This document shows positions 1-64,000 of a stretch of 64,000 nt of DNA, piece after piece. Where the stretch lies: positions 1 through 64,000 of the forward strand of contig CALXDD010000008.1 of assembly GCA_944386985.1 (NCBI GenBank), given 5' to 3'. Position 1 is the stretch's first letter, and each line of letters begins with the position of its first letter. Position numbers and translations under genes: made by a program. This DNA is from an uncultured Oscillospiraceae bacterium (lineage in GTDB: Bacteria; Bacillota; Clostridia; Oscillospirales; Oscillospiraceae). Under the pieces are notes generated by a model. That model saw only the letters and a list, made by a program, of their open reading frames with translations, ran no database searches and was not told the DNA's origin.

Positions 1-75
1 GTTTCAGCCGTTTGGCACTCCGCATAGGAAACCTGATTTCGAATCCGGACCCTTCAACCACTTGGGTACACCTCC
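1..75 (-). tRNA. tRNA-Ser (anticodon CGA), 3' part cut by the window edge
   Basis: On the minus strand the 5' part of a class II tRNA is visible, starting at base 75: acceptor strand GGAGGTG, TA at positions 8-9, D arm CCCAAGTGGTTGAAGGG, and an anticodon arm whose loop TTCGAAA places CGA in the anticodon. The anticodon stem has one apparent G-A mismatch. The following variable region runs to the window edge and could pair GTTTC with GAAAC around a large loop, which is long for tRNA-Ser. The T arm and the 3' acceptor strand lie before base 1, so intactness cannot be judged. Confidence 0.65.
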
Positions 76-329
76 ATGTATTGAAAATCGGCAGCCCGAT
101 TAACAACCTGCTATTCACTTTTCTGGAAAACTGCGCGCATCCTGTCAGCCTTTTGCGCCCTTCCGGCGTTCTCTGGACCACGCAATCCATTGCGGCACAG
201 TGGCTTGCAGCTTTTACCCCGCCCTTTTCGGCAGCGATTTCCAGCCAATCCCGCTATGACCGCTTCGATACTGCCGCATAGCCCGCCAAACCGCAGATCT
301 CTGTGTCGCTGAACTTTATCATACCATAA
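76..329. other. Intergenic stretch with no recognisable gene
   Basis: Between the tRNA and the terminator I see no reading frame with a ribosome binding site. The one open stretch (bases 12-281, plus) runs through the tRNA and resembles no protein family I know. Confidence 0.5.
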
Positions 330-369
330 GCCCCGGCCTCGCGCAAGAGGCCGGGGCCATCTTTTTCTT
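330..369. terminator. GC-rich hairpin downstream of the alcohol dehydrogenase gene
   Basis: GCCCCGGCCTC pairs with GAGGCCGGGGC around a short loop at 330-357. The T-run (CTTTTTC) is on the plus strand, so it is best formed for rightward transcription; for the minus-strand gene ending at 380 it would be a hairpin with a weak U-tract. Confidence 0.6.
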
Positions 370-379
370 CTGCGCTCCC

Positions 380-1564
380 TCAGCGGGCCCGGCGGTAAAT
401 CTCCGCCATATCCGCCTCGTCAAGGGGCCGCAGCGTGCCGATGGTACGCTTTCCCTGGAAGCTGCAGCCGTGAGCCAGCTTTTGAACCTCCTCCTCGCTG
501 ATCCGCCGCCCCAGAAGCTCCGTCAGATTGACCGGCATCCCAAGACTGCGCAGATGGGCTTCAAAGGCGGCAATGCCTGCCAGGGCCGCCGTTTTGTCCT
601 CTGTCTCCGCCACGCCCATCACCTGCCGGGCAAAGGACGCAAACCGGCCGGGGTCCGTATCCACCACATACCTGGCCCATGCTGGCCATACCGCCGCCAG
701 CCCCGCGCCGTGGGCCACGTCGTACATCCCCCCCAGCTCGTGCTCCAGCTGGTGGCAGGCCCAGTCCCCCCGCATGCCGTTGCCGCACTGGAGGAGATCG
801 TTATGGGCAAGACTGCCCGTCCACATGACCTCTGCGCGGGCGTCGTAGTCCTCCGGCTGCTCCATCACCCTCCGGGAGCAGACCAGCATGGTCCGCAGGA
901 GGGCCTCCGTCATGCTGTCCGCCGCCATGGACGCCGTCCCGCCGGGGTGGAAATACCGCTCCAGCATGTGCATCATGATGTCCGTGCAGCCGCTGGCAGT
1001 CTGGTAGGGCGGCAGGGTGAAGGTGAGGCTGGGGTCCATCACCGCAAAACGGCAGCGGCAGAGGTCGCTGGTATATCCCCGCTTCTCCCCGGTATCGTCG
1101 TTGGTGATCACCGAGGAGTTGCTGGTCTCGCTGCCCGCCGCCGCGATGGTCAGCACCGCCCCTAAGGGGAGACAGGCCCGGGCCTGGGCCTTTTTGCTGT
1201 AGAGATCCCACACATCCCCCTCCATGGCGAGACCGTAGGCGATGGCCTTGGCGGAGTCGATGACGCTGCCGCCTCCCACCGCCAGGAGGAAGTCCACCCC
1301 CTCCTGCCGTCCAAGGCGGATGCCCTCCCGGACCAGGGACAGCCGGGGGTTTGGCTTCACACCGCCGAACGTCATATAGGCGACGCCGCTCTCCTCCAGA
1401 GACCGGCACACCCGGTCTAAAAGTCCGCTCCGCTTGGCGCTGCCGCCGCCGAAGTGGACCAGCACCTTCCGCCCGCCGAAGGCCGCCGTCAGCGCCCCTA
1501 CCTGCTCTGCGCCCTCCCGTCCGAATACCACCTGCGTGGGGCTGTAAAAGACGAAATCCTTCAT
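380..1564 (-). CDS. Iron-containing alcohol dehydrogenase (butanol dehydrogenase / YqhD-like)
   Basis: A 394-residue cytosolic NAD(P)H-dependent alcohol dehydrogenase of the group III (Fe-ADH) family, reducing aldehydes to alcohols. The nucleotide-binding GGGSVIDSAKA lies at about residues 97-107. The metal ligands of the YqhD pattern are all visible: Asp195 and His199 in CTDIMMH, and His271 and His285, 14 apart as in YqhD. Length is normal. The start is ATG behind GGAAGGAG. It is transcribed alone, divergently from fumC; a -10-like TATCAT and a small GC hairpin lie in its leader. The substrate cannot be told from sequence; short-chain aldehydes are the usual ones. Confidence 0.9.
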   Translation of the reverse strand: MKDFVFYSPTQVVFGREGAEQVGALTAAFGGRKVLVHFGGGSAKRSGLLDRVCRSLEESGVAYMTFGGVKPNPRLSLVREGIRLGRQEGVDFLLAVGGGSVIDSAKAIAYGLAMEGDVWDLYSKKAQARACLPLGAVLTIAAAGSETSNSSVITNDDTGEKRGYTSDLCRCRFAVMDPSLTFTLPPYQTASGCTDIMMHMLERYFHPGGTASMAADSMTEALLRTMLVCSRRVMEQPEDYDARAEVMWTGSLAHNDLLQCGNGMRGDWACHQLEHELGGMYDVAHGAGLAAVWPAWARYVVDTDPGRFASFARQVMGVAETEDKTAALAGIAAFEAHLRSLGMPVNLTELLGRRISEEEVQKLAHGCSFQGKRTIGTLRPLDEADMAEIYRRAR

Positions 1565-1807
1565 ATTCTGCTCCTTCCGCCGCTCCTCAGCGGCTTTTTG
1601 TATTATGATACCATAAAGGGCGCCGGAAGAAAAACAGCAATTTCAGTAAATTTATGCATTTTCTTTTCCTTTCCGCAGTGCTATTATAGGCGTACTGACC
1701 AAAAATTTTCAGGCGGACAGCGGCCTTTTTTCTTCATAAAAAGTGCTTTTCCGCCCCTTTACGGCGGCCCCGTAATTCTGAACACCACAAAACAGGAGGC
1801 AACCGCT

Positions 1808-3169
1808 ATGCAGCACATGCGGGAAGAACACGACACCATGGGCACGATTCTGGTGCCTGCGGACCGGCTGTGGGGGGCTCAGACCCAGCGCAGCCTGCAG
1901 AATTTTGCCATCGGCCATGAGACCATGCCCCGCCCCATTATCCGCTCCTTTGCCCTTTTGAAAAAAGCCGCCGCCCAGGCCAATTTGGACTGCGGCAAGC
2001 TGAGCGGTGAGCGGCGGAACGCCATCGCCGCCGCCTGCGACGCCATTATGGACGGCACTCTGGACGGAGAATTTCCCCTGAAGGTGTGGCAGACCGGCTC
2101 CGGCACCCAGAGCAACATGAACGTCAACGAGGTCATCGCCCACCTGTGCGCCCGGGAGGGAGTGGAGGTCCACCCCAACGACCATGTAAACATGTCCCAG
2201 AGCTCCAACGACACCTTCCCCACCGCCATGCACATTGCCGCCGTATGCGAGCTGGAGGAGCGGGTGCTCCCCGCCATGGAACGGCTGGAGGCCACCCTGG
2301 GGCGTCTGGAGGAGGAGAACCGGGACGTGATCAAAATCGGCCGCACCCACCTTCAGGACGCGGTGCCCCTCCGCTTCTCCCAGGAGATCAGCGGCTGGCG
2401 GCACATGCTCACCGCTTGCCGCGCCATGGCGGACGGCGCTCTGGAGCCCCTTCGCCAGCTGGCTCTGGGCGGCACCGCCGTGGGCACCGGCCTCAACGCC
2501 CCCAAGGACTTCGGGGAGCGGACGGCGGACCTTCTCTCCGAGTACACCGGCCACCGCTTTGTCACCAGCCCCAACAAGTTCCACGCCCTCACCAGCAAGG
2601 ACGGCTTCGTCTTCGCCCACGGCTTTCTCAAAGCCCTGGCGGCGGACCTCATGAAGATCGCCAACGACGTGCGGTGGCTGGCCAGCGGCCCCCGGTGCGG
2701 CCTGGGGGAGATCACCATTCCGGAGAACGAGCCGGGCAGCTCCATCATGCCCGGCAAGGTGAACCCCACCCAGTGCGAGGCGGTGACCATGGTGGCGGTG
2801 CAGGTCATGGGCAACGACGCCGCCATCGGCTTTGCCGCCAGCCAGGGCAATTTTGAGCTGAACGTCTTTATGCCGGTGATCGCCTACAACTTCCTCCAGT
2901 CCGCAGACCTTCTGGCCGACGTGATGGACTCCTTTGACCGCAACTGCCTCCAGGGCCTGCGGGCCAACCGCCGGCGGATGGCGGAGCTTTTGGAGCGCTC
3001 CCTCATGCTGGTGACCTGCCTCACTCCCCTCATCGGCTACGAGCAGGCGGCGGCCTGCGCCAAGCGGGCCCATCAGGAGGGGCTGACACTCCGCCAGGCG
3101 GTGCTCCAGAGCGGCCTTCTCACCGCGGAGCAGTACGACCAGGCGGTCCAGGCGGAGAAAATGGTTTGA
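1808..3169 (+). CDS. fumC: Fumarate hydratase, class II
   Basis: A 453-residue class II (iron-free) fumarase of the fumarase/aspartase superfamily, interconverting fumarate and L-malate. It carries the superfamily signature GSSIMPGKVNP in the last third, the substrate-loop segments TGSGTQSNMN and SSNDTFPTAMH, and GRTHLQDAVP. The ATG at 1808 was chosen because AGGAGG stands just before it; the frame is open further upstream but has no such site. A -10-like TATTAT lies near 1681. azlC starts 22 bases after its stop, so the three genes may share a transcript. Confidence 0.95.
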   Translation: MQHMREEHDTMGTILVPADRLWGAQTQRSLQNFAIGHETMPRPIIRSFALLKKAAAQANLDCGKLSGERRNAIAAACDAIMDGTLDGEFPLKVWQTGSGTQSNMNVNEVIAHLCAREGVEVHPNDHVNMSQSSNDTFPTAMHIAAVCELEERVLPAMERLEATLGRLEEENRDVIKIGRTHLQDAVPLRFSQEISGWRHMLTACRAMADGALEPLRQLALGGTAVGTGLNAPKDFGERTADLLSEYTGHRFVTSPNKFHALTSKDGFVFAHGFLKALAADLMKIANDVRWLASGPRCGLGEITIPENEPGSSIMPGKVNPTQCEAVTMVAVQVMGNDAAIGFAASQGNFELNVFMPVIAYNFLQSADLLADVMDSFDRNCLQGLRANRRRMAELLERSLMLVTCLTPLIGYEQAAACAKRAHQEGLTLRQAVLQSGLLTAEQYDQAVQAEKMV

Positions 3170-3191
3170 CCAAGACACGGAGGAATAGACC

Positions 3192-3908
3192 TTGAACGAC
3201 AATCGCACCTGTTTTCGGCGGGGGATGAAGGACGGCATCCCCATTGCCACCGGCTACTTCGCCGTGGCCTTCACCTTGGGGATCGCCGCCCGCAACGCCG
3301 GATTTTCCGCCATCCAGGCCATGGTGGCAAGCCTCACCAACAACGCCTCCGCCGGTGAGTATGCCGCCTTCGCCCTCATCGCCGCCGGGGCCGGCTATTT
3401 GGAGGTGGCGGTAATGACCCTGGTGGCCAACGCCCGGTATCTCCTCATGTCCTGCGCCCTCAGCCAGAAGCTCCATCCCAGCACGCCCCTGCGCCACCGG
3501 CTGCTCATCGGCTACGACGTCACCGACGAGATCTTCGGCATCTCCATGGCGAGACCGGGATACTTAAACCCCTGGTATACCTACGGAGCCATCGCAGTGG
3601 CCATTCCCGGGTGGAGCCTCGGCACCCTCATGGGGGTCATCATGGGCAACATCCTGCCCCTGCGGGCGGTGAGCGCCCTCAGCGTGGGCCTCTACGGCAT
3701 GTTTTTGGCCATCATCATCCCTCCGGCCCGGAAGAGCCGGATCATCGCCGGATTGGTGGCGGTGAGCTTTGCCGCCAGCTATGCCGCCAATCGTCTCAGC
3801 CTTCTCAGCGGCATTTCCTCCGGCATGAAGACCATTTTGCTGACGGTGGTGCTGTCCCTTGCGGCGGCCATTTTGTTCCCGGTGAAGGAGGAACCCCATG
3901 AGTCATAA
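3192..3908 (+). CDS. azlC: Branched-chain amino acid exporter, large subunit AzlC
   Basis: A 238-residue integral membrane protein of the AzlC/YgaZ family, the large subunit of a two-component exporter of branched-chain amino acids or analogues. The family start is seen in GMKDGIPIATGYFAVAFTLG, followed by several hydrophobic helices. The start appears to be TTG at 3192, preceded by GGAGG at about ten bases; no better ATG fits the conserved N-terminus. It overlaps azlD by 11 bases, the usual coupled arrangement. Confidence 0.92.
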   Translation: MNDNRTCFRRGMKDGIPIATGYFAVAFTLGIAARNAGFSAIQAMVASLTNNASAGEYAAFALIAAGAGYLEVAVMTLVANARYLLMSCALSQKLHPSTPLRHRLLIGYDVTDEIFGISMARPGYLNPWYTYGAIAVAIPGWSLGTLMGVIMGNILPLRAVSALSVGLYGMFLAIIIPPARKSRIIAGLVAVSFAASYAANRLSLLSGISSGMKTILLTVVLSLAAAILFPVKEEPHES

Positions 3909-4206
3909 CATCTGGCTGTACATCCTGGTGATGGCGGCGGTGACCTACCTGGTCCGGGTGGCCCCCCTGGTGCTGATCCGAAAGGAGATCTCCAACAAAA
4001 CCATCCGTTCCTTCCTCTACTATGTGCCTTATGTGACATTGGCGGTGATGACCTTCCCGGCCATCACCGAGGCCACCCAGACCCCCCTCTCCGGCCTTCT
4101 GGCGCTGGCGGCGGGCATCATTCTCGCCTGGGTGGGCGTGAGCCTTTTCGGCGTGGCGGTGGTCAGCTGCCTGGTGGTGCTGATCGCGGAGTTTTTCCTG
4201 GTATGA
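3898..4206 (+). CDS. azlD: Branched-chain amino acid exporter, small subunit AzlD
   Basis: A 102-residue AzlD-family membrane protein with about four hydrophobic segments and the family motif AAVTYLVRVAPLVL near the N-terminus. It starts inside the end of azlC behind GGAGGAA, pointing to translational coupling. A strong terminator follows directly, so fumC-azlC-azlD ends here. AzlCD of Bacillus exports azaleucine; here only the transport class is supported. Confidence 0.92.
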   Translation: MSHNIWLYILVMAAVTYLVRVAPLVLIRKEISNKTIRSFLYYVPYVTLAVMTFPAITEATQTPLSGLLALAAGIILAWVGVSLFGVAVVSCLVVLIAEFFLV

Positions 4207-4210
4207 GACC

Positions 4211-4243
4211 ATCCCCCTTCGTCCCGGACGGAGGGGGATTTTT
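4211..4243 (+). terminator. Intrinsic terminator after azlD
   Basis: ATCCCCCTTCGTCC pairs with GGACGGAGGGGGAT and is followed by TTTTT. It starts five bases after the azlD stop. Confidence 0.9.
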
Positions 4244-4327
4244 CCGCCTTTTGCCCCCTTTTCTCTTTCCTTATGGGAGAAAATAGCGTATACTATGGGG
4301 GAAACTATTTCCCCTCAGGAGGAATGT

Positions 4328-5506
4328 ATGCAGGAACTGATTTTACTGAAGCTGGGCGAGGTGGTCCTCAAGGGCCTCAACCGCCACACCTTCGAGGACA
4401 AGCTGCTGGCCAACATCCGCCGCCGGGTGAAGGCCTTCGGCAATTTCAACATCTACTCCCGGCAGTCCACCATCTATGTGGAGCCCCTCGGGGAGGACTG
4501 CGACATCGACAGCACCTATGAGGCCTGTCAGAAGATCTTCGGCATCGTGGCGGTGGTGCGGGCCCGGCCCTGCGAGAAGGACCTGGACGCCATTGTGGAC
4601 ACCGCCCGGGTCTATCTCAAGGAGATTTTGGAAAGCGCCCGCAGCTTCAAGGTGGAGAGCAAGCGCTCGGACAAGCACTTCCCCTACGGCAGCATTGAAA
4701 TTTCCCGCCATGTGGGCGGCGCTCTTCACGACGCCTATCCCCACCTCACCGTAGACGTCCACCACCCGGAGGTGACGGTGATGGTGGAGATCCGGGAGAA
4801 GGCCGCCTATGTCCACGGCCCCGCCGTGCCCGGCGCGGGGGGACTGCCCATCGGTATGGGCGGCATTGCGGTGAGCCTCCTCTCCGGCGGCATCGACAGC
4901 CCGGTGGCCTCCTGGATGGTGGCCAAGCGGGGGGTACAGCTGGAGATGGTTCACTTCTACAGCCCGCCCTACACCTCCCCCCAGGCCCTGGACAAGGTGC
5001 TGGAGCTGGCCCGGCTGCTGGTGCCCTGGTGCGGGCGGCTGGTGGTGCACACGGTGCCCTTTACGGAGATCCAGGAGACCATCCGCCGGGATTGCCCGGA
5101 GGAGTATTTCACCCTTATTATGCGGCGGTTCATGATGCGCTGCGCCGAACGGGTAGCAAAGCGGGTGGGCGCCAAGGCCCTGGTCACCGGCGAGTGCCTG
5201 GGCCAGGTAGCCAGCCAGACCCTGGAGGCCATGGCCTCCACCGAGGACGCGGCCACGCTGCCCATTTTCCGGCCTGTGGTGGCCATGGACAAGGAGGAGA
5301 TCATCCGCATCGCCCGGCGGATCGGCACCTTTGAGACGTCCATCCAGCCCTTCGAGGACTGCTGCACGGTGTTCACCCCCCGTCACCCCCGGACCCACCC
5401 CAAGGTGGAGGATGTGCGGGAGCTGGAGAGCGTGCTGGACATTGAGGGCCTTGTGGACCGGGCCATGGAGGCCACCCGGTACGAGGTCATTCGCTACGGG
5501 AAATAA
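4328..5506 (+). CDS. thiI: tRNA 4-thiouridine synthase ThiI
   Basis: A 392-residue ThiI, which adenylates U8 of tRNA and transfers sulfur to make s4U and in many bacteria also serves thiamine thiazole synthesis. A THUMP region covers roughly residues 60-165. The PP-loop reads SLLSGGIDSPVASWM near residue 180, and the catalytic-disulfide cysteine region is EDCCTVFTPRHP near 350. There is no rhodanese extension, so another persulfide carrier is needed. The ATG at 4328 follows AGGAGG; an in-frame upstream ATG at 4295 lacks one. A TATACT -10 lies at 4289-4294. The gene stands alone and is followed by repeat element A. Confidence 0.95.
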   Translation: MQELILLKLGEVVLKGLNRHTFEDKLLANIRRRVKAFGNFNIYSRQSTIYVEPLGEDCDIDSTYEACQKIFGIVAVVRARPCEKDLDAIVDTARVYLKEILESARSFKVESKRSDKHFPYGSIEISRHVGGALHDAYPHLTVDVHHPEVTVMVEIREKAAYVHGPAVPGAGGLPIGMGGIAVSLLSGGIDSPVASWMVAKRGVQLEMVHFYSPPYTSPQALDKVLELARLLVPWCGRLVVHTVPFTEIQETIRRDCPEEYFTLIMRRFMMRCAERVAKRVGAKALVTGECLGQVASQTLEAMASTEDAATLPIFRPVVAMDKEEIIRIARRIGTFETSIQPFEDCCTVFTPRHPRTHPKVEDVRELESVLDIEGLVDRAMEATRYEVIRYGK

Positions 5507-5530
5507 AATCTGTTGGCTCTTTTGACGGAT

Positions 5531-6295
5531 TCTGACGAAGATCTTCTCCTCTAACCGGGAGATGGTATTACGATACCTTGTCATGCCTCCGGCGGGTGAC
5601 TTTTCTCACGGAAGAAAAGTCACCAAAAGTCCGCTTAAAACCTGCGGTTTTAAGAATTCCCTTGTCCTGACGTGTACTGTTAGTCCCCCCTGACTATTGT
5701 AGGCTCTGTTGCCTCCGACGCTCCGTGGACGTGTCCGGTACAGACTACTACCGCGCTTCGGCGCGCTCCATTGGCGGGTTGACGATAGTCGTTATGTCTA
5801 CCGTTTTCTCACCCCCCAAGCCTTCCCCTGGGGGAAGGTGGCGCGCAGCGCCGGATGAGGGGAAGGGTATCGGAATCCAGCAGGTTAATTCGGAGGAAGC
5901 GTTCTATTAAAAAGTCAAAGTTAGCTTTGATTTTTCCTCCGAGTTGGTCGGAAACTTTCGAGTGGCGTTCCCCTCATCCGCCTCCTTCGGAGGCACCTTC
6001 CCCCAGGGGAAGGCTTTAGTGTGGTGTAATTGCAGGGGCCCCCACGACCACCAGGGGAGCGCGCTTAAAGCGCGGAAGGAGTAGAAGACAGTCACCCCGT
6101 TGCAGCGTCAGCGGTACAAATCCCTCAATAGAGCATCAGGACAGCCAGTACAAGGAAACAAAGGAGTTCTTAGAACCATTGGTTCTAAGGGAGTTTTTGG
6201 TGACTTTTTGCTCGCACAAAAAGTTACCCGCCGGAGGCATAACGCCTATCAATACACCGTCGGGTATCGACAGAAAAAGAACCACCTGCGTCAGC
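5531..6295. mobile_element. Repeat element A (terminal-inverted-repeat family, about 765 bp)
   Basis: It runs from TCTGACG to CGTCAGC. The left end is of type II (ACCGGGAGATGGTATT box), the right end type I (ACCGTCGGGTATCGAC box). Just inside each end lie CCTCCGGCGG, a hairpin of the GTGACTTTT...AAAAGTCAC kind, and a palindrome (left TTAAAACCTGCGGTTTTAAG, right TTAGAACCATTGGTTCTAAG). Towards the centre come GTCAGGGGGGAC-type boxes and GCGCG-rich hairpins. There is no credible reading frame and no transposase. A nested repeat occupies 5818-6016. It lies between thiI and cinA. Confidence 0.85.
5818..6016. repeat. Nested inverted-repeat unit inside element A
   Basis: Bounded by AAGCCTTCCCCTGGGGGAAG and its near complement ending CAGGGGAAGGCTT, each joined to a GATGAGGGG / CCCCTCATC box. 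It holds an AT-rich centre. The same unit sits in elements C and D but not B, so it behaves as a separate insert. Confidence 0.75.
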
Positions 6296-6373
6296 AGGAC
6301 AAAAAGCACCCCGCCCTCGCCAGAGGGCAATTACTCCCGCCCGGTGCAAGGGCATTAAGGAGGTACATTTACC

Positions 6374-7633
6374 ATGCATTACAATGCGGAACTCATCGCG
6401 GTGGGTACCGAGCTGCTCCTCGGCAACATCGCCAACACCGATGCCCAGATGCTCAGCGAGGGTCTCAGCGCCCTGGGCATCGATGTCTACTACCACACCG
6501 TGGTGGGCGACAACCCCCAGCGGCTGCGGGAGGCTCTGGAGATCGCCCGGAAGCGGGCCAACATCATCATTACCACCGGCGGCCTGGGCCCCACCTATGA
6601 CGACCTCACCAAGCAGACCATCTGCGAGACCTTCGGCTTCCCCCTGGAATTCCACGAGGATATCTGGCGGGAAATCCAGGACTATTTCTACCGCCGGATG
6701 AAGGGCGGCAAAATCACCGAGAACAACCGCCAGCAGGCCATGCTGCCGGTGGGCTGCACCATTTTCTATAACCCCGTGGGCACCGCCCCCGGCTGCGCCA
6801 TCGAGCGGGACGGCGTCCGGGTGCTGATGCTGCCCGGCCCCCCCTACGAGTGCCGCTATATGTTCACCCACCAGGCGGCGCCCTACCTCCAGTCCCTCAC
6901 CCAGGAGAAGATCTTCAGCCATGAGCTGCGGATTTTCGGCATGGGCGAGTCCCAGGTGGAGGCCACCCTCCACGAGATGATGGTGAAGGGCGCAAACCCC
7001 ACCCTGGCCCCCTACGCCAAAACCGGCGAGGTGATGCTCCGGGCCACCGCCAAAGCCCACACCCAGGAGGAGGCAGAGGCCATGCTTCAGCCCATGCTCC
7101 ATCAGGTGAAGGAGACCCTGGGCGACATCGTCTACGGCGAGGACGTGGAGTCCCTGGAGGAAGTGGTGCTGGCCGTTTTGAAGGAACAGGGGAAAACGGT
7201 ATCCTTCGCTGAGAGCTGCACCGGCGGCCTTCTGGCCAAGCGCCTGACGGACCTCCCCGGCGCGTCCCAGGTCTTCCGGGGCGGCGTGGTGTCCTACACC
7301 AACGCGGTGAAGGCGGCGGCTCTCGGCGTGGACGAAGCCCTTCTCGACCAGTACGGCGCGGTGTCCGAGCCGGTGGCCAAGGCCATGGCGGAGGGCTGCC
7401 GGAAGCTCTGCGGCAGCGACTTTGCGGTGTCCGTCACCGGTGTGGCCGGTCCCGATCCCGATGACCGCGGCAACCCCGTTGGTACCGTGTTCCTGGGACT
7501 CAGCGGCCCCGACGGCGCCATCTGCCGCCAGATTGATCTGAGCCGGGGACGCAGCAGGGGCCATGTCCGCCACCTGGCCGCCAGCCATTCCTTCGACCTT
7601 CTCCGCCGGAAGCTGATGGATCTGCCCCTTTGA
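6374..7633 (+). CDS. cinA: CinA, competence/damage-inducible protein
   Basis: A 419-residue full-length CinA with both domains: an N-terminal molybdopterin-binding-like (COG1058) domain starting NAELIAVGTELLLGNIANTD and containing TTGGLGPTYDD, and a C-terminal nicotinamide-nucleotide amidohydrolase domain with the active-site run SFAESCTGGLLAKRLT near residue 280 and VTGVAGPDPD. CinA-type proteins repair NMN to NaMN and hydrolyse ADP-ribose. The start is ATG behind AAGGAGG. The gene begins about 80 bases past element A and has no partner here. Confidence 0.95.
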   Translation: MHYNAELIAVGTELLLGNIANTDAQMLSEGLSALGIDVYYHTVVGDNPQRLREALEIARKRANIIITTGGLGPTYDDLTKQTICETFGFPLEFHEDIWREIQDYFYRRMKGGKITENNRQQAMLPVGCTIFYNPVGTAPGCAIERDGVRVLMLPGPPYECRYMFTHQAAPYLQSLTQEKIFSHELRIFGMGESQVEATLHEMMVKGANPTLAPYAKTGEVMLRATAKAHTQEEAEAMLQPMLHQVKETLGDIVYGEDVESLEEVVLAVLKEQGKTVSFAESCTGGLLAKRLTDLPGASQVFRGGVVSYTNAVKAAALGVDEALLDQYGAVSEPVAKAMAEGCRKLCGSDFAVSVTGVAGPDPDDRGNPVGTVFLGLSGPDGAICRQIDLSRGRSRGHVRHLAASHSFDLLRRKLMDLPL

Positions 7634-7896
7634 GGGGCCGTCTTCAGCCCCGGGAAAAGCCCTTGCAGGAGGCCGCGCTCCGGGGCGCAGGCCAAAAGCG
7701 CTCTGTTTTCCTCCGCAGCATCCGCATCGGGGAAATGTTTTCCCAATGCAGACAACTCTCCGCATTTCACAAAAGCCGCCGCGCCCGCCCTTTCCGGACG
7801 GGCGCGCCCTTTTCCCCGCCTTCTGCACCAAACAATTTTCCTCTTCTTCCCATCGAAAATTCAGGGAAAAAGTTTGTGGCAAGCGGGTAAAAAAGG
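7634..7896. other. Intergenic, nothing recognised before the mgtE promoter
   Basis: An inverted GGGCGCG/CGCGCCC-like hairpin (CGCCCGCCCTTTCCGGACGGGCG region, near 7780-7806) follows cinA and may end its transcript. No gene is visible. Confidence 0.45.
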
Positions 7897-7925
7897 TTGA
7901 CACAAGGGCAAAAATGGCATACGAT
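7897..7925 (+). promoter_or_regulatory. Promoter of the M-box/mgtE transcript
   Basis: TTGACA (7897-7902), a 17-base spacer and TACGAT (7920-7925), which puts the transcription start just before the M-box. Confidence 0.85.
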
Positions 7926-7934
7926 AGCAAAGGA

Positions 7935-8095
7935 AAAAATGAACACGCTCCGGTAGGTAAGGCTACCACAGGGATACGGATCGCTGCCGCGTAACCGTGG
8001 AGACACGGTGAGTTGGTTTGAGCAGGTCATGTCGAAACAGGAAGGCATGACATAACGCGATTACATCGCCCGGTGATGCTAAAGCTTGTACGGTG
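7935..8095 (+). promoter_or_regulatory. M-box (ykoK) magnesium riboswitch
   Basis: Conserved M-box blocks appear in order: GGTAGGTAAGGCTACC, then GGGATACGGATCGCTGCC, then the closing GATGCTAAAGCTTGTACGG. This class senses Mg2+ and shuts off Mg transporter genes when Mg is plentiful. The gene downstream is mgtE, the expected target. The expression platform is less clear; a GCTTTTTTG run near 8160 after a CTGCGAGTCCGCAG hairpin could be its terminator. Confidence 0.92.
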
Positions 8096-8232
8096 GGGAG
8101 ATCAGGTTGGCCTGGTTTTCCGTTTGAAAAAGAACCTGCGAGTCCGCAGCCATGGTACCAGCTTTTTTGTGTGCCGGCTGTGGATTTTCTTTTGCGCCAT
8201 CGGGGCATGATAGTGGAAAGGAGGAGCCGTAG

Positions 8233-9612
8233 ATGTTGGATTTTGATAACGAGGCATTCATGGAGCAGATCGAGGAGCTGGTGGAGCGAAAACGATGGCC
8301 CGAGCTGAAGGATATTCTGATCCAGATGGCCCCGGCGGACATCGCCCAGATTTTGGACGAGCTGCCGGAGGACCGGCTTCCCCTGCTCTACCGCCTGCTG
8401 CCCAAGGAGCTGGCCGCGGAGGTCTTCGTGGAGATGGAGCCGGAACTCCAGGAGCTGCTCATCAAGACCTTCTCCGATACGGAGCTGAAGGAAGTGCTGG
8501 ACGAGCTGTATGTGGACGACACGGTGGACATCGTGGAGGAAATGCCCGCCAGCGTGGTCAAGCGGATTTTGCAGCACGCCGACCCGGAGACCCGCAAGAG
8601 CGTCAACGAAATTCTGAAATACCCCGAGGACTCCGCCGGTTCCATCATGACCACGGAGTTTGTGGACCTCAAGAAGGACCTCACGGTGGCCGACGCCATC
8701 AAGCGCATCCGCCGCACCGCCACCGACAAGGAGACCATCAATATCTGCTACGTCACCGACCCCAGCCGCCACCTTTTAGGCATCGTGTCCATCCGTACCC
8801 TTCTCCTCAGCGATGAGGACGACATCATCGGGGACATCATGGACACCAACGTGATCTATGTGAACACCCTGGAGGACAAGGAAGTGGTGGCCCAGGACTT
8901 CAGCCGCTACGATTTCCTGGCCATCCCCGTGGTGGACACGGAGGAGCGGCTGGTGGGCATCGTCACCTTCGACGACGCCATCGACGTCATGGAGGACGAG
9001 GCCACCGAGGATATCGAAAAGATGGCCGCCATCACCCCTTCGGAGAAGCCCTATCTCCGCACCAGCGTGGTGAGCACCTACAAAGCCCGTATTCCCTGGC
9101 TGTTGCTGCTGATGATCTCCGCCACCTTCACCGGCATTATCATCACCACCTTTGAGGACGCCCTCAGCGCCTATGTGGTGCTGACCAGCTTCATCCCCAT
9201 GCTGATGGACACCGGCGGAAACTGCGGCTCCCAGGCCAGCGTCACGGTGATCCGTGGTCTGAGCCTCAACGAGATCGAGTTTTCCGACATACTGGCGGTC
9301 ATCTGGAAGGAGATCCGGGTGGCGGTGCTGTGCGGCGTGACGCTGGCCGTCACCAATTTCCTGAAAATGATGCTGGTGGACCGGCTCATTATGGGCAACA
9401 CGGGCCTTACAGTGCCGGTGGCGGCGGTGATCTGCCTGACGCTGGTTTTCACCGTCTTCTGCGCCAAGGTGGTGGGCTGCACCCTGCCTATGCTGGCCAA
9501 GAAGGTGGGCTTTGACCCGGCGGTGATGGCAAGCCCCTTCATCACCACCATTGTGGACGCCATCTCCCTGATGATCTATTTCCAGTTTGCCACCTGGATT
9601 CTGGGCATCTGA
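8233..9612 (+). CDS. mgtE: Magnesium transporter MgtE
   Basis: A 459-residue MgtE Mg2+ channel. An N-terminal alpha-solenoid (about residues 1-130) is followed by two CBS domains (about 135-255; TADEYVTVKKDLTVADA-like region) and five membrane helices from about residue 285, with the pore motif FIPMLMDTGGNCGSQAS. The family closes when cytosolic Mg2+ binds the CBS/N domains. Start ATG follows AAAGGAGGAG. The M-box upstream adds transcript-level control by the same ion. Confidence 0.96.
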   Translation: MLDFDNEAFMEQIEELVERKRWPELKDILIQMAPADIAQILDELPEDRLPLLYRLLPKELAAEVFVEMEPELQELLIKTFSDTELKEVLDELYVDDTVDIVEEMPASVVKRILQHADPETRKSVNEILKYPEDSAGSIMTTEFVDLKKDLTVADAIKRIRRTATDKETINICYVTDPSRHLLGIVSIRTLLLSDEDDIIGDIMDTNVIYVNTLEDKEVVAQDFSRYDFLAIPVVDTEERLVGIVTFDDAIDVMEDEATEDIEKMAAITPSEKPYLRTSVVSTYKARIPWLLLLMISATFTGIIITTFEDALSAYVVLTSFIPMLMDTGGNCGSQASVTVIRGLSLNEIEFSDILAVIWKEIRVAVLCGVTLAVTNFLKMMLVDRLIMGNTGLTVPVAAVICLTLVFTVFCAKVVGCTLPMLAKKVGFDPAVMASPFITTIVDAISLMIYFQFATWILGI

Positions 9613-9875
9613 CAAGCGGACGGGCACACTGCGGGAAGGAAGCGTTCTGCCCCGGCCTTCTCCCCGGATCATCCCCTCTGTACTCCTTCACCGCGCGAAG
9701 CCCCGGTTTCCTGCGCAGTCAACAAAACCCCCTCCGGCGTTGGGACGATGTTTTTCTCCCCGCTGACGAGGGGGCTTTTTTCTGCCCCGCAGACGGTATG
9801 CGGATAAAAACAACACACCTCCCGTCAATAGAAAAAGCACGATCCACTTTGGCAAAGGCGGAGCAGAAAGTTTTC
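9613..9875. other. Intergenic with a terminator-like hairpin
   Basis: CCCCGCTGACGAGGGGGCTTTTTT at about 9757-9778 can end the mgtE transcript. The GCTGACGAGGGGG block matches the outer end of the terminal-inverted-repeat family, so it may be a relic of one. Nothing else is visible. Confidence 0.5.
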
Positions 9876-9922
9876 AATGTCAGGAATCCTGTCATTTCTA
9901 AATGTCGGGATTCCTGACATTT
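9876..9922 (+). promoter_or_regulatory. Two tandem operator dyads before the XRE gene
   Basis: Two near-identical imperfect palindromes, 9876-9897 and 9901-9922, share AATGTC(A/G)GGA.TCCTG(A/T)CATT. They directly precede or overlap the -10 TATACT at 9922-9927. This is the layout expected for an autorepressing HTH protein; binding by the downstream XRE product is inferred. Confidence 0.75.
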
Positions 9923-9949
9923 ATACTGGATGCCATGGAGGTGAATCCC

Positions 9950-10201
9950 ATGACTATCTACCAGAATATTCGGGATCTTCGGGAAGATCACGACCTCACG
10001 CAGCAGCAGGTGGCGGACGTTCTGCACACCAGCCGCACTTCTTACGGGGCGTATGAAAACGGCATCAGCCAATTTTCTCCCGCCCAGCTGATCCGGCTGG
10101 CGGAGTTTTATCAGACCAGTGTAGACTACCTCCTGGGTCTGACGGATCAGAAGACCCCCTATCCCAGGAAAAAGCGGCAGCGAGGTGACGACTGTGTATG
10201 A
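9950..10201 (+). CDS. XRE-family transcriptional regulator
   Basis: An 83-residue Cro/CI-type DNA-binding protein. The helix-turn-helix spans about residues 13-35 (LTQQQVADVLHTSRTSYGAY), followed by ISQFSPAQLIRLAEFYQTSVDYLLGLTD, the usual HTH_3 tail. The ATG at 9950 is chosen because GGAGGTG precedes it and because an upstream ATG at 9902 falls inside the operator palindrome. It overlaps the start of the ComF-family gene. The paired dyads upstream suggest autoregulation. Confidence 0.88.
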   Translation: MTIYQNIRDLREDHDLTQQQVADVLHTSRTSYGAYENGISQFSPAQLIRLAEFYQTSVDYLLGLTDQKTPYPRKKRQRGDDCV

Positions 10202-10919
10202 GGCGAAAAACGCCCCTGCTCCCAATGAAATGCCGATGAAACGAAACAATAAAATTTTTACCTTTCTGCTGGATCTGCTGTTCCCGCCCCGGTGCGCCCT
10301 GTGCGGCGCTCTGGTGGACAGCAGCTCCACTCCCCTCTGTCCCCGCTGCGAGAAGGGTCTCCCGGAACGAGAGGAGCCAAACGTCCTCCTCCATGGCCCC
10401 TACGGCAAGTGTGCCGCCGCCCTCTACTATGAGGACAACGCCCGGGAAGCTATCCTGGGGCTCAAGTTTCAGGGCCGCCGGGCCCCGGTGCCTATTCTGG
10501 CCCGATATATGGCCCAGGCCGCGGCGGAGCACTTAGCCGGGGAGTTTGACGCTGTCACCTTCGTACCCGTGAGCCGCAAGCGGCTTCGGAAGCGGGGCTA
10601 CGACCAGAGCCGGCTTTTGGCCCACGCCCTGGCGGAAATTTGGGACACCCAGGAGGTCTCCACCCTGGAAAAGATCCGGGACAACCCGGCCCAGTCCTCC
10701 CTCCGGGCCCCGGAGGAGCGGCGGGCCAACGTGCTGGGGGTCTACCGGGCGCCAAATCCCGGCCTGGTGGAGGGCCGCCGCTGGCTTCTGGTGGACGACG
10801 TGGTCACCACCGGCAGCACCCTGGCCGCCTGCGCCGACACCCTCCGCCGCGCCGGAGCCGCCGGGGTGGTCTGCTGCTGCGCCGCCTCGCCCCGGGAAAA
10901 GGAGAAGAAACCGAAATAA
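10194..10919 (+). CDS. ComF-family phosphoribosyltransferase
   Basis: A ComF/GntX-family protein of 241 residues from GTG 10194. The N-terminal zinc-ribbon-like segment is CALCGAL...CPRCEKGL. The C-terminal phosphoribosyltransferase fold shows the PRPP loop LLVDDVVTTGSTLAACADTL. In transformable bacteria ComFC helps import DNA; elsewhere its role is unsettled. The start is uncertain: GTG 10194 has GAGGTGA at good spacing, while ATG 10236 begins the recognisable part (MKRNNKIFTFLLDLLFPPRC) without a clear site. It overlaps the XRE stop by eight bases. Confidence 0.88.
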   Translation: MYEAKNAPAPNEMPMKRNNKIFTFLLDLLFPPRCALCGALVDSSSTPLCPRCEKGLPEREEPNVLLHGPYGKCAAALYYEDNAREAILGLKFQGRRAPVPILARYMAQAAAEHLAGEFDAVTFVPVSRKRLRKRGYDQSRLLAHALAEIWDTQEVSTLEKIRDNPAQSSLRAPEERRANVLGVYRAPNPGLVEGRRWLLVDDVVTTGSTLAACADTLRRAGAAGVVCCCAASPREKEKKPK

Positions 10920-11048
10920 CCGGCGGAATATGGGAAAAGGGCGGGAAACCGTCCTTTTCTCTTTTCCACCCCCACTTTTCCCGACAGAAACCTCATATTT
11001 CCCCCTGTAGAATGCATCCATACCAACGATACAAGGGGGATTTTCCCA

Positions 11049-12638
11049 ATGAAGCTCCACATTCCCACCCTCCAGAATCTCTCGCCGCTGCGGCGGCTGG
11101 GCGTCTACGCGGCGGCGGGAGCCCTGACCACCCTGTTCCAGCTGGAGGACCGCGCGCCTTTGTCCATTGCCTTTCTGTGCGCCTGCCAGGACCGGAGCGC
11201 CATGCTGGCGGCTCTCTGCGGCTCCGTGGCCATGGCCCTGCCGGTGATGGATTTCACCCCCGGACTCCGCCACTGCGGCATCCTGGTGCTGCTCTACTCC
11301 GCCTTCTCCGCCTTCCGGGACACCAAGTACATCCGCAGTGAATACTTCCGCCCCGCCGCGGCCGCCGCCGTTACCGCCGTGGTGGAGCTGGCCTACCTCC
11401 TTCAGGCGGGGCTCACCGCGGTGAACCTCATAGGCTATGTCACCTATCTCCTTCTGGTGGCCCTGGCCACCCACTACCTCTGTCTCATGGCCCGGCGGCG
11501 GCAGCAGGGGGCCGACAGCGCTATCCAGGCTCTCAAGCGGCGGCTGGAGCTGTCGGCAGCGGCCTTCCGGGACCTCTACAACAGCTTCTCCAAGGCCCCC
11601 GCCCCCCGCAGCGACGAGAACCCCGCCGTCATCTTCGACCGGGCGGCGGAACAGATCTGCCGGGGCTGCAAGCAGTGTCTCCAGTGCTGGGAGCGGGACT
11701 ACATCGACACCTTCAACGCCCTCAACGACGCCACCCCCGCCATGCTCCGCCGGGGCAAGTCCCTGGCGGAGGACTACCCCGACCACTTCCGGGACCGGTG
11801 CCTCCACTTTCCCCGGTTTCTCACCGCGGTGAACCAGGAGCTCACCGCCCTGCTGCTGCGGCGGCAGTACAGCCGCCGCTTAGAGTCGGAGCGCCAGCGG
11901 TCCCGGGGCCAGTATGTGCAGCTGTCGGAGTTTCTGGGCCAGGCCGCCCAGCAGATCCAGCAGGCGGTGCCCGCCTTCGCCGGGGGCTGTCCCTGCCGGG
12001 TGGGAGGCGCCTGGCGGCCCAAGGACGGGGAGACGGTGTGCGGCGACACCATTTCCCACTTCGAGACCGACGGGGGCAGCCTCTGTCTCCTCATCAGCGA
12101 CGGCATGGGCAGCGGGGAAGAGGCCCACAAGGAGTCCGCCAACACCGCCCGGCTTTTGGAGCAGTTTCTCCGGGCGGGGGTGGAGCCGGAGCCCGCCCTC
12201 AAGACCATCAACGCCGCCCTGTCCCTCAAAAGCGACGACACCGGCTCCTTCTCCACCATTGACCTTTTGGTGCTGGACCGGCGGCAGCGGCAGGCGGCGG
12301 TGTGGAAGTACGGCGCAGCCCCCACCTACATCAAGCGCCACGGCACCGTCCGCCGTCTCACCGGCTCCGCCCTGCCCGCGGGGCTGCAGGAGGTCCAGTC
12401 GGTGCCCGCCCCCCTCCGCTTCCCGGTGGAGCCGGAGACCTTCCTCCTCATGGTCAGCGACGGGGTGGTGGATGCGGCGGAGGACGAGTGGCTGCAGAAT
12501 CTCCTGGCGGGCTGGGAGGGCAGCGACCCCCAGCGGCTGGTGAGCCTGGTGATGGCGGAAAGCCGCAGCCGGGTAGGGCTCCGGGACGACAGCAGCGCCC
12601 TCTGCCTCTATCTCCCCCAGGCCACCCGGGAGGTGTAG
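11049..12638 (+). CDS. spoIIE: Stage II sporulation protein E-type phosphatase
   Basis: A 529-residue protein with an N-terminal hydrophobic half (several membrane segments to about residue 150), a cysteine cluster CRGCKQCLQCW near 210, and a C-terminal PP2C/SpoIIE phosphatase domain with GGAWRPKDGETVCGDT, LLISDGMGSGEEAHKES and VSDGVVDAAEDEW carrying the metal-binding aspartates. SpoIIE dephosphorylates SpoIIAA and so releases sigma-F in the forespore. It is shorter than Bacillus SpoIIE (about 827 residues), mostly in the membrane part. Start ATG is preceded by AAGGGGGA. It is good evidence that the organism sporulates. Confidence 0.9.
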   Translation: MKLHIPTLQNLSPLRRLGVYAAAGALTTLFQLEDRAPLSIAFLCACQDRSAMLAALCGSVAMALPVMDFTPGLRHCGILVLLYSAFSAFRDTKYIRSEYFRPAAAAAVTAVVELAYLLQAGLTAVNLIGYVTYLLLVALATHYLCLMARRRQQGADSAIQALKRRLELSAAAFRDLYNSFSKAPAPRSDENPAVIFDRAAEQICRGCKQCLQCWERDYIDTFNALNDATPAMLRRGKSLAEDYPDHFRDRCLHFPRFLTAVNQELTALLLRRQYSRRLESERQRSRGQYVQLSEFLGQAAQQIQQAVPAFAGGCPCRVGGAWRPKDGETVCGDTISHFETDGGSLCLLISDGMGSGEEAHKESANTARLLEQFLRAGVEPEPALKTINAALSLKSDDTGSFSTIDLLVLDRRQRQAAVWKYGAAPTYIKRHGTVRRLTGSALPAGLQEVQSVPAPLRFPVEPETFLLMVSDGVVDAAEDEWLQNLLAGWEGSDPQRLVSLVMAESRSRVGLRDDSSALCLYLPQATREV

Positions 12639-12708
12639 CGGATGGTATAATTTTCTTGGGGCGGGACATACTTCCTTTAGACTATGAGAAAAAGGAGTGT
12701 GACGCCCT

Positions 12709-12987
12709 GTGGTGAAAGGAATTTCCCGGCGGGTAGTAGTGGTGGAGTCTCCGGACCCCCAGCTGTTTGAGCAGGCCATCTTTATTGTGCGCAACGACGT
12801 GTCCCAGAAGGAGGGGGTCACGCCGGAGCAGCTGGTCCGGGAGGCCTGCCGGGTGGCCCGCAGCTACACTGCCGGCGCGGGAGGCGGCAGAACCGCCTGG
12901 CGCAATCTGCCCGCCCTCTGCTATGCCGCCCTGGGCGCGGGGGCCATCGGCGTTTTGTGGCTGGTGTGGGCCCTGGTGCTGGGATGA
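12709..12987 (+). CDS. Small membrane protein of unknown function
   Basis: A 92-residue protein starting at one of two adjacent GTG codons (12709/12712) behind AAAAAGGAG. The N-terminal part (about 60 residues) is soluble and mixed alpha/beta in character; the last 25 residues form one hydrophobic helix (LCYAALGAGAIGVLWLVWAL). I do not recognise the family. It lies between spoIIE and trxA on the same strand, 70 bases after spoIIE. Confidence 0.7.
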   Translation: MVKGISRRVVVVESPDPQLFEQAIFIVRNDVSQKEGVTPEQLVREACRVARSYTAGAGGGRTAWRNLPALCYAALGAGAIGVLWLVWALVLG

Positions 12988-12992
12988 ACGGG

Positions 12993-13034
12993 GCAGACCG
13001 GGGGCTTGGCAAACCTCCCCCGGTCTGCTACAAT
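12993..13034 (+). promoter_or_regulatory. Hairpin overlapping the trxA promoter
   Basis: A near-perfect inverted repeat (GCAGACCGGGGG ... TCCCCCGGTCTGC, 12993-13028) can end the upstream transcript. A promoter TTGGCA (13006-13011), 17-base spacer, TACAAT (13029-13034) lies partly inside it. Confidence 0.65.
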
Positions 13035-13131
13035 ATGGCATGCAAGCGCAGGCCGATGGGCCTTGCCATGGAACGGCCGGCGGAAGAAGGCGGCCGCCTC
13101 AGTCTCCCACAGTCAAAGAGGAGGAACCAAG

Positions 13132-13458
13132 ATGTCTGTGATAGAAGTTAACGATACCAATTACATACGGGAGGTGCAAAACAGCGACCTGCCCGTGCTG
13201 CTGGATTTTTACGCCACCTGGTGCGGACCCTGTCAGATGCTCTCCCCCACCATCCACGCCCTGGCGGAGGCCCAGGAGGGCCGCTTCAAATTCTGCCAGT
13301 GCAATGTGGACCAGGCCCCCGGTCTGGTGCAGCAGTTCCGGATCATGAGCGTGCCCACCCTGGTGGTGATGGCGGAGGGAAAGGAGTGCCGCCGCCTCGT
13401 GGGCGGGCAGGACGAGGAGGATATCCTGAAGGCCCTGGAGGAGGCCGCCCGGTCATAA
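13132..13458 (+). CDS. trxA: Thioredoxin
   Basis: A 108-residue thioredoxin with the active site ATWCGPCQML at about residue 30 and the cis-proline region SVPTLVVM. It reduces protein disulfides in the cytosol, normally with thioredoxin reductase. The ATG at 13132 follows GAGGAGGAACC; an earlier in-frame start would add a charged tail unlike the family. A terminator follows, so it is probably monocistronic. Confidence 0.95.
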   Translation: MSVIEVNDTNYIREVQNSDLPVLLDFYATWCGPCQMLSPTIHALAEAQEGRFKFCQCNVDQAPGLVQQFRIMSVPTLVVMAEGKECRRLVGGQDEEDILKALEEAARS

Positions 13459-13466
13459 GAAGCAGA

Positions 13467-13497
13467 CGCCCCGGCTGTTTTACGCCGGGGCGTTTTC
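13467..13497 (+). terminator. Intrinsic terminator after trxA
   Basis: CGCCCCGGC pairs with GCCGGGGCG, followed by TTTTC. Confidence 0.9.
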
Positions 13498-13638
13498 TTG
13501 TTTGCTTTTGCGACAAAAAACGCCCACCCTATGCAGCCGGTAAATTGTTTTCCCCCTGGAAATACGGTAAATTGACAATATAAAATGGGGGAGCGCCTCA
13601 GGCAAACTCCCTCAACACAAGAAAAAGGGGGAGAAATC

Positions 13639-14721
13639 ATGCGAAGATGTTTCGTTTTGCTGCTGGTCCTGGCAATGGCCCTGACCCTCACCGCCTGCTC
13701 CAAGAGCGAGGCTGCCCAGGCGGTGGACGACCAGATCGCCGCCATCGGCGAGGTGACGCTGGAGAGTGAGAGCGCCATTGCCGCCGCGGAGGAGGCGGTG
13801 GCGGCCCTGGCCGAGGAGGACCGCAAGCAGCTGGACAACGAGGACGATCTCAAGGAGGCCCGGGCCGCCTATGAGACCCTGGTTTTGGAGGACCAGGCCG
13901 CCGGCGTGGAGGATGCCATTGACGCCATCGGCACGGTGACCGTGGACAGCGGCGAGGCGGTGGAGGCCGCCCGGGCCCTGTACGACGCCAGCCCGGCGGA
14001 GGTCCAGGCGCTGGTGGAGAATTTCTCCGATTTAGAGGCCGCCGAGGAGACGCTCAGCGGACTGAAGGTGGAGGAGGCCATCCGTCTCATCGACGCCATC
14101 GGCACGGTGACAGCGGACAGCCGGGAGGCGGTGGAGGCCGCCCAGACCGCCTATGACGCCCTCACCCAGGAGGACGCGGCCAAGGTGACCAACGCCTCCG
14201 CCCTGGAGGATGCGGCCACCCAGCTGAAGACTCTGCTGGAGCAGCAGGCCAACTCCCTCCTGTCCACCATGCGGGTGGAGACGGACGCGGTGCGGGGGAT
14301 CAGCTTCTACTATCCCCAGGCCTTCCCCTACTACACGGACTACTGGGGGGCGGATGTGCGCTGCTTCGCGCTGCCCTATCTGGGCCGCAGCGGGGAGGAC
14401 GTGTGGCTGCGGCTGGTCTGCGACTACACCGCCGACGACTGGATCTTTTTCAAGCAGATCACCTTTGCCGTGGACGACGAGCGGTACTACAAAACCTTCA
14501 ACTACTTTGATGTGGTCCGGGACAACGCCTACGGCGATGTGTGGGAGTATGTGGACATCGAGGTGGGGAGCTCTGAGGAGGAGCTTCTGTGGGCCATTGC
14601 CAACTCCACCCAGACCATTGTCCGCTTTGAGGGCGACGACTATTACTACGACTTCACAGTGTCCGCCAACGACAAGCAGGCCATTCGGGACATGCTGACG
14701 GTCTACGATGCACTGAAGTAA
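13639..14721 (+). CDS. Lipoprotein with three FIVAR-like helical repeats
   Basis: A 360-residue predicted lipoprotein: the lipobox LTLTAC puts the lipidated cysteine near residue 20. About residues 25-210 hold three repeats of roughly 60 residues, each with the pattern IDAIGTVT-(DE)S-(RE)EAV-EAA-x-YDAL, typical of helical surface modules of gut Clostridia. The C-terminal 150 residues form an aromatic- and acid-rich domain I cannot name (GISFYYPQAFPYYTDYWGAD region). Start ATG follows GGGGGAGAAATC. A strong terminator follows. Confidence 0.8.
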   Translation: MRRCFVLLLVLAMALTLTACSKSEAAQAVDDQIAAIGEVTLESESAIAAAEEAVAALAEEDRKQLDNEDDLKEARAAYETLVLEDQAAGVEDAIDAIGTVTVDSGEAVEAARALYDASPAEVQALVENFSDLEAAEETLSGLKVEEAIRLIDAIGTVTADSREAVEAAQTAYDALTQEDAAKVTNASALEDAATQLKTLLEQQANSLLSTMRVETDAVRGISFYYPQAFPYYTDYWGADVRCFALPYLGRSGEDVWLRLVCDYTADDWIFFKQITFAVDDERYYKTFNYFDVVRDNAYGDVWEYVDIEVGSSEEELLWAIANSTQTIVRFEGDDYYYDFTVSANDKQAIRDMLTVYDALK

Positions 14722-14727
14722 AAAGCG

Positions 14728-14767
14728 AAAGCCGCCGCGGAAGAAGTTCTTCCGCGGCGGCTTTTTT
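14728..14767 (+). terminator. Intrinsic terminator after the lipoprotein gene
   Basis: AAAGCCGCCGCGGAAGAA pairs with TTCTTCCGCGGCGGCTTT and ends in TTTTTT. Confidence 0.92.
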
Positions 14768-14775
14768 GTATCTCG

Positions 14776-14871
14776 TTATCTGCAGGCAATCAGGAAGGAG
14801 CCCATCATCAGAACAGCCAGCAGCAGGGCAGAGCCCTCCAAGACGATCTTGGCCAGTACCTCCGTTTTCAT
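14776..14871 (-). CDS. 31-residue single-helix membrane peptide downstream of adhE
   Basis: A short frame reads MKTEVLAKIVLEG then SALLLAVLMMGSFLIACR. An ideal AGGAGG lies eight bases before the ATG, and the frame is closed on both sides, so a real small gene is likely although I know no family. The product would be one hydrophobic helix with a charged N-terminus, possibly ending as a short lipobox-like sequence. It is 43 bases downstream of adhE on the same strand and could share its transcript. Between it and the converging lipoprotein gene lies only the terminator. Confidence 0.7.
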   Translation of the reverse strand: MKTEVLAKIVLEGSALLLAVLMMGSFLIACR

Positions 14872-14914
14872 CCTTGTTCGCCTCCTTTTTCCATTCTTTG
14901 AAAAAACGCTCTTC

Positions 14915-17524
14915 TCAGGCCCCGTAGTAGGCCTTCCGATACATCTCTTTGATCTCGCTCATCAGGGGATAGCGGGGATTGGCGCCGGTGCACTGGTCGT
15001 CAAAGGCCTGCTCCACCATGGCGTCCAGGGTATCCAGGAAATACTTCTCGTCCACGCCGTAATCCCGGATGGTTTTCTTGATCCCAACAGCTGCCTTCAG
15101 CTCCTCGATCTTCTCGATGAGCTTCTCCACCGCCTCCTCGTCGGTCTTGGCGCTGATGCCGCAGAACCGGGCGCACTGGGCGTACCGCTCCATGGTGTGG
15201 GGGTAGGCGTACTGGGAGAAGGTGCCCATTTTGGGGGGCTTGGGATCGCTGTTGTACCGCACCACCAGAGAGATCATCAAAGCGTTGGCCACGCCGTGGG
15301 GCAGGTGGTGGAAGGCGCCCAGCTTGTGGGCCATGGAGTGGCAGACGCCAAGGAAGGCGTTGGCGAAGGCCATGCCCGCCATGCAGGAGGCGTCGGCCAT
15401 CTTCTGCCGGGCCTCCACGTCGGCGCCGTCGTTATAGGCGGCGGGGAGGTAATCGAAGACGTTCTTCATGGCCTTCAGCGCAAGGCCGTCGGTATAGTCC
15501 GTGGCCATGACGGAGGCGTAGGCCTCCAGGGCGTGGGTCAGCACGTCGATGCCGCTGGCGCTGGTGAGGCCCTTGGGCTGGCTCATCATGTTGTCGGTGT
15601 CCACAATGGCCATGTTGGGCAGCAGCTCGTAGTCCGCCAGTGGGTACTTGATGCCCGTCTCCTGGTCGGTGATGACGGCGAAGGGGGTCACCTCGCTGCC
15701 GGTGCCGGAGGAGGTGGGAATGGCCACAAAATAGGCTTTCTCTCCCATCCTGGGGAAGGTGTACACCCGCTTGCGGATGTCCACAAAGCGCATGGCTAAA
15801 TCCTGGAAGTCCACCTCGGGGTGCTCATAGAGTACCCACATGATCTTGCCCGCGTCCATGGCGCTGCCGCCGCCCAGGGCGATGATCACATCGGGCTGGA
15901 AGGCCGCCATGGCCTTGGCCCCCGCCTGGGCGTTTGCCAGGGTGGGGTCCGGCTGCACGTCGGAGAACACGGTGTAGGCGATGCCCAGTTCCTGGAGCTT
16001 GTCGGTGATGGGCTTGGTGTAGCCGTTTTGATAGAGGAAGGAATCGGTGACCAGGAAGGCCTTCTTCTTGCCCAGCACGTCCCGCAGCTCGTTGAGGGCC
16101 ACGGGCAGGCAGCCCTTCTTGAAATACACCTTCTGGGGGGTACGGAACCACAGCATATTCTCTCTCCTCTCCGCCACGGTCTTGATGTTCAGAAGCTGCA
16201 TGGGGCCCACGTTCTCGCTGACGCTGTTGCCGCCCCAGCTGCCGCAGCCCAGGGTCAGGGAGGGGCGCAGCTTGAAGTTGTAGAGGTCGCCGATGCCGCC
16301 GTGGCTGGAGGGGGTGTTCACCAGAATGCGGCAGGTCTTCATGGCCGCCTCAAAGCGGTCCAGCTTCTCCCGCTCCTTGGGGTCGATGTAGATGCCCGCG
16401 GTGTGGCCGTAGCCGCCGTCGGCCACCAGCCGCTCCGCCTTGGACACCGCCTCTTCAAAGGTCTCCGCCCTGTACATGGCCAGCACCGGGGACAGCTTCT
16501 CGTGGGCGAAGGGCTCGCTGATGTCCACGCTCTCTACCTCGCCCATGAGGATCTTGGCGCCCGCCGGGACGGTGACGCCGGCCATCTCCGCGATCTTCTC
16601 CGCGCTTTGGCCCACGATCTTGGCGTTGAGGGCGCCGTTGATGAGGATGGTATTCCGGACCTTGTCCAGTTCCTCGCCCCGGAGGAAATAGCAGCCCCGG
16701 GCGGCAAACTCCGCCTTCGCCGCATCGTACACATCGGAGAGGACAGTGACGGACTGCTCGCTGGCGCAGATCATGCCGTTGTCGAAGGTCTTGGAGTGGA
16801 TGATGGAGTTCACCGCCAGGCGGATATCGGCGGTGCTGTCGATGATGATGGGCACGTTGCCGGCCCCCACGCCCACGGCGGGCTTGCCGGAGGAGTAGGC
16901 CGCCTTCACCATGCCGGGGCCGCCGGTGGCGAGGATCAGGTCCGCGTCCCGCATGACCTGATTGGTCAGCTCCAGACTGGGAGCGTCGATCCAGCCAATG
17001 ATCCCCTCCGGCGCGCCGGCCTTCACCGCCGCCTCCAGCACGATCCGGGCGGCGGCAATGGTGCAGCCCTTGGCCCGGGGGTGGGGGGAGATGATGATGG
17101 CGTTGCGGGTCTTCAGGGCGATCAGGCACTTGAAGATGGCGGTGGAGGTGGGGTTGGTGGTGGGGATCACCGCGGCGATGAGGCCCACCGGCTCGGCGAT
17201 GCGGCGGATGCCGTAGGCCTTGTCCTCCTCAATGACCCCGCAGGTCTTCAAATTTTTGTAGGCGTTATAGATATACTCGGCGGCGTAGTGGTTCTTGATG
17301 ACCTTGTCCTCCACCACGCCCATGCCGGTCTCCGCCACGGCCATTTTGGCCAGGGGAATCCGCTGCATGTTGGCGGCCTTGGCGGCCTCAAAGAAGATCT
17401 TGTCCACCTGCTCCTGGGAGTAGGCGGCGAACTCCTTCTGGGCGGCCCGCATGGCCTCCATCCTGGCGGCAAGGGCCTCGGTGCTGTCGATGACAGCGGG
17501 GATCTCCACGTTGTGCTGCATCAT
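14915..17524 (-). CDS. adhE: Bifunctional acetaldehyde-CoA/alcohol dehydrogenase AdhE
   Basis: An 869-residue AdhE. Residues up to about 440 form a CoA-acylating aldehyde dehydrogenase domain (SKTFDNGMICASEQS holds the catalytic cysteine; VGVGAGNVP precedes it). A linker leads to an Fe-dependent alcohol dehydrogenase domain with ALGGGSAMDAGKI and metal-binding histidines in the GMAFANAFLGVCHSMAHKLG region. It reduces acetyl-CoA to ethanol with two NADH and usually forms spirosomes. The start is the first ATG of an ATG-ATG pair at 17524, five bases after GGAGGTTTTT; TTG 17539 would place that site inside the gene. Rex-type operators overlap its promoter. Confidence 0.96.
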   Translation of the reverse strand: MMQHNVEIPAVIDSTEALAARMEAMRAAQKEFAAYSQEQVDKIFFEAAKAANMQRIPLAKMAVAETGMGVVEDKVIKNHYAAEYIYNAYKNLKTCGVIEEDKAYGIRRIAEPVGLIAAVIPTTNPTSTAIFKCLIALKTRNAIIISPHPRAKGCTIAAARIVLEAAVKAGAPEGIIGWIDAPSLELTNQVMRDADLILATGGPGMVKAAYSSGKPAVGVGAGNVPIIIDSTADIRLAVNSIIHSKTFDNGMICASEQSVTVLSDVYDAAKAEFAARGCYFLRGEELDKVRNTILINGALNAKIVGQSAEKIAEMAGVTVPAGAKILMGEVESVDISEPFAHEKLSPVLAMYRAETFEEAVSKAERLVADGGYGHTAGIYIDPKEREKLDRFEAAMKTCRILVNTPSSHGGIGDLYNFKLRPSLTLGCGSWGGNSVSENVGPMQLLNIKTVAERRENMLWFRTPQKVYFKKGCLPVALNELRDVLGKKKAFLVTDSFLYQNGYTKPITDKLQELGIAYTVFSDVQPDPTLANAQAGAKAMAAFQPDVIIALGGGSAMDAGKIMWVLYEHPEVDFQDLAMRFVDIRKRVYTFPRMGEKAYFVAIPTSSGTGSEVTPFAVITDQETGIKYPLADYELLPNMAIVDTDNMMSQPKGLTSASGIDVLTHALEAYASVMATDYTDGLALKAMKNVFDYLPAAYNDGADVEARQKMADASCMAGMAFANAFLGVCHSMAHKLGAFHHLPHGVANALMISLVVRYNSDPKPPKMGTFSQYAYPHTMERYAQCARFCGISAKTDEEAVEKLIEKIEELKAAVGIKKTIRDYGVDEKYFLDTLDAMVEQAFDDQCTGANPRYPLMSEIKEMYRKAYYGA

Positions 17525-17556
17525 AAGAAAAACCTCCAAGCAGTGTCGTCCGAAGT

Positions 17557-17651
17557 TTGTTAATGTTTTAACGATCTTGGTGATTCTCAGTATAGGCTAT
17601 TGTTAAAGTTTTGTCAATACGGTTTTTGAGGATTTGATAAAGTTTTAACAA
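17557..17651 (-). promoter_or_regulatory. adhE promoter with three Rex-type operator sites
   Basis: The minus-strand promoter is TTGACA (17612-17617), 17 bases, TATACT (17589-17594). Three sequences fit the Rex pattern TTGTTAA-N4-TTAACAA: 17557-17574 (TTGTTAATGTTTTAACGA), 17600-17617 (degenerate, overlapping the -35) and 17634-17651 (TTGATAAAGTTTTAACAA). Rex represses fermentation genes when NADH is low. The match is direct; regulation is inferred. Confidence 0.85.
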
Positions 17652-17769
17652 ACTGTTCATAAGCGGGCGCTCCTGCTACGGTTTTTTCCTTCACTTTCAC
17701 CAAAAGGGCGCAAAAAAATCCGGAAGAGAGGGAAAATGCCTCTCTTCCGGTAAAAAAGCGGAGGGGAAT

Positions 17770-18798
17770 TCAGTTCATCTGCTTGCGGCGGCTGAGGTTC
17801 ATGGTACCGTCCTGCATGGAACTGACCCAGTCCAGGCTCTTGCCGGTACCCTCGGCCACGCACTTGATGGCGTCGTCGGCCACCCGGGTGCTGATGCCGG
17901 TGCGGGCCTCGATAAGCCGGTCGAAGCCGTCCACCAGGGAGCCGCCGCCGGTCATGACGATGCCGTTGGTGGAGATATCCGCCACCAGCTCCGGGGGCGT
18001 CCGCTCCAGCACGGAGTGTACCACCTCCAAAATCCGCTCGGTGGGCTCCTCAAAGGCCTCCAGCATCTCCGCGGAGGTGACGGTGATGGTCTTGGGCAGG
18101 CCCGTCAGCAGGCAGCGGCCCTTCACGTCCATGGTGGTCTCCGTCTCCTTGGGGAAGACGCAGCCGATCTGCATCTTCATCTCCTCGGCGGTGCGCTCAC
18201 CCAGGAGGATGTTGTGCTTGCGGCGCATATACTTGATGACGGCCTCGTTGAACTGGTCGCCGGCCACCTTGATGGAGGCGGACTCCACCACGCCGGAGAG
18301 GGAGATGACGGCGATGTCGCTGGTGCCGCCGCCGATATCCACCACCATGTGGCCGTCGGGCTTGGTGATATCGATGCCGGCGCCGATGGCGGCGGCAACG
18401 GGCTCCTCAATGAGGTAGACCTTCCGGGCGCCGGCCTGGATGCCGGCGTCGATGACGGCGCGCTCCTCCACCTCGGTGATGCCGGAGGGCACGCAGATGA
18501 TGAGACGGGGCTTGAAGAGCATAAAGCCGCTGACCTTCCGGATGAACTCCCGGAGCATCCGCTCGGTCATGTCGTAATCGGAGATAACGCCCTCCCGCAG
18601 GGGACGGATGGCAACGATGTTGCCGGGGGTACGGCCCAGCATCTGGCGGGCCTCCTCGCCCACCTTCAAGAGCTTGCCGGTATTCTTATCAATGGCCACT
18701 ACGGAGGGCTCGTTGAGGATGACGCCCTTTCCTTTCACATAGACCAACACGGACGCGGTACCCAGATCAATACCGATATCCTTTGCCAAAGCACACAT
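17770..18798 (-). CDS. mreB: Rod shape-determining protein, MreB/Mbl family
   Basis: A 342-residue bacterial actin. It shows the nucleotide-binding motifs DIGIDLGTASVLVYVKG (phosphate 1), VVDIGGGTSDIAVIS (phosphate 2) and GIVMTGGGSLVDG (adenosine). It polymerises under the membrane and guides lateral wall synthesis. ATG 18798 follows GAGGTGGAT; the longer frame upstream adds an unrelated tail. mreC and mreD are not next to it, so it may be the Mbl or MreBH-type paralogue. A promoter TTGCAA, 17 bases, TATAAT lies at 18943-18971. Confidence 0.93.
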   Translation of the reverse strand: MCALAKDIGIDLGTASVLVYVKGKGVILNEPSVVAIDKNTGKLLKVGEEARQMLGRTPGNIVAIRPLREGVISDYDMTERMLREFIRKVSGFMLFKPRLIICVPSGITEVEERAVIDAGIQAGARKVYLIEEPVAAAIGAGIDITKPDGHMVVDIGGGTSDIAVISLSGVVESASIKVAGDQFNEAVIKYMRRKHNILLGERTAEEMKMQIGCVFPKETETTMDVKGRCLLTGLPKTITVTSAEMLEAFEEPTERILEVVHSVLERTPPELVADISTNGIVMTGGGSLVDGFDRLIEARTGISTRVADDAIKCVAEGTGKSLDWVSSMQDGTMNLSRRKQMN

Positions 18799-19121
18799 TG
18801 TATCCACCTCGCTGATCTTTCTTTCATTATTTTCATGCGCCCGGAGCAAAGGCCCGGGGACGGCCTCCCGCCAAAACGCACCGCGGTTCATGCAATTGAC
18901 AGTATTTTAAGCAGAAAATCCCGCTTATACTCCTGTTATTTGATTATAAACAGGGGAAGACAATTTTGCAAGGGAATAATCAGTGACCAAATCGCCAAAA
19001 TAACAGGATTTTTTGGGAAGATCCATGGGGAATTTGCGGTTTTCCCGCCAAAAGTGGGCAGTGGTCTTTTTGGGGAGGGCGTGGTATACTGGTTCCACTA
19101 CGTTATGAGAGGAGATCAGCC
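18799..19121. promoter_or_regulatory. Divergent control region between mreB and an acetyltransferase gene
   Basis: Minus strand: TTGCAA (18966-18971), 17 bases, TATAAT (18943-18948), leaving an mreB leader of about 140 bases. Plus strand: a -10 TATACT at 19085-19090 serves the acetyltransferase gene. No other element is recognised. Confidence 0.7.
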
Positions 19122-19613
19122 ATGGAAAAGGGCGGGATGGGCTTTCGCTTTGCCCGGGAGACGGACGCGGCGCTGGTGCTGGATTTTATCCGGCGGCTGG
19201 CGGAATATGAGAAGCTGGGGGATCAGGTGGTAGCCACAGAGGAACTGCTGCGGGTAGAGATATTTGAGAAAAAGCATGCGGAGGTGCTGTTTGTGCTGGA
19301 GGGGGAGCGGGAGGTGGGCTTTGCCCTGTTCTTCCATAATTTCTCCACCTTTTTAGGGCGCAGCGGCCTCTACCTGGAGGATCTGTATGTGCTGCCGGAG
19401 TACCGGGGCAGGGGATACGGCAAGGGGCTTTTGTGCCGTCTGGCCCGGATCGCGGAAGAGCGGGGCTGCGGGCGGCTGGAGTGGTCCTGTCTCGACTGGA
19501 ACGAACCCAGCATCCGGTTTTACCGTTCCCTGGAGGCTGTGCCCATGGAGGGGTGGACGGTGTACCGGCTCACCGGGGAGACCCTCCGAAGCCTTGCCCA
19601 GGCAGGGAAGTAA
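19122..19613 (+). CDS. GNAT N-acetyltransferase (diamine/thialysine type)
   Basis: A 163-residue GCN5-related acetyltransferase. The acetyl-CoA loop is LPEYRGRGYGKGLL (motif A), preceded by GLYLEDLYV. The early LDFIRRLAEYEKLGDQVVAT and the late WNEPSIRFYRSLEA resemble the spermidine/thialysine N-acetyltransferase branch; the exact substrate is not supported. ATG follows AGAGGAG. It has its own terminator and is monocistronic. Confidence 0.85.
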   Translation: MEKGGMGFRFARETDAALVLDFIRRLAEYEKLGDQVVATEELLRVEIFEKKHAEVLFVLEGEREVGFALFFHNFSTFLGRSGLYLEDLYVLPEYRGRGYGKGLLCRLARIAEERGCGRLEWSCLDWNEPSIRFYRSLEAVPMEGWTVYRLTGETLRSLAQAGK

Positions 19614-19650
19614 AAAAATCGGGAGCTCTGTGGAGCTCCCGATTTTTTCC
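19613..19650. terminator. Bidirectional terminator after the acetyltransferase gene
   Basis: AAAAAATCGGGAGCTC pairs with GAGCTCCCGATTTTTT; A- and T-tracts on both sides. The repeat element B begins two bases later. Confidence 0.9.
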
Positions 19651-19651
19651 C

Positions 19652-20253
19652 GCTGACGCAGGAGATTTCTTTTTATCGGTACCCGACGGTGTACTGAATG
19701 GTGTTATGCCTCCGGCGGCCTACTTTTCTCGTCAAAGAAAAGTAGGCATCTCCGCGCTAAGAGCCTCGCTGCGGCTCGGTGAAAAGTTGGCTTAGAACCA
19801 AGGTTCTAAGGACTCCTTTGTTTCCTATTATGGGGGGTCTCGTTCCGTTTGTGCCGTGAGATTGTACGGCTGACAGAAGCAAGGGGGTGACAGTTCCCCT
19901 GTTTCCGCGCTTTAAGCGCGCTCCCCTGGTAGTTGTTATAGCCTCTGCAATTGCACCATGCCAAAGCCTTCCCCCTCCGGGGGAAGGCTTTGGGCCATCG
20001 TCTACCCACCAGGACAGCGCGCCGAAGCGCGGTATTAGGGGGACCATGACACGTCAACGGAGCGTCGGAGGCAACAGAGGTAAAATAGTCAGGGGGGACT
20101 GACTGTACACGTCAGGAAAAGGAGTTCTTAGAACCATTGGTTCTAAGCGAGTTTTTGGTGACTTTTTGCTCGCACAAAAAGTCACCCGCCGGAGGCAAAA
20201 CACTATTCGGTACACCGTCGGGTACCGACAAAACGATTCAAACTCTCGTCAGA
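19652..20253. mobile_element. Repeat element B (602 bp, both ends type I)
   Basis: Runs from GCTGACG to CGTCAGA. Both outer ends carry TCGGTACCCGACGGTGTAC or its complement. Inside are CCTCCGGCGG, the hairpins CCTACTTTTCTC...AAAAGTAGG (left) and GTGACTTTTTGC...AAAAAGTCAC (right), and the palindromes TTAGAACCAAGGTTCTAAG and TTAGAACCATTGGTTCTAAG. The centre is AAAGCCTTCCCCCTCCGGGGGAAGGCTTT cut to a simple hairpin, without the nested unit of A, C and D. It is the cleanest example of the family here. It has no gene. Confidence 0.88.
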
Positions 20254-20256
20254 AAG

Positions 20257-20290
20257 AAACCGCCGCAGAATATGAAATCTGCGGCGGTTT
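20257..20290. terminator. Terminator downstream of pta and its repeats
   Basis: AAACCGCCGCAGAAT / ATCTGCGGCGGTTT stem; on the minus strand it is followed by CTTTC. This is probably the original pta terminator, now about 500 bases from the gene because of the tandem units. Confidence 0.85.
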
Positions 20291-20331
20291 CTGTTGTGTA
20301 CAATGCGATGTTATCAGAAGAATATCATTGC

Positions 20332-20755
20332 TTATTTCATGCCGGCGGTGATAATCGCCATGGCACAGGCCCCGGGAGGCAGAGCCTTCCGGGGGCCCCA
20401 TCAAAAAAGTTCCGGGGCAAATGAATTGCCCCGGAACCAAGGTTTTGCTCCGCAAAACGCTTGTACGCCGCTCCCGCGGCGGCCAGGTCTATGCCATGGC
20501 CCCGCACGTTTGCTGCAATGTACTCTCTGCGCTGATCAGGCTCTTATTTCATGCCGGCGGTGATAATCGCCATGGCACAGGCCCCGGGAGGCACAGCCTC
20601 CCGGGGACCCCATCAAAAAAGTCCCGGGACAAATGAATTGTCCCGGGACCAAGGTTTTGCTGCGCAAAACGCTTGTACGCCGCTCACGCGGCGGCCAGGT
20701 CTATGCCATGGCCCCGCACGTTTGCTGCAATGTACTCTCTGCGCCGATCAGGCTC
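20332..20755 (-). repeat. Two tandem 212-bp gene-end units after pta
   Basis: Units 20332-20543 and 20544-20755 are about 95% identical and join head-to-tail with the pta stop codon. Read with the gene, each unit holds a 3' spacer, a reverse complement of pta bases 20781-20796 (GCCATGGCATAGACCT, at 20697-20712 and 20485-20500), four hairpins, and a copy of the last 33 pta bases including TAA. Proximal-unit hairpins: 20678-20693, 20654-20670, 20621-20649 (loop ATTCATTT, followed by TTTTTT) and 20582-20606. Related units follow udp and pgi. Confidence 0.88.
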
Positions 20756-21769
20756 TTATTTCATACCGGCGGTAATAATCGCCATGGCATAGACCTCGTC
20801 GGCATTGCAGCCGCGGCTGAGGTCGTTGATGGGGGCGTTCAGACCCTGCAGAATGGGGCCGTAGGCCTCATACCCGCCCAGGCGCTGGGCAATCTTGTAG
20901 CCGATGTTGCCCGCCTCGATGCAGGGGAACACAAAGGTGTTGGCATAGCCCGCCACCTTGCTGCCGGGGAACTTCAGCTGGCCAACGGTGGGGCTCACCG
21001 CGGCGTCAAACTGCATCTCGCCGTCAATGGCCAGCTCGGGCGCCATCTCCTGCGCCGCCTTGGTGGCCGCGGCGCTGAGCGCCACCGTGCCGCCCTTGCC
21101 GGAGCCCTTGGTGGAGAAGCTCAGCATGGCAACCTTGGGCTCAATGCCGAAGAACTTGGCGGTCTTCGCGGACTCCACCGCTACCTCCGCCAGCTTCTGG
21201 GCGGCAGTCACAGTGACGTTGCCCTCCTTGTCCACACTGTCCTCATAGCTGATGTTGATGGCGCAGTCGCCCATGCACAGCTTCCGCAGGGCCTCGTCGC
21301 CGCCTTCCCGGGTCAGGATAAAGCAGGAGGACACCAGATGGGCGCCGGGCTTGGTTTTGATGAGCTGCAGCGCGGGACGGACGGTGTCGGCGGTGGAGTA
21401 GGTGGCGCCGCCCAGCAGCGCGTCGGCCACGCCCATCTTCACCAGCATGGTGCCGAAGTAATTGCCCTTCTGCAGAGCGGCCCTGCACTCGTCGGCGGTC
21501 ATCTTGCCCTTGCGCAGGGCCACCATGGTCTCCACCATCTCGTCCATCTTCTCATAGGTGGCGGGATCAATAATGGCAGCCTTGGAGATGTCAAAGCCGT
21601 TCTTCTCCGCGGCGGCCTTCACCTCATCCACGTTGCCCACCAGGATCACATCCATCAGATCCTCCTTCATCAGGCGGGCGGCAGCCTCCTGAATGCGGGC
21701 GTCGGGACCCTCGGTGAACACAATGGTGCGGCGGTTTTCCTTCAGAATGTTGATGAGAGACGTTAACAT
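20756..21769 (-). CDS. pta: Phosphate acetyltransferase
   Basis: A 337-residue Pta, exchanging CoA and phosphate on acetyl groups (acetyl-CoA to acetyl phosphate), the first step of acetate formation. It has the PTA_PTB fold with GVADALLGGATYSTADTVRP and SFSTKGSGKG, and ends NADEVYAMAIITAGMK, a normal C-terminus, so the repeats after it have not shortened it. ATG 21769 follows GTAGGAGG. ackA is not adjacent. Its last 33 bases are copied twice more downstream with two synonymous differences (ATT/ATC and GGT/GGC). Confidence 0.95.
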   Translation of the reverse strand: MLTSLINILKENRRTIVFTEGPDARIQEAAARLMKEDLMDVILVGNVDEVKAAAEKNGFDISKAAIIDPATYEKMDEMVETMVALRKGKMTADECRAALQKGNYFGTMLVKMGVADALLGGATYSTADTVRPALQLIKTKPGAHLVSSCFILTREGGDEALRKLCMGDCAINISYEDSVDKEGNVTVTAAQKLAEVAVESAKTAKFFGIEPKVAMLSFSTKGSGKGGTVALSAAATKAAQEMAPELAIDGEMQFDAAVSPTVGQLKFPGSKVAGYANTFVFPCIEAGNIGYKIAQRLGGYEAYGPILQGLNAPINDLSRGCNADEVYAMAIITAGMK

Positions 21770-22106
21770 AATTCTGTTCCTCCTACGTTTCATTTCACTG
21801 GTACAGCGATCGGTTTCCGCTCAGTCCTTATTGTACTTCACTTTCCCCGCTTCCTCAACCATTTTCCAAAATTTTTTCTCCCCAGCTTCCCCTGCTTTTC
21901 CCCGGCCCGCCGGGGAAAAATTTCCTTCCTGTTCACAATTTGTTAAGAACTGTTGTGATTTTTTACGAACTTTACGGAATATTTTCTGGAAATACACAAG
22001 ATCTTGGGGTTGACGTATTTGGTAAAAAAGTGTATCATTACGTTTGTAACTATTTGTAACTATCTCGGCGGGCTTCTGCCCGTTGTTTTTGCGAGGTCTT
22101 TTGTCT
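21770..22106. promoter_or_regulatory. Divergent AT-rich control region between pta and the M23 gene
   Basis: On the plus strand TTGACG (22010-22015), 17 bases and TATCAT (22033-22038) form the M23 promoter. The direct repeat GTAACTATTTGTAACTATC follows at 22047. The pta side is AT-rich without one clear best promoter. Confidence 0.7.
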
Positions 22107-23645
22107 ATGAAGAAACTGAACGTCAAAGAGAAAGGGGATCGCCGCCGGAACAAGCGCACGGCCTTTCCTGAGTCCAACCGTTTCTGGTCACAGCTGAAGA
22201 TCCTGTCCCGGTCTCTGCTGCCGATTCTGGCTACCCTGTGGGCCGACGGAACCGCCCGGCTGCGCCGGAGATGGGACAATCTGTCCGCCAAACTGCGCCG
22301 GGTGGTGGAGAAGACCCGGGTGCCCGCCCCCGTCTATCTGGCCGGATGTCTGGTGATAGCCGGCGCAGCCGTGTTTACCTCCATGTTCACCCTGGGCACC
22401 ACCATTGCCTACGACGGAACCGCCATCGGCACCGCCAGCAGCGCCGACACCGCTGTCCAGGCCATCAGCCAGGTGGAGAGCGAGCTCAGCGATGTGCTGG
22501 GCGACGACACCGCCGCTATAGATATGTCCCGGGTGTCCTACTCCACCGGCCTTGTGAGCCGCCGCAGCGTCATGGATGAGGACGAGCTGGAGTCCACCCT
22601 CAACAGCCAGCTGAACTTAGTGGCCCACGCCTACTCCCTCTATGTGGACGGCGAGTGCCTGGGCTCCACCACCAATAAGGAGGGCCTGGAGGCCCTGCTG
22701 GATCAGGTGAAGGCCCCCTACCTCAACGAAAACACCCAGTCCATTGAGTTTTTGGAGGATGTGGAGATCCGGGAGGGCTATGTGCCCGCCGACTCCATTA
22801 CCAACCTGGGCGACATCGTCCTCAAGCTCAACGACACCAAGGTGGGCGAGGAGACCTACACCGTGGAGCAGGGCGACACCTGGATTCAGGTGGCCAACGA
22901 CCACGGCCTCACTTCCAAGGAGCTGGAGGCGCTGAACCCCGGCTTTGACATCAACAAGCTGCAGATCGGCGACCAGCTGCTGATCAGCAACGCCGTCCCC
23001 TATCTGACCATCAAGGTCACTCAGTATGAGTATTACGAGGCCCAGATCCCCTATGAGGTGGAGTACATTGACGACAGCTCCATGTGGAAGGGCGACACCA
23101 GCGTAGTCACCGAGGGCGTGTACGGCACCGCCGACACCACCGCACTGGTCACCTACATCAACAACGAGGAGACGGAGCGGGAGATCACCATGCAGATCGT
23201 CACCTCCCAGCCTCAGTCCGCCGTGTACAAGCGGGGTACCAAGGAGCGTCCCAGCTGGGCGCCCACCGGCTCCTTCAGCTGGCCCACCAACGGTACCATC
23301 TCCTCCCGGTACGGCTACCGCTATATCTTCGGCTCCAGCGACTTCCACACCGGTCTGGATATTGCCAACAGCTACGGCACCAACATCTATGCAGCCGACG
23401 GCGGCGTAGTGGTGAAGGCCGGCTGGTCCGGCAACTACGGCTATCTGGTTGTGATTGATCACCAGAACGGCTATCAGACTTATTACGCCCACAACTCCAG
23501 CCTGCTGGTCAGCGTGGGAGACAAGGTGTATAAGGGCGAGCACATTGCGGAGATGGGCTCCACTGGACGGGCCACCGGCAACCACTGCCACTTCGAGGTC
23601 CGCTACAACGGCCAGACCCAGAACCCCCTGAACTATCTGCCCTGA
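22107..23645 (+). CDS. LysM-G5-M23 murein endopeptidase, membrane-anchored
   Basis: A 512-residue cell-wall protein. A basic N-terminal tail (about 75 residues) leads to one membrane helix (YLAGCLVIAGAAVFTSMF). Outside follow an unassigned segment, a LysM domain (YTVEQGDTWIQVANDHGL), a G5-like beta domain, and an M23 metallopeptidase domain with HTGLDIA and HCHFEV holding the zinc ligands. Such proteins cut peptide cross-links in the wall. ATG 22107 is preferred; a TTG 24 bases earlier is possible. A terminator follows. Confidence 0.9.
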   Translation: MKKLNVKEKGDRRRNKRTAFPESNRFWSQLKILSRSLLPILATLWADGTARLRRRWDNLSAKLRRVVEKTRVPAPVYLAGCLVIAGAAVFTSMFTLGTTIAYDGTAIGTASSADTAVQAISQVESELSDVLGDDTAAIDMSRVSYSTGLVSRRSVMDEDELESTLNSQLNLVAHAYSLYVDGECLGSTTNKEGLEALLDQVKAPYLNENTQSIEFLEDVEIREGYVPADSITNLGDIVLKLNDTKVGEETYTVEQGDTWIQVANDHGLTSKELEALNPGFDINKLQIGDQLLISNAVPYLTIKVTQYEYYEAQIPYEVEYIDDSSMWKGDTSVVTEGVYGTADTTALVTYINNEETEREITMQIVTSQPQSAVYKRGTKERPSWAPTGSFSWPTNGTISSRYGYRYIFGSSDFHTGLDIANSYGTNIYAADGGVVVKAGWSGNYGYLVVIDHQNGYQTYYAHNSSLLVSVGDKVYKGEHIAEMGSTGRATGNHCHFEVRYNGQTQNPLNYLP

Positions 23646-23655
23646 CAAAAGCAGC

Positions 23656-23690
23656 AAGCCCCGGCGTCCAATGGACGCCGGGGCTTTTTT
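23656..23690 (+). terminator. Intrinsic terminator after the M23 gene
   Basis: AAGCCCCGGCGTCC pairs with GGACGCCGGGGCTT, followed by TTTT. Confidence 0.92.
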
Positions 23691-23742
23691 GCCGCAGAAA
23701 GAAACCGCCCGGCACAGAGAATTCTCTGTCAGGCGGTTTTCC

Positions 23743-24996
23743 TTATTGTTTTTCCATCTCCCGCAGCTGCCATACCAGGCGGCGGGCCGCCTCTGTGGAG
23801 ATCCCCTCCTGCCGGGCCAGCCGGACCAGATCCTCATACTCCGGCTTCTCCCGGCAGAGGTCCCCCCGCCGGGACTCCTTCCAGGTCACCGGCCCCAAGG
23901 GAGTCTCCCGGGTGACCTGCCGCCGCTCCAGCACCGTCCGCTGCTGAAGGCTCCGCCGGACGCCCAGGGTGGTGGTATAGCGGAGGATGGCCTCCGTCAG
24001 CTCCGCCTCCTTCTCCAAGCGGCAGATGCAGGTGAGCAGATGGCCGGGACGGCCCTTCTTCATGGTAATGGGAGCGGTGAACACGTCCAGCGCCCCCAGC
24101 TCCATCAAGCGCTTTGCGGCAAAGGCCAGATCCTCTCCGGTGATGTCGTCCATCTGGCACTGAAGACACACCACCTGGTCCCCGCCGCCGCTGCTGCCCC
24201 AGGCGCTGCGAAGACAGTTGGCGGCGCCGGGGAAATCCCGTGTGCCGAGGCCGCAGCCCCAGCGCTCCACGGTCATGGCGGGCATAGGCCCCCACCGCTT
24301 CACAAAGGCCCGCAGCAGGGCGGCTCCCGTGGGGGTGCACAGCTCCCCCTCCACCGCTCCGGCGGCCACAGGGACTCCCTCCAGAAGATAGGCGGTGGCG
24401 GGGGCGGGTACCGGCAGAATGCCGTGGGCGCACCGCACCTGTCCAAAGCCCACATGGACGGTGGAGGCCGCCACCAGGTCGGGACAAAGCTCCTCCATCA
24501 GCATGCAGACTCCCACTACGTCGGCTACCGCGTCCAGAGTCCCCACCTCGTGGAAATGGATCTGGTCCACGGCGGCGCCGTGGGCCCGGCTCTCCGCCGC
24601 CGCCAGCAGGCCGTAGACCTCCGCCGCCTTCTCCCGCACCGCCGCCTCTACCGGCAGGGTCTCCAGCAGATGGAGGATATCCCCCACGGTGTGGTGGCTG
24701 TGATCATGGCGGTGTTCGTGGGGGTGGTCATGGTCGTGATGGTGATGTCCGTGGTGGTGATGGTGGTCGTGGTCCGGCAGATGGTCGTCCTCCTCCCTGC
24801 CGAAGACCTTCACCGCCGCATGGGTGCCGGAGATCCCGCTCCGCACCGCCTTTTCCGCCGTGATGGTAACGCCGGGAAGGCCCAGGGCGTTGAGACGGCG
24901 CAGGAAGTCCTCCGGGCTTGGGTGCAGCTCCAGCAGAGAGGCCAGCAGCATGTCCCCCGCGGCCCCCATGGAGCAGTCCAGATACAGAATGTTCAT
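23743..24996 (-). CDS. larC: Nickel-pincer cofactor nickel insertase LarC
   Basis: A 417-residue LarC, a CTP-dependent cyclometallase that inserts nickel into the pincer pyridinium cofactor of lactate racemase and relatives. The family start MNILYLDCSMGAAGDMLLAS is present. At about residues 75-105 lies a histidine/aspartate-rich stretch (about 20 His), suited to holding nickel. LarC1 and LarC2 regions are in one frame, unlike the frameshift-dependent gene of Lactobacillus. It starts four bases inside larB (ATGA overlap), so the two are coupled. Confidence 0.94.
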   Translation of the reverse strand: MNILYLDCSMGAAGDMLLASLLELHPSPEDFLRRLNALGLPGVTITAEKAVRSGISGTHAAVKVFGREEDDHLPDHDHHHHHGHHHHDHDHPHEHRHDHSHHTVGDILHLLETLPVEAAVREKAAEVYGLLAAAESRAHGAAVDQIHFHEVGTLDAVADVVGVCMLMEELCPDLVAASTVHVGFGQVRCAHGILPVPAPATAYLLEGVPVAAGAVEGELCTPTGAALLRAFVKRWGPMPAMTVERWGCGLGTRDFPGAANCLRSAWGSSGGGDQVVCLQCQMDDITGEDLAFAAKRLMELGALDVFTAPITMKKGRPGHLLTCICRLEKEAELTEAILRYTTTLGVRRSLQQRTVLERRQVTRETPLGPVTWKESRRGDLCREKPEYEDLVRLARQEGISTEAARRLVWQLREMEKQ

Positions 24997-25757
24997 GGCT
25001 TTTTCCCCTCTAAATGGTTGATGCGGCTGGCCAGGAACCCGGCCCCGAAGCCGTTGTCGATGTTCACCACGCTGACGCCGCTGGCGCAGGAGTTGAGCAT
25101 GCTGAGGAGGGCCGCCACGCCGCCGAAGGCGGCGCCGTATCCCACGCTGGTGGGCACCCCGATCACCGGGCAGTCCACCAGGCCCCCCAGCACGCTGGTG
25201 AGGGCGCCCTCCATCCCGGCCACGGAGATGACCACCCGGGCCTCCATCAACTCCCTGGCGTGGCTGAGCGTGCGGTGGAGCCCCGCCACCCCCACGTCGT
25301 AGAGCCGCAGCACCTGGTTGCCCAGAGCCTCGGCAGTGAGAGCCGCCTCCTCGGCCACCATCATGTCGCTGGTGCCGCCGGAGGCCACCACAATGGTGCC
25401 CACCCCGTCGGGCTGGGGCATCCCGCCCACGATGCCGATGCGGCCCATCTCGTGGTAGTGGAGGTCCGCCACCTCCCGGCCCACCAGCTCCGCGGCCTGG
25501 GGGGTGAGACGGGTGATGAGCACCGTCCGCTCCCCGTGGCGGCGGAGGGCCTGGGCGATGGTGACGATCTGCTCCGGGGTCTTCCCGGCGCCGTAGATCA
25601 CCTCCGCCGCTCCCTGGCGAAGGGCACGGTGATGGTCCACCTTGGCGAAGCCCAGGTCCTCAAAGGGCTCTAACTTCAGCCGCTCCACCGCCTCCTCCAC
25701 CGGCAGGGCCCCCTCGGCCACCGCCTGCAGCAGCGCTCGTGTCTGTTCCTTGTCCAT
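24993..25757 (-). CDS. larB: Pincer cofactor biosynthesis carboxylase LarB
   Basis: A 254-residue LarB, which carboxylates and hydrolyses nicotinic acid adenine dinucleotide to start nickel-pincer cofactor synthesis. The C-terminal two thirds resemble AIR carboxylase (PurE): VVASGGTSDMMVAEEAALTA, SVAGMEGALTSVLGGL and the PTSVGYG segment. ATG 25757 follows AAGGAGTGATC. It lies two bases after larE and overlaps larC. Confidence 0.94.
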   Translation of the reverse strand: MDKEQTRALLQAVAEGALPVEEAVERLKLEPFEDLGFAKVDHHRALRQGAAEVIYGAGKTPEQIVTIAQALRRHGERTVLITRLTPQAAELVGREVADLHYHEMGRIGIVGGMPQPDGVGTIVVASGGTSDMMVAEEAALTAEALGNQVLRLYDVGVAGLHRTLSHARELMEARVVISVAGMEGALTSVLGGLVDCPVIGVPTSVGYGAAFGGVAALLSMLNSCASGVSVVNIDNGFGAGFLASRINHLEGKKP

Positions 25758-25759
25758 GA

Positions 25760-26512
25760 TCACTCCTCCTTCCGGGGCGTATCGTCCAGGGCCGCCCGGG
25801 CAAACCAGGGGGCCAGCAGCGTTTCCAGTTCCTTCCACTCCCCGCGGGCTCGTGGCAGCTGGCTCTCCGGCAGCTGCAGCAAGACTCCGTCCTCCCGCAG
25901 GCGAAGCCGCAGGTTCCGGTAGCCCCGGGCCATGAGGGCGGCCTCCCCCGCCTCCACCTTCTGAAGCTCTGATGGCGTAATGGTCCTGCCGGTGGGGAAA
26001 CGGGTGGCGAGACAGGCGTAGGAGGGCTTCTCCCAGGTAAAGAGTCCCGCTGCCCGGCTCGCCCGCCGGACATCCTCCTTGGTGACGCCGCAGAGGCGGA
26101 GAGGGGAGAGGACTCCCATCTCCCGGAGGGCCGCCATGCCGGGGCGGTCCCCGGCGTCGTCGGAGGCGTTGGTACCGTCGATGACGGTGTCGTAGCCGTC
26201 TGCCGCCGCCCGGGTTTTCAGAGCGGTGAAGAGGGACTTCTTGCAGTAGTAGCAGCGGCGTGGGGGATTGTCCGCCACATGCTCCGCCGCCAGCACGTCC
26301 ACCGGCACCACCCGGAGGAGGACCCCCAATTCCTCCGCCAGGCGGCGGGCGTCCGCCTTCTCGAAGGCGGGCTGAAAAGGGGTGGAGACAAAGTAGGCCC
26401 CCACCTCCGCGCCGGCGTCTAAGGCCGCCCACAAAAGATAGGCGGAGTCGGCGCCGCCGGAGAAGGCCAGGGCGATCTTCGGGTGGTCCTGAAAAAACTG
26501 AGAGAGGATCAT
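25760..26512 (-). CDS. larE: Sacrificial sulfur transferase LarE
   Basis: A 250-residue PP-loop protein (ALAFSGGADSAYLLWAA at about residue 15) that adenylates the pincer precursor and donates sulfur. In the Lactobacillus enzyme a cysteine is sacrificed; here the KPSYACLATRFPTGR segment carries a cysteine at the corresponding place, and PPRRCYYCKKSLF adds two more. Whether it uses a cysteine or an iron-sulfur cluster is not decided. ATG 26512 follows GGAGTACCCCC. It is the first gene of larE-larB-larC; larA is not in the window. Confidence 0.92.
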   Translation of the reverse strand: MILSQFFQDHPKIALAFSGGADSAYLLWAALDAGAEVGAYFVSTPFQPAFEKADARRLAEELGVLLRVVPVDVLAAEHVADNPPRRCYYCKKSLFTALKTRAAADGYDTVIDGTNASDDAGDRPGMAALREMGVLSPLRLCGVTKEDVRRASRAAGLFTWEKPSYACLATRFPTGRTITPSELQKVEAGEAALMARGYRNLRLRLREDGVLLQLPESQLPRARGEWKELETLLAPWFARAALDDTPRKEE

Positions 26513-26653
26513 AGGGGGTACTCCTTTTTGCCCCTGCCGGGGCGGGCGTTTTTCCCTATTATAAAAGGCCGGGGAGGATCTGTCAATTTTGGCCGCTCTG
26601 CCAGCGGGGCGAGCGTTTTGTCCCCTCTGCCGGGACAAGGCTGGTTTTGTCCT
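26513..26653. other. lar upstream region
   Basis: On the minus strand TATAATAGGG (26555-26564 area) gives a -10 for larE. Further out, CTCTGCCGGGACAAGGC and similar GC hairpins match the outer flank of the neighbouring repeat element. Confidence 0.5.
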
Positions 26654-26751
26654 GCTGACGCAGACGGGTTCTCTTTGTCGGTACCCGCCGGAGGCAGAGC
26701 ACCATTCAGCGCACCGTCGTGTAGCGACAAAAAGGACCGGCTCCCGTCAGA
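26654..26751. mobile_element. Repeat element E (98 bp, ends only)
   Basis: Runs from GCTGACG to CGTCAGA. The left TTTGTCGGTACCCG end is joined straight to GCCGGAGGC and the right end box GCACCGTCGTGTAGCGACAAAA. All internal hairpins of the long copies are missing, so it looks like an internal deletion of a type I element. Confidence 0.75.
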
Positions 26752-26827
26752 GGGCAAACCGCCCCGCCCCGCGGCTGCGGGGCAGACAAGAGCCGGTCCC
26801 GGCGGCGAGGGGACAAAATCCCCCCGC

Positions 26828-28006
26828 TCACCAGCTGACCTGGGACAAAATCCCTGTGAGATAGGCGATGGCCACGCCGTAGTTGGTCATGGGCACCCCC
26901 TGGGCCTGAGCGGACTCCAGCCGCCGCAGCACATAGGCCCGGTTGAACATACAGCCGCCGCAGTGGATCACCAGGTCGTAGGGCGTAAGGTCCGCGGGGA
27001 AATCGCTCCCCGCCGCCACATCCACCTGGAGTCCCTGGCCCGCCCGTTTGCGGAGAAGATTGGGGATCTTCACCCGGCCGATGTCCTCCTCCAGAGGCGC
27101 ATGGGTGCAGGCCTCGGCAATGAGCACCCGGCTGTGCTCCGTAAGTCCCCCAATGGCCTCCGCCCCCCTGGCAAAGGCGTCGATGTCGCCTTTATTGGCC
27201 GCCATGAGGATGGAGAAGGAGGTGAGAAGGCTCTCCTCCGGCTTCTTTTCCGCCGCAAGGGGGAAGCACTGGGAGTCGGTGATGATGAGCTTCGGCGGCT
27301 TTGCAAGGGCCGCGAGCGCCCCGTCCAGACCGTCGGCGGTGCAGCAGACGGGGATGCACTTTTTATCGAGAAGATGCCGGAGCGTCTGGACCTGGGGCAA
27401 AATCAGCCGGCCCTTGGGGGCCTGAATGTCCTGGGGCATCACCAGCAGCACCGTGTCCCCGGCGGCGCAGAGCCGCCCGGTGAGATCCATCTGACCGAAG
27501 TTTTCCGGCACAATGGCGGCGAGAGCCGTCCGCAACGCCTCGATGCCCTCCCCGGTGGCGGCGCTCACCGCCACCGCCTTGTCCCGCAGGGCCTTTGGCA
27601 GGGGGGCGGGGGGCTGGAGATCCGTCTTGGTCTGCACCGCTAAGAAGGGAATCTTCTGTTCTTTCAGCCGCTCCGCCCATTGAAGGTCCTCCTCCGTGGG
27701 CGGACCCTCCAGCACCAGCAGGGCCACGTCGGAGCGCTGGAGGGTTTTCTCTGTGGCCGCCACCCGGAGCTTTCCCAGCTCCCCCTCGTCGTCGTAGCCG
27801 GCGGTGTCGATGAACAGCACCGGGCCGATGGGGTGGAGCTCCATGGCCTTCTTCACCGGATCGGCGGTGGTGCCCGCCACCGGGGACACCAGGGCGATCT
27901 CCTGGCCGGTGAGGGCGTTGATGAGGCTGGATTTTCCGGCGTTGCGCCGCCCATAGAGGGCGATGTGGAGCCGCTGGGCGGAGGGGGTTTCCTGTAAGCC
28001 GCTCAT
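26828..28006 (-). CDS. hydF: [FeFe]-hydrogenase maturation GTPase HydF
   Basis: A 392-residue HydF, the scaffold on which the 2Fe subcluster is assembled before transfer to HydA. The N-terminal GTPase domain has GRRNAGKSSLINAL (P-loop) and DTAGYDD. The C-terminal cluster-binding domain has the expected CTHAPLEEDIG and, about 50 residues later, HCGGC. Start ATG follows GGGGAGGGGCGACC. It is the last gene of hydX-hydE-hydG-hydF; hydF lies 14 bases after hydG. Confidence 0.95.
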   Translation of the reverse strand: MSGLQETPSAQRLHIALYGRRNAGKSSLINALTGQEIALVSPVAGTTADPVKKAMELHPIGPVLFIDTAGYDDEGELGKLRVAATEKTLQRSDVALLVLEGPPTEEDLQWAERLKEQKIPFLAVQTKTDLQPPAPLPKALRDKAVAVSAATGEGIEALRTALAAIVPENFGQMDLTGRLCAAGDTVLLVMPQDIQAPKGRLILPQVQTLRHLLDKKCIPVCCTADGLDGALAALAKPPKLIITDSQCFPLAAEKKPEESLLTSFSILMAANKGDIDAFARGAEAIGGLTEHSRVLIAEACTHAPLEEDIGRVKIPNLLRKRAGQGLQVDVAAGSDFPADLTPYDLVIHCGGCMFNRAYVLRRLESAQAQGVPMTNYGVAIAYLTGILSQVSW

Positions 28007-28020
28007 GGTCGCCCCTCCCC

Positions 28021-29436
28021 TTAGAAGCGGAAGTCCCGCATGCCGCCCTCCATGTCGTGGAGGTGGCGGATCACCGTCTCCTTCACCTTGGGGTTGGTGA
28101 TCCTCTCCACCTCTTTTTCAATGAGGCGAAGCCCCTTCTCCTTGGTTTCCGGAGCGGCGTAGTCCTCTAAATACTCCTTCAGTGTCATGAGGGCGTTGGG
28201 GTGGCAGCAGTTGACGATCTGGCCGCTCTTGCAGAGAGACATAAACCGGTCGCCGGTCCTCCCCTCCCGGTAGCAGGCGGTGCAGAAGCTGGGAATATGG
28301 CCCATATCAAGCAGCCAGCTCACCACCTGGTCCAGGCTCCGGGTGTCGCTGACCTCAAACTGGCTGGAGTCCTCCTCCTCGTCCTCCGCGTAGCCGCCCA
28401 CGCTGGTGCGGCTGCCGCCGCTGATCTGGGACACGCCCAGCTCCAGCACACGCTCCCGGCACTCCTTGCTCTCCCGGGTGGAGATGATGAGGCCGGTGTA
28501 GGGCACGGCGATGCGGAGGATGGCCACAATTCTGGCGAAGAGGTCGTCGCTGATGCCGTTGTCAAACTGGTCGGGATCGATATCGTCGGCCCGGCGCAGC
28601 CGGGGCACGCTGATGGTGTGGGGGCCCACCCCGTGGACCGCCTCTAAATGCTCGGCGTGCATGAGAAGACCCACGAAGTCGTAGTCATAGAGGTTGAGTC
28701 CAAAGAGCACGCCGCAGCCCACGTCGTCGATGCCCCCCTCCATGGCCCGGTCCATAGCCTCGGTGTGGTAGGCGTAGTCGCTCTTGGGGCCGGTAGGGTG
28801 GAGGTATTCGTACTGCTCCTTGTTGTAGGTCTCCTGGAAGAGGATGTAGGTGCCGATCCCCGCCTCCTTCAGCTTCCGGTAGTTCTCCACAGTGGTGGCG
28901 GCGATGTTCACATTCACCCGGCGGATGGCCCCGTTTTTGTGGTGGATGCCGTAGATGGTTTTGATGCTCTCCAGCACATACTCAATGGGGCAGTTCTTGG
29001 GGTCCTCGCCGGTCTCCAGCGCCAGCCGCTTGTGGCCCATATCCTGGAGGGCCACCACCTCCCGGACAATCTCCTCCTGGCTCAGCTGCTTGCGGGGGAT
29101 GTGCTTGTTCTGTCCGTGGTAGGGGCAGTAGCGGCAGCCGTTGACGCAGTAGTTGGAGAGGTACAGGGGGGCAAACATGACGATACGATTGCCGTAAAAC
29201 CGCTCTTTGATCCGCCGGGCCAGACCGTACATCTTCTCAATGAGGTCCGGGTCCTCGCACTTGAGGAGCACCGCCGCCTCCCGGTGGGTGAGGCCCTTGC
29301 AGTCCTCCGCCCGCTGGAGGAGGGACTCCACCAAACCGCGGTCATTCTTGTGTTCCTCAGCGTACCGGAGGGTTTCCCGGATTTCTCCGTCGTTGATGAA
29401 TTCTTCGGCTTTCAGGGATTTGGGATCATAGGACAT
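28021..29436 (-). CDS. hydG: [FeFe]-hydrogenase maturase HydG (radical SAM)
   Basis: A 471-residue HydG, which cleaves tyrosine to give the CO and cyanide ligands of the H-cluster. The radical SAM cluster motif is CVNGCRYC near residue 95, with the ThiH-like fold. The C-terminal extension carries CTACYREGRTGDRF, the ligands of the second cluster that carries the dangler iron. ATG 29436 follows AAGGATG; an in-frame upstream start at 29463 is less well placed. It lies between hydE and hydF. Confidence 0.96.
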   Translation of the reverse strand: MSYDPKSLKAEEFINDGEIRETLRYAEEHKNDRGLVESLLQRAEDCKGLTHREAAVLLKCEDPDLIEKMYGLARRIKERFYGNRIVMFAPLYLSNYCVNGCRYCPYHGQNKHIPRKQLSQEEIVREVVALQDMGHKRLALETGEDPKNCPIEYVLESIKTIYGIHHKNGAIRRVNVNIAATTVENYRKLKEAGIGTYILFQETYNKEQYEYLHPTGPKSDYAYHTEAMDRAMEGGIDDVGCGVLFGLNLYDYDFVGLLMHAEHLEAVHGVGPHTISVPRLRRADDIDPDQFDNGISDDLFARIVAILRIAVPYTGLIISTRESKECRERVLELGVSQISGGSRTSVGGYAEDEEEDSSQFEVSDTRSLDQVVSWLLDMGHIPSFCTACYREGRTGDRFMSLCKSGQIVNCCHPNALMTLKEYLEDYAAPETKEKGLRLIEKEVERITNPKVKETVIRHLHDMEGGMRDFRF

Positions 29437-29478
29437 GGTGCATCCTTCTTTCTGTTTTCTCAAATTTTCGTCAGTCTT

Positions 29479-30441
29479 TTACAGGGGTACCCGCCCCAGA
29501 GCCCGGATCTGGTCCTCCAGCAGCTTTCGCTGGGCGGGGATGTCCGTGTCCGGCAGGGCGGCGGGGTAGATCTCATACTGCCGCTTGTAGGCGTTGGGGG
29601 TGATCTTCCGCATGACCACGTTGGCCCCGCCGGAGAACACTCTTCCGTTGTCCCCCCGGACGGTGAGGGCGGTGGTGGCGGGGAGATTGGCCCTTGGCAG
29701 CAGCAGCCGGGCCAGGGCCACGCACCGGCGGGTCAGCTCCGCGCTGCCCGGGGCGGCGTCTCTGAGGGGAGTCTCCGGATGGGGCAGGAAGGGGCCGATG
29801 CCCGCCATGTCGCAGGGGATGTCCTTGAGCAGCAGGAGGTCCTTTGCCAGCACGTCCGGAGTCTGGCCGGGAAGCCCCACCATAAAGCCGCTGCCGGTCT
29901 CATAGCCGAGGGTCTTCAGCGTCCGAAGGCAGTTCACCCGCTCCCGGAGGGTGCCGTCGGGGTGAAGGCTTTGGTACAAATCCTCGTCGGCAGTTTCGTG
30001 CTTGAGGAGATACCGGTCCGCCCCCGCCTGCCGGAGAAGCGCATAGTCCTCCCGGCTCAGCTCTCCGCAGCCCAGAGTCACCGCCATATCGGTGGTCCTT
30101 TTAATCTCTTGGACGATCTCCCCCAAAAGCTTCGGGGTATACCAGGGGTCCTCCCCGGACTGGAGGACGATGGTGCGATAGCCCACCTCGAAGGCCGAGC
30201 GGACGGAGGCAAGAATCTCCTCGGGGGTCATGCGGTAGCGGGGCAGGTCCTTTCGGGGGGCCCGGAGGCCGCAGTAGGCGCATTTTCTTCGGCAGTGGTT
30301 GGAAAATTCCAGCAGGGCCCGGATGTGGACCGTGTCCCCCACCGCCTCCTTTCGGACCCGGTCGGCCTCCTCATAGATGGGGGAAAAGTCCTCCAGAGCC
30401 AGAAGCTGTGCCAGCCCCTCCCGGCTGAGGTCCGGCGTCAC
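29479..30441 (-). CDS. hydE: [FeFe]-hydrogenase maturase HydE (radical SAM)
   Basis: A 320-residue radical SAM protein of the BioB-like HydE branch, with the cluster motif CRRKCAYCGLR near residue 55 and the SAM-binding QSGEDPWYT and GCGELSREDY regions. HydE processes the iron-cysteine product of HydG towards the 2Fe subcluster. It starts at GTG 30441, overlapping the stop of the preceding gene (GTGA). Slightly shorter than typical HydE (about 340-350). Confidence 0.92.
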   Translation of the reverse strand: MTPDLSREGLAQLLALEDFSPIYEEADRVRKEAVGDTVHIRALLEFSNHCRRKCAYCGLRAPRKDLPRYRMTPEEILASVRSAFEVGYRTIVLQSGEDPWYTPKLLGEIVQEIKRTTDMAVTLGCGELSREDYALLRQAGADRYLLKHETADEDLYQSLHPDGTLRERVNCLRTLKTLGYETGSGFMVGLPGQTPDVLAKDLLLLKDIPCDMAGIGPFLPHPETPLRDAAPGSAELTRRCVALARLLLPRANLPATTALTVRGDNGRVFSGGANVVMRKITPNAYKRQYEIYPAALPDTDIPAQRKLLEDQIRALGRVPL

Positions 30442-30692
30442 GCCTTGCCCTCGGGGGAGTAGAGGGCCTTGGCGCTGACCCCCTCCAGCATCCCCAGCTT
30501 GCCGGTGAGGGCGCTGATGGCGTCGGCGGGAGCGTCCACAATGACGCTGATGACGCTGATGCCCCGCTGGCGGTAGGGAATGCCCATGCGGCCCACGATG
30601 TAATTGCTGTAGTCGTGGAGAATGTGGTTGATGCGGTCGGTGACCTCCAGATTCTCCACAATGATGCCGATAACGGCCAGACGTGTCTCCAT
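30438..30692 (-). CDS. TM1266-family iron-only hydrogenase system regulator
   Basis: An 84-residue ACT/ferredoxin-like small protein, METRLAVIGIIVEN...YIVGRMGIPYRQRGISVISVIVDAPAD. This family is found almost only with hydEFG genes and is named a putative regulator (HydX-like); its ligand is unknown. ATG follows AAGGAGAAGGAG. It is the first gene of the operon and overlaps hydE by four bases. A terminator hairpin lies just 30 bases upstream of its start. Confidence 0.88.
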   Translation of the reverse strand: METRLAVIGIIVENLEVTDRINHILHDYSNYIVGRMGIPYRQRGISVISVIVDAPADAISALTGKLGMLEGVSAKALYSPEGKA

Positions 30693-30715
30693 ACTCCTTC
30701 TCCTTTTGAAAAATA

Positions 30716-30752
30716 GTAAAAAACGCCTGCGCGGAGCGTCCGCGCAGGCGTT
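30716..30752 (-). terminator. Terminator inside the leader of the hyd operon
   Basis: AACGCCTGCGCGGA pairs with TCCGCGCAGGCGTT, followed on the minus strand by TTTTTT. It ends about 25 bases before the first hyd start, leaving no room for a promoter between them. Confidence 0.88.
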
Positions 30753-30928
30753 GCAGATTACAGACAGTTTCCCTCAAAACGGGGAGGGGAGAACGGCAGT
30801 CTGCCATCTTTCCCGTAGGGCCATCCCTCCGGGTCAGCACAGGACGCAAGCCGCCTTTGACGGCGGGAGATCCCGGCGCCGCAGGCTGGGGTTCTCTCTC
30901 AGTATACCACAGATTCCTCCCTTTGCAA
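30753..30928 (-). promoter_or_regulatory. Candidate attenuating leader of the hyd operon
   Basis: A minus-strand promoter TTGCAA (30923-30928), 16 bases, TATACT (30901-30906) lies over the end of carD. The following 140 bases are GC-rich with several stems: CCGCC/GGCGG near 30855, CCCG..CGGG near 30820, and CAGAC/GTCTG bracketing the stretch before the terminator. I do not recognise a known riboswitch class. Promoter, structured leader and terminator together suggest premature termination under some signal. Confidence 0.6.
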
Positions 30929-31441
30929 GAGATTTCCGGAGCGGGGCGGCCGCAGCCGCTCCTCCACCAGCGACTCTGCCCGCTCCGGGGATACCCCCAG
31001 CGCCACGGAGAGCTCCGTGTACAAAAGCCGCTGTGCCCGTTTCCGGTAGCGCTCATCCATGCCGCCCAGCCGCCGGCCCCGGCGCTCCACGGCCGCCCTG
31101 CGGCCCTCCACCGTTTTCAGCAGCCGGACCAGCTCCCGGCAGCTGTGGCTTTTCACCATGGCCCGATACCGGTCCTCCCACTGGCGGAGGCTCCCGCCGC
31201 TGAGATCCACCGTCAGCGCGGGAATCTCCTTGAGAAGGGCCTGGGCCTCCTCATAGGTGAGGACAGGCCGGAGAAAGGCGGTGGTGTCCACCGGCACGAA
31301 CACCCGCCCCGGCTCCCCCACCACCTCCAGGGTGTAGTACAGCCCCGCCCGGGCGTCGGGGATACGGTCGAGGGGGCCGATGGCCTCGATGCGGCAGACG
31401 CCGGCCTGGGCGTAGAACACATAGCTGCCCTTCGGATACAT
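30899..31441 (-). CDS. CarD/CdnL-family transcription regulator
   Basis: A 180-residue protein whose N-terminal part (MYPKGSYVFYAQAGVCRIEAI to about residue 60) is the CarD/TRCF RNA-polymerase-interacting fold, followed by a helical C-terminal DNA-binding part rich in arginine (VERRGRRLGGMDERYRKRAQ). CarD proteins bind the RNAP beta subunit at promoters and alter open-complex stability. It starts directly after the stop of the 79-residue gene, so they are coupled. The hyd promoter lies over its last codons. Confidence 0.87.
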   Translation of the reverse strand: MYPKGSYVFYAQAGVCRIEAIGPLDRIPDARAGLYYTLEVVGEPGRVFVPVDTTAFLRPVLTYEEAQALLKEIPALTVDLSGGSLRQWEDRYRAMVKSHSCRELVRLLKTVEGRRAAVERRGRRLGGMDERYRKRAQRLLYTELSVALGVSPERAESLVEERLRPPRSGNLLQREESVVY

Positions 31442-31442
31442 G

Positions 31443-31682
31443 TCAGTCCAGGTAGCTGCCGCAGCTCTGGTTGTTGTATTGCCGCTTGATCTCGATGACC
31501 AAAGAGCCGTCGGCCTGGGCCTCCTCCCGCAGCAGGCGGTAGCGGGTGCCGTTGCGGTCCATGGTCCGCTTGTACTGCTCATACTCCAGCTGCACCGCCT
31601 GGACCGCCGCGTCGTGGGGCAGATTGTCCCGCAGCTGAAAGTGGATGGTCTGGGTCAGGCACGCGGCCTTGATACGCTTCAT
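31443..31682 (-). CDS. Small protein of unknown function, coupled to carD
   Basis: A 79-residue protein (MKRIKAACLTQTIHFQLRDN start) rich in charged residues, with no signal peptide or membrane segment. I do not know its family. ATG follows AAAAAGGAGGCGCATGAT. It is translated just ahead of the CarD-type gene and could act with it. Confidence 0.75.
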   Translation of the reverse strand: MKRIKAACLTQTIHFQLRDNLPHDAAVQAVQLEYEQYKRTMDRNGTRYRLLREEAQADGSLVIEIKRQYNNQSCGSYLD

Positions 31683-31889
31683 ATCATGCGCCTCCTTTTT
31701 GATATTTCCATTTTACATCACTTTTCACAGTATTTTCAAAGGATATTTTTCTTATATAAAAATTTTTGTGTATTTTTGCGCAGAGAGCAGGCGTTTGGAT
31801 TTGTGCACAATCACAAGGGGGCTTGACAGGAAGAAAAACTTCTATATACTTAGTATTACTAATTAGCTATACAAAGTGGGAGGCGAAAA
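31683..31889. promoter_or_regulatory. Divergent control region with a PadR-type operator
   Basis: For the padR gene: TTGACA near 31824, 16 bases, TATACT. The perfect dyad TTAGTATTACTAA directly follows the -10, a plausible autoregulatory PadR site. The carD side is very AT-rich. Confidence 0.7.
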
Positions 31890-32231
31890 ATGGTGGACGC
31901 CAAATACATCCGGCAGTTCAAAAAGGGCGCGATGGAGCTGGTGCTGCTGGGGCTTCTGCGGGAGGGGGATGCCTACGGCTATCAGCTGATCTGCCAGCTG
32001 GACTGCCGGGGCGGCGCCATCTTCGGCGGCGCCCGGGAGGGGACCATCTACCCGGTGCTCTACCGCCTGGAGGAGGCGGGACTCATCCGCAGCCGTCTGG
32101 CGGCGGAGGGCGGCCGGGAACGAAAGTATTACGCCCTGACGGACCGGGGGCGGGAGACCCTGGAGGAGCTGACATCGTTTTGGCAGGAGTTCACCCGGTG
32201 CGTCAACGGATTTTTGGAGGAGGAACGATAA
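31890..32231 (+). CDS. PadR-family transcriptional regulator
   Basis: A 113-residue PadR-type winged-helix repressor: FKKGAMELVLLGLLREGDAYGYQL start, the wing region EGTIYPVLYRLEEAGLI, and KYYALTDRGRETLEEL. Members usually repress their own operon. ATG follows GGGAGGCG. Its stop overlaps the next gene by one base (TAATG), the standard pairing of PadR with a DUF1700-type membrane protein. Confidence 0.9.
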   Translation: MVDAKYIRQFKKGAMELVLLGLLREGDAYGYQLICQLDCRGGAIFGGAREGTIYPVLYRLEEAGLIRSRLAAEGGRERKYYALTDRGRETLEELTSFWQEFTRCVNGFLEEER

Positions 32232-32595
32232 TGAACGAGGAAGAATTTCTGCGCCGGACAGGGCGGCTGCTGCCCCGCCGGGTGCGGCAGGCAGTACTGC
32301 GGGATCTGAGGGAGATGTTTCAGGCGGCGGAGGAGGCCGGAGAGAGCGAGGAGGAGGGGCTGGAGCGGCTGGGCACGCCGGAGGAGTTTGCGGCGCCCTT
32401 CCGGGAGGGACGGCGGCGGATTTTGCCCCAGGTGCTGCTGGCGCTGGGGGCGGCTATGGCGGCGGTGGGGGCCCTGCTGTCATCATGGTGGCCCAGAGCG
32501 ATGGCCTGCCCGGGCCACTGCTGCTGTGCGGAGGACTGATTTTGTGCGCGGCGGCGGCAGTGCTTTTCCGCCGTGGAGAAAAGCGGAACCGATAA
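32231..32595 (+). pseudogene. DUF1700/HAAS-type membrane protein gene with a likely frameshift
   Basis: The first 80 codons (MNEEEFLRRTGRLLPRRVR...PEEFAAPFREGRRRILPQVL) form the small helical domain that goes with PadR regulators. The annotated frame then ends at 32539 in an unlikely cysteine-rich tail (PGHCCCAED). In the neighbouring frame from about 32483 the sequence continues IMVAQSDGLPGPLLLCGG and LILCAAAAVLFRRGEKRNR to TAA at 32593-32595, a good membrane helix with basic end. One base lost near 32480 would explain it; a sequencing error is possible. Confidence 0.7.
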
Positions 32596-32616
32596 GGTCC
32601 GGCCAGGCAAAAAAAC

Positions 32617-32658
32617 ACGGGACCCCTCACTGCTTTCGTGAGGGGCCCCGTATTTTTT
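32617..32658. terminator. Convergent terminator between the padR pair and recR
   Basis: ACGGGACCCCTCAC pairs with GTGAGGGGCCCCGT, with A-runs before and TTTTTT after, usable in both directions. Confidence 0.88.
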
Positions 32659-32674
32659 CGATAGAAAAGCGCCG

Positions 32675-33274
32675 TCAGATCTCCCGCCGCCCCTCCAAAG
32701 CCCGCATGAGGGTGGCGTCGTCGGCAAACTCCAGGTGCCCTCCTACGGGGATGCCGTAGGCCAGCCGGGTCACCTTCACGTCAAAGGGCCGCAGCAGCCG
32801 GGCCAGATACATGGCCGTGGCCTCCCCCTCGGTGTCGGGGTTAGTGGCCATGATGACCTCCTTCACCTCCCCCTGGGCCACCCGGTCCAGAAGGGATTTG
32901 ATGTGGAGATCGTCGGGCCCCACATGGTTCATGGGGCTGATGACCCCGTGGAGCACATGGTAGAGGCCGTTGTACTCCCTGGCCCGCTCCATGGCCACCA
33001 CGTCCCGGGGGTCCGCCACCACGCAGATGACGGAGTGGTCCCGGCGGGGGGAGGCGCAGATGGGGCACAGCCCCCCGGCGGTAAGGTTCTGGCATACGGG
33101 GCAGCAGGTGACGGTGCGCTTGGCCTCTAAAATGGCGTCGGCAAAGGCCCTGGCCTCCTCCTCCGGCAGATTCAGCACATAGAAGGCCAGACGCTGGGCG
33201 CTCTTGCCCCCAATGCCGGGGAGGCGGGCAAACTGCTCCACCAAATTTTCAAGGGGTGCGGGAAAGTATTCCAT
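32675..33274 (-). CDS. recR: Recombination mediator protein RecR
   Basis: A 199-residue RecR, which with RecF/RecO loads RecA at gaps. Helix-hairpin-helix LARLPGIGGKSAQRLAFY-like segment near residue 15, a zinc-binding CPVCQNLTAGGLCPIC, then the Toprim domain (VVADPRDVVAMERA, ATNPDTEGEATAMYL) and a C-terminal VTRLAYGIPVGG. Its start is 2 bases before the rpe stop region, so rpe-recR are likely one transcript. dnaX, its common neighbour, is absent. Confidence 0.96.
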   Translation of the reverse strand: MEYFPAPLENLVEQFARLPGIGGKSAQRLAFYVLNLPEEEARAFADAILEAKRTVTCCPVCQNLTAGGLCPICASPRRDHSVICVVADPRDVVAMERAREYNGLYHVLHGVISPMNHVGPDDLHIKSLLDRVAQGEVKEVIMATNPDTEGEATAMYLARLLRPFDVKVTRLAYGIPVGGHLEFADDATLMRALEGRREI

Positions 33275-33277
33275 GGA

Positions 33278-33928
33278 TCAACCTCTCAGCTCCCGGATGC
33301 GTCCGGGGATATCCGCCGCCCCGTAGACGGCGCTACCGGCCACCAGCACATTGGCGCCGTTTTCAATGACAGTTTTACAGGTGTCGGGAGCCACGCCGCC
33401 GTCCACCTCCAGCTCGCAGGCCGGGTTCTTGTCGTCGATATAGCCCCGGATGACGCGGAGCTTTGGCATCATGTCGGCCATGAAGCTCTGGCCGCCAAAG
33501 CCCGGCTCCACCGTCATCACCAGAATGATGTCGCACAGCTCCAGGAAGGGCAGCACCGCCTCAGCGGGGGTCTTAGGCTTTACCACCACGCCCGCCTTCT
33601 TGCCGCAGGCCCGGATGGTCTCTAAAGCCTTCCGGGTGTTCTCCTCGGTGTCCGCCTCCACATGGACGGTGACGATGTCCGCGCCGGCCTTGCAGAAGGC
33701 CTCCACATAGCGCACCGGCCGGTCGATCATCAGGTGCACATCCAGCACCATGTCGGTGACGGACCGGATGGACTTGACCACGGGGATGCCGATGGTGATG
33801 TTGGGGACAAAGACGCCGTCCATCACATCCACATGGAGATAGTCGGCGCCGCCGTCGGACACCTTCCGGATATCCCGCTCCAGATTTGCGAAATCCGCAG
33901 ACAGGATAGAGGGAGCAATTTTAATCAT
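33278..33928 (-). CDS. rpe: Ribulose-phosphate 3-epimerase
   Basis: A 216-residue TIM-barrel epimerase interconverting ribulose-5-P and xylulose-5-P. Motifs: IAPSILSADFANL at the start, LHVDVMDGVFVPNITIG with metal-binding His and Asp, LDVHLMI, TVEPGFGGQSF, and EVDGGVAPDT. ATG 33928 has AAGGA upstream. It is preceded by a leader of about 230 bases and followed three bases later by recR. Confidence 0.95.
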   Translation of the reverse strand: MIKIAPSILSADFANLERDIRKVSDGGADYLHVDVMDGVFVPNITIGIPVVKSIRSVTDMVLDVHLMIDRPVRYVEAFCKAGADIVTVHVEADTEENTRKALETIRACGKKAGVVVKPKTPAEAVLPFLELCDIILVMTVEPGFGGQSFMADMMPKLRVIRGYIDDKNPACELEVDGGVAPDTCKTVIENGANVLVAGSAVYGAADIPGRIRELRG

Positions 33929-34192
33929 CAAACAGCACGTCCTTTCATGCCGGCAGCGCCCGGGCAGCGGGGACAGCCCCTCTTCCCGCCGCCCCCGGGG
34001 GCGAACGGTGGGATTGTCCCCCGCATAGGATACGGTACGTGGCAGGAAGCCCGGCCGGGCGGGCGAACACGTCCCCGCGCAGCCATGCGCCCCGCGCCTG
34101 ACCCTCCGGGCCGGCCACTTCAGATAGGGGGCCGGCGGTTCCTGCCGGCCCCCATTGTGTCTTATTATAGAGGATGATCGGGGAAAATACAA
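33929..34192 (-). promoter_or_regulatory. rpe promoter and long GC-rich structured leader
   Basis: TTGTAT (34187-34192), 17 bases, TATAAT (34164-34169) on the minus strand. The first part of the transcript forms GGGGGCCGGC...GCCGGCCCCC (about 34127-34153). The rest is GC-rich with several inverted repeats and no reading frame of note. It may be a leader or a small RNA ahead of rpe; I cannot assign a class. Confidence 0.55.
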
Positions 34193-34238
34193 GGGCGTGG
34201 AACCCTCCGCATCCCTGGAAGTCCCCGGACTCGGAAAT

Positions 34239-34269
34239 GGGCCGGTACCGCCTGAGGCGGTACCGGCCC
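34239..34269. terminator. Hairpin after ileS
   Basis: GGGCCGGTACCGCC pairs with GGCGGTACCGGCCC, 19 bases after the ileS stop; the U-tract is weak on the minus strand. Confidence 0.75.
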
Positions 34270-34287
34270 TTTGCTGTACGAAGCGTC

Positions 34288-37041
34288 TTACATCTTGCTG
34301 ACCACAGCGGCGCAGCGGGGGCAGAGGGTGGGATGCTCACTGTTGGAGCCAACCCCTCCGCTGTGCTTCCAGCACCGCTCGCATTTCTCGCCCTCGGCCT
34401 CGTTGACGGAGACGGCGAGCTCGCCGCCCACGGTGAGGGAGACCTTGGAGACGATGAAGAGATCCGCCAGATCCTCCTCGCCCATTTCCTGAAGGAAGGC
34501 GTCCTCCTCCGGCACGGTGAGGGCCACGGCGGCCTCTAAGCTCTTGCCGATCTTCTTCTCGTTCCGGGCGCTCTCCAGCGCGGCGTTCACCGCCGTGCGG
34601 ACGGTGATGACCTTGTTCCACTTCTCCATGGCCTCATCGCCTAAGGCGTAGTCCGTGAAGGGCTGGTTCATCTCATTAAGCACCACGTTGCGGCCGTCGT
34701 CCCCGCTCCGGTGGGGCATGACCTGCCAGATCTCGTCGCAGGTGAAGCAGAGAATGGGGGCGAAGAGCTTGGTGATGGTGTCCAGAATCAGGAACAAGGC
34801 GGTCTGGGCGCTGCGGCGCTTGAGGCCGTCCTTCTCCTCGCAGTAGAGGCGGTCCTTGATGATATCGAGGTAGAAGGAGCTCAGCTCCACCACGCAGAAG
34901 TCGTTGATGGCGTGGGACACCACATGGAACTCGTAGTTGTCATAGGCGGCAAAGCACTTGGCGATGAGCGCATTGAGCTTGGTGATGGCCCAGCGGTCCA
35001 GCTCCAGCATCTCCTCCGGCTTCACCAGGTGGTTGGGATCAAAGCCGCTGAGGTTGCCAAGGCAGTACCGGGCGGTGTTGCGGAACTTCAGGTAGTTCTG
35101 GCTCAGCTGCTTGAAGATGTTGTCGCTGCAGCGGACGTCCACATGGTAGTCGGCGCTGCCGGCCCACAGGCGGAGGAGGTCCGCGCCGTACTTCTTGAAG
35201 ATGTCGGCGGGGTCCACGCCGTTGCCGAGGGACTTGTGCATGGCACGGCCCTCGCCGTCCACGGTCCAGCCGTGGGTGACGCACTCCTTGAAGGGCGCGC
35301 CCTGGCCCAAAGCGCCCACGGCGGTGAGAAGGCTGGACTGGAACCAGCCGCGGTACTGGTCAAGGCCCTCCAGGTACATGGTGGCGGGCCAGAAGCCCTG
35401 GTCCCGCTTCATGGAGGCGAAGTGGGTGGAGCCGGAGTCGAACCAGCCGTCCAAGGTGTCCTCCTCCTTGGTAAAGCCGCTGTTCTTCCCGCAGTGGGGG
35501 CAGGTGAAGCCGTCGGGCAGGATCTCAGAGGCCTCCAGCTCATACCAGGCGTTGGAGCCCTTCTCGCCGAAGAGCTTGCTCACAGCGGCGATGGTCTCGT
35601 CGGTGCAGATGGGCTTGCCGCAGTCCGCGCAGTAGAACACGGGAATGGGCAGGCCCCACCGGCGCTGACGGCTGATGCACCAGTCGGAGCGCTCCCGGAT
35701 CATAGAGATCATGCGGTCCTTGCCCCAGGCGGGCACCCAGCGCACATCGTCGGTGGCGGCCACCGCCTCGTCCTTGAAGGCGTCCACGGAGCAGAACCAC
35801 TGGGGGGTAGCACGGAAGATGATGGGGTTCTTGCAGCGCCAGCAGTGGGGATAGGAGTGGACAATGTCCTCGCTGGCGAAGAGGGCGCCGCTCTCCTTCA
35901 TGTCCTCCAGGATGACGGGGTTAGACTCCTCGGTCTTCATCCCGGCGTACTTGCCGGCGTAGTCGGTGTGGCGGCCCTGGTCGTCCACAGGCACCACCAT
36001 CTCCATGTCGTAGCGGCGGCAGGTCTGGTAGTCGTCGGCGCCGAAGCCGGGAGCGGTGTGGACGCAGCCGGTACCGGAGTCCATGGTGACGTACTCCGCC
36101 AGCAGCAGGCGGCTGGTCTTGGGCAGGAAGGGGTGCTGGGCCAGCATGTTCTCGAAGAAGGCGCCGGGGTGCGTCTCCACGATCTCGTAGGACTCGATGC
36201 CGCCCACCTTCATGACCTTCTCCACCAGGGCCTCGGCCATGATGTAGCAGTCGTCGCCGGCCTTGACAATGGCGTAGCTCTCTCTGGGGTGGAGGGAGAT
36301 ACCCAGGTTGCCGGGGAGGGTCCAGATGGTGGTGGTCCAGATCACGAAGAAGAGGTGGTTCTTGTCATAGCCGGGGAGCTTGCCCAGATCATCGGCCATG
36401 GGGAACTTCACATAGACGGTGGTACAGGGGTCGTCCTGGTACTCGATCTCCGCCTCGGCGAGAGCGGTCTCGTCCTTGGGGCACCAGTACACGGGCTTGA
36501 GGCCCTTGTAGATGTAGCCCTTCTTATACATCTCCCCGAAGACCTTGACCTCCTCGGCCTCGAAGCTGGGGTCCATGGTCTTGTAGGGGTGCTCCCAGTC
36601 GGCGATAACGCCCATGCGCTTGAAGCCTTCCATTTGGATATCGATATACTTCTGGGCGTAGTTGTGGCAGGCGGTGCGGAACTCGGGGACGGACATCTTC
36701 TTGCGGTTGAGCTTCTGCTCCTTGATAATGGCGGACTCGATGGGCATGCCGTGGTTATCCCAGCCGGGGATATAGGGGGTGTAGTAGCCCCGCATGGCGT
36801 ACATCCGGGTGATGAAGTCCTTCAGGGACTTATTGAGGGCGTGGCCCATGTGGAGGTTGCCGTTGGAAAACGGAGGGCCGTCGTGGAGGGCGAAGAGGGG
36901 CTTGCCCTCGTTCTTCTTCAGCATCTCGTGGTAGAGATCCAGCTTGTTCCAGTTCTCCAGCATGCCCGGCTCGCGGCTCGGCAGCCCCGCCCGCATGGGG
37001 AAGTCGGTCTGGGGCAGGTTGATGGTCTTGTTGTAATCCAT
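34288..37041 (-). CDS. ileS: Isoleucyl-tRNA synthetase
   Basis: A 917-residue class Ia synthetase. HIGH motif in GPPFSNGNLHMGHALNKS near residue 60; catalytic WDNHGMPIE; editing domain in the middle; C-terminal zinc ligands CERCW...CPRC. The usual KMSKS loop reads GRAMHKSLGNGVDP, a variant. ATG follows TAGGAGGAA. The T-box leader that should precede it lies 1.36 kb upstream, beyond repeat element C and a two-gene insert. Confidence 0.96.
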   Translation of the reverse strand: MDYNKTINLPQTDFPMRAGLPSREPGMLENWNKLDLYHEMLKKNEGKPLFALHDGPPFSNGNLHMGHALNKSLKDFITRMYAMRGYYTPYIPGWDNHGMPIESAIIKEQKLNRKKMSVPEFRTACHNYAQKYIDIQMEGFKRMGVIADWEHPYKTMDPSFEAEEVKVFGEMYKKGYIYKGLKPVYWCPKDETALAEAEIEYQDDPCTTVYVKFPMADDLGKLPGYDKNHLFFVIWTTTIWTLPGNLGISLHPRESYAIVKAGDDCYIMAEALVEKVMKVGGIESYEIVETHPGAFFENMLAQHPFLPKTSRLLLAEYVTMDSGTGCVHTAPGFGADDYQTCRRYDMEMVVPVDDQGRHTDYAGKYAGMKTEESNPVILEDMKESGALFASEDIVHSYPHCWRCKNPIIFRATPQWFCSVDAFKDEAVAATDDVRWVPAWGKDRMISMIRERSDWCISRQRRWGLPIPVFYCADCGKPICTDETIAAVSKLFGEKGSNAWYELEASEILPDGFTCPHCGKNSGFTKEEDTLDGWFDSGSTHFASMKRDQGFWPATMYLEGLDQYRGWFQSSLLTAVGALGQGAPFKECVTHGWTVDGEGRAMHKSLGNGVDPADIFKKYGADLLRLWAGSADYHVDVRCSDNIFKQLSQNYLKFRNTARYCLGNLSGFDPNHLVKPEEMLELDRWAITKLNALIAKCFAAYDNYEFHVVSHAINDFCVVELSSFYLDIIKDRLYCEEKDGLKRRSAQTALFLILDTITKLFAPILCFTCDEIWQVMPHRSGDDGRNVVLNEMNQPFTDYALGDEAMEKWNKVITVRTAVNAALESARNEKKIGKSLEAAVALTVPEEDAFLQEMGEEDLADLFIVSKVSLTVGGELAVSVNEAEGEKCERCWKHSGGVGSNSEHPTLCPRCAAVVSKM

Positions 37042-37095
37042 GGGTGGATTCCTCCTAAAATCAATATCTTAATTTTCTTATCTTCTTTTTTATCC

Positions 37096-37833
37096 TCTGA
37101 CGAGGGGGATGTCTGTTTTTGTCGGTACCCGACGGTTTTTCGATAGGTGTTTTGCCTCCGGCGGCCTACTTTTGTCGCTGAACAAAAGTAGGCAAAAATC
37201 AGCTTAGAACCAAGGTTCTAAGGACTCCTTTATTTCCTATTATGGAAAGTCTTGTTCCGTGAATTCGTTACCTTGTGCGGCTGACCCTGCAAGGGGGTGA
37301 CAGTTCCCCTGTTTCCGCGCTTCGGCGCGCTCCCTTGGTGGTTGTAGGAGCCTCTGCTCCTTTTAGCCTTCCCCTGGGGGAAGGTGCCTCCGAAGGAGGC
37401 GGATGAGGGGAACGCCACCCAAAAACTCCAAGCCAACTCAGAGAAAATCAACAACCAATTTTTGGCGGGAAGCTGCCTCCGAATTGATCTGCTAAATTCC
37501 GATACCGCTCCCCTCATCCGTCCCAGTGTGCGCACTGGGCCACCTTCCCCCAGGGGAAGGCTTTTAGACACAGCAACCATCGTCAACCCACCAATGGAGC
37601 GCGCCGAAGCGCGGTAGTAGTCCGTACCGGACACGTCCACGGAGCGTCGGAGGCAACTGGGCCAAAATAACCAGGGGGGACTGACAGTACACGTCAGGAC
37701 AAGGGAGTCCTTAGAACCGTAGGTTCTAAGCGGACTTTTGGTGACTTTTCTTCCGCGAGAAAAGTCACCCGCCGGAGGCAGAACCAAGTATCGAAATACC
37801 ATCTCCCGGTTAGGGGAGAGAGCAATCGTCAGA
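37096..37833. mobile_element. Repeat element C (738 bp) between ileS and an XRE gene
   Basis: Runs from TCTGACG to CGTCAGA. The left end is type I (TCGGTACCCGACGG), the right end type II (ATACCATCTCCCGGTTAGG), the mirror image of element A. It has the same inner hairpins (CCTACTTTTGTC...AAAAGTAGG, GTGACTTTTCTT...AAAAGTCAC) and palindromes (TTAGAACCAAGGTTCTAAG, TTAGAACCGTAGGTTCTAAG). Its right end stops three bases before the XRE stop codon. Nested unit at 37365-37564. Confidence 0.87.
37365..37564. repeat. Nested inverted-repeat unit inside element C
   Basis: Starts AGCCTTCCCCTGGGGGAAGG, ends CACCTTCCCCCAGGGGAAGG CTTTT-like, with GATGAGGGG/CCCCTCATCC boxes and an AT-rich middle, as in elements A and D. 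Confidence 0.72.
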
Positions 37834-37836
37834 AGA

Positions 37837-38064
37837 TCACCGAGGGGTCGGATCGTCGGACAGTCCCAGCAGGTAGTCGGCAGATACTTTGTAATGTTCG
37901 CAAATCAGCGCTAATTTTTCCACTGTTGTGGACTTTTTCCCATTTTCCATTTCGCTGATTTGACTTTTCCCCACAGACAAAAGTTCTGCCAAATCCATTT
38001 GATTCTCTTTATTTGCCTTTCGGAGTTCTAACAGCCGATTTCCAAAGATTTCTTTTGAAAACAT
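37837..38064 (-). CDS. XRE-family regulator in the ileS leader insert
   Basis: A 75-residue Cro/CI-type protein with HTH NQMDLAELLSVGKSQISEMENGKK and the tail LALICEHYKVSADYLLGLSDD. ATG follows AAGGAGAATCT. Codon use is AT-richer than its neighbours, suggesting transfer. It diverges from the DUF6809-like gene over a short region with two similar dyads, and stands between the T-box and ileS on the same strand. Confidence 0.88.
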   Translation of the reverse strand: MFSKEIFGNRLLELRKANKENQMDLAELLSVGKSQISEMENGKKSTTVEKLALICEHYKVSADYLLGLSDDPTPR

Positions 38065-38073
38065 AGATTCTCC

Positions 38074-38121
38074 TTGACAAGTTCGCTTTCAGCGAATATA
38101 ATATAGTTCGCATACAGTGAA
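38074..38121 (+). promoter_or_regulatory. Consensus promoter with two operator dyads
   Basis: TTGACA (38074-38079), 17 bases, TATAAT (38097-38102). The dyad TTCGCTTTCAGCGAA lies inside the spacer; a second, TTCGCATACAGTGAA, lies at 38107-38121. Repression by the adjacent XRE protein is inferred. Confidence 0.82.
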
Positions 38122-38141
38122 TTTATTCTGGAGGGATACGA

Positions 38142-38396
38142 ATGGAAAAAGCACTTGACCAAATTTTTTATGGAAAATACTCTCCCTTTGATTCCCCGAT
38201 ACAAGAACGGAAAGAAGTTCTTCTGACATTAGACCGCCTCTGGCGAAACACAGAACAACAAATCGGGAAAGACGCAGCCGACGATTTGCGCACGCAATAC
38301 GAGCAAATGCTGATATTTGACAGTTTGGACGACTTCCGTGCAGGCTTTCGCCTGGGCGTCTCCCTCATGCTGGAGGTCTTCGCCCCGGCCAAATAA
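38142..38396 (+). CDS. Small DUF6809-like protein
   Basis: An 84-residue acidic protein (MEKALDQIFYGKYSPFD start, end DDFRAGFRLGVSLMLEVFAP). The C-terminal FRxGFRLGVxLMxEVF pattern resembles the DUF6809 family of Clostridia, often found in mobile regions; no function is known. ATG follows GGAGGGATACGA. It ends nine bases from the T-box terminator and is transcribed against it. AT-rich like the XRE gene. Confidence 0.7.
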   Translation: MEKALDQIFYGKYSPFDSPIQERKEVLLTLDRLWRNTEQQIGKDAADDLRTQYEQMLIFDSLDDFRAGFRLGVSLMLEVFAPAK

Positions 38397-38401
38397 AAAA
38401 C

Positions 38402-38680
38402 AAAAGCGCCTTTGCCTCACAAAGAGACAAAGGCGCTCTATCAGCCTCTGCGGTACCACTCTTTTTGCCGGGAAAAAGCAATCTTCCCGGCCGCTCAAGC
38501 CTGTGCGGTAACGGGCACACCCGGCGGCGTCTACTAAGGGGGAATCATCCACCCTGTTGGGGCCGCTGCTCCAAGGGGATCTTCCCCGGCGCTCCCTCTC
38601 CGCCCTTCCACCAATACGGGCGGCTCTCTGTGGAGGTCCTTCCAGGTACTCTTCCTTTTCCACGCAGTTTTCCATGATAA
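38402..38680 (-). promoter_or_regulatory. T-box leader specific for isoleucine, separated from ileS
   Basis: Minus-strand blocks: AAGGAAGAGTA (stem I loop E), AGAGAGCC, TTAGTAGACGCCGCCGGG and CCCGTTACCGCAC (stem III region), and the antiterminator core AGAGTGGTACCGCAGAGG. The terminator is AGCGCCTTTG.../CAAAGGCGCT at 38405-38438 with T-rich tail. The specifier loop reads GAAG-ATC-CCC, so the codon (38578-38580) is Ile ATC. The next synthetase gene downstream is ileS, after a 1.36-kb insert. Confidence 0.88.
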
Positions 38681-38686
38681 CGTTAT

Positions 38687-38717
38687 TTATATTATCGCCA
38701 TTTTCCCGTTTTGTCAA
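38687..38717 (-). promoter_or_regulatory. Promoter of the T-box transcript
   Basis: TTGACA (38712-38717), 17 bases, TAATAT on the minus strand. Confidence 0.82.
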
Positions 38718-38806
38718 CCGCAATTGCGCCGTTCTCTCCCGCTCTTGCAAACTTTTTTCCCCAATGCTACAATGAAATCCCAAACTTACGAAATGAGGTG
38801 ACCGCT

Positions 38807-39568
38807 ATGCAGGAAATGGAAAAACAGTTTCACATCCGCTGCGCGCCCGGAGACGTGGGGCGCTACTGCATCCTGCCCGGAGATCCGGGCCGCTGCGCCG
38901 CCATCGCCGCCCTCTTCGACGACGCCCGGCTCATCTCCCAGAACCGGGAGTTTACCGTCTACACCGGCAGCCTTTTAGGGGAGAAGGTCACCGTCTGCTC
39001 CACCGGCATCGGCGGCCCCTCCGCCGCTATCGCCATGGAGGAGCTTACCGCCATCGGCGCGGACACCTTCGTCCGGGTGGGCACCTGCGGCGGCATCGAC
39101 TTGGACGTCCGGTCCGGGGACATCGTGGTGGCCACCGGGGCCGTCCGCCAGGAGGGCACCAGCCGGGAGTACGCCCCCATCGAGTTTCCGGCGGTGGCGG
39201 ATCTGGCCGTGGCCAACGCCCTGGTGGACGCCGCCCGCAGCCTGGGCAAGACCGTCCACGCCGGGGTGGTCCAGGCCAAGGACAGCTTCTACGGCCAGCA
39301 CTCCCCCGGCAGGATGCCGGTGAGCTTCGAGCTTCAAAACAAGTGGGAGGCCTGGAAGCGGCTGGGGGTGAAGGCCAGTGAGATGGAGAGCGCCGCCCTG
39401 TTCGTGGTGGCGGCGGCGCTGCGGGTCCGCTGCGGTGCCTGCTTCCATGTGATCTGGAACCAGGAGCGGGAGGCCGCGGGCCTGGACCAGGACATGAGCG
39501 AGGACACCAGCGCAGCGGTACGGGTAGGCGTGGAGGCTCTGAAGCTGCTGATTGAGCGGGACCAGTAA
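38807..39568 (+). CDS. udp: Uridine phosphorylase
   Basis: A 253-residue nucleoside phosphorylase of the NP-I family: [18 protein letters not shown] near the start (phosphate loop), [16 protein letters not shown] (uridine phosphorylase signature), [11 protein letters not shown], and [13 protein letters not shown] with the ribose-binding Glu. It splits uridine with phosphate into uracil and ribose-1-P. ATG 38807 follows GAGGTGACCGCT. Its last 66 bases recur 215 bases downstream with almost only synonymous changes; the two ends read IERDQ and IERDRG. Confidence 0.93.
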
Positions 39569-39576
39569 CGTCCTGC

Positions 39577-39778
39577 GTGTCCTCGCTCATGCCGCCGGTA
39601 ATCCGGCGTACAAGCATTTTCCCCGCAGGGGAAAATCTTGGCGCAGGGCGGATTCACTCCGCCCGAGCATGTAAAATTACAGGGCTCCCAGCGCGGCAAG
39701 CCGCGCTGGGATGCGAGGACACGTCGGCAGCGGTACGGGTAGGCGTGGAGGCCCTGAAGCTGCTGATTGAGCGGGACC
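39577..39778 (+). repeat. Gene-end unit after udp
   Basis: It opens with GTGTCCTCGCTCATG (39577-39591), the exact reverse complement of udp bases 39493-39507. Then come hairpins 39593-39608, 39616-39636, 39646-39664 (loop GATTCACTC) and 39686-39711, and a copy of the last 66 bases of udp (39713-39778 against 39498-39563), closing RG-stop. ACC-AGC became ACG-TCG and GCT became GCC without changing the protein. Confidence 0.87.
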
Positions 39779-39810
39779 GGGGATAATCTTCCTTTCATAA
39801 AAACAGAGAG

Positions 39811-39866
39811 ACCGCCGGCAGGGGCGCGCGGGAGAATTTCCCGCTGCCGTCTGCCGGCGGTTTTTG
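39811..39866 (+). terminator. Intrinsic terminator after udp and its gene-end unit
   Basis: ACCGCCGGCAG pairs with CTGCCGGCGGT, followed by TTTT; an inner GCGGGAGAATTTCCCGC stem lies in the loop. Confidence 0.88.
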
Positions 39867-39874
39867 TTCCTTGC

Positions 39875-40114
39875 CTACTCCTCACTTTGGTAGAGGCAGG
39901 AGTATTCCCCCTCCTCCGCCCGCCAGATGGCCTCCAGGTCCCGGTCCATGGCCTCCAATGCCATATCCTCCCCCTCGTAGAACACGCAGGTCCCGCAGGA
40001 GGAGCTGATGCGCCGGGGCACCGGGGCCAGCCGTCCGCTGATCCCCCGGCTCTTCAGGGCCGCGCAGCTGCGCAGGGCGGAGAGATGGGTGTGAAAGGTG
40101 GCGATGTAATTCAT
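39875..40114 (-). CDS. DUF3343 protein, putative Se/S carrier-like
   Basis: A 79-residue DUF3343 protein: TFHTHLSALRSCAALKSRGI and SSCGTCVFYEG, with the paired cysteines of the family. Members sit with YedE/YedF and class V aminotransferases and are thought to help move selenium or sulfur; biochemical proof is limited. It overlaps the TusA-like gene by four bases and is last in the operon. Confidence 0.85.
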   Translation of the reverse strand: MNYIATFHTHLSALRSCAALKSRGISGRLAPVPRRISSSCGTCVFYEGEDMALEAMDRDLEAIWRAEEGEYSCLYQSEE

Positions 40115-40314
40115 TTTTTCAGTATCAGCTTGAAGTCCCCGTCATAGTCGGACACCGTCACCTGATAGCCGCTGTTTTTGGCAAACCGGGTCACGTTCTC
40201 CACGGAGCACTGATTGTCCACCAACACCTCCAGGGTGTCGGGGTCCTTGCCCTTCACCGCCTTCTGCACCATGACCACCGGCATGGGGCAGGAATATCCG
40301 CGCGCGTCAACCAT
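40111..40314 (-). CDS. TusA/YedF-family sulfurtransferase-like protein
   Basis: A 67-residue SirA/TusA-fold protein, MVDARGYSCPMPVVMVQKAV, with the CPxP motif whose cysteine carries persulfide or selenide in relatives, and LVDNQCSVENVTRFAKNSGY as in YedF. It lies four bases after yedE and overlaps the DUF3343 gene, so it is part of one Se/S unit. Confidence 0.9.
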   Translation of the reverse strand: MVDARGYSCPMPVVMVQKAVKGKDPDTLEVLVDNQCSVENVTRFAKNSGYQVTVSDYDGDFKLILKK

Positions 40315-40318
40315 GTTC

Positions 40319-41419
40319 TCACACCTCCACTTTCGCCATATTGGCCGCGGAAATCACAGCCAGCACCACAAAGCCGCACACCACCGCCAGGGCCACAGGG
40401 CCGGTGCCGATGCCCGTGGCGGAGGAGGCCAGGCCGAAGTTGTGGGCCACCGCCGCGCCCACCACAAAGCCGGTGACGGTGACGGCGGAGTCGGTGTTGC
40501 CCTCACCGGCCAGAATGAGCTGCCGCAGGGGGCAGCCGCCCAAAAGCACAGAGCCCCAGCCCACCAGAACCATGCCCAGAAGGTTCCACAGCGCCTCGTT
40601 GTGGGCGATGGGCTGGTCGGTGAAGCTGAAGGTGAGGCCGTTGCCCACAATGAGATTGCCCACCATCACGGTGATGATAATGGTGATAAAGGCAGACACC
40701 AGGCGGAAGTCCTTGAAGAGCACCGCGTCGCGGATGCCGCCCACCATGCACAGACGGGAGCGCTGGGCCACGGCCCCCACCACCAGAGCCACCACCAGTG
40801 CCAGCGCCCAGGGGGCGTGCTGGGAGCCGGGGCCGCTCTTGCTGAAGATGATGAAGGAGGGCGCCGCCACCAGCAGCGCCAGCAGCACCACCATCACGCC
40901 GGGGAACACGACGCCCTCGGCCATGGTCTGCTTATAGGCACGCTGCAGGGAGAAGCCCCGCTTCAAAAAGGCGATGCCGATGAGGATGCCGATGACAAAG
41001 CCCACCAGACCCACCACGGCGTTGAGGTCGCCGCCGCCGATACGGATGACCATCCGCAGGGGGCACCCCAAAAACACCAGCGCGCCGATCATCACGAACA
41101 CGGCGATGATAAAGCGCAGCATGGGGGAGGAGCCGCCCTTGGGCCGAAACTCCTTCTTCACCGCCGCCACAATGGCGGCCCCCAGCACCAGACCCATGAT
41201 CTCCGGCCGCAGATACTGCACGATGCCCGTACCTACCTCCGCGTCGAAGCCGGCCCGCTGGAAGTTCAGCGCTCCGGAGATGTCCCGCAGGAAGCAGGCG
41301 ATGCAGAAGCCCATGTTGGCGGGATTGCCGTAGGCCGTCAGCAGCACCGCCGCCGCGCCCACCACCACGCCGGCGGCGATCAGCAGGCCGTAGCGTTTGA
41401 GAAAACTCTCTTTTTCCAT
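40319..41419 (-). CDS. yedE: YedE-family selenium/thiosulfate-type transporter
   Basis: A 366-residue membrane protein with about ten helices and two YeeE/YedE repeats: GNPANMGFCIACFLRDISGA, FLGCPLRMVIRIGGGDLNA and LGGCPLRQLILAGEGN, with the conserved cysteines that pass thiosulfate in YeeE. In this operon (with TusA-like and DUF3343) the family is annotated as a selenium-metabolism transporter; the substrate is inferred. ATG follows GGAGAGGAGAA. Its leader holds a terminator-like hairpin. Confidence 0.9.
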   Translation of the reverse strand: MEKESFLKRYGLLIAAGVVVGAAAVLLTAYGNPANMGFCIACFLRDISGALNFQRAGFDAEVGTGIVQYLRPEIMGLVLGAAIVAAVKKEFRPKGGSSPMLRFIIAVFVMIGALVFLGCPLRMVIRIGGGDLNAVVGLVGFVIGILIGIAFLKRGFSLQRAYKQTMAEGVVFPGVMVVLLALLVAAPSFIIFSKSGPGSQHAPWALALVVALVVGAVAQRSRLCMVGGIRDAVLFKDFRLVSAFITIIITVMVGNLIVGNGLTFSFTDQPIAHNEALWNLLGMVLVGWGSVLLGGCPLRQLILAGEGNTDSAVTVTGFVVGAAVAHNFGLASSATGIGTGPVALAVVCGFVVLAVISAANMAKVEV

Positions 41420-41466
41420 CCGAAAATTCTCCTCTCCTTATTTTTGTGAAGAAATCACGGTGGGAG

Positions 41467-41509
41467 AAAAAATGGCGTCTGCGGATTTTCTTCCCCTTCC
41501 GCAAACGCC
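41467..41509 (-). terminator. Terminator-like hairpin in the yedE leader
   Basis: On the minus strand GGCGTTTGCGGA pairs with TCCGCAGACGCC and is followed by ATTTTTTC. It lies between the promoter TTGCAA, 17 bases, TATACT (-10 at 41535-41540) and the yedE start, so it could attenuate the operon. Confidence 0.72.
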
Positions 41510-41658
41510 GATCCCTCCGTTATTCTTATAAAGAGTATACGATACTTTTCCATGAATTGCAAGAGAAATCTGAAGGCCGGAGAAAATCTCCGGCGGCTTG
41601 CGCTGTCTGGGGATGTATGGTATGCTTTTCAAAAGAACAACGGAGGGGGGAACCACCC
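41510..41658. promoter_or_regulatory. Divergent promoters of yedE and the class V aminotransferase
   Basis: Minus: TTGCAA, 17 bases, TATACT for yedE. Plus: TTGCGC (41598-41603), 17 bases, TATGCT (41621-41626). A GCCGGAGAAAATCTCCGGC hairpin lies between them at about 41576-41594. Confidence 0.7.
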
Positions 41659-42807
41659 ATGATCTATATGGACAACGCCGCCACCAGCTTCCCCAAGGCC
41701 CCGGGGGTCAGCGCCGCCATGGTGCGCTACACCGAGGAGGTGGGGGCCTCCATCAACCGGGGGGTCTACGGCTCCGCCCAGGAGGCGGGGATGGAGGCCC
41801 TTTTGCTGCGGGAGAGGGCAGGACAGCTTCTGGGCCGGGGAGACCCCACCCACTGCGTGGTAACGCCGGGGGACACCTGGGGTCTCAATATGGTGCTGCT
41901 GGGGGCGCTGGGCCCCGGGGACCACTGTCTGGTCAGCGCGGTAGAGCACAACGCGGTGATGCGGCCTCTCAGCGCCCTCCATGCCCAGGGGGTGACCTTC
42001 GACCGCATCCCCTGCGACGCCGCCGGGCGGCTGGAGACAGGAGCCATGGAGACCCTTTTCCGCCCCAGCACCCGGCTGGTGGTGCTGGCCCACGGCTCCA
42101 ACGTCAGCGGGACCGTTCAGGACGTGGAGACGGCGGCGGAAATCTGCCGCCGCCATGGGGTGCCTCTGGTTCTGGACGCCGCCCAGACCGCCGGACACTT
42201 CCCCATCGACTTTGACGGCCTGGGCCTCAGCGCCCTGACGGCCCCGGGCCACAAGGGCCTTTTAGGCCCCTCCGGCACGGGACTGCTCCTTTTATCGGAG
42301 GAGTTTGCCGCCTCTCTCCGTCCGGTGATCACCGGGGGCACCGGCTCCGCCTCCGACGAGGAGGCGCAGCCCCCCTATATGCCCGACAAGTTTGAGCCGG
42401 GCACCCCCAACCTGCCGGGGATCTACGGCCTGTCCGCGGCCCTCGGCTACCTTCTCAGCCGGGGCGACGCCATCCGCCGCCGGGAGGAGGAGCTGATCCG
42501 CCAGTTTTTGGACGGGCTTCGGGGGGTGAGGAACATCCGCTTAGCGGGTCCCTGGGAAGCGGAGCGCCGGGCGGCGGTGTTCTCCCTGGACTTTCAGAAC
42601 AGGGACAACGCCGAGGCCGCCTTCCGCCTGGAGCAGGACTACGGCATCCTCACCCGCTGCGGCCTCCACTGCGCCCCTGCGGCCCATAAGACTCTCGGTA
42701 CATTCCCTCAGGGCACCGTCCGCTTCTCTCCCGGCCCCTTCACCACCGACCGGGAGGTTCAGGACACCCTGGCCGCCATCCGCGCCCTTGCGGAACAACA
42801 AGTGTAG
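41659..42807 (+). CDS. Class V aminotransferase (cysteine desulfurase / selenocysteine lyase-like)
   Basis: A 382-residue PLP enzyme of the NifS/CsdB type. MIYMDNAATSFPKAP opens it, the PLP lysine lies in TAPGHKGLLGPSG near residue 200, and the catalytic cysteine in TRCGLHCAPAAHKTLG near 340. With the neighbouring Se/S genes it probably releases sulfur or selenium from (seleno)cysteine. ATG 41659 follows CGGAGGGGGGAACC. It is divergent from yedE. Confidence 0.88.
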   Translation: MIYMDNAATSFPKAPGVSAAMVRYTEEVGASINRGVYGSAQEAGMEALLLRERAGQLLGRGDPTHCVVTPGDTWGLNMVLLGALGPGDHCLVSAVEHNAVMRPLSALHAQGVTFDRIPCDAAGRLETGAMETLFRPSTRLVVLAHGSNVSGTVQDVETAAEICRRHGVPLVLDAAQTAGHFPIDFDGLGLSALTAPGHKGLLGPSGTGLLLLSEEFAASLRPVITGGTGSASDEEAQPPYMPDKFEPGTPNLPGIYGLSAALGYLLSRGDAIRRREEELIRQFLDGLRGVRNIRLAGPWEAERRAAVFSLDFQNRDNAEAAFRLEQDYGILTRCGLHCAPAAHKTLGTFPQGTVRFSPGPFTTDREVQDTLAAIRALAEQQV

Positions 42808-44729
<1,922 letters not shown>

Positions 44730-44751
44730 GACCCGCCCCAAATCGGAAACG

Positions 44752-44790
44752 AAAAAAGGGAGTCCGCCGCGGCGGACTCCCTTTTGTTTT
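44752..44790. terminator. Convergent terminator between gdhA and the SPFH gene
   Basis: AAAAAAGGGAGTCCGCC pairs with GGCGGACTCCCTTTT, with runs on both sides. Confidence 0.92.
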
Positions 44791-44808
44791 GTTGCAGAGG
44801 GGCGGGGG

Positions 44809-45750
44809 TTACTCCTTGCTGTCCACAAAGGCTTCCTTTACCCCGGCGGCCAGGCCCGCAAGGCCCTGGATCTCGCTGGGAATGATGATCTTGGTGGCCT
44901 GACCGTTGGCGGCGGCCTGGAAGGCCTCCAGCGCCTTCAGCTTCACCACCTGGTCGTTGGGGGCCGCCTCGTTGAGGAGCTTCAGGGCGTCGGCGGTGGC
45001 CTGCTGCACCTTGGTGATGGCCTCCGCCTCGGCCTCGGCGGCCATGATCCGGGCGGCCTTCTCCGCCTCGGCGGCCATGATCTTGGCCTGCTTGGCGGCG
45101 TCGGCCTTCAAAATGACGCTCTGCTTCTCGCCCTCGGCCACCAGGATCTGGCTCTGCTTGGTGCCCTCGGCCTGGAGGATGGACTCACGGCGCTCCCGCT
45201 CCGCCTTCATCTGCTTCTCCATGGCGTCCTGAATCTCCCGGGGCGGGATGATATTCTTCAGCTCCACGCGGTTGACCTTGATGCCCCAGGGGTCCGTGGC
45301 CTCGTCCAGAATGGAGCGCATCTTGGTGTTGATGTGGTCCCGGCTGGTGAGGGACTGGTCCAGTTCCAGATCGCCGATGATGTTTCGCAGGGTGGTGGCG
45401 GTCAGGTTCTCGATGGCGCTCATGGGGTGCTCCACGCCGTAGGTGTAGAGCTTGGGATCGGTGATCTGGAAATAAATCACCGTGTCGATCTGCATGGTGA
45501 CGTTATCCTTGGTGATGACGGGCTGGGGCGCGAAGTCCACCACCTGCTCCTTCAGGCTCACCCGCTTGGCCACCCGCTCCACAAAGGGGACCTTCACATG
45601 AAGGCCCACCTCCCACACCGTGGAGAAAGCGCCCAGGCGCTCGATGACGAAGGCCCGGGACTGCTGGACCACATAGATGTTGCGGATGAGGATAACGACG
45701 ACGATGATAGCAATGACAAGAATGGGCAGAAATTTAAGAAGCAACTCCAC
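44809..45750 (-). CDS. SPFH/band 7 membrane protein (stomatin/QmcA-like)
   Basis: A 313-residue protein: one N-terminal membrane helix (LPILVIAIIVVVILIRNIYVV), an SPFH domain (IERLGAFSTVWEVGLHVKVPF, VDFAPQPVITKDNVTM), then a long alanine/glutamate-rich coiled coil with repeated (A/V)AEGEKQS and AAEAEKAARIM units. Such proteins form membrane microdomain scaffolds. GTG 45750 is preferred over ATG 45759 because AGGAGG is nine bases before GTG but touches the ATG. It overlaps the NfeD gene. Confidence 0.92.
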   Translation of the reverse strand: MELLLKFLPILVIAIIVVVILIRNIYVVQQSRAFVIERLGAFSTVWEVGLHVKVPFVERVAKRVSLKEQVVDFAPQPVITKDNVTMQIDTVIYFQITDPKLYTYGVEHPMSAIENLTATTLRNIIGDLELDQSLTSRDHINTKMRSILDEATDPWGIKVNRVELKNIIPPREIQDAMEKQMKAERERRESILQAEGTKQSQILVAEGEKQSVILKADAAKQAKIMAAEAEKAARIMAAEAEAEAITKVQQATADALKLLNEAAPNDQVVKLKALEAFQAAANGQATKIIIPSEIQGLAGLAAGVKEAFVDSKE

Positions 45751-46189
45751 AGGGCACATCCTCCTTCTTCACAATCAGCTTCACACCTTCCACACGCTGT
45801 ACGGAGATCAGGGCATCCTTTTCAATGGGGGCGCCGTCCGTACTGCGGGCGCTCCAGGTCTTCCCGTCGATATAGACGGTGCCGGTGCCGGCGATGTTGT
45901 CGATGGTCTCGGTCACCCGGGCGGTCTGCCCGATGAGGCGGCCCACATTGGTGGGCACCTTGCGGCTGTCCACATACCGGCGCACCAAGGGGCGGGCAGC
46001 GGCCAGGACCGCCGCGGATACCGCCAGGAACAGCACCACCTGCAGCCAGACAGATCCCCCCAGCAGGGCGGCCGCCATGGCCACAAGGGCACCGGCGGCA
46101 AACCAGATGGAGGTCAGCGCCGCTGTGGCTGCCTCCACGATGCCGAACAACAGCAGCAGCGCCAGCCAGACATAGGCGGCTATGGGCAT
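45734..46189 (-). CDS. NfeD-like membrane protein
   Basis: A 151-residue NfeD-family protein with an N-terminal pair of membrane helices ([20 protein letters not shown] and the following hydrophobic stretch) and a C-terminal OB-like NfeD domain ([27 protein letters not shown]). NfeD and SPFH proteins work in pairs and the genes overlap by 17 bases here. A promoter TTGCGG, 17 bases, TATAAT lies at 46243-46271. Confidence 0.9.
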
Positions 46190-46394
46190 GTCAGGGCCTC
46201 CTTTCCACGGCGCGGCGCGCCGTACCTTAATAGGGTATTTCTATTATACCATGGCGGGTTTCATACCGCAAGGACTACCTGTTCCGGGAGGATTTCCATT
46301 TTCTTCGAAGGTTTTCTATTGTCTCCCCCTTGCGCTGTGTGCTATACTACAACAAGATCATCCAAACTTTTCATTTCGAGAGGAGATACGAGAA

Positions 46395-47717
46395 ATGATT
46401 TCTGTTGATTACAGTAAAGCTGCCGGCAAGGTATCCGACTTTGTCCCCAGCCTCCAGCAGGCCCACACCTGGCTTCAGGAGGCCACCGGCCGGGGCAACG
46501 ATTTTGTGGGCTGGGTGAACCTGCCCCGGGATTATGACAAGGCGGAGTTCGCCCGCATCCAGGCCGCCGCCAGGAAGATCCAGAGCGACAGCAAGGCCCT
46601 GGTGGTCATCGGCATCGGCGGCTCCTATCTGGGGGCCAAGGGCGCCATCGACTTCCTCTGCTCCCCCAACTACAATCTGAAGAAAAAGAACACCCCCAAC
46701 ATCTACTTTGTGGGCTGCGGCCTCTCCGCAGACTATCTGCAGGAGGTCATGGACCTCATCGGGGACGACGACTTCTCCGTCAACGTGATCTCCAAGTCCG
46801 GCACCACCACCGAGCCCGCCGTGGCCTTCCGGTTCTTCCGGGCGGCCCTGGAGAAGAAGTACGGCAAGGCCGAGGCGGCAAAGCGGATCTACGCCACCAC
46901 CGACAAGGCCCGGGGCGCTCTGAAGAGTCTGGCCGACGCCGAGGGCTATGACACCTATGTGGTGCCCGACGACGTGGGCGGCCGCTACAGCGTGCTCACC
47001 GCCGTGGGCCTTCTGCCCATCGCTGTGGCCGGTGTGGACATCGCCCAGCTGATGGCCGGCGCGGCGGAGATGATGGAGACCTGCCGCAAGGCGGACCTTT
47101 CCGAAAATCCCGCCTGGCAGTATGCCGCCGCCCGCAACGAGCTGTATCAGAGCGGCAAGAAGATCGAGATTCTGGCCGCCTACGAGCCCGCCTTCCGGTT
47201 TATGACCGAGTGGTGGAAGCAGCTCTACGGCGAGAGCGAGGGCAAGGAGAACAAGGGTATTTTCCCCGCCAGCGTGGAGTTCACCGCGGACCTCCACTCC
47301 ATGGGCCAGTACATCCAGCAGGGCGAGCGGCACATCTTTGAAACGGTGGTCCGCTTTGGTCCCTCCGCCGCCGATCTGAAGGTGCCCTACGACGAGTCCG
47401 ACGGGGACGGCCTCAACTTCCTGGCGGGCAAGGATATGGACTACATCGCCACCCAGGCCATGGACGGCACCCTGCTGGCCCATGTGGAGGGCGGCGTGCC
47501 CAACATGATCGTGAAGGTGGGGGAGAAGAACGCCTACACCCTGGGTGAGATCATCTACTTCTTTGAGTATGCCTGCGGTCTCAGCGGCTATCTGCTGGGT
47601 GTGAACCCCTTCGACCAGCCCGGCGTGGAGGCCTATAAGAAGAACATGTTTGCCCTCCTGGGCAAGCCCGGCTATGAGGAGAAGGGCGCGGAGCTCCGGG
47701 CCAAGCTGGGCCGGTAA
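46395..47717 (+). CDS. pgi: Glucose-6-phosphate isomerase
   Basis: A 440-residue PGI, interconverting glucose-6-P and fructose-6-P. Motifs: [19 protein letters not shown] (sugar-phosphate loop), [32 protein letters not shown], and [16 protein letters not shown] [17 protein letters not shown] with the catalytic Glu/His. ATG follows GAGAGGAGAT. A TATACT -10 with TTGTCT at 18 bases precedes it. Its last 54 bases plus one are copied 211 bases downstream. Confidence 0.95.
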
Positions 47718-47743
47718 GCTGCAGAATTTCCCCCTTTGCAGGA

Positions 47744-47929
47744 GGGCTTGCCCAGCACCGCCGCTTGCGGCGGTACGAGCGTTTTGCTGCGCAAAACCTC
47801 GGCGTAAGGCGGAATTCATTTCCGCCGCGCATGTCCAATCAAAGGGGTCCCCGCGGAGCCTGCTCCGTGGGGAAAAGCCCGGCTACGAGGAGAAGGGCGC
47901 GGAGCTCCGGGCCAAGCTGGGCCGGTAAG
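47744..47929 (+). repeat. Gene-end unit after pgi
   Basis: It opens with GGGCTTGCCCAG (47744-47755), the reverse complement of pgi 47658-47669. Hairpins: 47758-47773, 47781-47797 (GTTTTGCTGCGCAAAAC), 47808-47826 (GGCGGAATTCATTTCCGCC) and 47849-47872. It closes with a 55-base copy of the pgi end (47875-47929 against 47664-47718) with one synonymous change (TAT to TAC). Confidence 0.87.
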
Positions 47930-47960
47930 TTTTGTTTTTCCACGAAAAATAATACATATA

Positions 47961-47998
47961 AGAGGGACAGGCCGGATGGCCTGTCCCTCTGCTGTTTT
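47961..47998. terminator. Terminator after pgi
   Basis: AGAGGGACAGGCC pairs with GGCCTGTCCCTCT, followed by GCTGTTTTC. Confidence 0.8.
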
Positions 47999-48058
47999 CC
48001 CAAAAAGATCCTGCCTTTTCCAAGGCCGGATCTTCTCTCCTTTTTTGCGCCGGACCGC

Positions 48059-49030
48059 TTACGCCTCCGGCAAATCCACAGCAAAGAGGCCGCCTGCGCC
48101 GCCGCTGTGGAGGAAGAGGATGTTCTCTCCGGTAAAATACCCCTCCTTCAAAAGCTCTAAAAACTGGGCGAAGGCCTTGCCGGTGTACACCGGGTCCAGG
48201 AAGATCCCCTCCAGCCGGGCCATCTCCTCCACCGCCGCCGTGTCCTCAGGGCCGGGGATGCCGTAGCCCGCCCCCACATGAAAGCGGATCTCCGGGGGCG
48301 TCACCGTCTCCCCCTCCCGCTCCAGAAGCCGGAGGGCCCCCGCCACCAGGTCCGCCACCACCTGGTCGAAGGGCTCGTTGTCCACCGCCACCGCCAGCAC
48401 CCTGGTGTCAGGAGAATAGAGATGGGTGCCCAGGGTCACTCCGGCGGTGGTGCCGCCGGAGCCGCACACGCATACCGTGTGGTCAAACCGGACGCCCAGG
48501 TCCTTTGCCTGACCATAGGCCTCCTCCATGCCCGCCACATATCCGAGAGACCCCAGGGCCGTGGAGCCGCCCAGGGGAATGGTGTAGGGCACATGGCCCT
48601 CCCGGCGGAGCTTTTCCGCCAGCCGGTCCATCCGGGCGTAGACCTCCTCATAGGAGTCCGTGTCCACAAACCGGACCTCCGCCCCCAGGAGGTGGTCCAG
48701 CAGCAGGTTGCCCTTTTGCTCCGTGACGCCCCGCTCCTTCAAAAAGAGCACCGTCTTCATGCCAAGCTTGGCGCAGCAGGCGGCGGTGAGCATGGCGTGG
48801 TTGGACTGTGCGCCGCCGGTGGTGAACACCACGTCGGCCCCCTGGGCCTTCGCCTGGGCCAGCAGATACTCCAGCTTCCGGACCTTGTTGCCCCCAAGAC
48901 CCACGCCGGTCATGTCGTCCCGCTTGATGTAGATGTTCCTGCCGTACCGGGCGCTGAGATTGGGCAGGCGGTACAGGGGCGTGGGGCCCACACACAGGGG
49001 CAGGCGGGGAAAATCATGGACGCTTTTCAT
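48059..49030 (-). CDS. D-cysteine desulfhydrase / ACC deaminase-family PLP enzyme
   Basis: A 323-residue fold-type II PLP enzyme. The PLP lysine lies in [15 protein letters not shown], followed by [15 protein letters not shown] and the phosphate-binding [13 protein letters not shown]. The family cleaves D-cysteine to pyruvate, ammonia and sulfide, or ACC in soil bacteria; in a gut anaerobe D-cysteine desulfhydrase (DcyD-like) is more likely. It overlaps the acetyltransferase gene by four bases. Confidence 0.87.
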
Positions 49031-49539
49031 TGTGCTCCTCCTTCTCTGCCCTCAAGGGGCAGTACCATATCGTGCCAGGGAACGCCGCCATGAACCGACG
49101 CGCCCACTCCCCGGTCCTCAAAGCCGAAGCCGGCATAATAGGGGACCTTTCCCTCCAGACAGGTAAGGGTGACGCTTTTTCGGCCCTCCCGCCGGGCAAG
49201 GTCGATCAGCGCCCGCAAAAGGGCGCCGCCCACTCCTTTGCAGCGGTACTCCGGCAGCACTGCCAGACTGAACACCGCCTGGTGGGGATGGTCCTCCCGG
49301 TGGCAGCTCTCGTCGGCAAACATGGGGTCTTCAATATAGGGCCGGTCAATCACCGGGCCCATGATGTGGCCCACCGGAACGCCGTTCTCCAAAGCCATTA
49401 GAATGTGGCCGGGATAGGCGGCAAGGCGGCGGCCAATGGACGCCTGCTCCGCCCCCTGCTCAGGGGGAAAGCAGGCGGACTCGATGCCGTACAGGGCGTC
49501 AAGATCCTCCGGCCGGGCCCTTCGGATGGAAAGAGACAT
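49027..49539 (-). CDS. GNAT N-acetyltransferase
   Basis: A 170-residue acetyltransferase: IRRARPEDLDALYGIESACF start and the acetyl-CoA loop LPEYRCKGVGGALLRALID, then TLTCLEGKVPYYAGFGFED. It resembles arylalkylamine-type GNATs; the substrate is unknown. ATG 49539 follows GAGGAACC. A TATACT -10 lies at about 49573-49578. It is the first gene of a pair with the desulfhydrase. Confidence 0.87.
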   Translation of the reverse strand: MSLSIRRARPEDLDALYGIESACFPPEQGAEQASIGRRLAAYPGHILMALENGVPVGHIMGPVIDRPYIEDPMFADESCHREDHPHQAVFSLAVLPEYRCKGVGGALLRALIDLARREGRKSVTLTCLEGKVPYYAGFGFEDRGVGASVHGGVPWHDMVLPLEGREGGAQ

Positions 49540-49614
49540 GGATGGTTCCTCCTCGGTATGGATCATGGCACATAGTATACCATACCCCTCCTTCGCCGCG
49601 CAAGGGCGGGCAGG

Positions 49615-49648
49615 AAAACGCCGCAGGCTCCCAAAAGAGCCTGCGGCG
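49615..49648. terminator. Terminator after the PpiC-like lipoprotein gene
   Basis: CGCCGCAGGCTC pairs with GAGCCTGCGGCG; T-run on the minus strand (GCGTTTTCC). Confidence 0.88.
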
Positions 49649-49655
49649 AAAGGGG

Positions 49656-50876
49656 TTACGCCTGGGTGTCGCCGGCGTCGGCCGTACCGGCAGTGTCTGC
49701 GGTATCGGTGGTACCGGAGGTGTCGGTGGTACCGGTGTCCGCGATATCCGCGGTGTCATCGGTCTCCTCAGTCTCCTCCGCCTCGGTGAGCTCCCGGACG
49801 GCGGAGTGAAGGGCGGTATAGGTCTGATAGTCGATCTGGAACTGCCGGATGTCCAGAGTGTTATACGCGTCGCTGTAGGTCATCTCGGCGTTGTCCATGG
49901 CCACGGAAATGAGGTCGGACAGGTACTGGTCCGCCACATACTGGCGGATGGGACGGCGGAGAATGATGTGGTAGCCCGCGTCGGTCGCCACGATGCCGCT
50001 GTACTGGTTCTCCTCCAGGGCCAGGGCAGCCTCCTTGAACTCCGGCAGGAAGTCGGCGTCCTCGGTGACCAGATAGCCGTTGGGATAATAGGACCGGCCG
50101 GGGTCCTGGCTCACCTGATCGGCGATATAGGAGAAGACGGAGGGGGCGCTGTCTCCGGCCTGGTCCAGCATCTCCAGAATCTGCTCCATGGCGGCATAGG
50201 CCTCCATGTTGGCCTCGGCGTCGTCCCCCTTGGTCAGGAGAATGTGGTCGGCCAGCACGGTGTCGGGGGTGATCTCCTCATACTGGTAGAGGACGTCGTC
50301 GGTGATGTACAGGGGGCTGCCCGGCTCCATGGTGGCGTCGTGGAATTCGGAGTAGGTGTAGTAGTCGTAGCTGAAACGCCGGTTGAGCTCGTCGGTGAGG
50401 CCCTGATCCCACAGATAGGCCTCGTACATCTCCTGGCCTCCCAGCTGCTCAGCGTAGCTGTCCAAATCCTGGTCGATGATGGCCTTGTCGTCGTCGGTGA
50501 GGGTGATGCCGTACTCCTCAGACCAGTTCTCCACCACCATGTACATCTTGGCGGTGTTCAGGGCCTCCTGCCGCACCAGATCCTCCACGGTCTGGCCCTC
50601 GGTGACCTCCTCATCCCACTTGAGCAGTCCCGCATCATCCACCCAGTCGGGCACGGAGGAGGTGATGGAGCTCATGGTATAGGCGAGCCAGTAGAAATAC
50701 ATCCGGTTGGTGACCTCCCGGCCATCCACCGTCAGCATCACGGCCTCGGGGTCCAGACCGGTGATCTCATAGAAGATTCCCTCCCCCTGGCCGGCGGGGG
50801 TCTCCTCCTCGGAGGCACAGGCCGCCAGCGTCAGCATCATGCACAGCGCAAGGAGCAGCGCGGTCAATCGTTTCAT
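49656..50876 (-). CDS. Peptidyl-prolyl isomerase-like lipoprotein (PrsA/SurA type)
   Basis: A 406-residue predicted lipoprotein (lipobox TLAAC near residue 20). A SurA-N-like helical region (VTEGQTVEDLVRQEALNTAK) leads to a PpiC-type domain (LADHILLTKGDDAEAN, YYPNGYLVTEDADFLPEFKE, GYHIILRR). The last 35 residues are a low-complexity Asp/Thr/Ala tail (DTADIADTGTTDTSGTTDT). Such proteins help exported proteins fold outside the membrane. ATG follows AAAGGAAACAG. Confidence 0.86.
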   Translation of the reverse strand: MKRLTALLLALCMMLTLAACASEEETPAGQGEGIFYEITGLDPEAVMLTVDGREVTNRMYFYWLAYTMSSITSSVPDWVDDAGLLKWDEEVTEGQTVEDLVRQEALNTAKMYMVVENWSEEYGITLTDDDKAIIDQDLDSYAEQLGGQEMYEAYLWDQGLTDELNRRFSYDYYTYSEFHDATMEPGSPLYITDDVLYQYEEITPDTVLADHILLTKGDDAEANMEAYAAMEQILEMLDQAGDSAPSVFSYIADQVSQDPGRSYYPNGYLVTEDADFLPEFKEAALALEENQYSGIVATDAGYHIILRRPIRQYVADQYLSDLISVAMDNAEMTYSDAYNTLDIRQFQIDYQTYTALHSAVRELTEAEETEETDDTADIADTGTTDTSGTTDTADTAGTADAGDTQA

Positions 50877-51147
50877 GAAACTGTTTCCTTTCCAATCATA
50901 CAGAAATCCGCCCAGCGCGGCAGAATACCGCCGGGCAGGCCGCAAAGCGGCCAGAATAACAGGCAGTATTATAACACAGGTGCCGTCCGGACGCAAGCGG
51001 GGGATGGCGGATTTCCCCGCAAACGCGACCTGCATCCCCGCAGGCAATCCGTCCCCCGGTCCCTGCAAAAAAAGCTTCGAAGCCGCACTTGACTTCGAAG
51101 CTTTTTCCTATCGTTGCACGGGTCCTCCCCAAGAGGAGGAGACAGCG
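50877..51147. terminator. Intergenic with a bidirectional terminator at 51067-51107
   Basis: AAAAAAAGCTTCGAAG pairs with CTTCGAAGCTTTTTC. The remainder holds a -10-like TATAAT for the lipoprotein gene on the minus strand (about 50970) and repeated GCCGCAAAGCGGC-type hairpins. Confidence 0.7.
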
Positions 51148-51324
51148 TTACTGGGGGAACGCCTTGCCGGCCTCAATGACCAGGCCGCACTTGGGGCACT
51201 TGACCTCCTCCGTCACCACGCCGTCCTTGGAGAACACCTCTAAAATCTCTCCGCAGGTGGGGCAGGGCCGCTCCTCTACCGTCGGGGTCCAGGACTTTGC
51301 GCCGCATCCATCTAAAACTGCCAT
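51148..51324 (-). CDS. Small zinc-ribbon protein
   Basis: A 58-residue protein with two CxxC knuckles, RPCPTCGEILEVF and VKCPKCGLVIEAG, a zinc-ribbon layout. No other domain and no known partner. ATG follows AAAAGGAGGCACAGCT, a strong site that supports translation. It lies between the PpiC-type gene and the ygiQ-type gene. Confidence 0.8.
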   Translation of the reverse strand: MAVLDGCGAKSWTPTVEERPCPTCGEILEVFSKDGVVTEEVKCPKCGLVIEAGKAFPQ

Positions 51325-51450
51325 AGCTGTGCCTCCTTTTCTAAATTGGATAGTCTCATTGTATCCCATCAGAGCCGCTATGTCAACAATTTTGCCAAAC
51401 AGCGACAAATTTTCTCCAGTAAATTTGTCCTGTTTGTCCAAATCGCCAGC

Positions 51451-53427
51451 TCAGGGCCGTCCCCGCCGGGGACCGCTCTTCCGAGGACCTTTTCCCGGTC
51501 TCTTCCGCCGGTTCCCCGCCCCGGCGTCCTCCCGGCTCCGGCGGCTCTCGCCGCTTTGGCGGACGGGCGCCTTTGTCCCCTGCTTCTCCCCGCCCCTGCC
51601 TTTCTTCTCTCCCGCCGCCCCGGCGCCGCCGTGGAGAGGCCGGATGAGGCACTCCTTCCCGTAGCCGATGAGGTCGGTGCGCCCTGCTTTGTGGAGGGCC
51701 TCCGTCACCAGGCGGCGCATCTCCGGCCGCTTCCACTGCAAAAGCGCCCGCTGGAGGGCTTTCTCATGGGGGTCCCGGGCCACATACACCGGCTCCATGG
51801 TCCTCGGGTCGATGCCGGTGTACCACATACAGGTGGACAGCGTCCCCGGAGTGGGGTAGAAGTCCTGGACCTGCTCGGGCTGGCGGCCGGTCTTGTTGAG
51901 AAACTCCGCCAGAGCCACCGCGTCGGAGAGGGTGCAGCCGGGGTGGCTGCTCATGAGGTAGGGGACGATATACTGCTCCAGGCCGTAGCGCTGGTTGAGG
52001 CGCTCATACTTCTCCTTGAACCGGAGGTACACGTCAAAGTGGGGCTTGCCCATATAGTCCAGCACCTGGCTGGAGCAGTGCTCCGGGGCCACCTTCAGCT
52101 GGCCGGACACATGGTATTTCACCAGCTCGGAGAAAAACTCGCTGTTTTTCTCCGCCAGCATGTAGTCGTAGCGGATACCGCTGCGGATAAACACCTTTTT
52201 CACCCCGGGGATGGCCCGGATCTTCCGAAGGAGGCTCAGATAGTCGCTGTGGCTGGGGTCCATATTGGGGCAGGGGGTGGGGGCAAGACAGGCGCGTTTT
52301 TTGCACATGCCGTTTTTCATCTGCTGCTTGCAGGAGGGGTGGCGGAAATTGGCGGTGGGGCCGCCCACGTCATGGACATAGCCCTTGAACTTGGGATCGC
52401 GGGTAAATGCCTCCACCTCCTTCAAAACGCTCTCGTGGCTGCGGGAGGTGATCATCCTGCCCTGGTGGAAGGCCAGGGAGCAGAAATTGCAGCCGCCAAA
52501 GCACCCTCTGTTGTGGGCCACAGAGAAGCGGACCTCCTCAATGGCGGGGACGCCCCCCTCCTTGTCGTACATGGGGTGGACCTCCCGGGTGAAGGGCAGG
52601 GAATAGACGTGATCCAGCTCCTGACGGCTGAGGGGCATAGCGGGGGGATTGACGATAAGGTATCCCCCCTCGTGGGGCTGGATAATGCCCTTGCCCCTGA
52701 CGGCGTCGTGCTCCTCGTACTCCACCCTGGTGGCCACGGCGTAGTCGTGCTTATCGGCCCGGACAGCCTCGAAGGAGGGGACCTCCACGGCGGCATAGGC
52801 GCAGGCAGGGGCGTGGGAGAAGAAGGCGGTGCCCCGGACGTCGGTGATGGTCTTCACGTCCTCCCCCTTGGAGAGGCGGCGGGCGATCTCCCGGGTGGCC
52901 CGCTCCCCCATGCCGTAGACCAGCAGATCCGCCTGGGCGTCCAAGAGAATGGAGCGGCGGACCTTGTCGTCCCAGTAGTCGTAGTGGGCGAAGCGGCGGA
53001 GGCTGGCCTCCAGGCCGCCGATGATAATGGGGGTGCCGGGAAAGGCCTCCCGGCAGCGGTTGGCGTAGACGATGGTGGGCCGGTCCGGGCGGCGGCCGTT
53101 TTTGCCGCCGGGGCTGTAGGCGTCCTCGCTGCGGCGCTTTTTGGCGGCGGTATAATGGGCCACCATGGAGTCAATGTTGCCCCCGCCGATGAAGATGCCG
53201 TACCGGGGCTTGCCCATGGCCTGAAAGCCTGCGGCGCTGTGCCAGTCCGGCTGGGCCAGCACAGCCACACGGTAGCCCTCATCCTCCAGCACCCGGGCGA
53301 TAATGGCGCTGCCGAAGCTGGGGTGGTCGATATAGGCGTCGGCGGTGAGGAGGAGGAAATCATAGTACCACCAGTCCCGCTCCTCTAAATCCCGCTTGCT
53401 CACGGGGAGAAAATCCAAACGCTCCAT
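51451..53427 (-). CDS. YgiQ-family radical SAM protein
   Basis: A 658-residue UPF0313/YgiQ protein with the radical SAM motif AHNRGCFGGCNFCSLAFHQG near residue 320 and the N-terminal domain MERLDFLPVSKRDLEERDWWYYD. The reaction is unknown. The C-terminal 50 residues are strongly basic (KKGRGGEKQGTKAPV..RRKRPGKGPRK), a common low-complexity tail. Repeat element D lies upstream. A single ATG start with AAAGGAGCCCCC fits. Confidence 0.92.
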   Translation of the reverse strand: MERLDFLPVSKRDLEERDWWYYDFLLLTADAYIDHPSFGSAIIARVLEDEGYRVAVLAQPDWHSAAGFQAMGKPRYGIFIGGGNIDSMVAHYTAAKKRRSEDAYSPGGKNGRRPDRPTIVYANRCREAFPGTPIIIGGLEASLRRFAHYDYWDDKVRRSILLDAQADLLVYGMGERATREIARRLSKGEDVKTITDVRGTAFFSHAPACAYAAVEVPSFEAVRADKHDYAVATRVEYEEHDAVRGKGIIQPHEGGYLIVNPPAMPLSRQELDHVYSLPFTREVHPMYDKEGGVPAIEEVRFSVAHNRGCFGGCNFCSLAFHQGRMITSRSHESVLKEVEAFTRDPKFKGYVHDVGGPTANFRHPSCKQQMKNGMCKKRACLAPTPCPNMDPSHSDYLSLLRKIRAIPGVKKVFIRSGIRYDYMLAEKNSEFFSELVKYHVSGQLKVAPEHCSSQVLDYMGKPHFDVYLRFKEKYERLNQRYGLEQYIVPYLMSSHPGCTLSDAVALAEFLNKTGRQPEQVQDFYPTPGTLSTCMWYTGIDPRTMEPVYVARDPHEKALQRALLQWKRPEMRRLVTEALHKAGRTDLIGYGKECLIRPLHGGAGAAGEKKGRGGEKQGTKAPVRQSGESRRSREDAGAGNRRKRPGKGPRKSGPRRGRP

Positions 53428-53519
53428 AAGGGGGCTCCTTTCTTTTTTGTCCGCTCGATTGCCGGGACCGGCGCTTCTTTGCGTCTCCCTCTGCCGAGGG
53501 TGGGCTGCGCTTTTGTCCT

Positions 53520-54390
53520 GCTGACGGAGGTGGTTCTTTTTTGTCGGTACCCGACGGTGTACTGATCGGTGTTTTGCCTCCGGCGGGTGACTTTTTGTGC
53601 GAGCAAAAAGTCACCAAAAACTCGCTTAGAACCAATGGTTCTAAGAACTCCTTTGCTTCCTATTATGGGGAGTCTTGTTCCGTTTGTATCGTTACCTTGT
53701 ACGGCTGACAGAAGCAAGGGGGTGACAGTTCCCCTGTTTCCGCGCTTCAAACGCGCTGCCCTGGTGGTCGCAGGAGCCTCTGCAATTACACCAGGCCCAA
53801 CACAAGCCTTCCCCTGGGGGAGAAGGTGAAAAATTGTCAGCAGCAATGGACTACCGGACTGCGGTCTCCTCGCGGCATAGCCGCTGTGGCCTACGCTAAA
53901 AACATGCCGCTGGCATGTTTTTTAACGCTGCAGGGTGGCACGGCGAAGCCGTGACGGATGAGGGGAACGCCGCCGAAAAGCCTCAGACCAACTCGGAGGG
54001 AAAATCAAAAACTAATTTTAACTTTTGGCCGAATGTTGCCTCCGAATGAATGATTTGGGTTCCGATACCCTTCCCCTCATCCGCCTCCTTCGGAGGCACC
54101 TTCCCCCAGGGGAAGGCTTTTAGACGAAACAGCCATCGTCTACCCGCCAACGGAGCGCGCCGAAGCGCGGTATCAGGGGGACCATGACACGTCAACGGAT
54201 CGTCGGAGGCAGCAGGGCCAAAATAGTCAGGGGAGACTGACAGTACACATCAGGACAAGGGAATTCTTAAAACCGCAGGTTTTAAGTCAACTTTTGCCTA
54301 CTTTTCTTTGACGAGAAAAGTAGGCCGCCGGAGGCATAACACCTGCCGACGTGCGTCGGCCGCCGACAAAACGAACCGCTCCTCGTCAGA
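53520..54390. mobile_element. Repeat element D (871 bp, both ends type I)
   Basis: Runs from GCTGACG to CGTCAGA. Left TTGTCGGTACCCGACGGTG; right GCCGACAAAACGAACC with part of the box changed to CGACGTGCGTCGGCCG. Inner hairpins GTGACTTTTTGT...AAAAAGTCAC (left) and CCTACTTTTCTT...AAAAGTAGG (right); palindromes TTAGAACCAATGGTTCTAAG and TTAAAACCGCAGGTTTTAAG. The nested unit (53814-54120) is the longest here, with extra hairpins such as AAAACATGCCGCTGGCATGTTTT. No gene. Confidence 0.87.
53814..54120. repeat. Nested inverted-repeat unit inside element D
   Basis: Bounded by AAGCCTTCCCCTGGGGGAGA and CTTCCCCCAGGGGAAGGCTT, with GATGAGGGG/CCCCTCATCC boxes and an AT-rich centre, plus about 100 extra bases of small hairpins (ACGGCGAAGCCGT and others) not in A or C. 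Confidence 0.72.
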
Positions 54391-54422
54391 GGGCAAAATA
54401 GCCCCGCCCGGCCGAGGGCCAA

Positions 54423-55583
54423 TCAGGAAAAATACGCGCTGTTGTCCCGGACAATGAGAATCACCTCCGGCTGAAGCTCCGCAAGGTACGCAGAGATATC
54501 GCCGGTAAAATGCCGGGGATCAATGCTGTGGACCTCGTCAAAGGAGGCGTACAAAAGCGTCTCCAGCGCATTGGTGAAGCTCTCGCCGATGACCACCGCC
54601 GTGGGCAGATCCTCCCGGTGGGTATCGATCACGGTCTCCCCGATGTCCCCGCCCATGAAGGCGTTGTAGGTCACCGTCTCCTCCTCTGTGGCGGGAAGAG
54701 CAAGGAGGGACGCCTCCGAGGGCTTCCCGTTGTCGCTGCGGGTGAAGGGGACGGCCTCCTTGTACTCCGCCACTGTCAGCAGATCCCCCTTGTCCTCCAG
54801 GCCGAAGAGCTTCCGGTTCCGGGAGCCTAAGAAGGGATTGGGCAGAGTGGTAAAGGCGAGGTCCTCCTCCTGGGGGATATAAAGAGCATACCCCTGGGTG
54901 TCGTTGATGGCGGCGAGGGCCTCCTGACAGGCCCGCAGGGCCCCGTAGATGGTGTAGTGGTGGTCCGTGGCGAAGTAATACTCCCTGGGGCAGTCCTCCT
55001 CCCGGTAGCGGGTGTACATGGACAGGAAGGGCACACCCACCTCGCCCATGGCATCCTCCATGGCCTCCTCAATGGGCGGGTAGACAAAGGAGCGGTTCTC
55101 CATATAGTCGGGATACCGGTCCTCAAAATAGCTGTACTGCTCGGGAAGGCCCAGGTAGTACACCTGGCCGCCCCAGTCCTCAGCGGCGGCCTGCCACGCC
55201 CCCGGCTCCTCCGCCGCCGTCTTGGCGGAATCCGCGGCGTAGTCCATGCTCCAGGTGCCGTAGCCGTGGTAGCCCAGCAGCACGTCGCTGTCGGTGACCA
55301 CGTCGCTGACCACCGGCTGGTGGAGGATGTGGAGCTGCAGGAAGGTCTGCACCTTCATAAGGTAGGACCGGAGGGCCACATGGTCGGTGAGATACGTCTC
55401 CCACTGGCTGAAATACTCCCCGGAGAGAAAGTCCTCCCAGGTGAATTCCGGCGCCTTGGCGAGACTGCGGTTTTCATAGTAGGAGCTGTCGGCCTTGGGC
55501 AGCAGCAGCGTCAAAGCCGCCACCCCCGCCAGAAACACACAGAAGCAGCCCACAAAGAGCTTGGGCGCAATGGATTTTTTCAT
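54423..55583 (-). CDS. DHHW-family secreted protein, partner of MBOAT O-acyltransferase
   Basis: A 386-residue protein with a signal-anchor (LFVGCFCVFLAGVAALTLLL) and a large extracellular SGNH/AlgX-like domain of the DHHW family: the motif ATDHHYTIYGA lies near residue 205 and VIGESFTNALETL may hold the nucleophile serine. It is encoded 11 bases after an MBOAT gene, the usual pairing for O-acetylation of a cell-surface polymer. Confidence 0.87.
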   Translation of the reverse strand: MKKSIAPKLFVGCFCVFLAGVAALTLLLPKADSSYYENRSLAKAPEFTWEDFLSGEYFSQWETYLTDHVALRSYLMKVQTFLQLHILHQPVVSDVVTDSDVLLGYHGYGTWSMDYAADSAKTAAEEPGAWQAAAEDWGGQVYYLGLPEQYSYFEDRYPDYMENRSFVYPPIEEAMEDAMGEVGVPFLSMYTRYREEDCPREYYFATDHHYTIYGALRACQEALAAINDTQGYALYIPQEEDLAFTTLPNPFLGSRNRKLFGLEDKGDLLTVAEYKEAVPFTRSDNGKPSEASLLALPATEEETVTYNAFMGGDIGETVIDTHREDLPTAVVIGESFTNALETLLYASFDEVHSIDPRHFTGDISAYLAELQPEVILIVRDNSAYFS

Positions 55584-55594
55584 GGCTGCTCCTT

Positions 55595-56968
55595 TCAAAA
55601 GCGGTAGTAGATGAAGGGGTTGAAGGTGGAACTGATGAGCTGGAGGAAGCCAAAACCCAAAAGGATCAGGGCCGCCGCCGGCATGGCCCAGGTCTGTATC
55701 TGCTCCGGCAGCTTCGCCTTCAGCCAGTCCCGCACCGGCAGGGAGGCCGCGGCCCCCGCCAGAAGCCAGAAGCCGTACTGCTTGAGGAAATAAATCCCCT
55801 GGCCCGCCGCCCCCTCCGAGAAGCCCGCCATGGCGGCGAGATAGCTCCCCACCGCCGAAAGGGACTCACAGCGGAAGAGGACCCAGCCCAGGACAATGAG
55901 CACCATGGCGTACACATGGCGCACCGCCCGGGGACTTCTGGTGAGAAAGCCCTTCCAGACAAAGCGCTCCCCTAAGAGGAGAAGGGCAAAGTAGAGGCCC
56001 CAGAGGAAAAAGTTCCAGGCGGCCCCGTGCCAGATGCCCGTGAGCATCCACACCACCAGCACATTGCGGACCTGCTTGCCAAGGCCGCAGCGGCTGCCCC
56101 CCAGGGGGATATACACATAGTCCCTGAACCAGCCGCTGAGGGACATATGCCAGCGCCGCCAGAACTCAGACACGGACTGGGACAGGTAGGGGTAGTTGAA
56201 GTTCTCCTCAAAGTGGAAGCCGAACATCCACCCCAGGCCGATGGCCATGTCGGAGTAGCCGGAGAAATCGAAGTAGATCTGGCCGGTATAGCCCAGCGCC
56301 CCCAGCCAGGCGGCCCCGGCGGAAAGGCCGGCGGCGGAGAAAGCCTCGTCGGCCAGCATCCCTAAATTGTTGGCCAGCAGCATCTTCTTGGCAAGGCCGA
56401 AGCAAAACCGGACGGCCCCGGCGTAGAAGTCGTCAAAGCGCTCCTGCCGGTGGCCCAGCTCCCAGGCCACCGTGGTGTAGCGGACAATAGGACCTGCCAC
56501 CAGCTGGGGGAAGAGGGAGATATAGAGGGCCACGCCTAAAATGCTCCGGTCGGCCTTGGCGTCCCCCCGATAGACGTCGATGACGTAGCTCATGCCCTGG
56601 AAGGTGAAAAAGGAGATGCCCACCGGCAGGGCGATGGTAGGGACGGACACGGGAAGGCCCAGGGCCTGGAGATTCTCCATGAGGAACATGGCGTATTTGA
56701 AATAGCCGAGGAGGGCCAGATTGGCCGCCATGGAGAGGATCAGGGCCGGTTTCCGTCCCCCCTCCACCAAAAGGCCGGAGACGTAGTTGATGAGGATGGA
56801 GGCCAGCATCAAAAGAAGGTATTTGGGCCCGCCGCAGAGGTAGAAGAAGAGGCTGAAGAGCAGCAGCGCCAGATTCCGGCCCGTCCGCCACCGGGCGGGC
56901 TGGAGGTAGTACAGCACCAGGAGGGCGGGCAGGAACAGAAAGAGAAAAGAAAAGCTGGAAAATACCAT
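55595..56968 (-). CDS. MBOAT-family O-acyltransferase (AlgI/DltB-like)
   Basis: A 457-residue polytopic protein with about eleven helices. The family motifs are GYSDMAIGLGWMFGF, SEFWRRWHMSLSGWFRDYVY and GIWHGAAWNFFLWG with the active-site histidine. It moves acyl groups across the membrane for transfer onto a surface polymer. The ATG at 56968 has a weak AGGT site; a longer frame upstream lacks family sequence. Paired with the DHHW gene. Confidence 0.92.
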   Translation of the reverse strand: MVFSSFSFLFLFLPALLVLYYLQPARWRTGRNLALLLFSLFFYLCGGPKYLLLMLASILINYVSGLLVEGGRKPALILSMAANLALLGYFKYAMFLMENLQALGLPVSVPTIALPVGISFFTFQGMSYVIDVYRGDAKADRSILGVALYISLFPQLVAGPIVRYTTVAWELGHRQERFDDFYAGAVRFCFGLAKKMLLANNLGMLADEAFSAAGLSAGAAWLGALGYTGQIYFDFSGYSDMAIGLGWMFGFHFEENFNYPYLSQSVSEFWRRWHMSLSGWFRDYVYIPLGGSRCGLGKQVRNVLVVWMLTGIWHGAAWNFFLWGLYFALLLLGERFVWKGFLTRSPRAVRHVYAMVLIVLGWVLFRCESLSAVGSYLAAMAGFSEGAAGQGIYFLKQYGFWLLAGAAASLPVRDWLKAKLPEQIQTWAMPAAALILLGFGFLQLISSTFNPFIYYRF

Positions 56969-57113
56969 AAAAAGTACCTGTTTCTTTCGCTTATTTTGCA
57001 CAACAGAGCCATTATACGCCAGAAGGCGGCGTATGACAAGAGAAAGTGGCGGCTTCCCGCAAAATCTGTGCCTCCTGCCGCCTTTTCCCCGGAGGCAGCC
57101 CTTCGCCCCTCCG

Positions 57114-57148
57114 AAAAAACAGGCGGGCGGCCGTATGGGACCGCCCGC
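57114..57148. terminator. Terminator after the lipoprotein gene at 57183
   Basis: GCGGGCGG(T) pairs with CCGCCCGC; T-run CTGTTTTTTC on the minus strand. Confidence 0.82.
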
Positions 57149-57182
57149 GCAGAAACGCCGGATAGTTTTTGAAAGGACTCGC

Positions 57183-57926
57183 CTACTGAGCGGGGTGGAG
57201 GAAAATCTCCACGATGCTGCTCTCCCCCTCCGGGGGATAGAAATACACCTCCCAGGGCACATAGCCCTCGGGCAGCTCCGCCGGAGGCGTCTGGGCGGCT
57301 TCGCCGGAGTTCTCCCCGGCGTTCTCCCCCTCCCCAAGAGGCGGCACGTCGCTGGTCTCCCCGGTCTCCAGCTCCCACTGGAGCTGGCGGATGTTCTCTA
57401 AAAGGCTCTCCCGCTCCTCCGCCAGGTAAGCGTAGCGCACCGTCAGCCGGTCCTTTCCCTCCTGCCAGGCCTGGAGCAGCAGCTCGTAGATGGCCGAGGA
57501 GGAGGCGGTCTCCACAATGGCCGCCGCCTCCTCCGCCGTGCGGCGGTAGGTGGGCAGCAGGTCCACCTGATAGTAGCTGTTGCGCAGCTCCTGCATGTCG
57601 AAATCCAGAACCTCTAAGGAGTAGGAGCCGATGGCCGTCTCCTGCCGCACCTCCGCGCAGGCGTTGCGGACCATCTCAAAGGCCGCGGCGTAGTCCACGT
57701 CGGTGAGGTAGAGACGGATGGTGCCCTCCGTCTCGTGCTGCTCCACCAGGAGCAGCAGGGTATTCACCAGATCCTGATAGCTCTCCGCCCGGAGGATATC
57801 CTCGGCGGTGCTCTCCCAGTACTGGTTCTCGTGGGGCTCCACCACGCTGTACTCCCGCTCCAGGGAGCAGCCGCTCAGCAGCAGCAGCGTCAGGGCCGCC
57901 GCCAGACACAACGCCCGCAGTTTCAT
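57183..57926 (-). CDS. Lipoprotein of unknown function
   Basis: A 247-residue predicted lipoprotein (lipobox LLLSGC near residue 20). The body is mixed alpha/beta (LYLTDVDYAAAFEMVRNACAE; YYQVDLLPTYRRTAEEAAAI) with a C-terminal acidic, proline-containing tail. I do not recognise a family. ATG lies 34 bases after the LUD gene on the same strand, behind GAGGAGG. Confidence 0.78.
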   Translation of the reverse strand: MKLRALCLAAALTLLLLSGCSLEREYSVVEPHENQYWESTAEDILRAESYQDLVNTLLLLVEQHETEGTIRLYLTDVDYAAAFEMVRNACAEVRQETAIGSYSLEVLDFDMQELRNSYYQVDLLPTYRRTAEEAAAIVETASSSAIYELLLQAWQEGKDRLTVRYAYLAEERESLLENIRQLQWELETGETSDVPPLGEGENAGENSGEAAQTPPAELPEGYVPWEVYFYPPEGESSIVEIFLHPAQ

Positions 57927-57960
57927 CAGGGGGCGGTCCTCCTCTCGTCAGAGTGTGGGA

Positions 57961-58560
57961 TCAATAGCCCAGCTCCTGGTCCACCAGCACCACTTCCATG
58001 TCCATGGAGTTCATCTTCTTGTAGTGGACCACCAGGCCCCGGCAGATCCGCTCGGGGCTGCTGCAGTTGTAGCACTTGTCCCCCTTCACAGCGCAGGGGG
58101 TCTTCCGCCCCAGGCGCTGGGCGTTCTTGGGGGCCACCACGTTGCGAAGCCGCCACAGGGCCTTGTCGAAGTCCTCGGACACCTTGTTCTTCCCGGCCAC
58201 AAAGTACACCTTCCGGTGGCCGAAGAGGGTGGAGCTGACCCGGTTGCCGGTGCCGTCGATGCTGAGGATCTCCCCGGTGCTCTCGGCAATGGCGTTGGCG
58301 GAGAGGAGATACACGTCGGCGGTCATGGCCTTCTGCATGGTGCCCTTGGGATCGTCGCTGATACCGTGGTAGTAGAGGGTGTTGTGAGCGGCCAGGGAGT
58401 CATAAAGCCCCATTTCCTTCAGGGTCATGGAGCCGCCGCAGCCCACGGTGGCGCCATCGATCTCCCGGTTGAGATAGTCCGCCGCCTCCCGGGCCGTGGC
58501 GAACACCGACACCTGAAAGCCGTTTTTCTCCAGCTGCTCCCGGAGTTTTTCAAATGCCAT
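57961..58560 (-). CDS. LUD-domain protein (lactate utilisation type)
   Basis: A 199-residue LutC/YkgG-like LUD-domain protein: TVGCGGSMTLKEMGLYDSLA, LLSANAIAESTGEILSIDG, and VYFVAGKNKVSEDFDKALWRL. A cysteine cluster CAVKGDKCYNCSSPERIC near the C-terminus suggests metal or cluster binding. It lacks lutA/lutB partners here, so lactate use is not supported. ATG 58560 follows AAAGGATGATTG. Confidence 0.87.
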   Translation of the reverse strand: MAFEKLREQLEKNGFQVSVFATAREAADYLNREIDGATVGCGGSMTLKEMGLYDSLAAHNTLYYHGISDDPKGTMQKAMTADVYLLSANAIAESTGEILSIDGTGNRVSSTLFGHRKVYFVAGKNKVSEDFDKALWRLRNVVAPKNAQRLGRKTPCAVKGDKCYNCSSPERICRGLVVHYKKMNSMDMEVVLVDQELGY

Positions 58561-58616
58561 AACAATCATCCTTTCTCATATTCCTGACGGCCCCCACGGG
58601 GCCGGCGCATATAGCG

Positions 58617-59492
58617 TTATAAGCTGTCGGGGTTGTAGGCGCCGAAGCCCTCCCCCATGATCTCATGGGCCTCGCAGACAATGAGGAAGGCCCCAGGGTC
58701 CGCCTCGTGGACCGCCCGCTTCACCGCGGCGATCTGACTGCGCTTGAAGGCGCACAGCAGCACGTCCTTCTCCTTACCGGTGTAGGCCCCGCGGCCGGGG
58801 AGGATGGTCACTCCCATGTCCCGCTCCAGAAGCTTCCGGGTCATCTCTTTGCAGTCGCTGGTGATGATGTAGGCCATCTTGGCGCTGAGGGAGCCGTAGA
58901 TCACCGTGTCCATCACAAGACTTGAGATGTACATGGACACAATGCCGTAGAGGGCGTTGTGGAGGTTGTGAAACACCAGGGCGTAGGCACAGATGATCAC
59001 AAGGTCAATGCCCAGGCACAGCCGCCCGATGGACAGGTGGGGGATGCGGTATTTCAAAAGCCGGGCCCCCAGCTCCGTGCCGCCGGTGGTGGCCCCCACC
59101 TGGAGCATCAGCCCCATGCTCAGCCCCAGCACCGCGCCGCCGTAGATGCAGGCCAGCATAGGCTCCATGGGCTGAAAGGTGTGGAGGGCCGCCATCACGT
59201 CGATCATGGCGGAGCCCACGGTCATGGCATAGAGGGAGGAGACCAGAAGGCTCCACCCGATTTTCCGAACGCCGATGATAAACAACGGCACGTTCATCAC
59301 GAACACCAGCACGCCCACCGGCAAAACCGGAATCAGGCGGTTGATGATCTGGCCCGCGCCGGTGAAGCCGCCGAAGGCCAGATTGTTGGGCTGAAAGCAC
59401 CAGTTGAAGGACAGGGCGTAAAGGGCGCAGCCCAGCGTGATTATGCCGTAGTCCCATAAATATTTCCAAAGGGATCGTTTATTTTGTCTCAT
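58617..59492 (-). CDS. YitT-family membrane protein
   Basis: A 291-residue DUF161/DUF2179 protein: five to six helices with GCALYALSFNWCFQPNNLAFGGFTG, then a C-terminal cytosolic DUF2179 domain (MGVTILPGRGAYTGKEKDVLLCAFKRSQI). Family function is unknown. ATG codon follows GGCGAGGCTGAC. It is read in the same direction as topoisomerase and LUD genes. Confidence 0.9.
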   Translation of the reverse strand: MRQNKRSLWKYLWDYGIITLGCALYALSFNWCFQPNNLAFGGFTGAGQIINRLIPVLPVGVLVFVMNVPLFIIGVRKIGWSLLVSSLYAMTVGSAMIDVMAALHTFQPMEPMLACIYGGAVLGLSMGLMLQVGATTGGTELGARLLKYRIPHLSIGRLCLGIDLVIICAYALVFHNLHNALYGIVSMYISSLVMDTVIYGSLSAKMAYIITSDCKEMTRKLLERDMGVTILPGRGAYTGKEKDVLLCAFKRSQIAAVKRAVHEADPGAFLIVCEAHEIMGEGFGAYNPDSL

Positions 59493-59533
59493 GTCAGCCT
59501 CGCCTGTTTCAAGTAACGGGGTGAAAGGAATTC

Positions 59534-61774
59534 CTACAGCAGCTGCATCTGCTTGTCGTCGCCGTCCTCCTCCCGGACCAAAGCCCCGGCGGCGGGGATG
59601 GAGCGGCAGCGGTAGCGGCCTAAGTTGGTGATGCCGGTATCCTCCAGGGGCCGGACATCGGCCAAATGGTACTTGGGCTTCAGCGTCATCACCTGGACCC
59701 CCTGGGTGGACCGGGTGGCCTTGGGGGAGAGGAGGGCGGTATTGAAAATGAGGGCCCTCGGCTCTGTGGAATATACCGCCAGTTCCAGGTCCTCCCGGAG
59801 ATCGATCACCTTCACCAGAGGACTCTTGTCGCTGTAGGCCCCGGTGAGCTTCCGGCGGTTGGAGGTGGTCTGATAGGCCGCCGCCTCCACCCGGGCGGCC
59901 TTGCCGTTTTCAAAGAAGAAGATCAGGTGTCCGGCGTAGTCCCCGGGGAGGTAGGCGTAGACCACGTGCTCCCCGTCGTCCATGCTGAGCTTGGTGGGGA
60001 GATAGTCCCCCATGGCGCTGGCCTTGGTGTCGCCAAAGTCGCTGAGGCGGCACTTGTACACCTGGCAGCGGTCGGTGAAGAACATGATCTCGGCGCGGTT
60101 GGTGGTCTCGAAGCTCTGGCTTAGGCCGTCCTCCTCCTTGTACTTCTGCTCGGCGGCCATCCGCAGGGACTGGGGGGTGATCTTCTTGAAATACCCCTCC
60201 CGGGAGAGGAACAGGTGGATTGGGTAGTCCGGGGTCTCGTCCTCCTCCCTGTACTCCTCCACCTCGTGGCTGTAGACGATCTCCGTGCGCCGGGGGACGG
60301 CGTACTTCTTCTTCACGCTCTCCAGCTCGCCGGTGATGATCTTCTTCACCCGCTGGGGCTTGTCCAGCACATCCTGGAGGTCGTCGATCTCGTCCCGGAG
60401 GTTCTCCAGCTCCTCGGTACGTTTGAGGATATACTCCTTGTTGATGTTGCGCAGCTTGATCTCCGCCACATACTCCGCCTGGACCTCGTCGATGCCGAAG
60501 CCGATCATCAGATTCGGCACCACCATGGCCTCCTCCTCCGTCTCCCGGATGATCCTGATGGCCTTGTCGATATCCAGCAGAATTTTCCGGAGGCCCTGGA
60601 GGAGGTGGAGCTTCTCCTTCTTCTTGTTCATCACGAACCAGACCCGGCGGCGGACGCACTCGGTGCGCCAGGCGCACCACTCCTCCAAAAGCTCCCGAAC
60701 CCCCATCACCCGGGGCATGCCGGCGATGAGGACGTTGAAGTTGCAGGAGAGGGTGTCCTGGAGGGTGGTGGTCTTGAAGAGCTTCTGCATCAGCTTGTCC
60801 GGGTCCGTCCCCCGCTTGAGGTCGATGGTAAGCTTCAGACCGTTCAGGTCCGTCTCGTCCCGCATGTCGGCAATCTCTTTGGCCTTGCCGGTTTTAATAA
60901 GCTCCGCCACCTTGTCCAGAATGGCCTCCGTGGTGGTGGTATAGGGGATCTCGTAGATCTCAATGAGGTTCTCCGCCTTCACATAGCGGTACTTGGCCCG
61001 GATCTTCACAGTGCCCCGGCCGGTCTCATAGATCTCCCGCAGCACCGCCTCGTCTAAAATCACCTGTCCGCCGGTGGGGAAATCCGGGGCCAGCAGGGTG
61101 GCGGTGAGGTCGCACTGGGGATTTTTCAGAAAGGCCGCCGTGGTGTCGCACACCTCCCCCAGATTGAACCCGCACAGCTGGGAGGCCATACCCACGGCGA
61201 TACCCTGGTTGGCGCTGACAAGAATGTTGGGGAAGGTGGTGGGCAGGAGGGTGGGCTCCTTCCTGGTGTTGTCGTAGTTGTCGATAAAGTCCACCGTGTC
61301 CTGGTCGATGTCACGGAAGAGCTCGGCACAGATGGGGCTCAGCTTGGCCTCGGTGTACCGGCTGGCGGCATAGGCCATATCACGGGAATAGACCTTGCCG
61401 AAGTTGCCCTTGGAGTCCACAAAGGGATGCAGAAGGGCCTCATAGCCCTTGGAGAGACGGACCATGGTCTCGTAGATGGCGGCGTCGCCGTGGGGGTTGA
61501 GGCGCATGGTCTGGCCCACGATGTTGGCGCTCTTGGTCCGGGGCTTGGTGAGAAGGCCCATCTCATACATGGTGTAGAGGAGCTTTCTGTGGCTGGGCTT
61601 GAAGCCGTCGATCTCCGGAATGGCCCGGGAGACGATGACAGACATGGCATAGGGCATGTAGTTGGTCTCCAGGGTGTCGGTAATGGGCTGCTCCAGCACC
61701 TCGGCCCGAAGCCCCATGACGTTGGGGTTATTTACTTTTTTCGCCCCCTCCTGGGGGGTCTTCTTCTTAGGCAT
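59534..61774 (-). CDS. Type IIA topoisomerase subunit A (ParC/GyrA-like)
   Basis: A 746-residue subunit A. Tower/DNA-gate features: GLRAEVLEQPITDTLETNY start, the helix-4 region PHGDAAIYETMVRLSKGYE and the catalytic tyrosine in YAASRYTEAKLSPICAELF near residue 140. The C-terminal beta-propeller lacks a clear gyrase QRRGGKG box, which favours a topoisomerase IV-like or second-enzyme role. No subunit B gene is beside it. ATG is preceded by AAGGAAC. Confidence 0.88.
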   Translation of the reverse strand: MPKKKTPQEGAKKVNNPNVMGLRAEVLEQPITDTLETNYMPYAMSVIVSRAIPEIDGFKPSHRKLLYTMYEMGLLTKPRTKSANIVGQTMRLNPHGDAAIYETMVRLSKGYEALLHPFVDSKGNFGKVYSRDMAYAASRYTEAKLSPICAELFRDIDQDTVDFIDNYDNTRKEPTLLPTTFPNILVSANQGIAVGMASQLCGFNLGEVCDTTAAFLKNPQCDLTATLLAPDFPTGGQVILDEAVLREIYETGRGTVKIRAKYRYVKAENLIEIYEIPYTTTTEAILDKVAELIKTGKAKEIADMRDETDLNGLKLTIDLKRGTDPDKLMQKLFKTTTLQDTLSCNFNVLIAGMPRVMGVRELLEEWCAWRTECVRRRVWFVMNKKKEKLHLLQGLRKILLDIDKAIRIIRETEEEAMVVPNLMIGFGIDEVQAEYVAEIKLRNINKEYILKRTEELENLRDEIDDLQDVLDKPQRVKKIITGELESVKKKYAVPRRTEIVYSHEVEEYREEDETPDYPIHLFLSREGYFKKITPQSLRMAAEQKYKEEDGLSQSFETTNRAEIMFFTDRCQVYKCRLSDFGDTKASAMGDYLPTKLSMDDGEHVVYAYLPGDYAGHLIFFFENGKAARVEAAAYQTTSNRRKLTGAYSDKSPLVKVIDLREDLELAVYSTEPRALIFNTALLSPKATRSTQGVQVMTLKPKYHLADVRPLEDTGITNLGRYRCRSIPAAGALVREEDGDDKQMQLL

Positions 61775-61825
61775 ACTGCTGCTGTTCCTTTGCTGTTATG
61801 AATGGATGGCCGCCCCAGGGGAAAA

Positions 61826-61860
61826 ATCGCTCCACCGCCCCGGCGGCACCGGGGCGGTGG
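61826..61860. terminator. Terminator after the Cu-amine-oxidase-N-domain gene
   Basis: CCACCGCCCCG pairs with CGGGGCGGTGG; on the minus strand followed by AGCGATTTTTCC. Confidence 0.85.
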
Positions 61861-61869
61861 GGAGCTGTC

Positions 61870-63624
61870 TTACAGGCTGGAACCGTCCAGAATGGCGGCT
61901 CCGGCGGGGGGCTGGGAGGCAGGGGTCTTGGAGGTGGTCTTGCCGCTGTAATCCAGAGACAGCTTGGCGTCCACCATATTCTTGATCTGCAGCCGCATCT
62001 CCAGATCGCCGCTGAGGGCACCGGAGGTGCCGGACAGGGTAAAGGTGGCCTCCGCGCCGCTGACAGCGTCGGTAAGGGAGAAGTCCATGCTGACGTCGGC
62101 GGAGCCGTCTGTACGGAGGGTCATCTCCATGGAGAGGTCCACGCCCTCCAGGTCGCCGTCCGTAATGGGCATGCCGGTGGTGGCGGTGAGGAAGGCCGCC
62201 ACGTCCTTCAGATCCATGCTCCACTTGTAGGAGGTGCCGCTCTTGGTAAAGGTATCGTCACCAAGGAGGGAATCCAGCATGGTCTTGGTGGCGCCGAGAG
62301 TCTGGGCAAAGTTGAAGTAGCTCATCATGCCGGCCTCGCCCAGCATCTCCATGGACATGAGGCTGCTGTCATAGAGGATGCTGCCCATGGTGGCGTCCTC
62401 GGTCATCATAGCGGAGGACATCTCCATCAGCTGGCCCATATCCATGCCCAGCACAGCGCCCACATCCATCCACACATCCTTGCCGGACAGGGTGGGGTCC
62501 TGCTGCGCCAGAGCGTAGGTGAGGATGGGCGCGCTGATCCAGTAGCCCTTGCCGGAGAGGATCACGGAGAAATCCATTTCCTTCAGCATGGCCTGCAGCT
62601 CCGCGGGAAGCTCGTCGGCGGAGATCTCGCCGCTGTCGATAAAGGCGTCAACGATGCTGCCCAGATCCAAAGAGCCGGTGATCTCATAGTCGGAGCCCTT
62701 CCAGAGCATGGTCATATCGCCGCCCAGGTCGTAGCTCTTGTTGCCGTTGATGGTGTCATAGAGGGTGACGGAGCCATCCAGGCTGTAGTCAAACTCGTAG
62801 GCCCTGTTGAAGTCGTACTGGGCGTACTGCTTGCGCAGCATGTCGTTGAGGATGGTGAGGTTCTCGTCCAAGGAGGCGATAACGGAGGCCCGGTCCATAA
62901 TGACGGCGGTGCGGGCCGCGTTGTCCCAGAACACGTCATAGCCGGAGGCCTCGCTGATGAAGCGGATGGGCACATAGGTGCGGCTGTTCTTGATATAGCT
63001 GGGGCTGTCCAGGGTGACGGAGGTGGTCTCGCCGTCCCTCTCCACGGTGGCCTCGGCGGCGCCCACGGCGAAGGTGACGGTAGCGCCGCCCAGGGTGCAG
63101 ATGACGGTGCGGTTCTCGTAGGTCACCTCAGCGCCCAGATCCTCCATGATGGCCCGGATGGGCACCATGGTGCGGTTGTTGGTGATCTCGGGGGCGGCGT
63201 CGGAGAAGTCGATGCACTTGCCGTTCCACATGACATTGGGGCGGCCCGGCACGCCGCCGGCGGCGGTGATGGCGTCGTTGACCATCTGCTGGGTCAGCAG
63301 GGGGGCGGAGACGCTGTCAAACCAGTAGGACAGCATCTCCTGGGAGAATTCCTCCTCGGTCATCCCGTAGGCGGTCATGTAGTCCTGAGCGATCATGCCC
63401 CAGAAGGCCTGCTCGTTATTGATGTAGTAGGTATAGGGATCAAAGCCTGCCGCCTGGGCGGCGATGGTCTCATAGTTCTCGGCGGAGAGGCCGGTGCTGT
63501 TTAGCAGCTCCTGCTGGCTGGCGTAGCCCAGCTGCTGCCACAGGGGCTGGTCGGCAGCCATGGCGGGCACTGCCAGAGACAGGACCATTACCAGCGCCAG
63601 AATCATGGCGCACAGTTTCTTCAT
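61870..63624 (-). CDS. Secreted protein with copper-amine-oxidase N-terminal (stalk) domain
   Basis: A 584-residue exported protein (signal MKKLCAMILALVMVLSLAVP, cut near AMA). Around residues 125-245 lies a Cu_amine_oxidN-type domain with MWNGKCIDF, NRTMVPIRAIMEDLGAEVTY and NSRTYVPIRFISEASGYDVFW. The remaining 300 residues form an unassigned beta-rich region with YDFNRAYEFDYSLDGS. Such domains occur on surface proteins of Clostridia; the role is not known. ATG follows AAAGGAGGAAG. Confidence 0.87.
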   Translation of the reverse strand: MKKLCAMILALVMVLSLAVPAMAADQPLWQQLGYASQQELLNSTGLSAENYETIAAQAAGFDPYTYYINNEQAFWGMIAQDYMTAYGMTEEEFSQEMLSYWFDSVSAPLLTQQMVNDAITAAGGVPGRPNVMWNGKCIDFSDAAPEITNNRTMVPIRAIMEDLGAEVTYENRTVICTLGGATVTFAVGAAEATVERDGETTSVTLDSPSYIKNSRTYVPIRFISEASGYDVFWDNAARTAVIMDRASVIASLDENLTILNDMLRKQYAQYDFNRAYEFDYSLDGSVTLYDTINGNKSYDLGGDMTMLWKGSDYEITGSLDLGSIVDAFIDSGEISADELPAELQAMLKEMDFSVILSGKGYWISAPILTYALAQQDPTLSGKDVWMDVGAVLGMDMGQLMEMSSAMMTEDATMGSILYDSSLMSMEMLGEAGMMSYFNFAQTLGATKTMLDSLLGDDTFTKSGTSYKWSMDLKDVAAFLTATTGMPITDGDLEGVDLSMEMTLRTDGSADVSMDFSLTDAVSGAEATFTLSGTSGALSGDLEMRLQIKNMVDAKLSLDYSGKTTSKTPASQPPAGAAILDGSSL

Positions 63625-63755
63625 AGAGTTCTTCCTCCTTTACATGCAATCCTTTTTCCTTGTTGGTTCCATCTATATGGTGAACATCCGCCAACTGCGG
63701 ATGGGGGGCACTTTTTGTCCCTCCGGCCGGGACGGGCCGTTCTTTTCTTTTTTCC

Positions 63756-64000
63756 TCTGACGAGGGGACTTTTTCGTTTTGTCGGTACCCGACGCGTACT
63801 GTCTGGTGTTTGGCCTCCGGCGGCCTACTTTTCTCATCAAAGAAAAGTAGGCAAAAGTTGACTTAGAACCAATGGTTCTAAGGACTCCTTTATTTCCTAT
63901 TATGGGAGGTCTTGTTCCGTTGGTATCGTTAGCTTGTGCGGCTGACACTGCAAGGGGGTGACAGTTCCCCTGTTTCCGCGCTTTAAGCGCGCTCCCCTGG
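63756..64000. mobile_element. Repeat element F, left part (cut by window end)
   Basis: Begins TCTGACG, then type I TTGTCGGTACCCGACGCGTAC, CCTCCGGCGG, the hairpin CCTACTTTTCTC...AAAAGTAGG, the palindrome TTAGAACCAATGGTTCTAAG and the GTGACAGTTCCCCTGTTTCC arm ending at the window edge. At least half the element lies outside. Confidence 0.82.

Follow-up and report, generated by a model that had tools for sequence, protein, structure and literature searches.

The window analysed here is a stretch of 64,000 nucleotides from an uncultured Oscillospiraceae bacterium. On its forward strand, at 38807–39568, it holds an open frame that we take to be a udp-like gene, a name that goes back to a preliminary description of this DNA and to recognition of the protein sequence; orthologues are present in 49 of 60 relatives. 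The body of the gene (U) extends to 39497 and is followed by the gene end in use (E, 39498–39568), which reads IERDQ*. A 15-mer, CATGAGCGAGGACAC, crosses from U into E at 39493–39507 (a), and its exact inverse complement (a') is located at 39577–39591, separated from the stop codon of E by a spacer of 8 nt. Four hairpins follow on the same strand: H1 at about 39592–39608, H2 at 39611–39640 with a CAAG ... CTTG foot, H3 at 39646–39664 with a conserved ATTCA loop, and a terminal hairpin T at 39686–39711. The first three are supported by folding and covariation, T by folding and by the direct repeat behind it; an additional small hairpin lies at about 39670–39681. At 39713 a second copy of the gene end begins (E', 39713–39786, forward strand), which reads IERDRG* and has its own stop codon.

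The preliminary description had pointed out the inverted 15-mer, the four hairpins and a direct copy of 66 bases (39498–39563 against 39713–39778), and all of these are present, the direct copy being 92% identical. The recoding of ACC-AGC to ACG-TCG and of GCT to GCC between the two copies and the difference of their protein ends were likewise read correctly. As to the proposed switch between serine codon families, the differences are real, but the block of four changed bases need not reflect one event. The cut, that is the insertion point, lies between 39497 and 39498, and the unit spans 39498–39712 (215 nt), which leaves no room for a gene such as a homing endonuclease. When the 306-nt stretch 39485–39790 was folded as DNA, a z-score of −6.0 was obtained and none of 100 shuffles was equally stable. 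Behind E' a repeat search found a terminator-like inverted repeat (39811–39861, forward strand) that is probably the old terminator of the udp-like gene.

The unit belongs to a family of hairpin elements, which the preliminary description, made without tools, had missed, as it had the fact that the inverted 15-mer straddles the insertion point. A covariance model built from 12 copies of the same genome gave 36 matches in that genome and matches in 22 of 60 genomes including it; all 10 congeners were positive with 10 to 55 matches each. The architecture described for udp does recur: within the window, repeats and model matches reveal a second unit with both gene ends at a pgi-like gene (47664–47929, forward strand) and two tandem units with three gene ends at a pta-like gene (20331–20798, reverse strand). 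The common layout is U, E with its stop codon, a spacer, a', H1, H2, H3, T and finally E', with a protein-free hairpin core of about 125 nt. Gene names used here (udp, pgi, pta, era, aspS, infB, lepA, uvrB, rnhA etc.) are those we presume from recognising the protein sequences.

The fold is well supported by sequence variation. In an alignment of 84 distinct sequences, three of them weak matches, that had been produced by fitting to the model, 98.2% of the pair cells hold standard pairs. Both sides have changed in 29 of 31 base pairs, a level reached in none of 500 shuffles, and sliding the pair partners by 1–3 columns drops the share of standard pairs to 35–55%. G-T pairs account for 32 of 2425 paired cells (1.3%) when one column pair is left out and for 70 of 2500 (2.8%) when it is kept; structured RNAs contain more G-T pairs than these stems. 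Rfam holds no such family. At its gathering score the window gives two unrelated matches, a T-box leader (38420–38671, reverse strand) and an M-box riboswitch (7942–8104, forward strand).

In phage and plasmid collections a single match was found, in MT838705.1, a record deposited as a phage whose open reading frames look bacterial, so that it is apparently a bacterial fragment. At its locus (L319, positions 1–300), as at L018 and L073, AATCCAAAAAA and a terminator-like hairpin replace T, and by eye a tRNA-like gene is adjacent. Outside the genus the layout with a gene-end copy was seen at 7 of 8 loci examined in G032, clearly at 1 of 8 in G020 and at 0 of 7 in G042, while the loci examined in G028 showed only non-coding direct repeats. 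G042, a relative of another family, has 94 model matches; the seven loci (L091, L211, L216, L220, L224, L228, L231) lack gene-end copies and lie within a longer shared repeat. Since the gene-end copy is scarce in G020, G042 and G028, the form with cargo and address described here may have specialised within a broader family of hairpins. The window also contains a second repeat family (5580–6243, 19668–20236, 37149–37784 and 53568–54343) with units of roughly 0.5–0.8 kb and imperfect inverted ends of 63–98 nt, and similar sequence lies behind genes in L016, L105 and L131. A 122-nt direct repeat at 13917–14209 (171-nt spacing, 73% identical) is probably a repeated protein segment.

We then considered how the element is joined to its genes. 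Matches were selected by hand, dropping repeats of the same element as well as weak, truncated or window-duplicate matches, which gave 136 distinct copies from the own and related genomes; genomes and loci had been picked by model score, so well-preserved copies are over-represented. In 90 of the 136 the end copy is joined to T, E' beginning at most 7 nt from T, the end of the model match. Judged by open frame and strong third-position GC, coding sequence runs across the left junction, on the side of a', in 76 of these 90 copies and across the right junction in 2. Gene-end copies are oriented in the sense direction. At 66 non-tandem gene-end sites the cut precedes the end of the stop codon by 31–94 nt (median 61). 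E and E' cease to resemble each other exactly at the stop codon in 19 of these and 0–3 nt past its end in 33; taking all these sites together, the limit of similarity ranges from 24 nt upstream of that end to 61 nt downstream of it. Most often the element lies within a gene end. In a few copies it is located at a gene start and antisense to the gene (lepA-like L062 and L197, uvrB-like L101, also L078, L145 and L233), and here the start codon and, on visual inspection, the ribosome-binding region fall within E. As E reaches approximately to the stop codon, or includes the start codon and ribosome-binding region, it comprises about what the gene needs to stay whole. For what we recognise as uvrB, units are present at the gene end (L143, L144) and at the gene start (L101, L146) in different species. 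At the cut there is a weak preference for AANGA|GG and no stronger motif.

The same site is occupied in some congeners and empty in others. Compared by eye with a congener that lacks the element, the era-like and aspS-like sites and L055, L057 and L068 have matching sequence behind E', and E' therefore lies in its native place there; at the pta-like and L060 sites sequence resembling the downstream region of the congeners follows E instead. A gene recognised as a phage-like portal gene (L057, L108, L129) harbours a unit in the own genome, whereas its counterparts in G004 and G006 lack one.

The complementarity between a' and the gene was assessed at 82 distinct sites by comparing the sequence ahead of H1 (up to 45 nt) with the 60 nt surrounding the cut. 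At 55 of the 82 sites the score was 9 or higher, as against 2.4% of controls in which a' and site were mismatched; the other 27 scored below 9. In 51 of the 55 the complementarity spans the cut, with coverage mostly from about −4 to +9. Moreover, a' differs between species along with the gene: at the era-like site GAAAATTGG is paired with CCAATTTT in G000 and G006, whereas the partner of GAAAACTGG is CCAGTTTT in G002 and CCGGTTTT in G008. These sequence relations make it likely that a' is a guide that addresses the element to the insertion point. Differences between E and E' near the cut allow a' to be compared with each of them: it agrees with E in 25 cases and with E' in 8, a count biased towards E by a placement that was searched on E; the preference fits a structure formed in cis as well as it fits a guide. 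The idea that E was recoded to escape its own guide, which predicted an a' matching E', was dropped, the count being opposite with the same placement bias. G.T wobbles are not clearly enriched among the mismatches between a and a' (28 of 131, with 2 of the 12 mismatch kinds being G.T).

It had been proposed that both copies of the udp end evolved as coding sequence, and the family as a whole bears this out. Among 75 gene-end pairs we counted 177 synonymous and 52 nonsynonymous codon differences, distributed over the three codon positions as 47, 31 and 200; this count skips the first 6 nt after the cut and excludes pairs more than 30% different, which favours constraint. Random placement of the differences gave a mean of 74.7% nonsynonymous changes and a minimum of 64.6% in 1000 runs. 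Fourteen of the pairs are identical, synonymous changes exceed in 52, and nonsynonymous changes equal or exceed them in 9. When the 30% limit was lifted, 160 synonymous and 45 nonsynonymous differences were obtained in 68 pairs called gene ends, and 19 and 17 in 16 pairs called gene starts, some of which are mislabelled gene-end pairs; a further 6 pairs had no frame. E and E' are thus both under coding constraint. Decayed displaced copies were seen at L055, where E' is frame-shifted, and at L161 and L192.

Between species E' differs about as much as E, and within a genome E and E' are usually closer to each other, suggesting that the two ends of one genome usually evolve in concert. The between-species totals are 296 synonymous and 64 nonsynonymous differences for E against E and 272 and 105 for E' against E'; these 814 codon comparisons count related pairs repeatedly and include the out-of-register udp pair of G002 and G005 and one frame-shifted copy. 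In nine same-site comparisons in which the cores are at least 0.83 identical (random pairs have medians of 0.66 and 0.68 and a 99th percentile of 0.79), the displaced copies show 48 synonymous and 12 nonsynonymous differences by hand summation, or 41 and 4 without the frame-shifted L055 row.

Which of the two udp ends is older can be judged from five congeners in which no unit abuts udp. At the recoded position they read ACC TCC (G004, G006, G010), ACC ACT (G001) and ACC CAG (G008), and their proteins end in RDRG* (G004), RDKG* (G006), ADRG* (G001, G010) and QDQAAK* (G008). E', with ACG TCG and RDRG*, shares the TCN serine and the RDRG* end with congeners, so that it looks ancestral, and E, with ACC AGC and RDQ*, looks derived. 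Relative to ACC TCC, E has changed the serine codon and E' has changed both codons. This orthologue comparison does not show E' to be a randomly decaying duplicate. Complete units occupy the same udp cut in G000, G002 and G005 and in one of 80 named udp loci, L239 (CALXGG010000115.1, an uncultured Oscillospiraceae MAG). Remnants consisting of a' and H1 are clear at udp in G007 and less clear in G003, the contig of G009 ends within the udp region, and in G008 model matches lie at distances of about 200 nt or more downstream of udp and are not accompanied by a gene-end copy.

Taken at a probability of roughly one half, our main reading is that the udp unit is a non-autonomous mobile element directed to its site by an address complementary to the insertion point; that it moves is what we infer from these patterns. 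Neither an excised form nor a transposition event was seen, nor, inside a single species, an empty allele, which speaks against it. The mobile unit would comprise E, a', the hairpins and T; pairing of a' with an unoccupied gene would fix the insertion point between U and E'. By restoring the gene, E would pay for the insertion, and the element probably enters important genes without breaking them. Transfer would most likely involve folded single-stranded DNA and, in some resemblance to IS200/IS605, a trans-acting enzyme. E' would come back into use if the unit were excised precisely or if E and E' recombined, and this would account for its remaining coding and for the concerted evolution of the two ends. 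Single-stranded DNA is moderately favoured over RNA because G-T pairs are rare, wobbles are not clearly enriched between a and a', and gene-start copies are antisense. A more specific form of this reading falls somewhat short of even odds: a protein-free, self-addressed homing cassette that carries one gene's remaining codons and a cut-spanning guide, which an enzyme inserts into conserved genes and cleanly removes, so that every copy has written its own address and the two ends alternate.

We searched for protein families that could supply such an enzyme. Reverse transcriptase (PF00078) was found in only 4 of 15 genomes searched, drafts in which genes may be missing. In the 11 genomes of the genus, the Y1 transposase TnpA (PF01797) was found in 3, the TnpB-type nuclease (PF07282) in 2 and the IS110-type DEDD transposase (PF01548) in 4, one of them below the cut-off; PF01797 was also absent from G020, G028 and G042. 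The IS91 family (PF04986) was found in none of the 11 and in none of 14 control genomes either, so that this search has no positive control. None of the five families tracks the element, and on this ground TnpB homing, IS200 TnpA, IS110 and IS91 were set aside as its source. A diversity-generating retroelement or target-primed reverse transcription was rejected as well, reverse transcriptase being absent from 11 of 15 carriers and the differences being synonymous and not adenine-directed.

The arrangement could also have arisen by insertion of a palindromic, REP- or MITE-like sequence with a long target-site duplication. Here a' would have no guiding role and would have arisen incidentally when the break was copied by snap-back or template switching, and E and E' would have been homogenised later by recombination. 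The core is indeed flanked by direct repeats, and tandem arrays together with concerted evolution point to recombination between E and E'; at L217 in G032 a duplication of 109 nt runs through the terminator, and terminator-like hairpins stand behind E at L060, L165 and L169. Random insertion should, however, land both ways, whereas coding sequence was found across 2 right and 76 left flanks of 90, and neither an a' that spans the cut and varies with the gene between species nor a displaced copy that stays coding is expected from it. We consider this account unlikely. L217 and the hairpins at L060, L165 and L169 had also suggested that the right boundary is set by transcript ends, an idea that is not general.

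Splicing at the RNA level is a less probable course still. The segment from E to T would be removed and U joined to E', with a' bringing the exons into line as an internal guide, as happens in group I introns, and E' would be kept because it is translated. Pairing of a' with both sides of the junction of U and E, coding constraint on E' and the sense direction of gene-end copies agree with this. The antisense orientation of gene-start copies (L062, L078, L101, L145, L197, L233) and the rarity of G-T pairs in the stems argue against it, as does the Rfam search of the udp unit, in which no intron model matched up to E = 5 and the sole match was an ATPC motif (E 0.72, far below the cut-off). The core of about 125 nt is also shorter than the self-splicing introns known to us.

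The preliminary description had left two origins for the second end, displacement of the original end or a diverged allele. The congener endings favour displacement. On visual comparison the two udp ends resemble each other more closely than either resembles any congener end compared, and they therefore split inside their own lineage, which speaks against a diverged allele as donor. Import of one end, and of the element along with it, from a diverged strain by homologous recombination would produce purely synonymous differences, as expected for two working alleles, and at the era-like site of G006 E does resemble the G004 end while E' resembles the G000 ends. At udp and most sites compared, however, the two ends of a genome resemble each other more than they resemble those of other species, and import leaves a', the asymmetry of the junctions and the boundary at the stop codon unexplained; we hold it to be improbable, a little more so than splicing. 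An assembly artefact has a negligible chance, for although these are draft genomes and some contigs end in or near elements (e.g. L021, L135), the layout is repeated in the own genome, in many copies from 10 congeners that were each assembled separately, also in G029 and G032 and in CALXGG010000115.1.

If the guided mobile element is real, mobile DNA can rely on coding sequence that is conserved, or even essential, as a place to land, and the element supplies the codons that it cuts off together with the address for its next landing. Such a guide, specific to one gene and attached to a core of about 125 nt, would represent a natural principle of programmable insertion. The element would also create hybrid gene ends, which can mislead annotation and phylogenies, and the question why selection keeps a displaced gene end would become testable.

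Several known systems share parts of this arrangement. In group I and group II introns and in IStrons a guide pairs on both sides of, or beside, the insertion point; unlike these, the present element matches no intron model, occurs with reverse transcriptase in 4 of 15 genomes and carries the gene end itself. REP- and MITE-like elements are short, protein-free, multicopy hairpins that are non-autonomous, and the present family resembles them as a set of multicopy, protein-free palindromes with 36 matches in its own genome. Their mobilisation would call for a transposase, and the four transposase-type families searched (PF01797, PF07282, PF01548, PF04986) do not track the element. We know of no gene-end cargo and no site-specific complement in REP- or MITE-like elements, nor of gene-end cargo in IS110 elements.

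IS110 elements are addressed to their insertion site by a non-coding bridge RNA, according to the part of the account considered here (PMC11208160); in contrast to them, the matching transposase is limited to 4 of the 11 genomes in the genus, and one of these four matches falls below the cut-off. The likeness to IS200/IS605 is closer. For IS608, the sections consulted describe folded ends, insertion that needs no inverted ends, and a guide which lies 5' to the foot of a hairpin and base-pairs with the site of cleavage or the target (PMC5934647). Here a' lies just before H1, in the same place as that guide, and is predicted to pair across the cut at 51 of 82 sites. The guides of IS200/IS605 are given in those sections as 4 nt long and common to all copies (PMC5934647), whereas the address described here has about 9–17 nt and differs from gene to gene, and PF01797 is present in only 3 of 11 genomes of the genus.

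The closest known system in effect is, by analogy, that of the mobile open reading frames of fungal mitochondria that replace the C-terminus of a gene, reported in the portion of the source used here for atp6 of Allomyces and for atp6, atp9, cox2 and nad3 of Glomus (PMC3630166). There, as at udp and in its family, the replacement end is in frame and the native end is displaced behind the element. The two ends can differ only synonymously; for the end of Glomus atp6 the authors, in that portion, report only synonymous differences to a relative (PMC3630166). The fungal elements encode a homing endonuclease and their inserted end is reported there as foreign (PMC3630166), whereas the present units have no open reading frame and their two ends are usually sisters within one genome. 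Unlike the fungal elements, they also combine a complementary address with a hairpin core of about 125 nt and occur in tens of copies at different genes. Open-licence papers held no description of this family that we could find, in searches several of which yielded no papers and carry little weight. We rate the combination of a gene-specific address, a gene-end cargo and the lack of any protein as new, while each part alone has a precedent.
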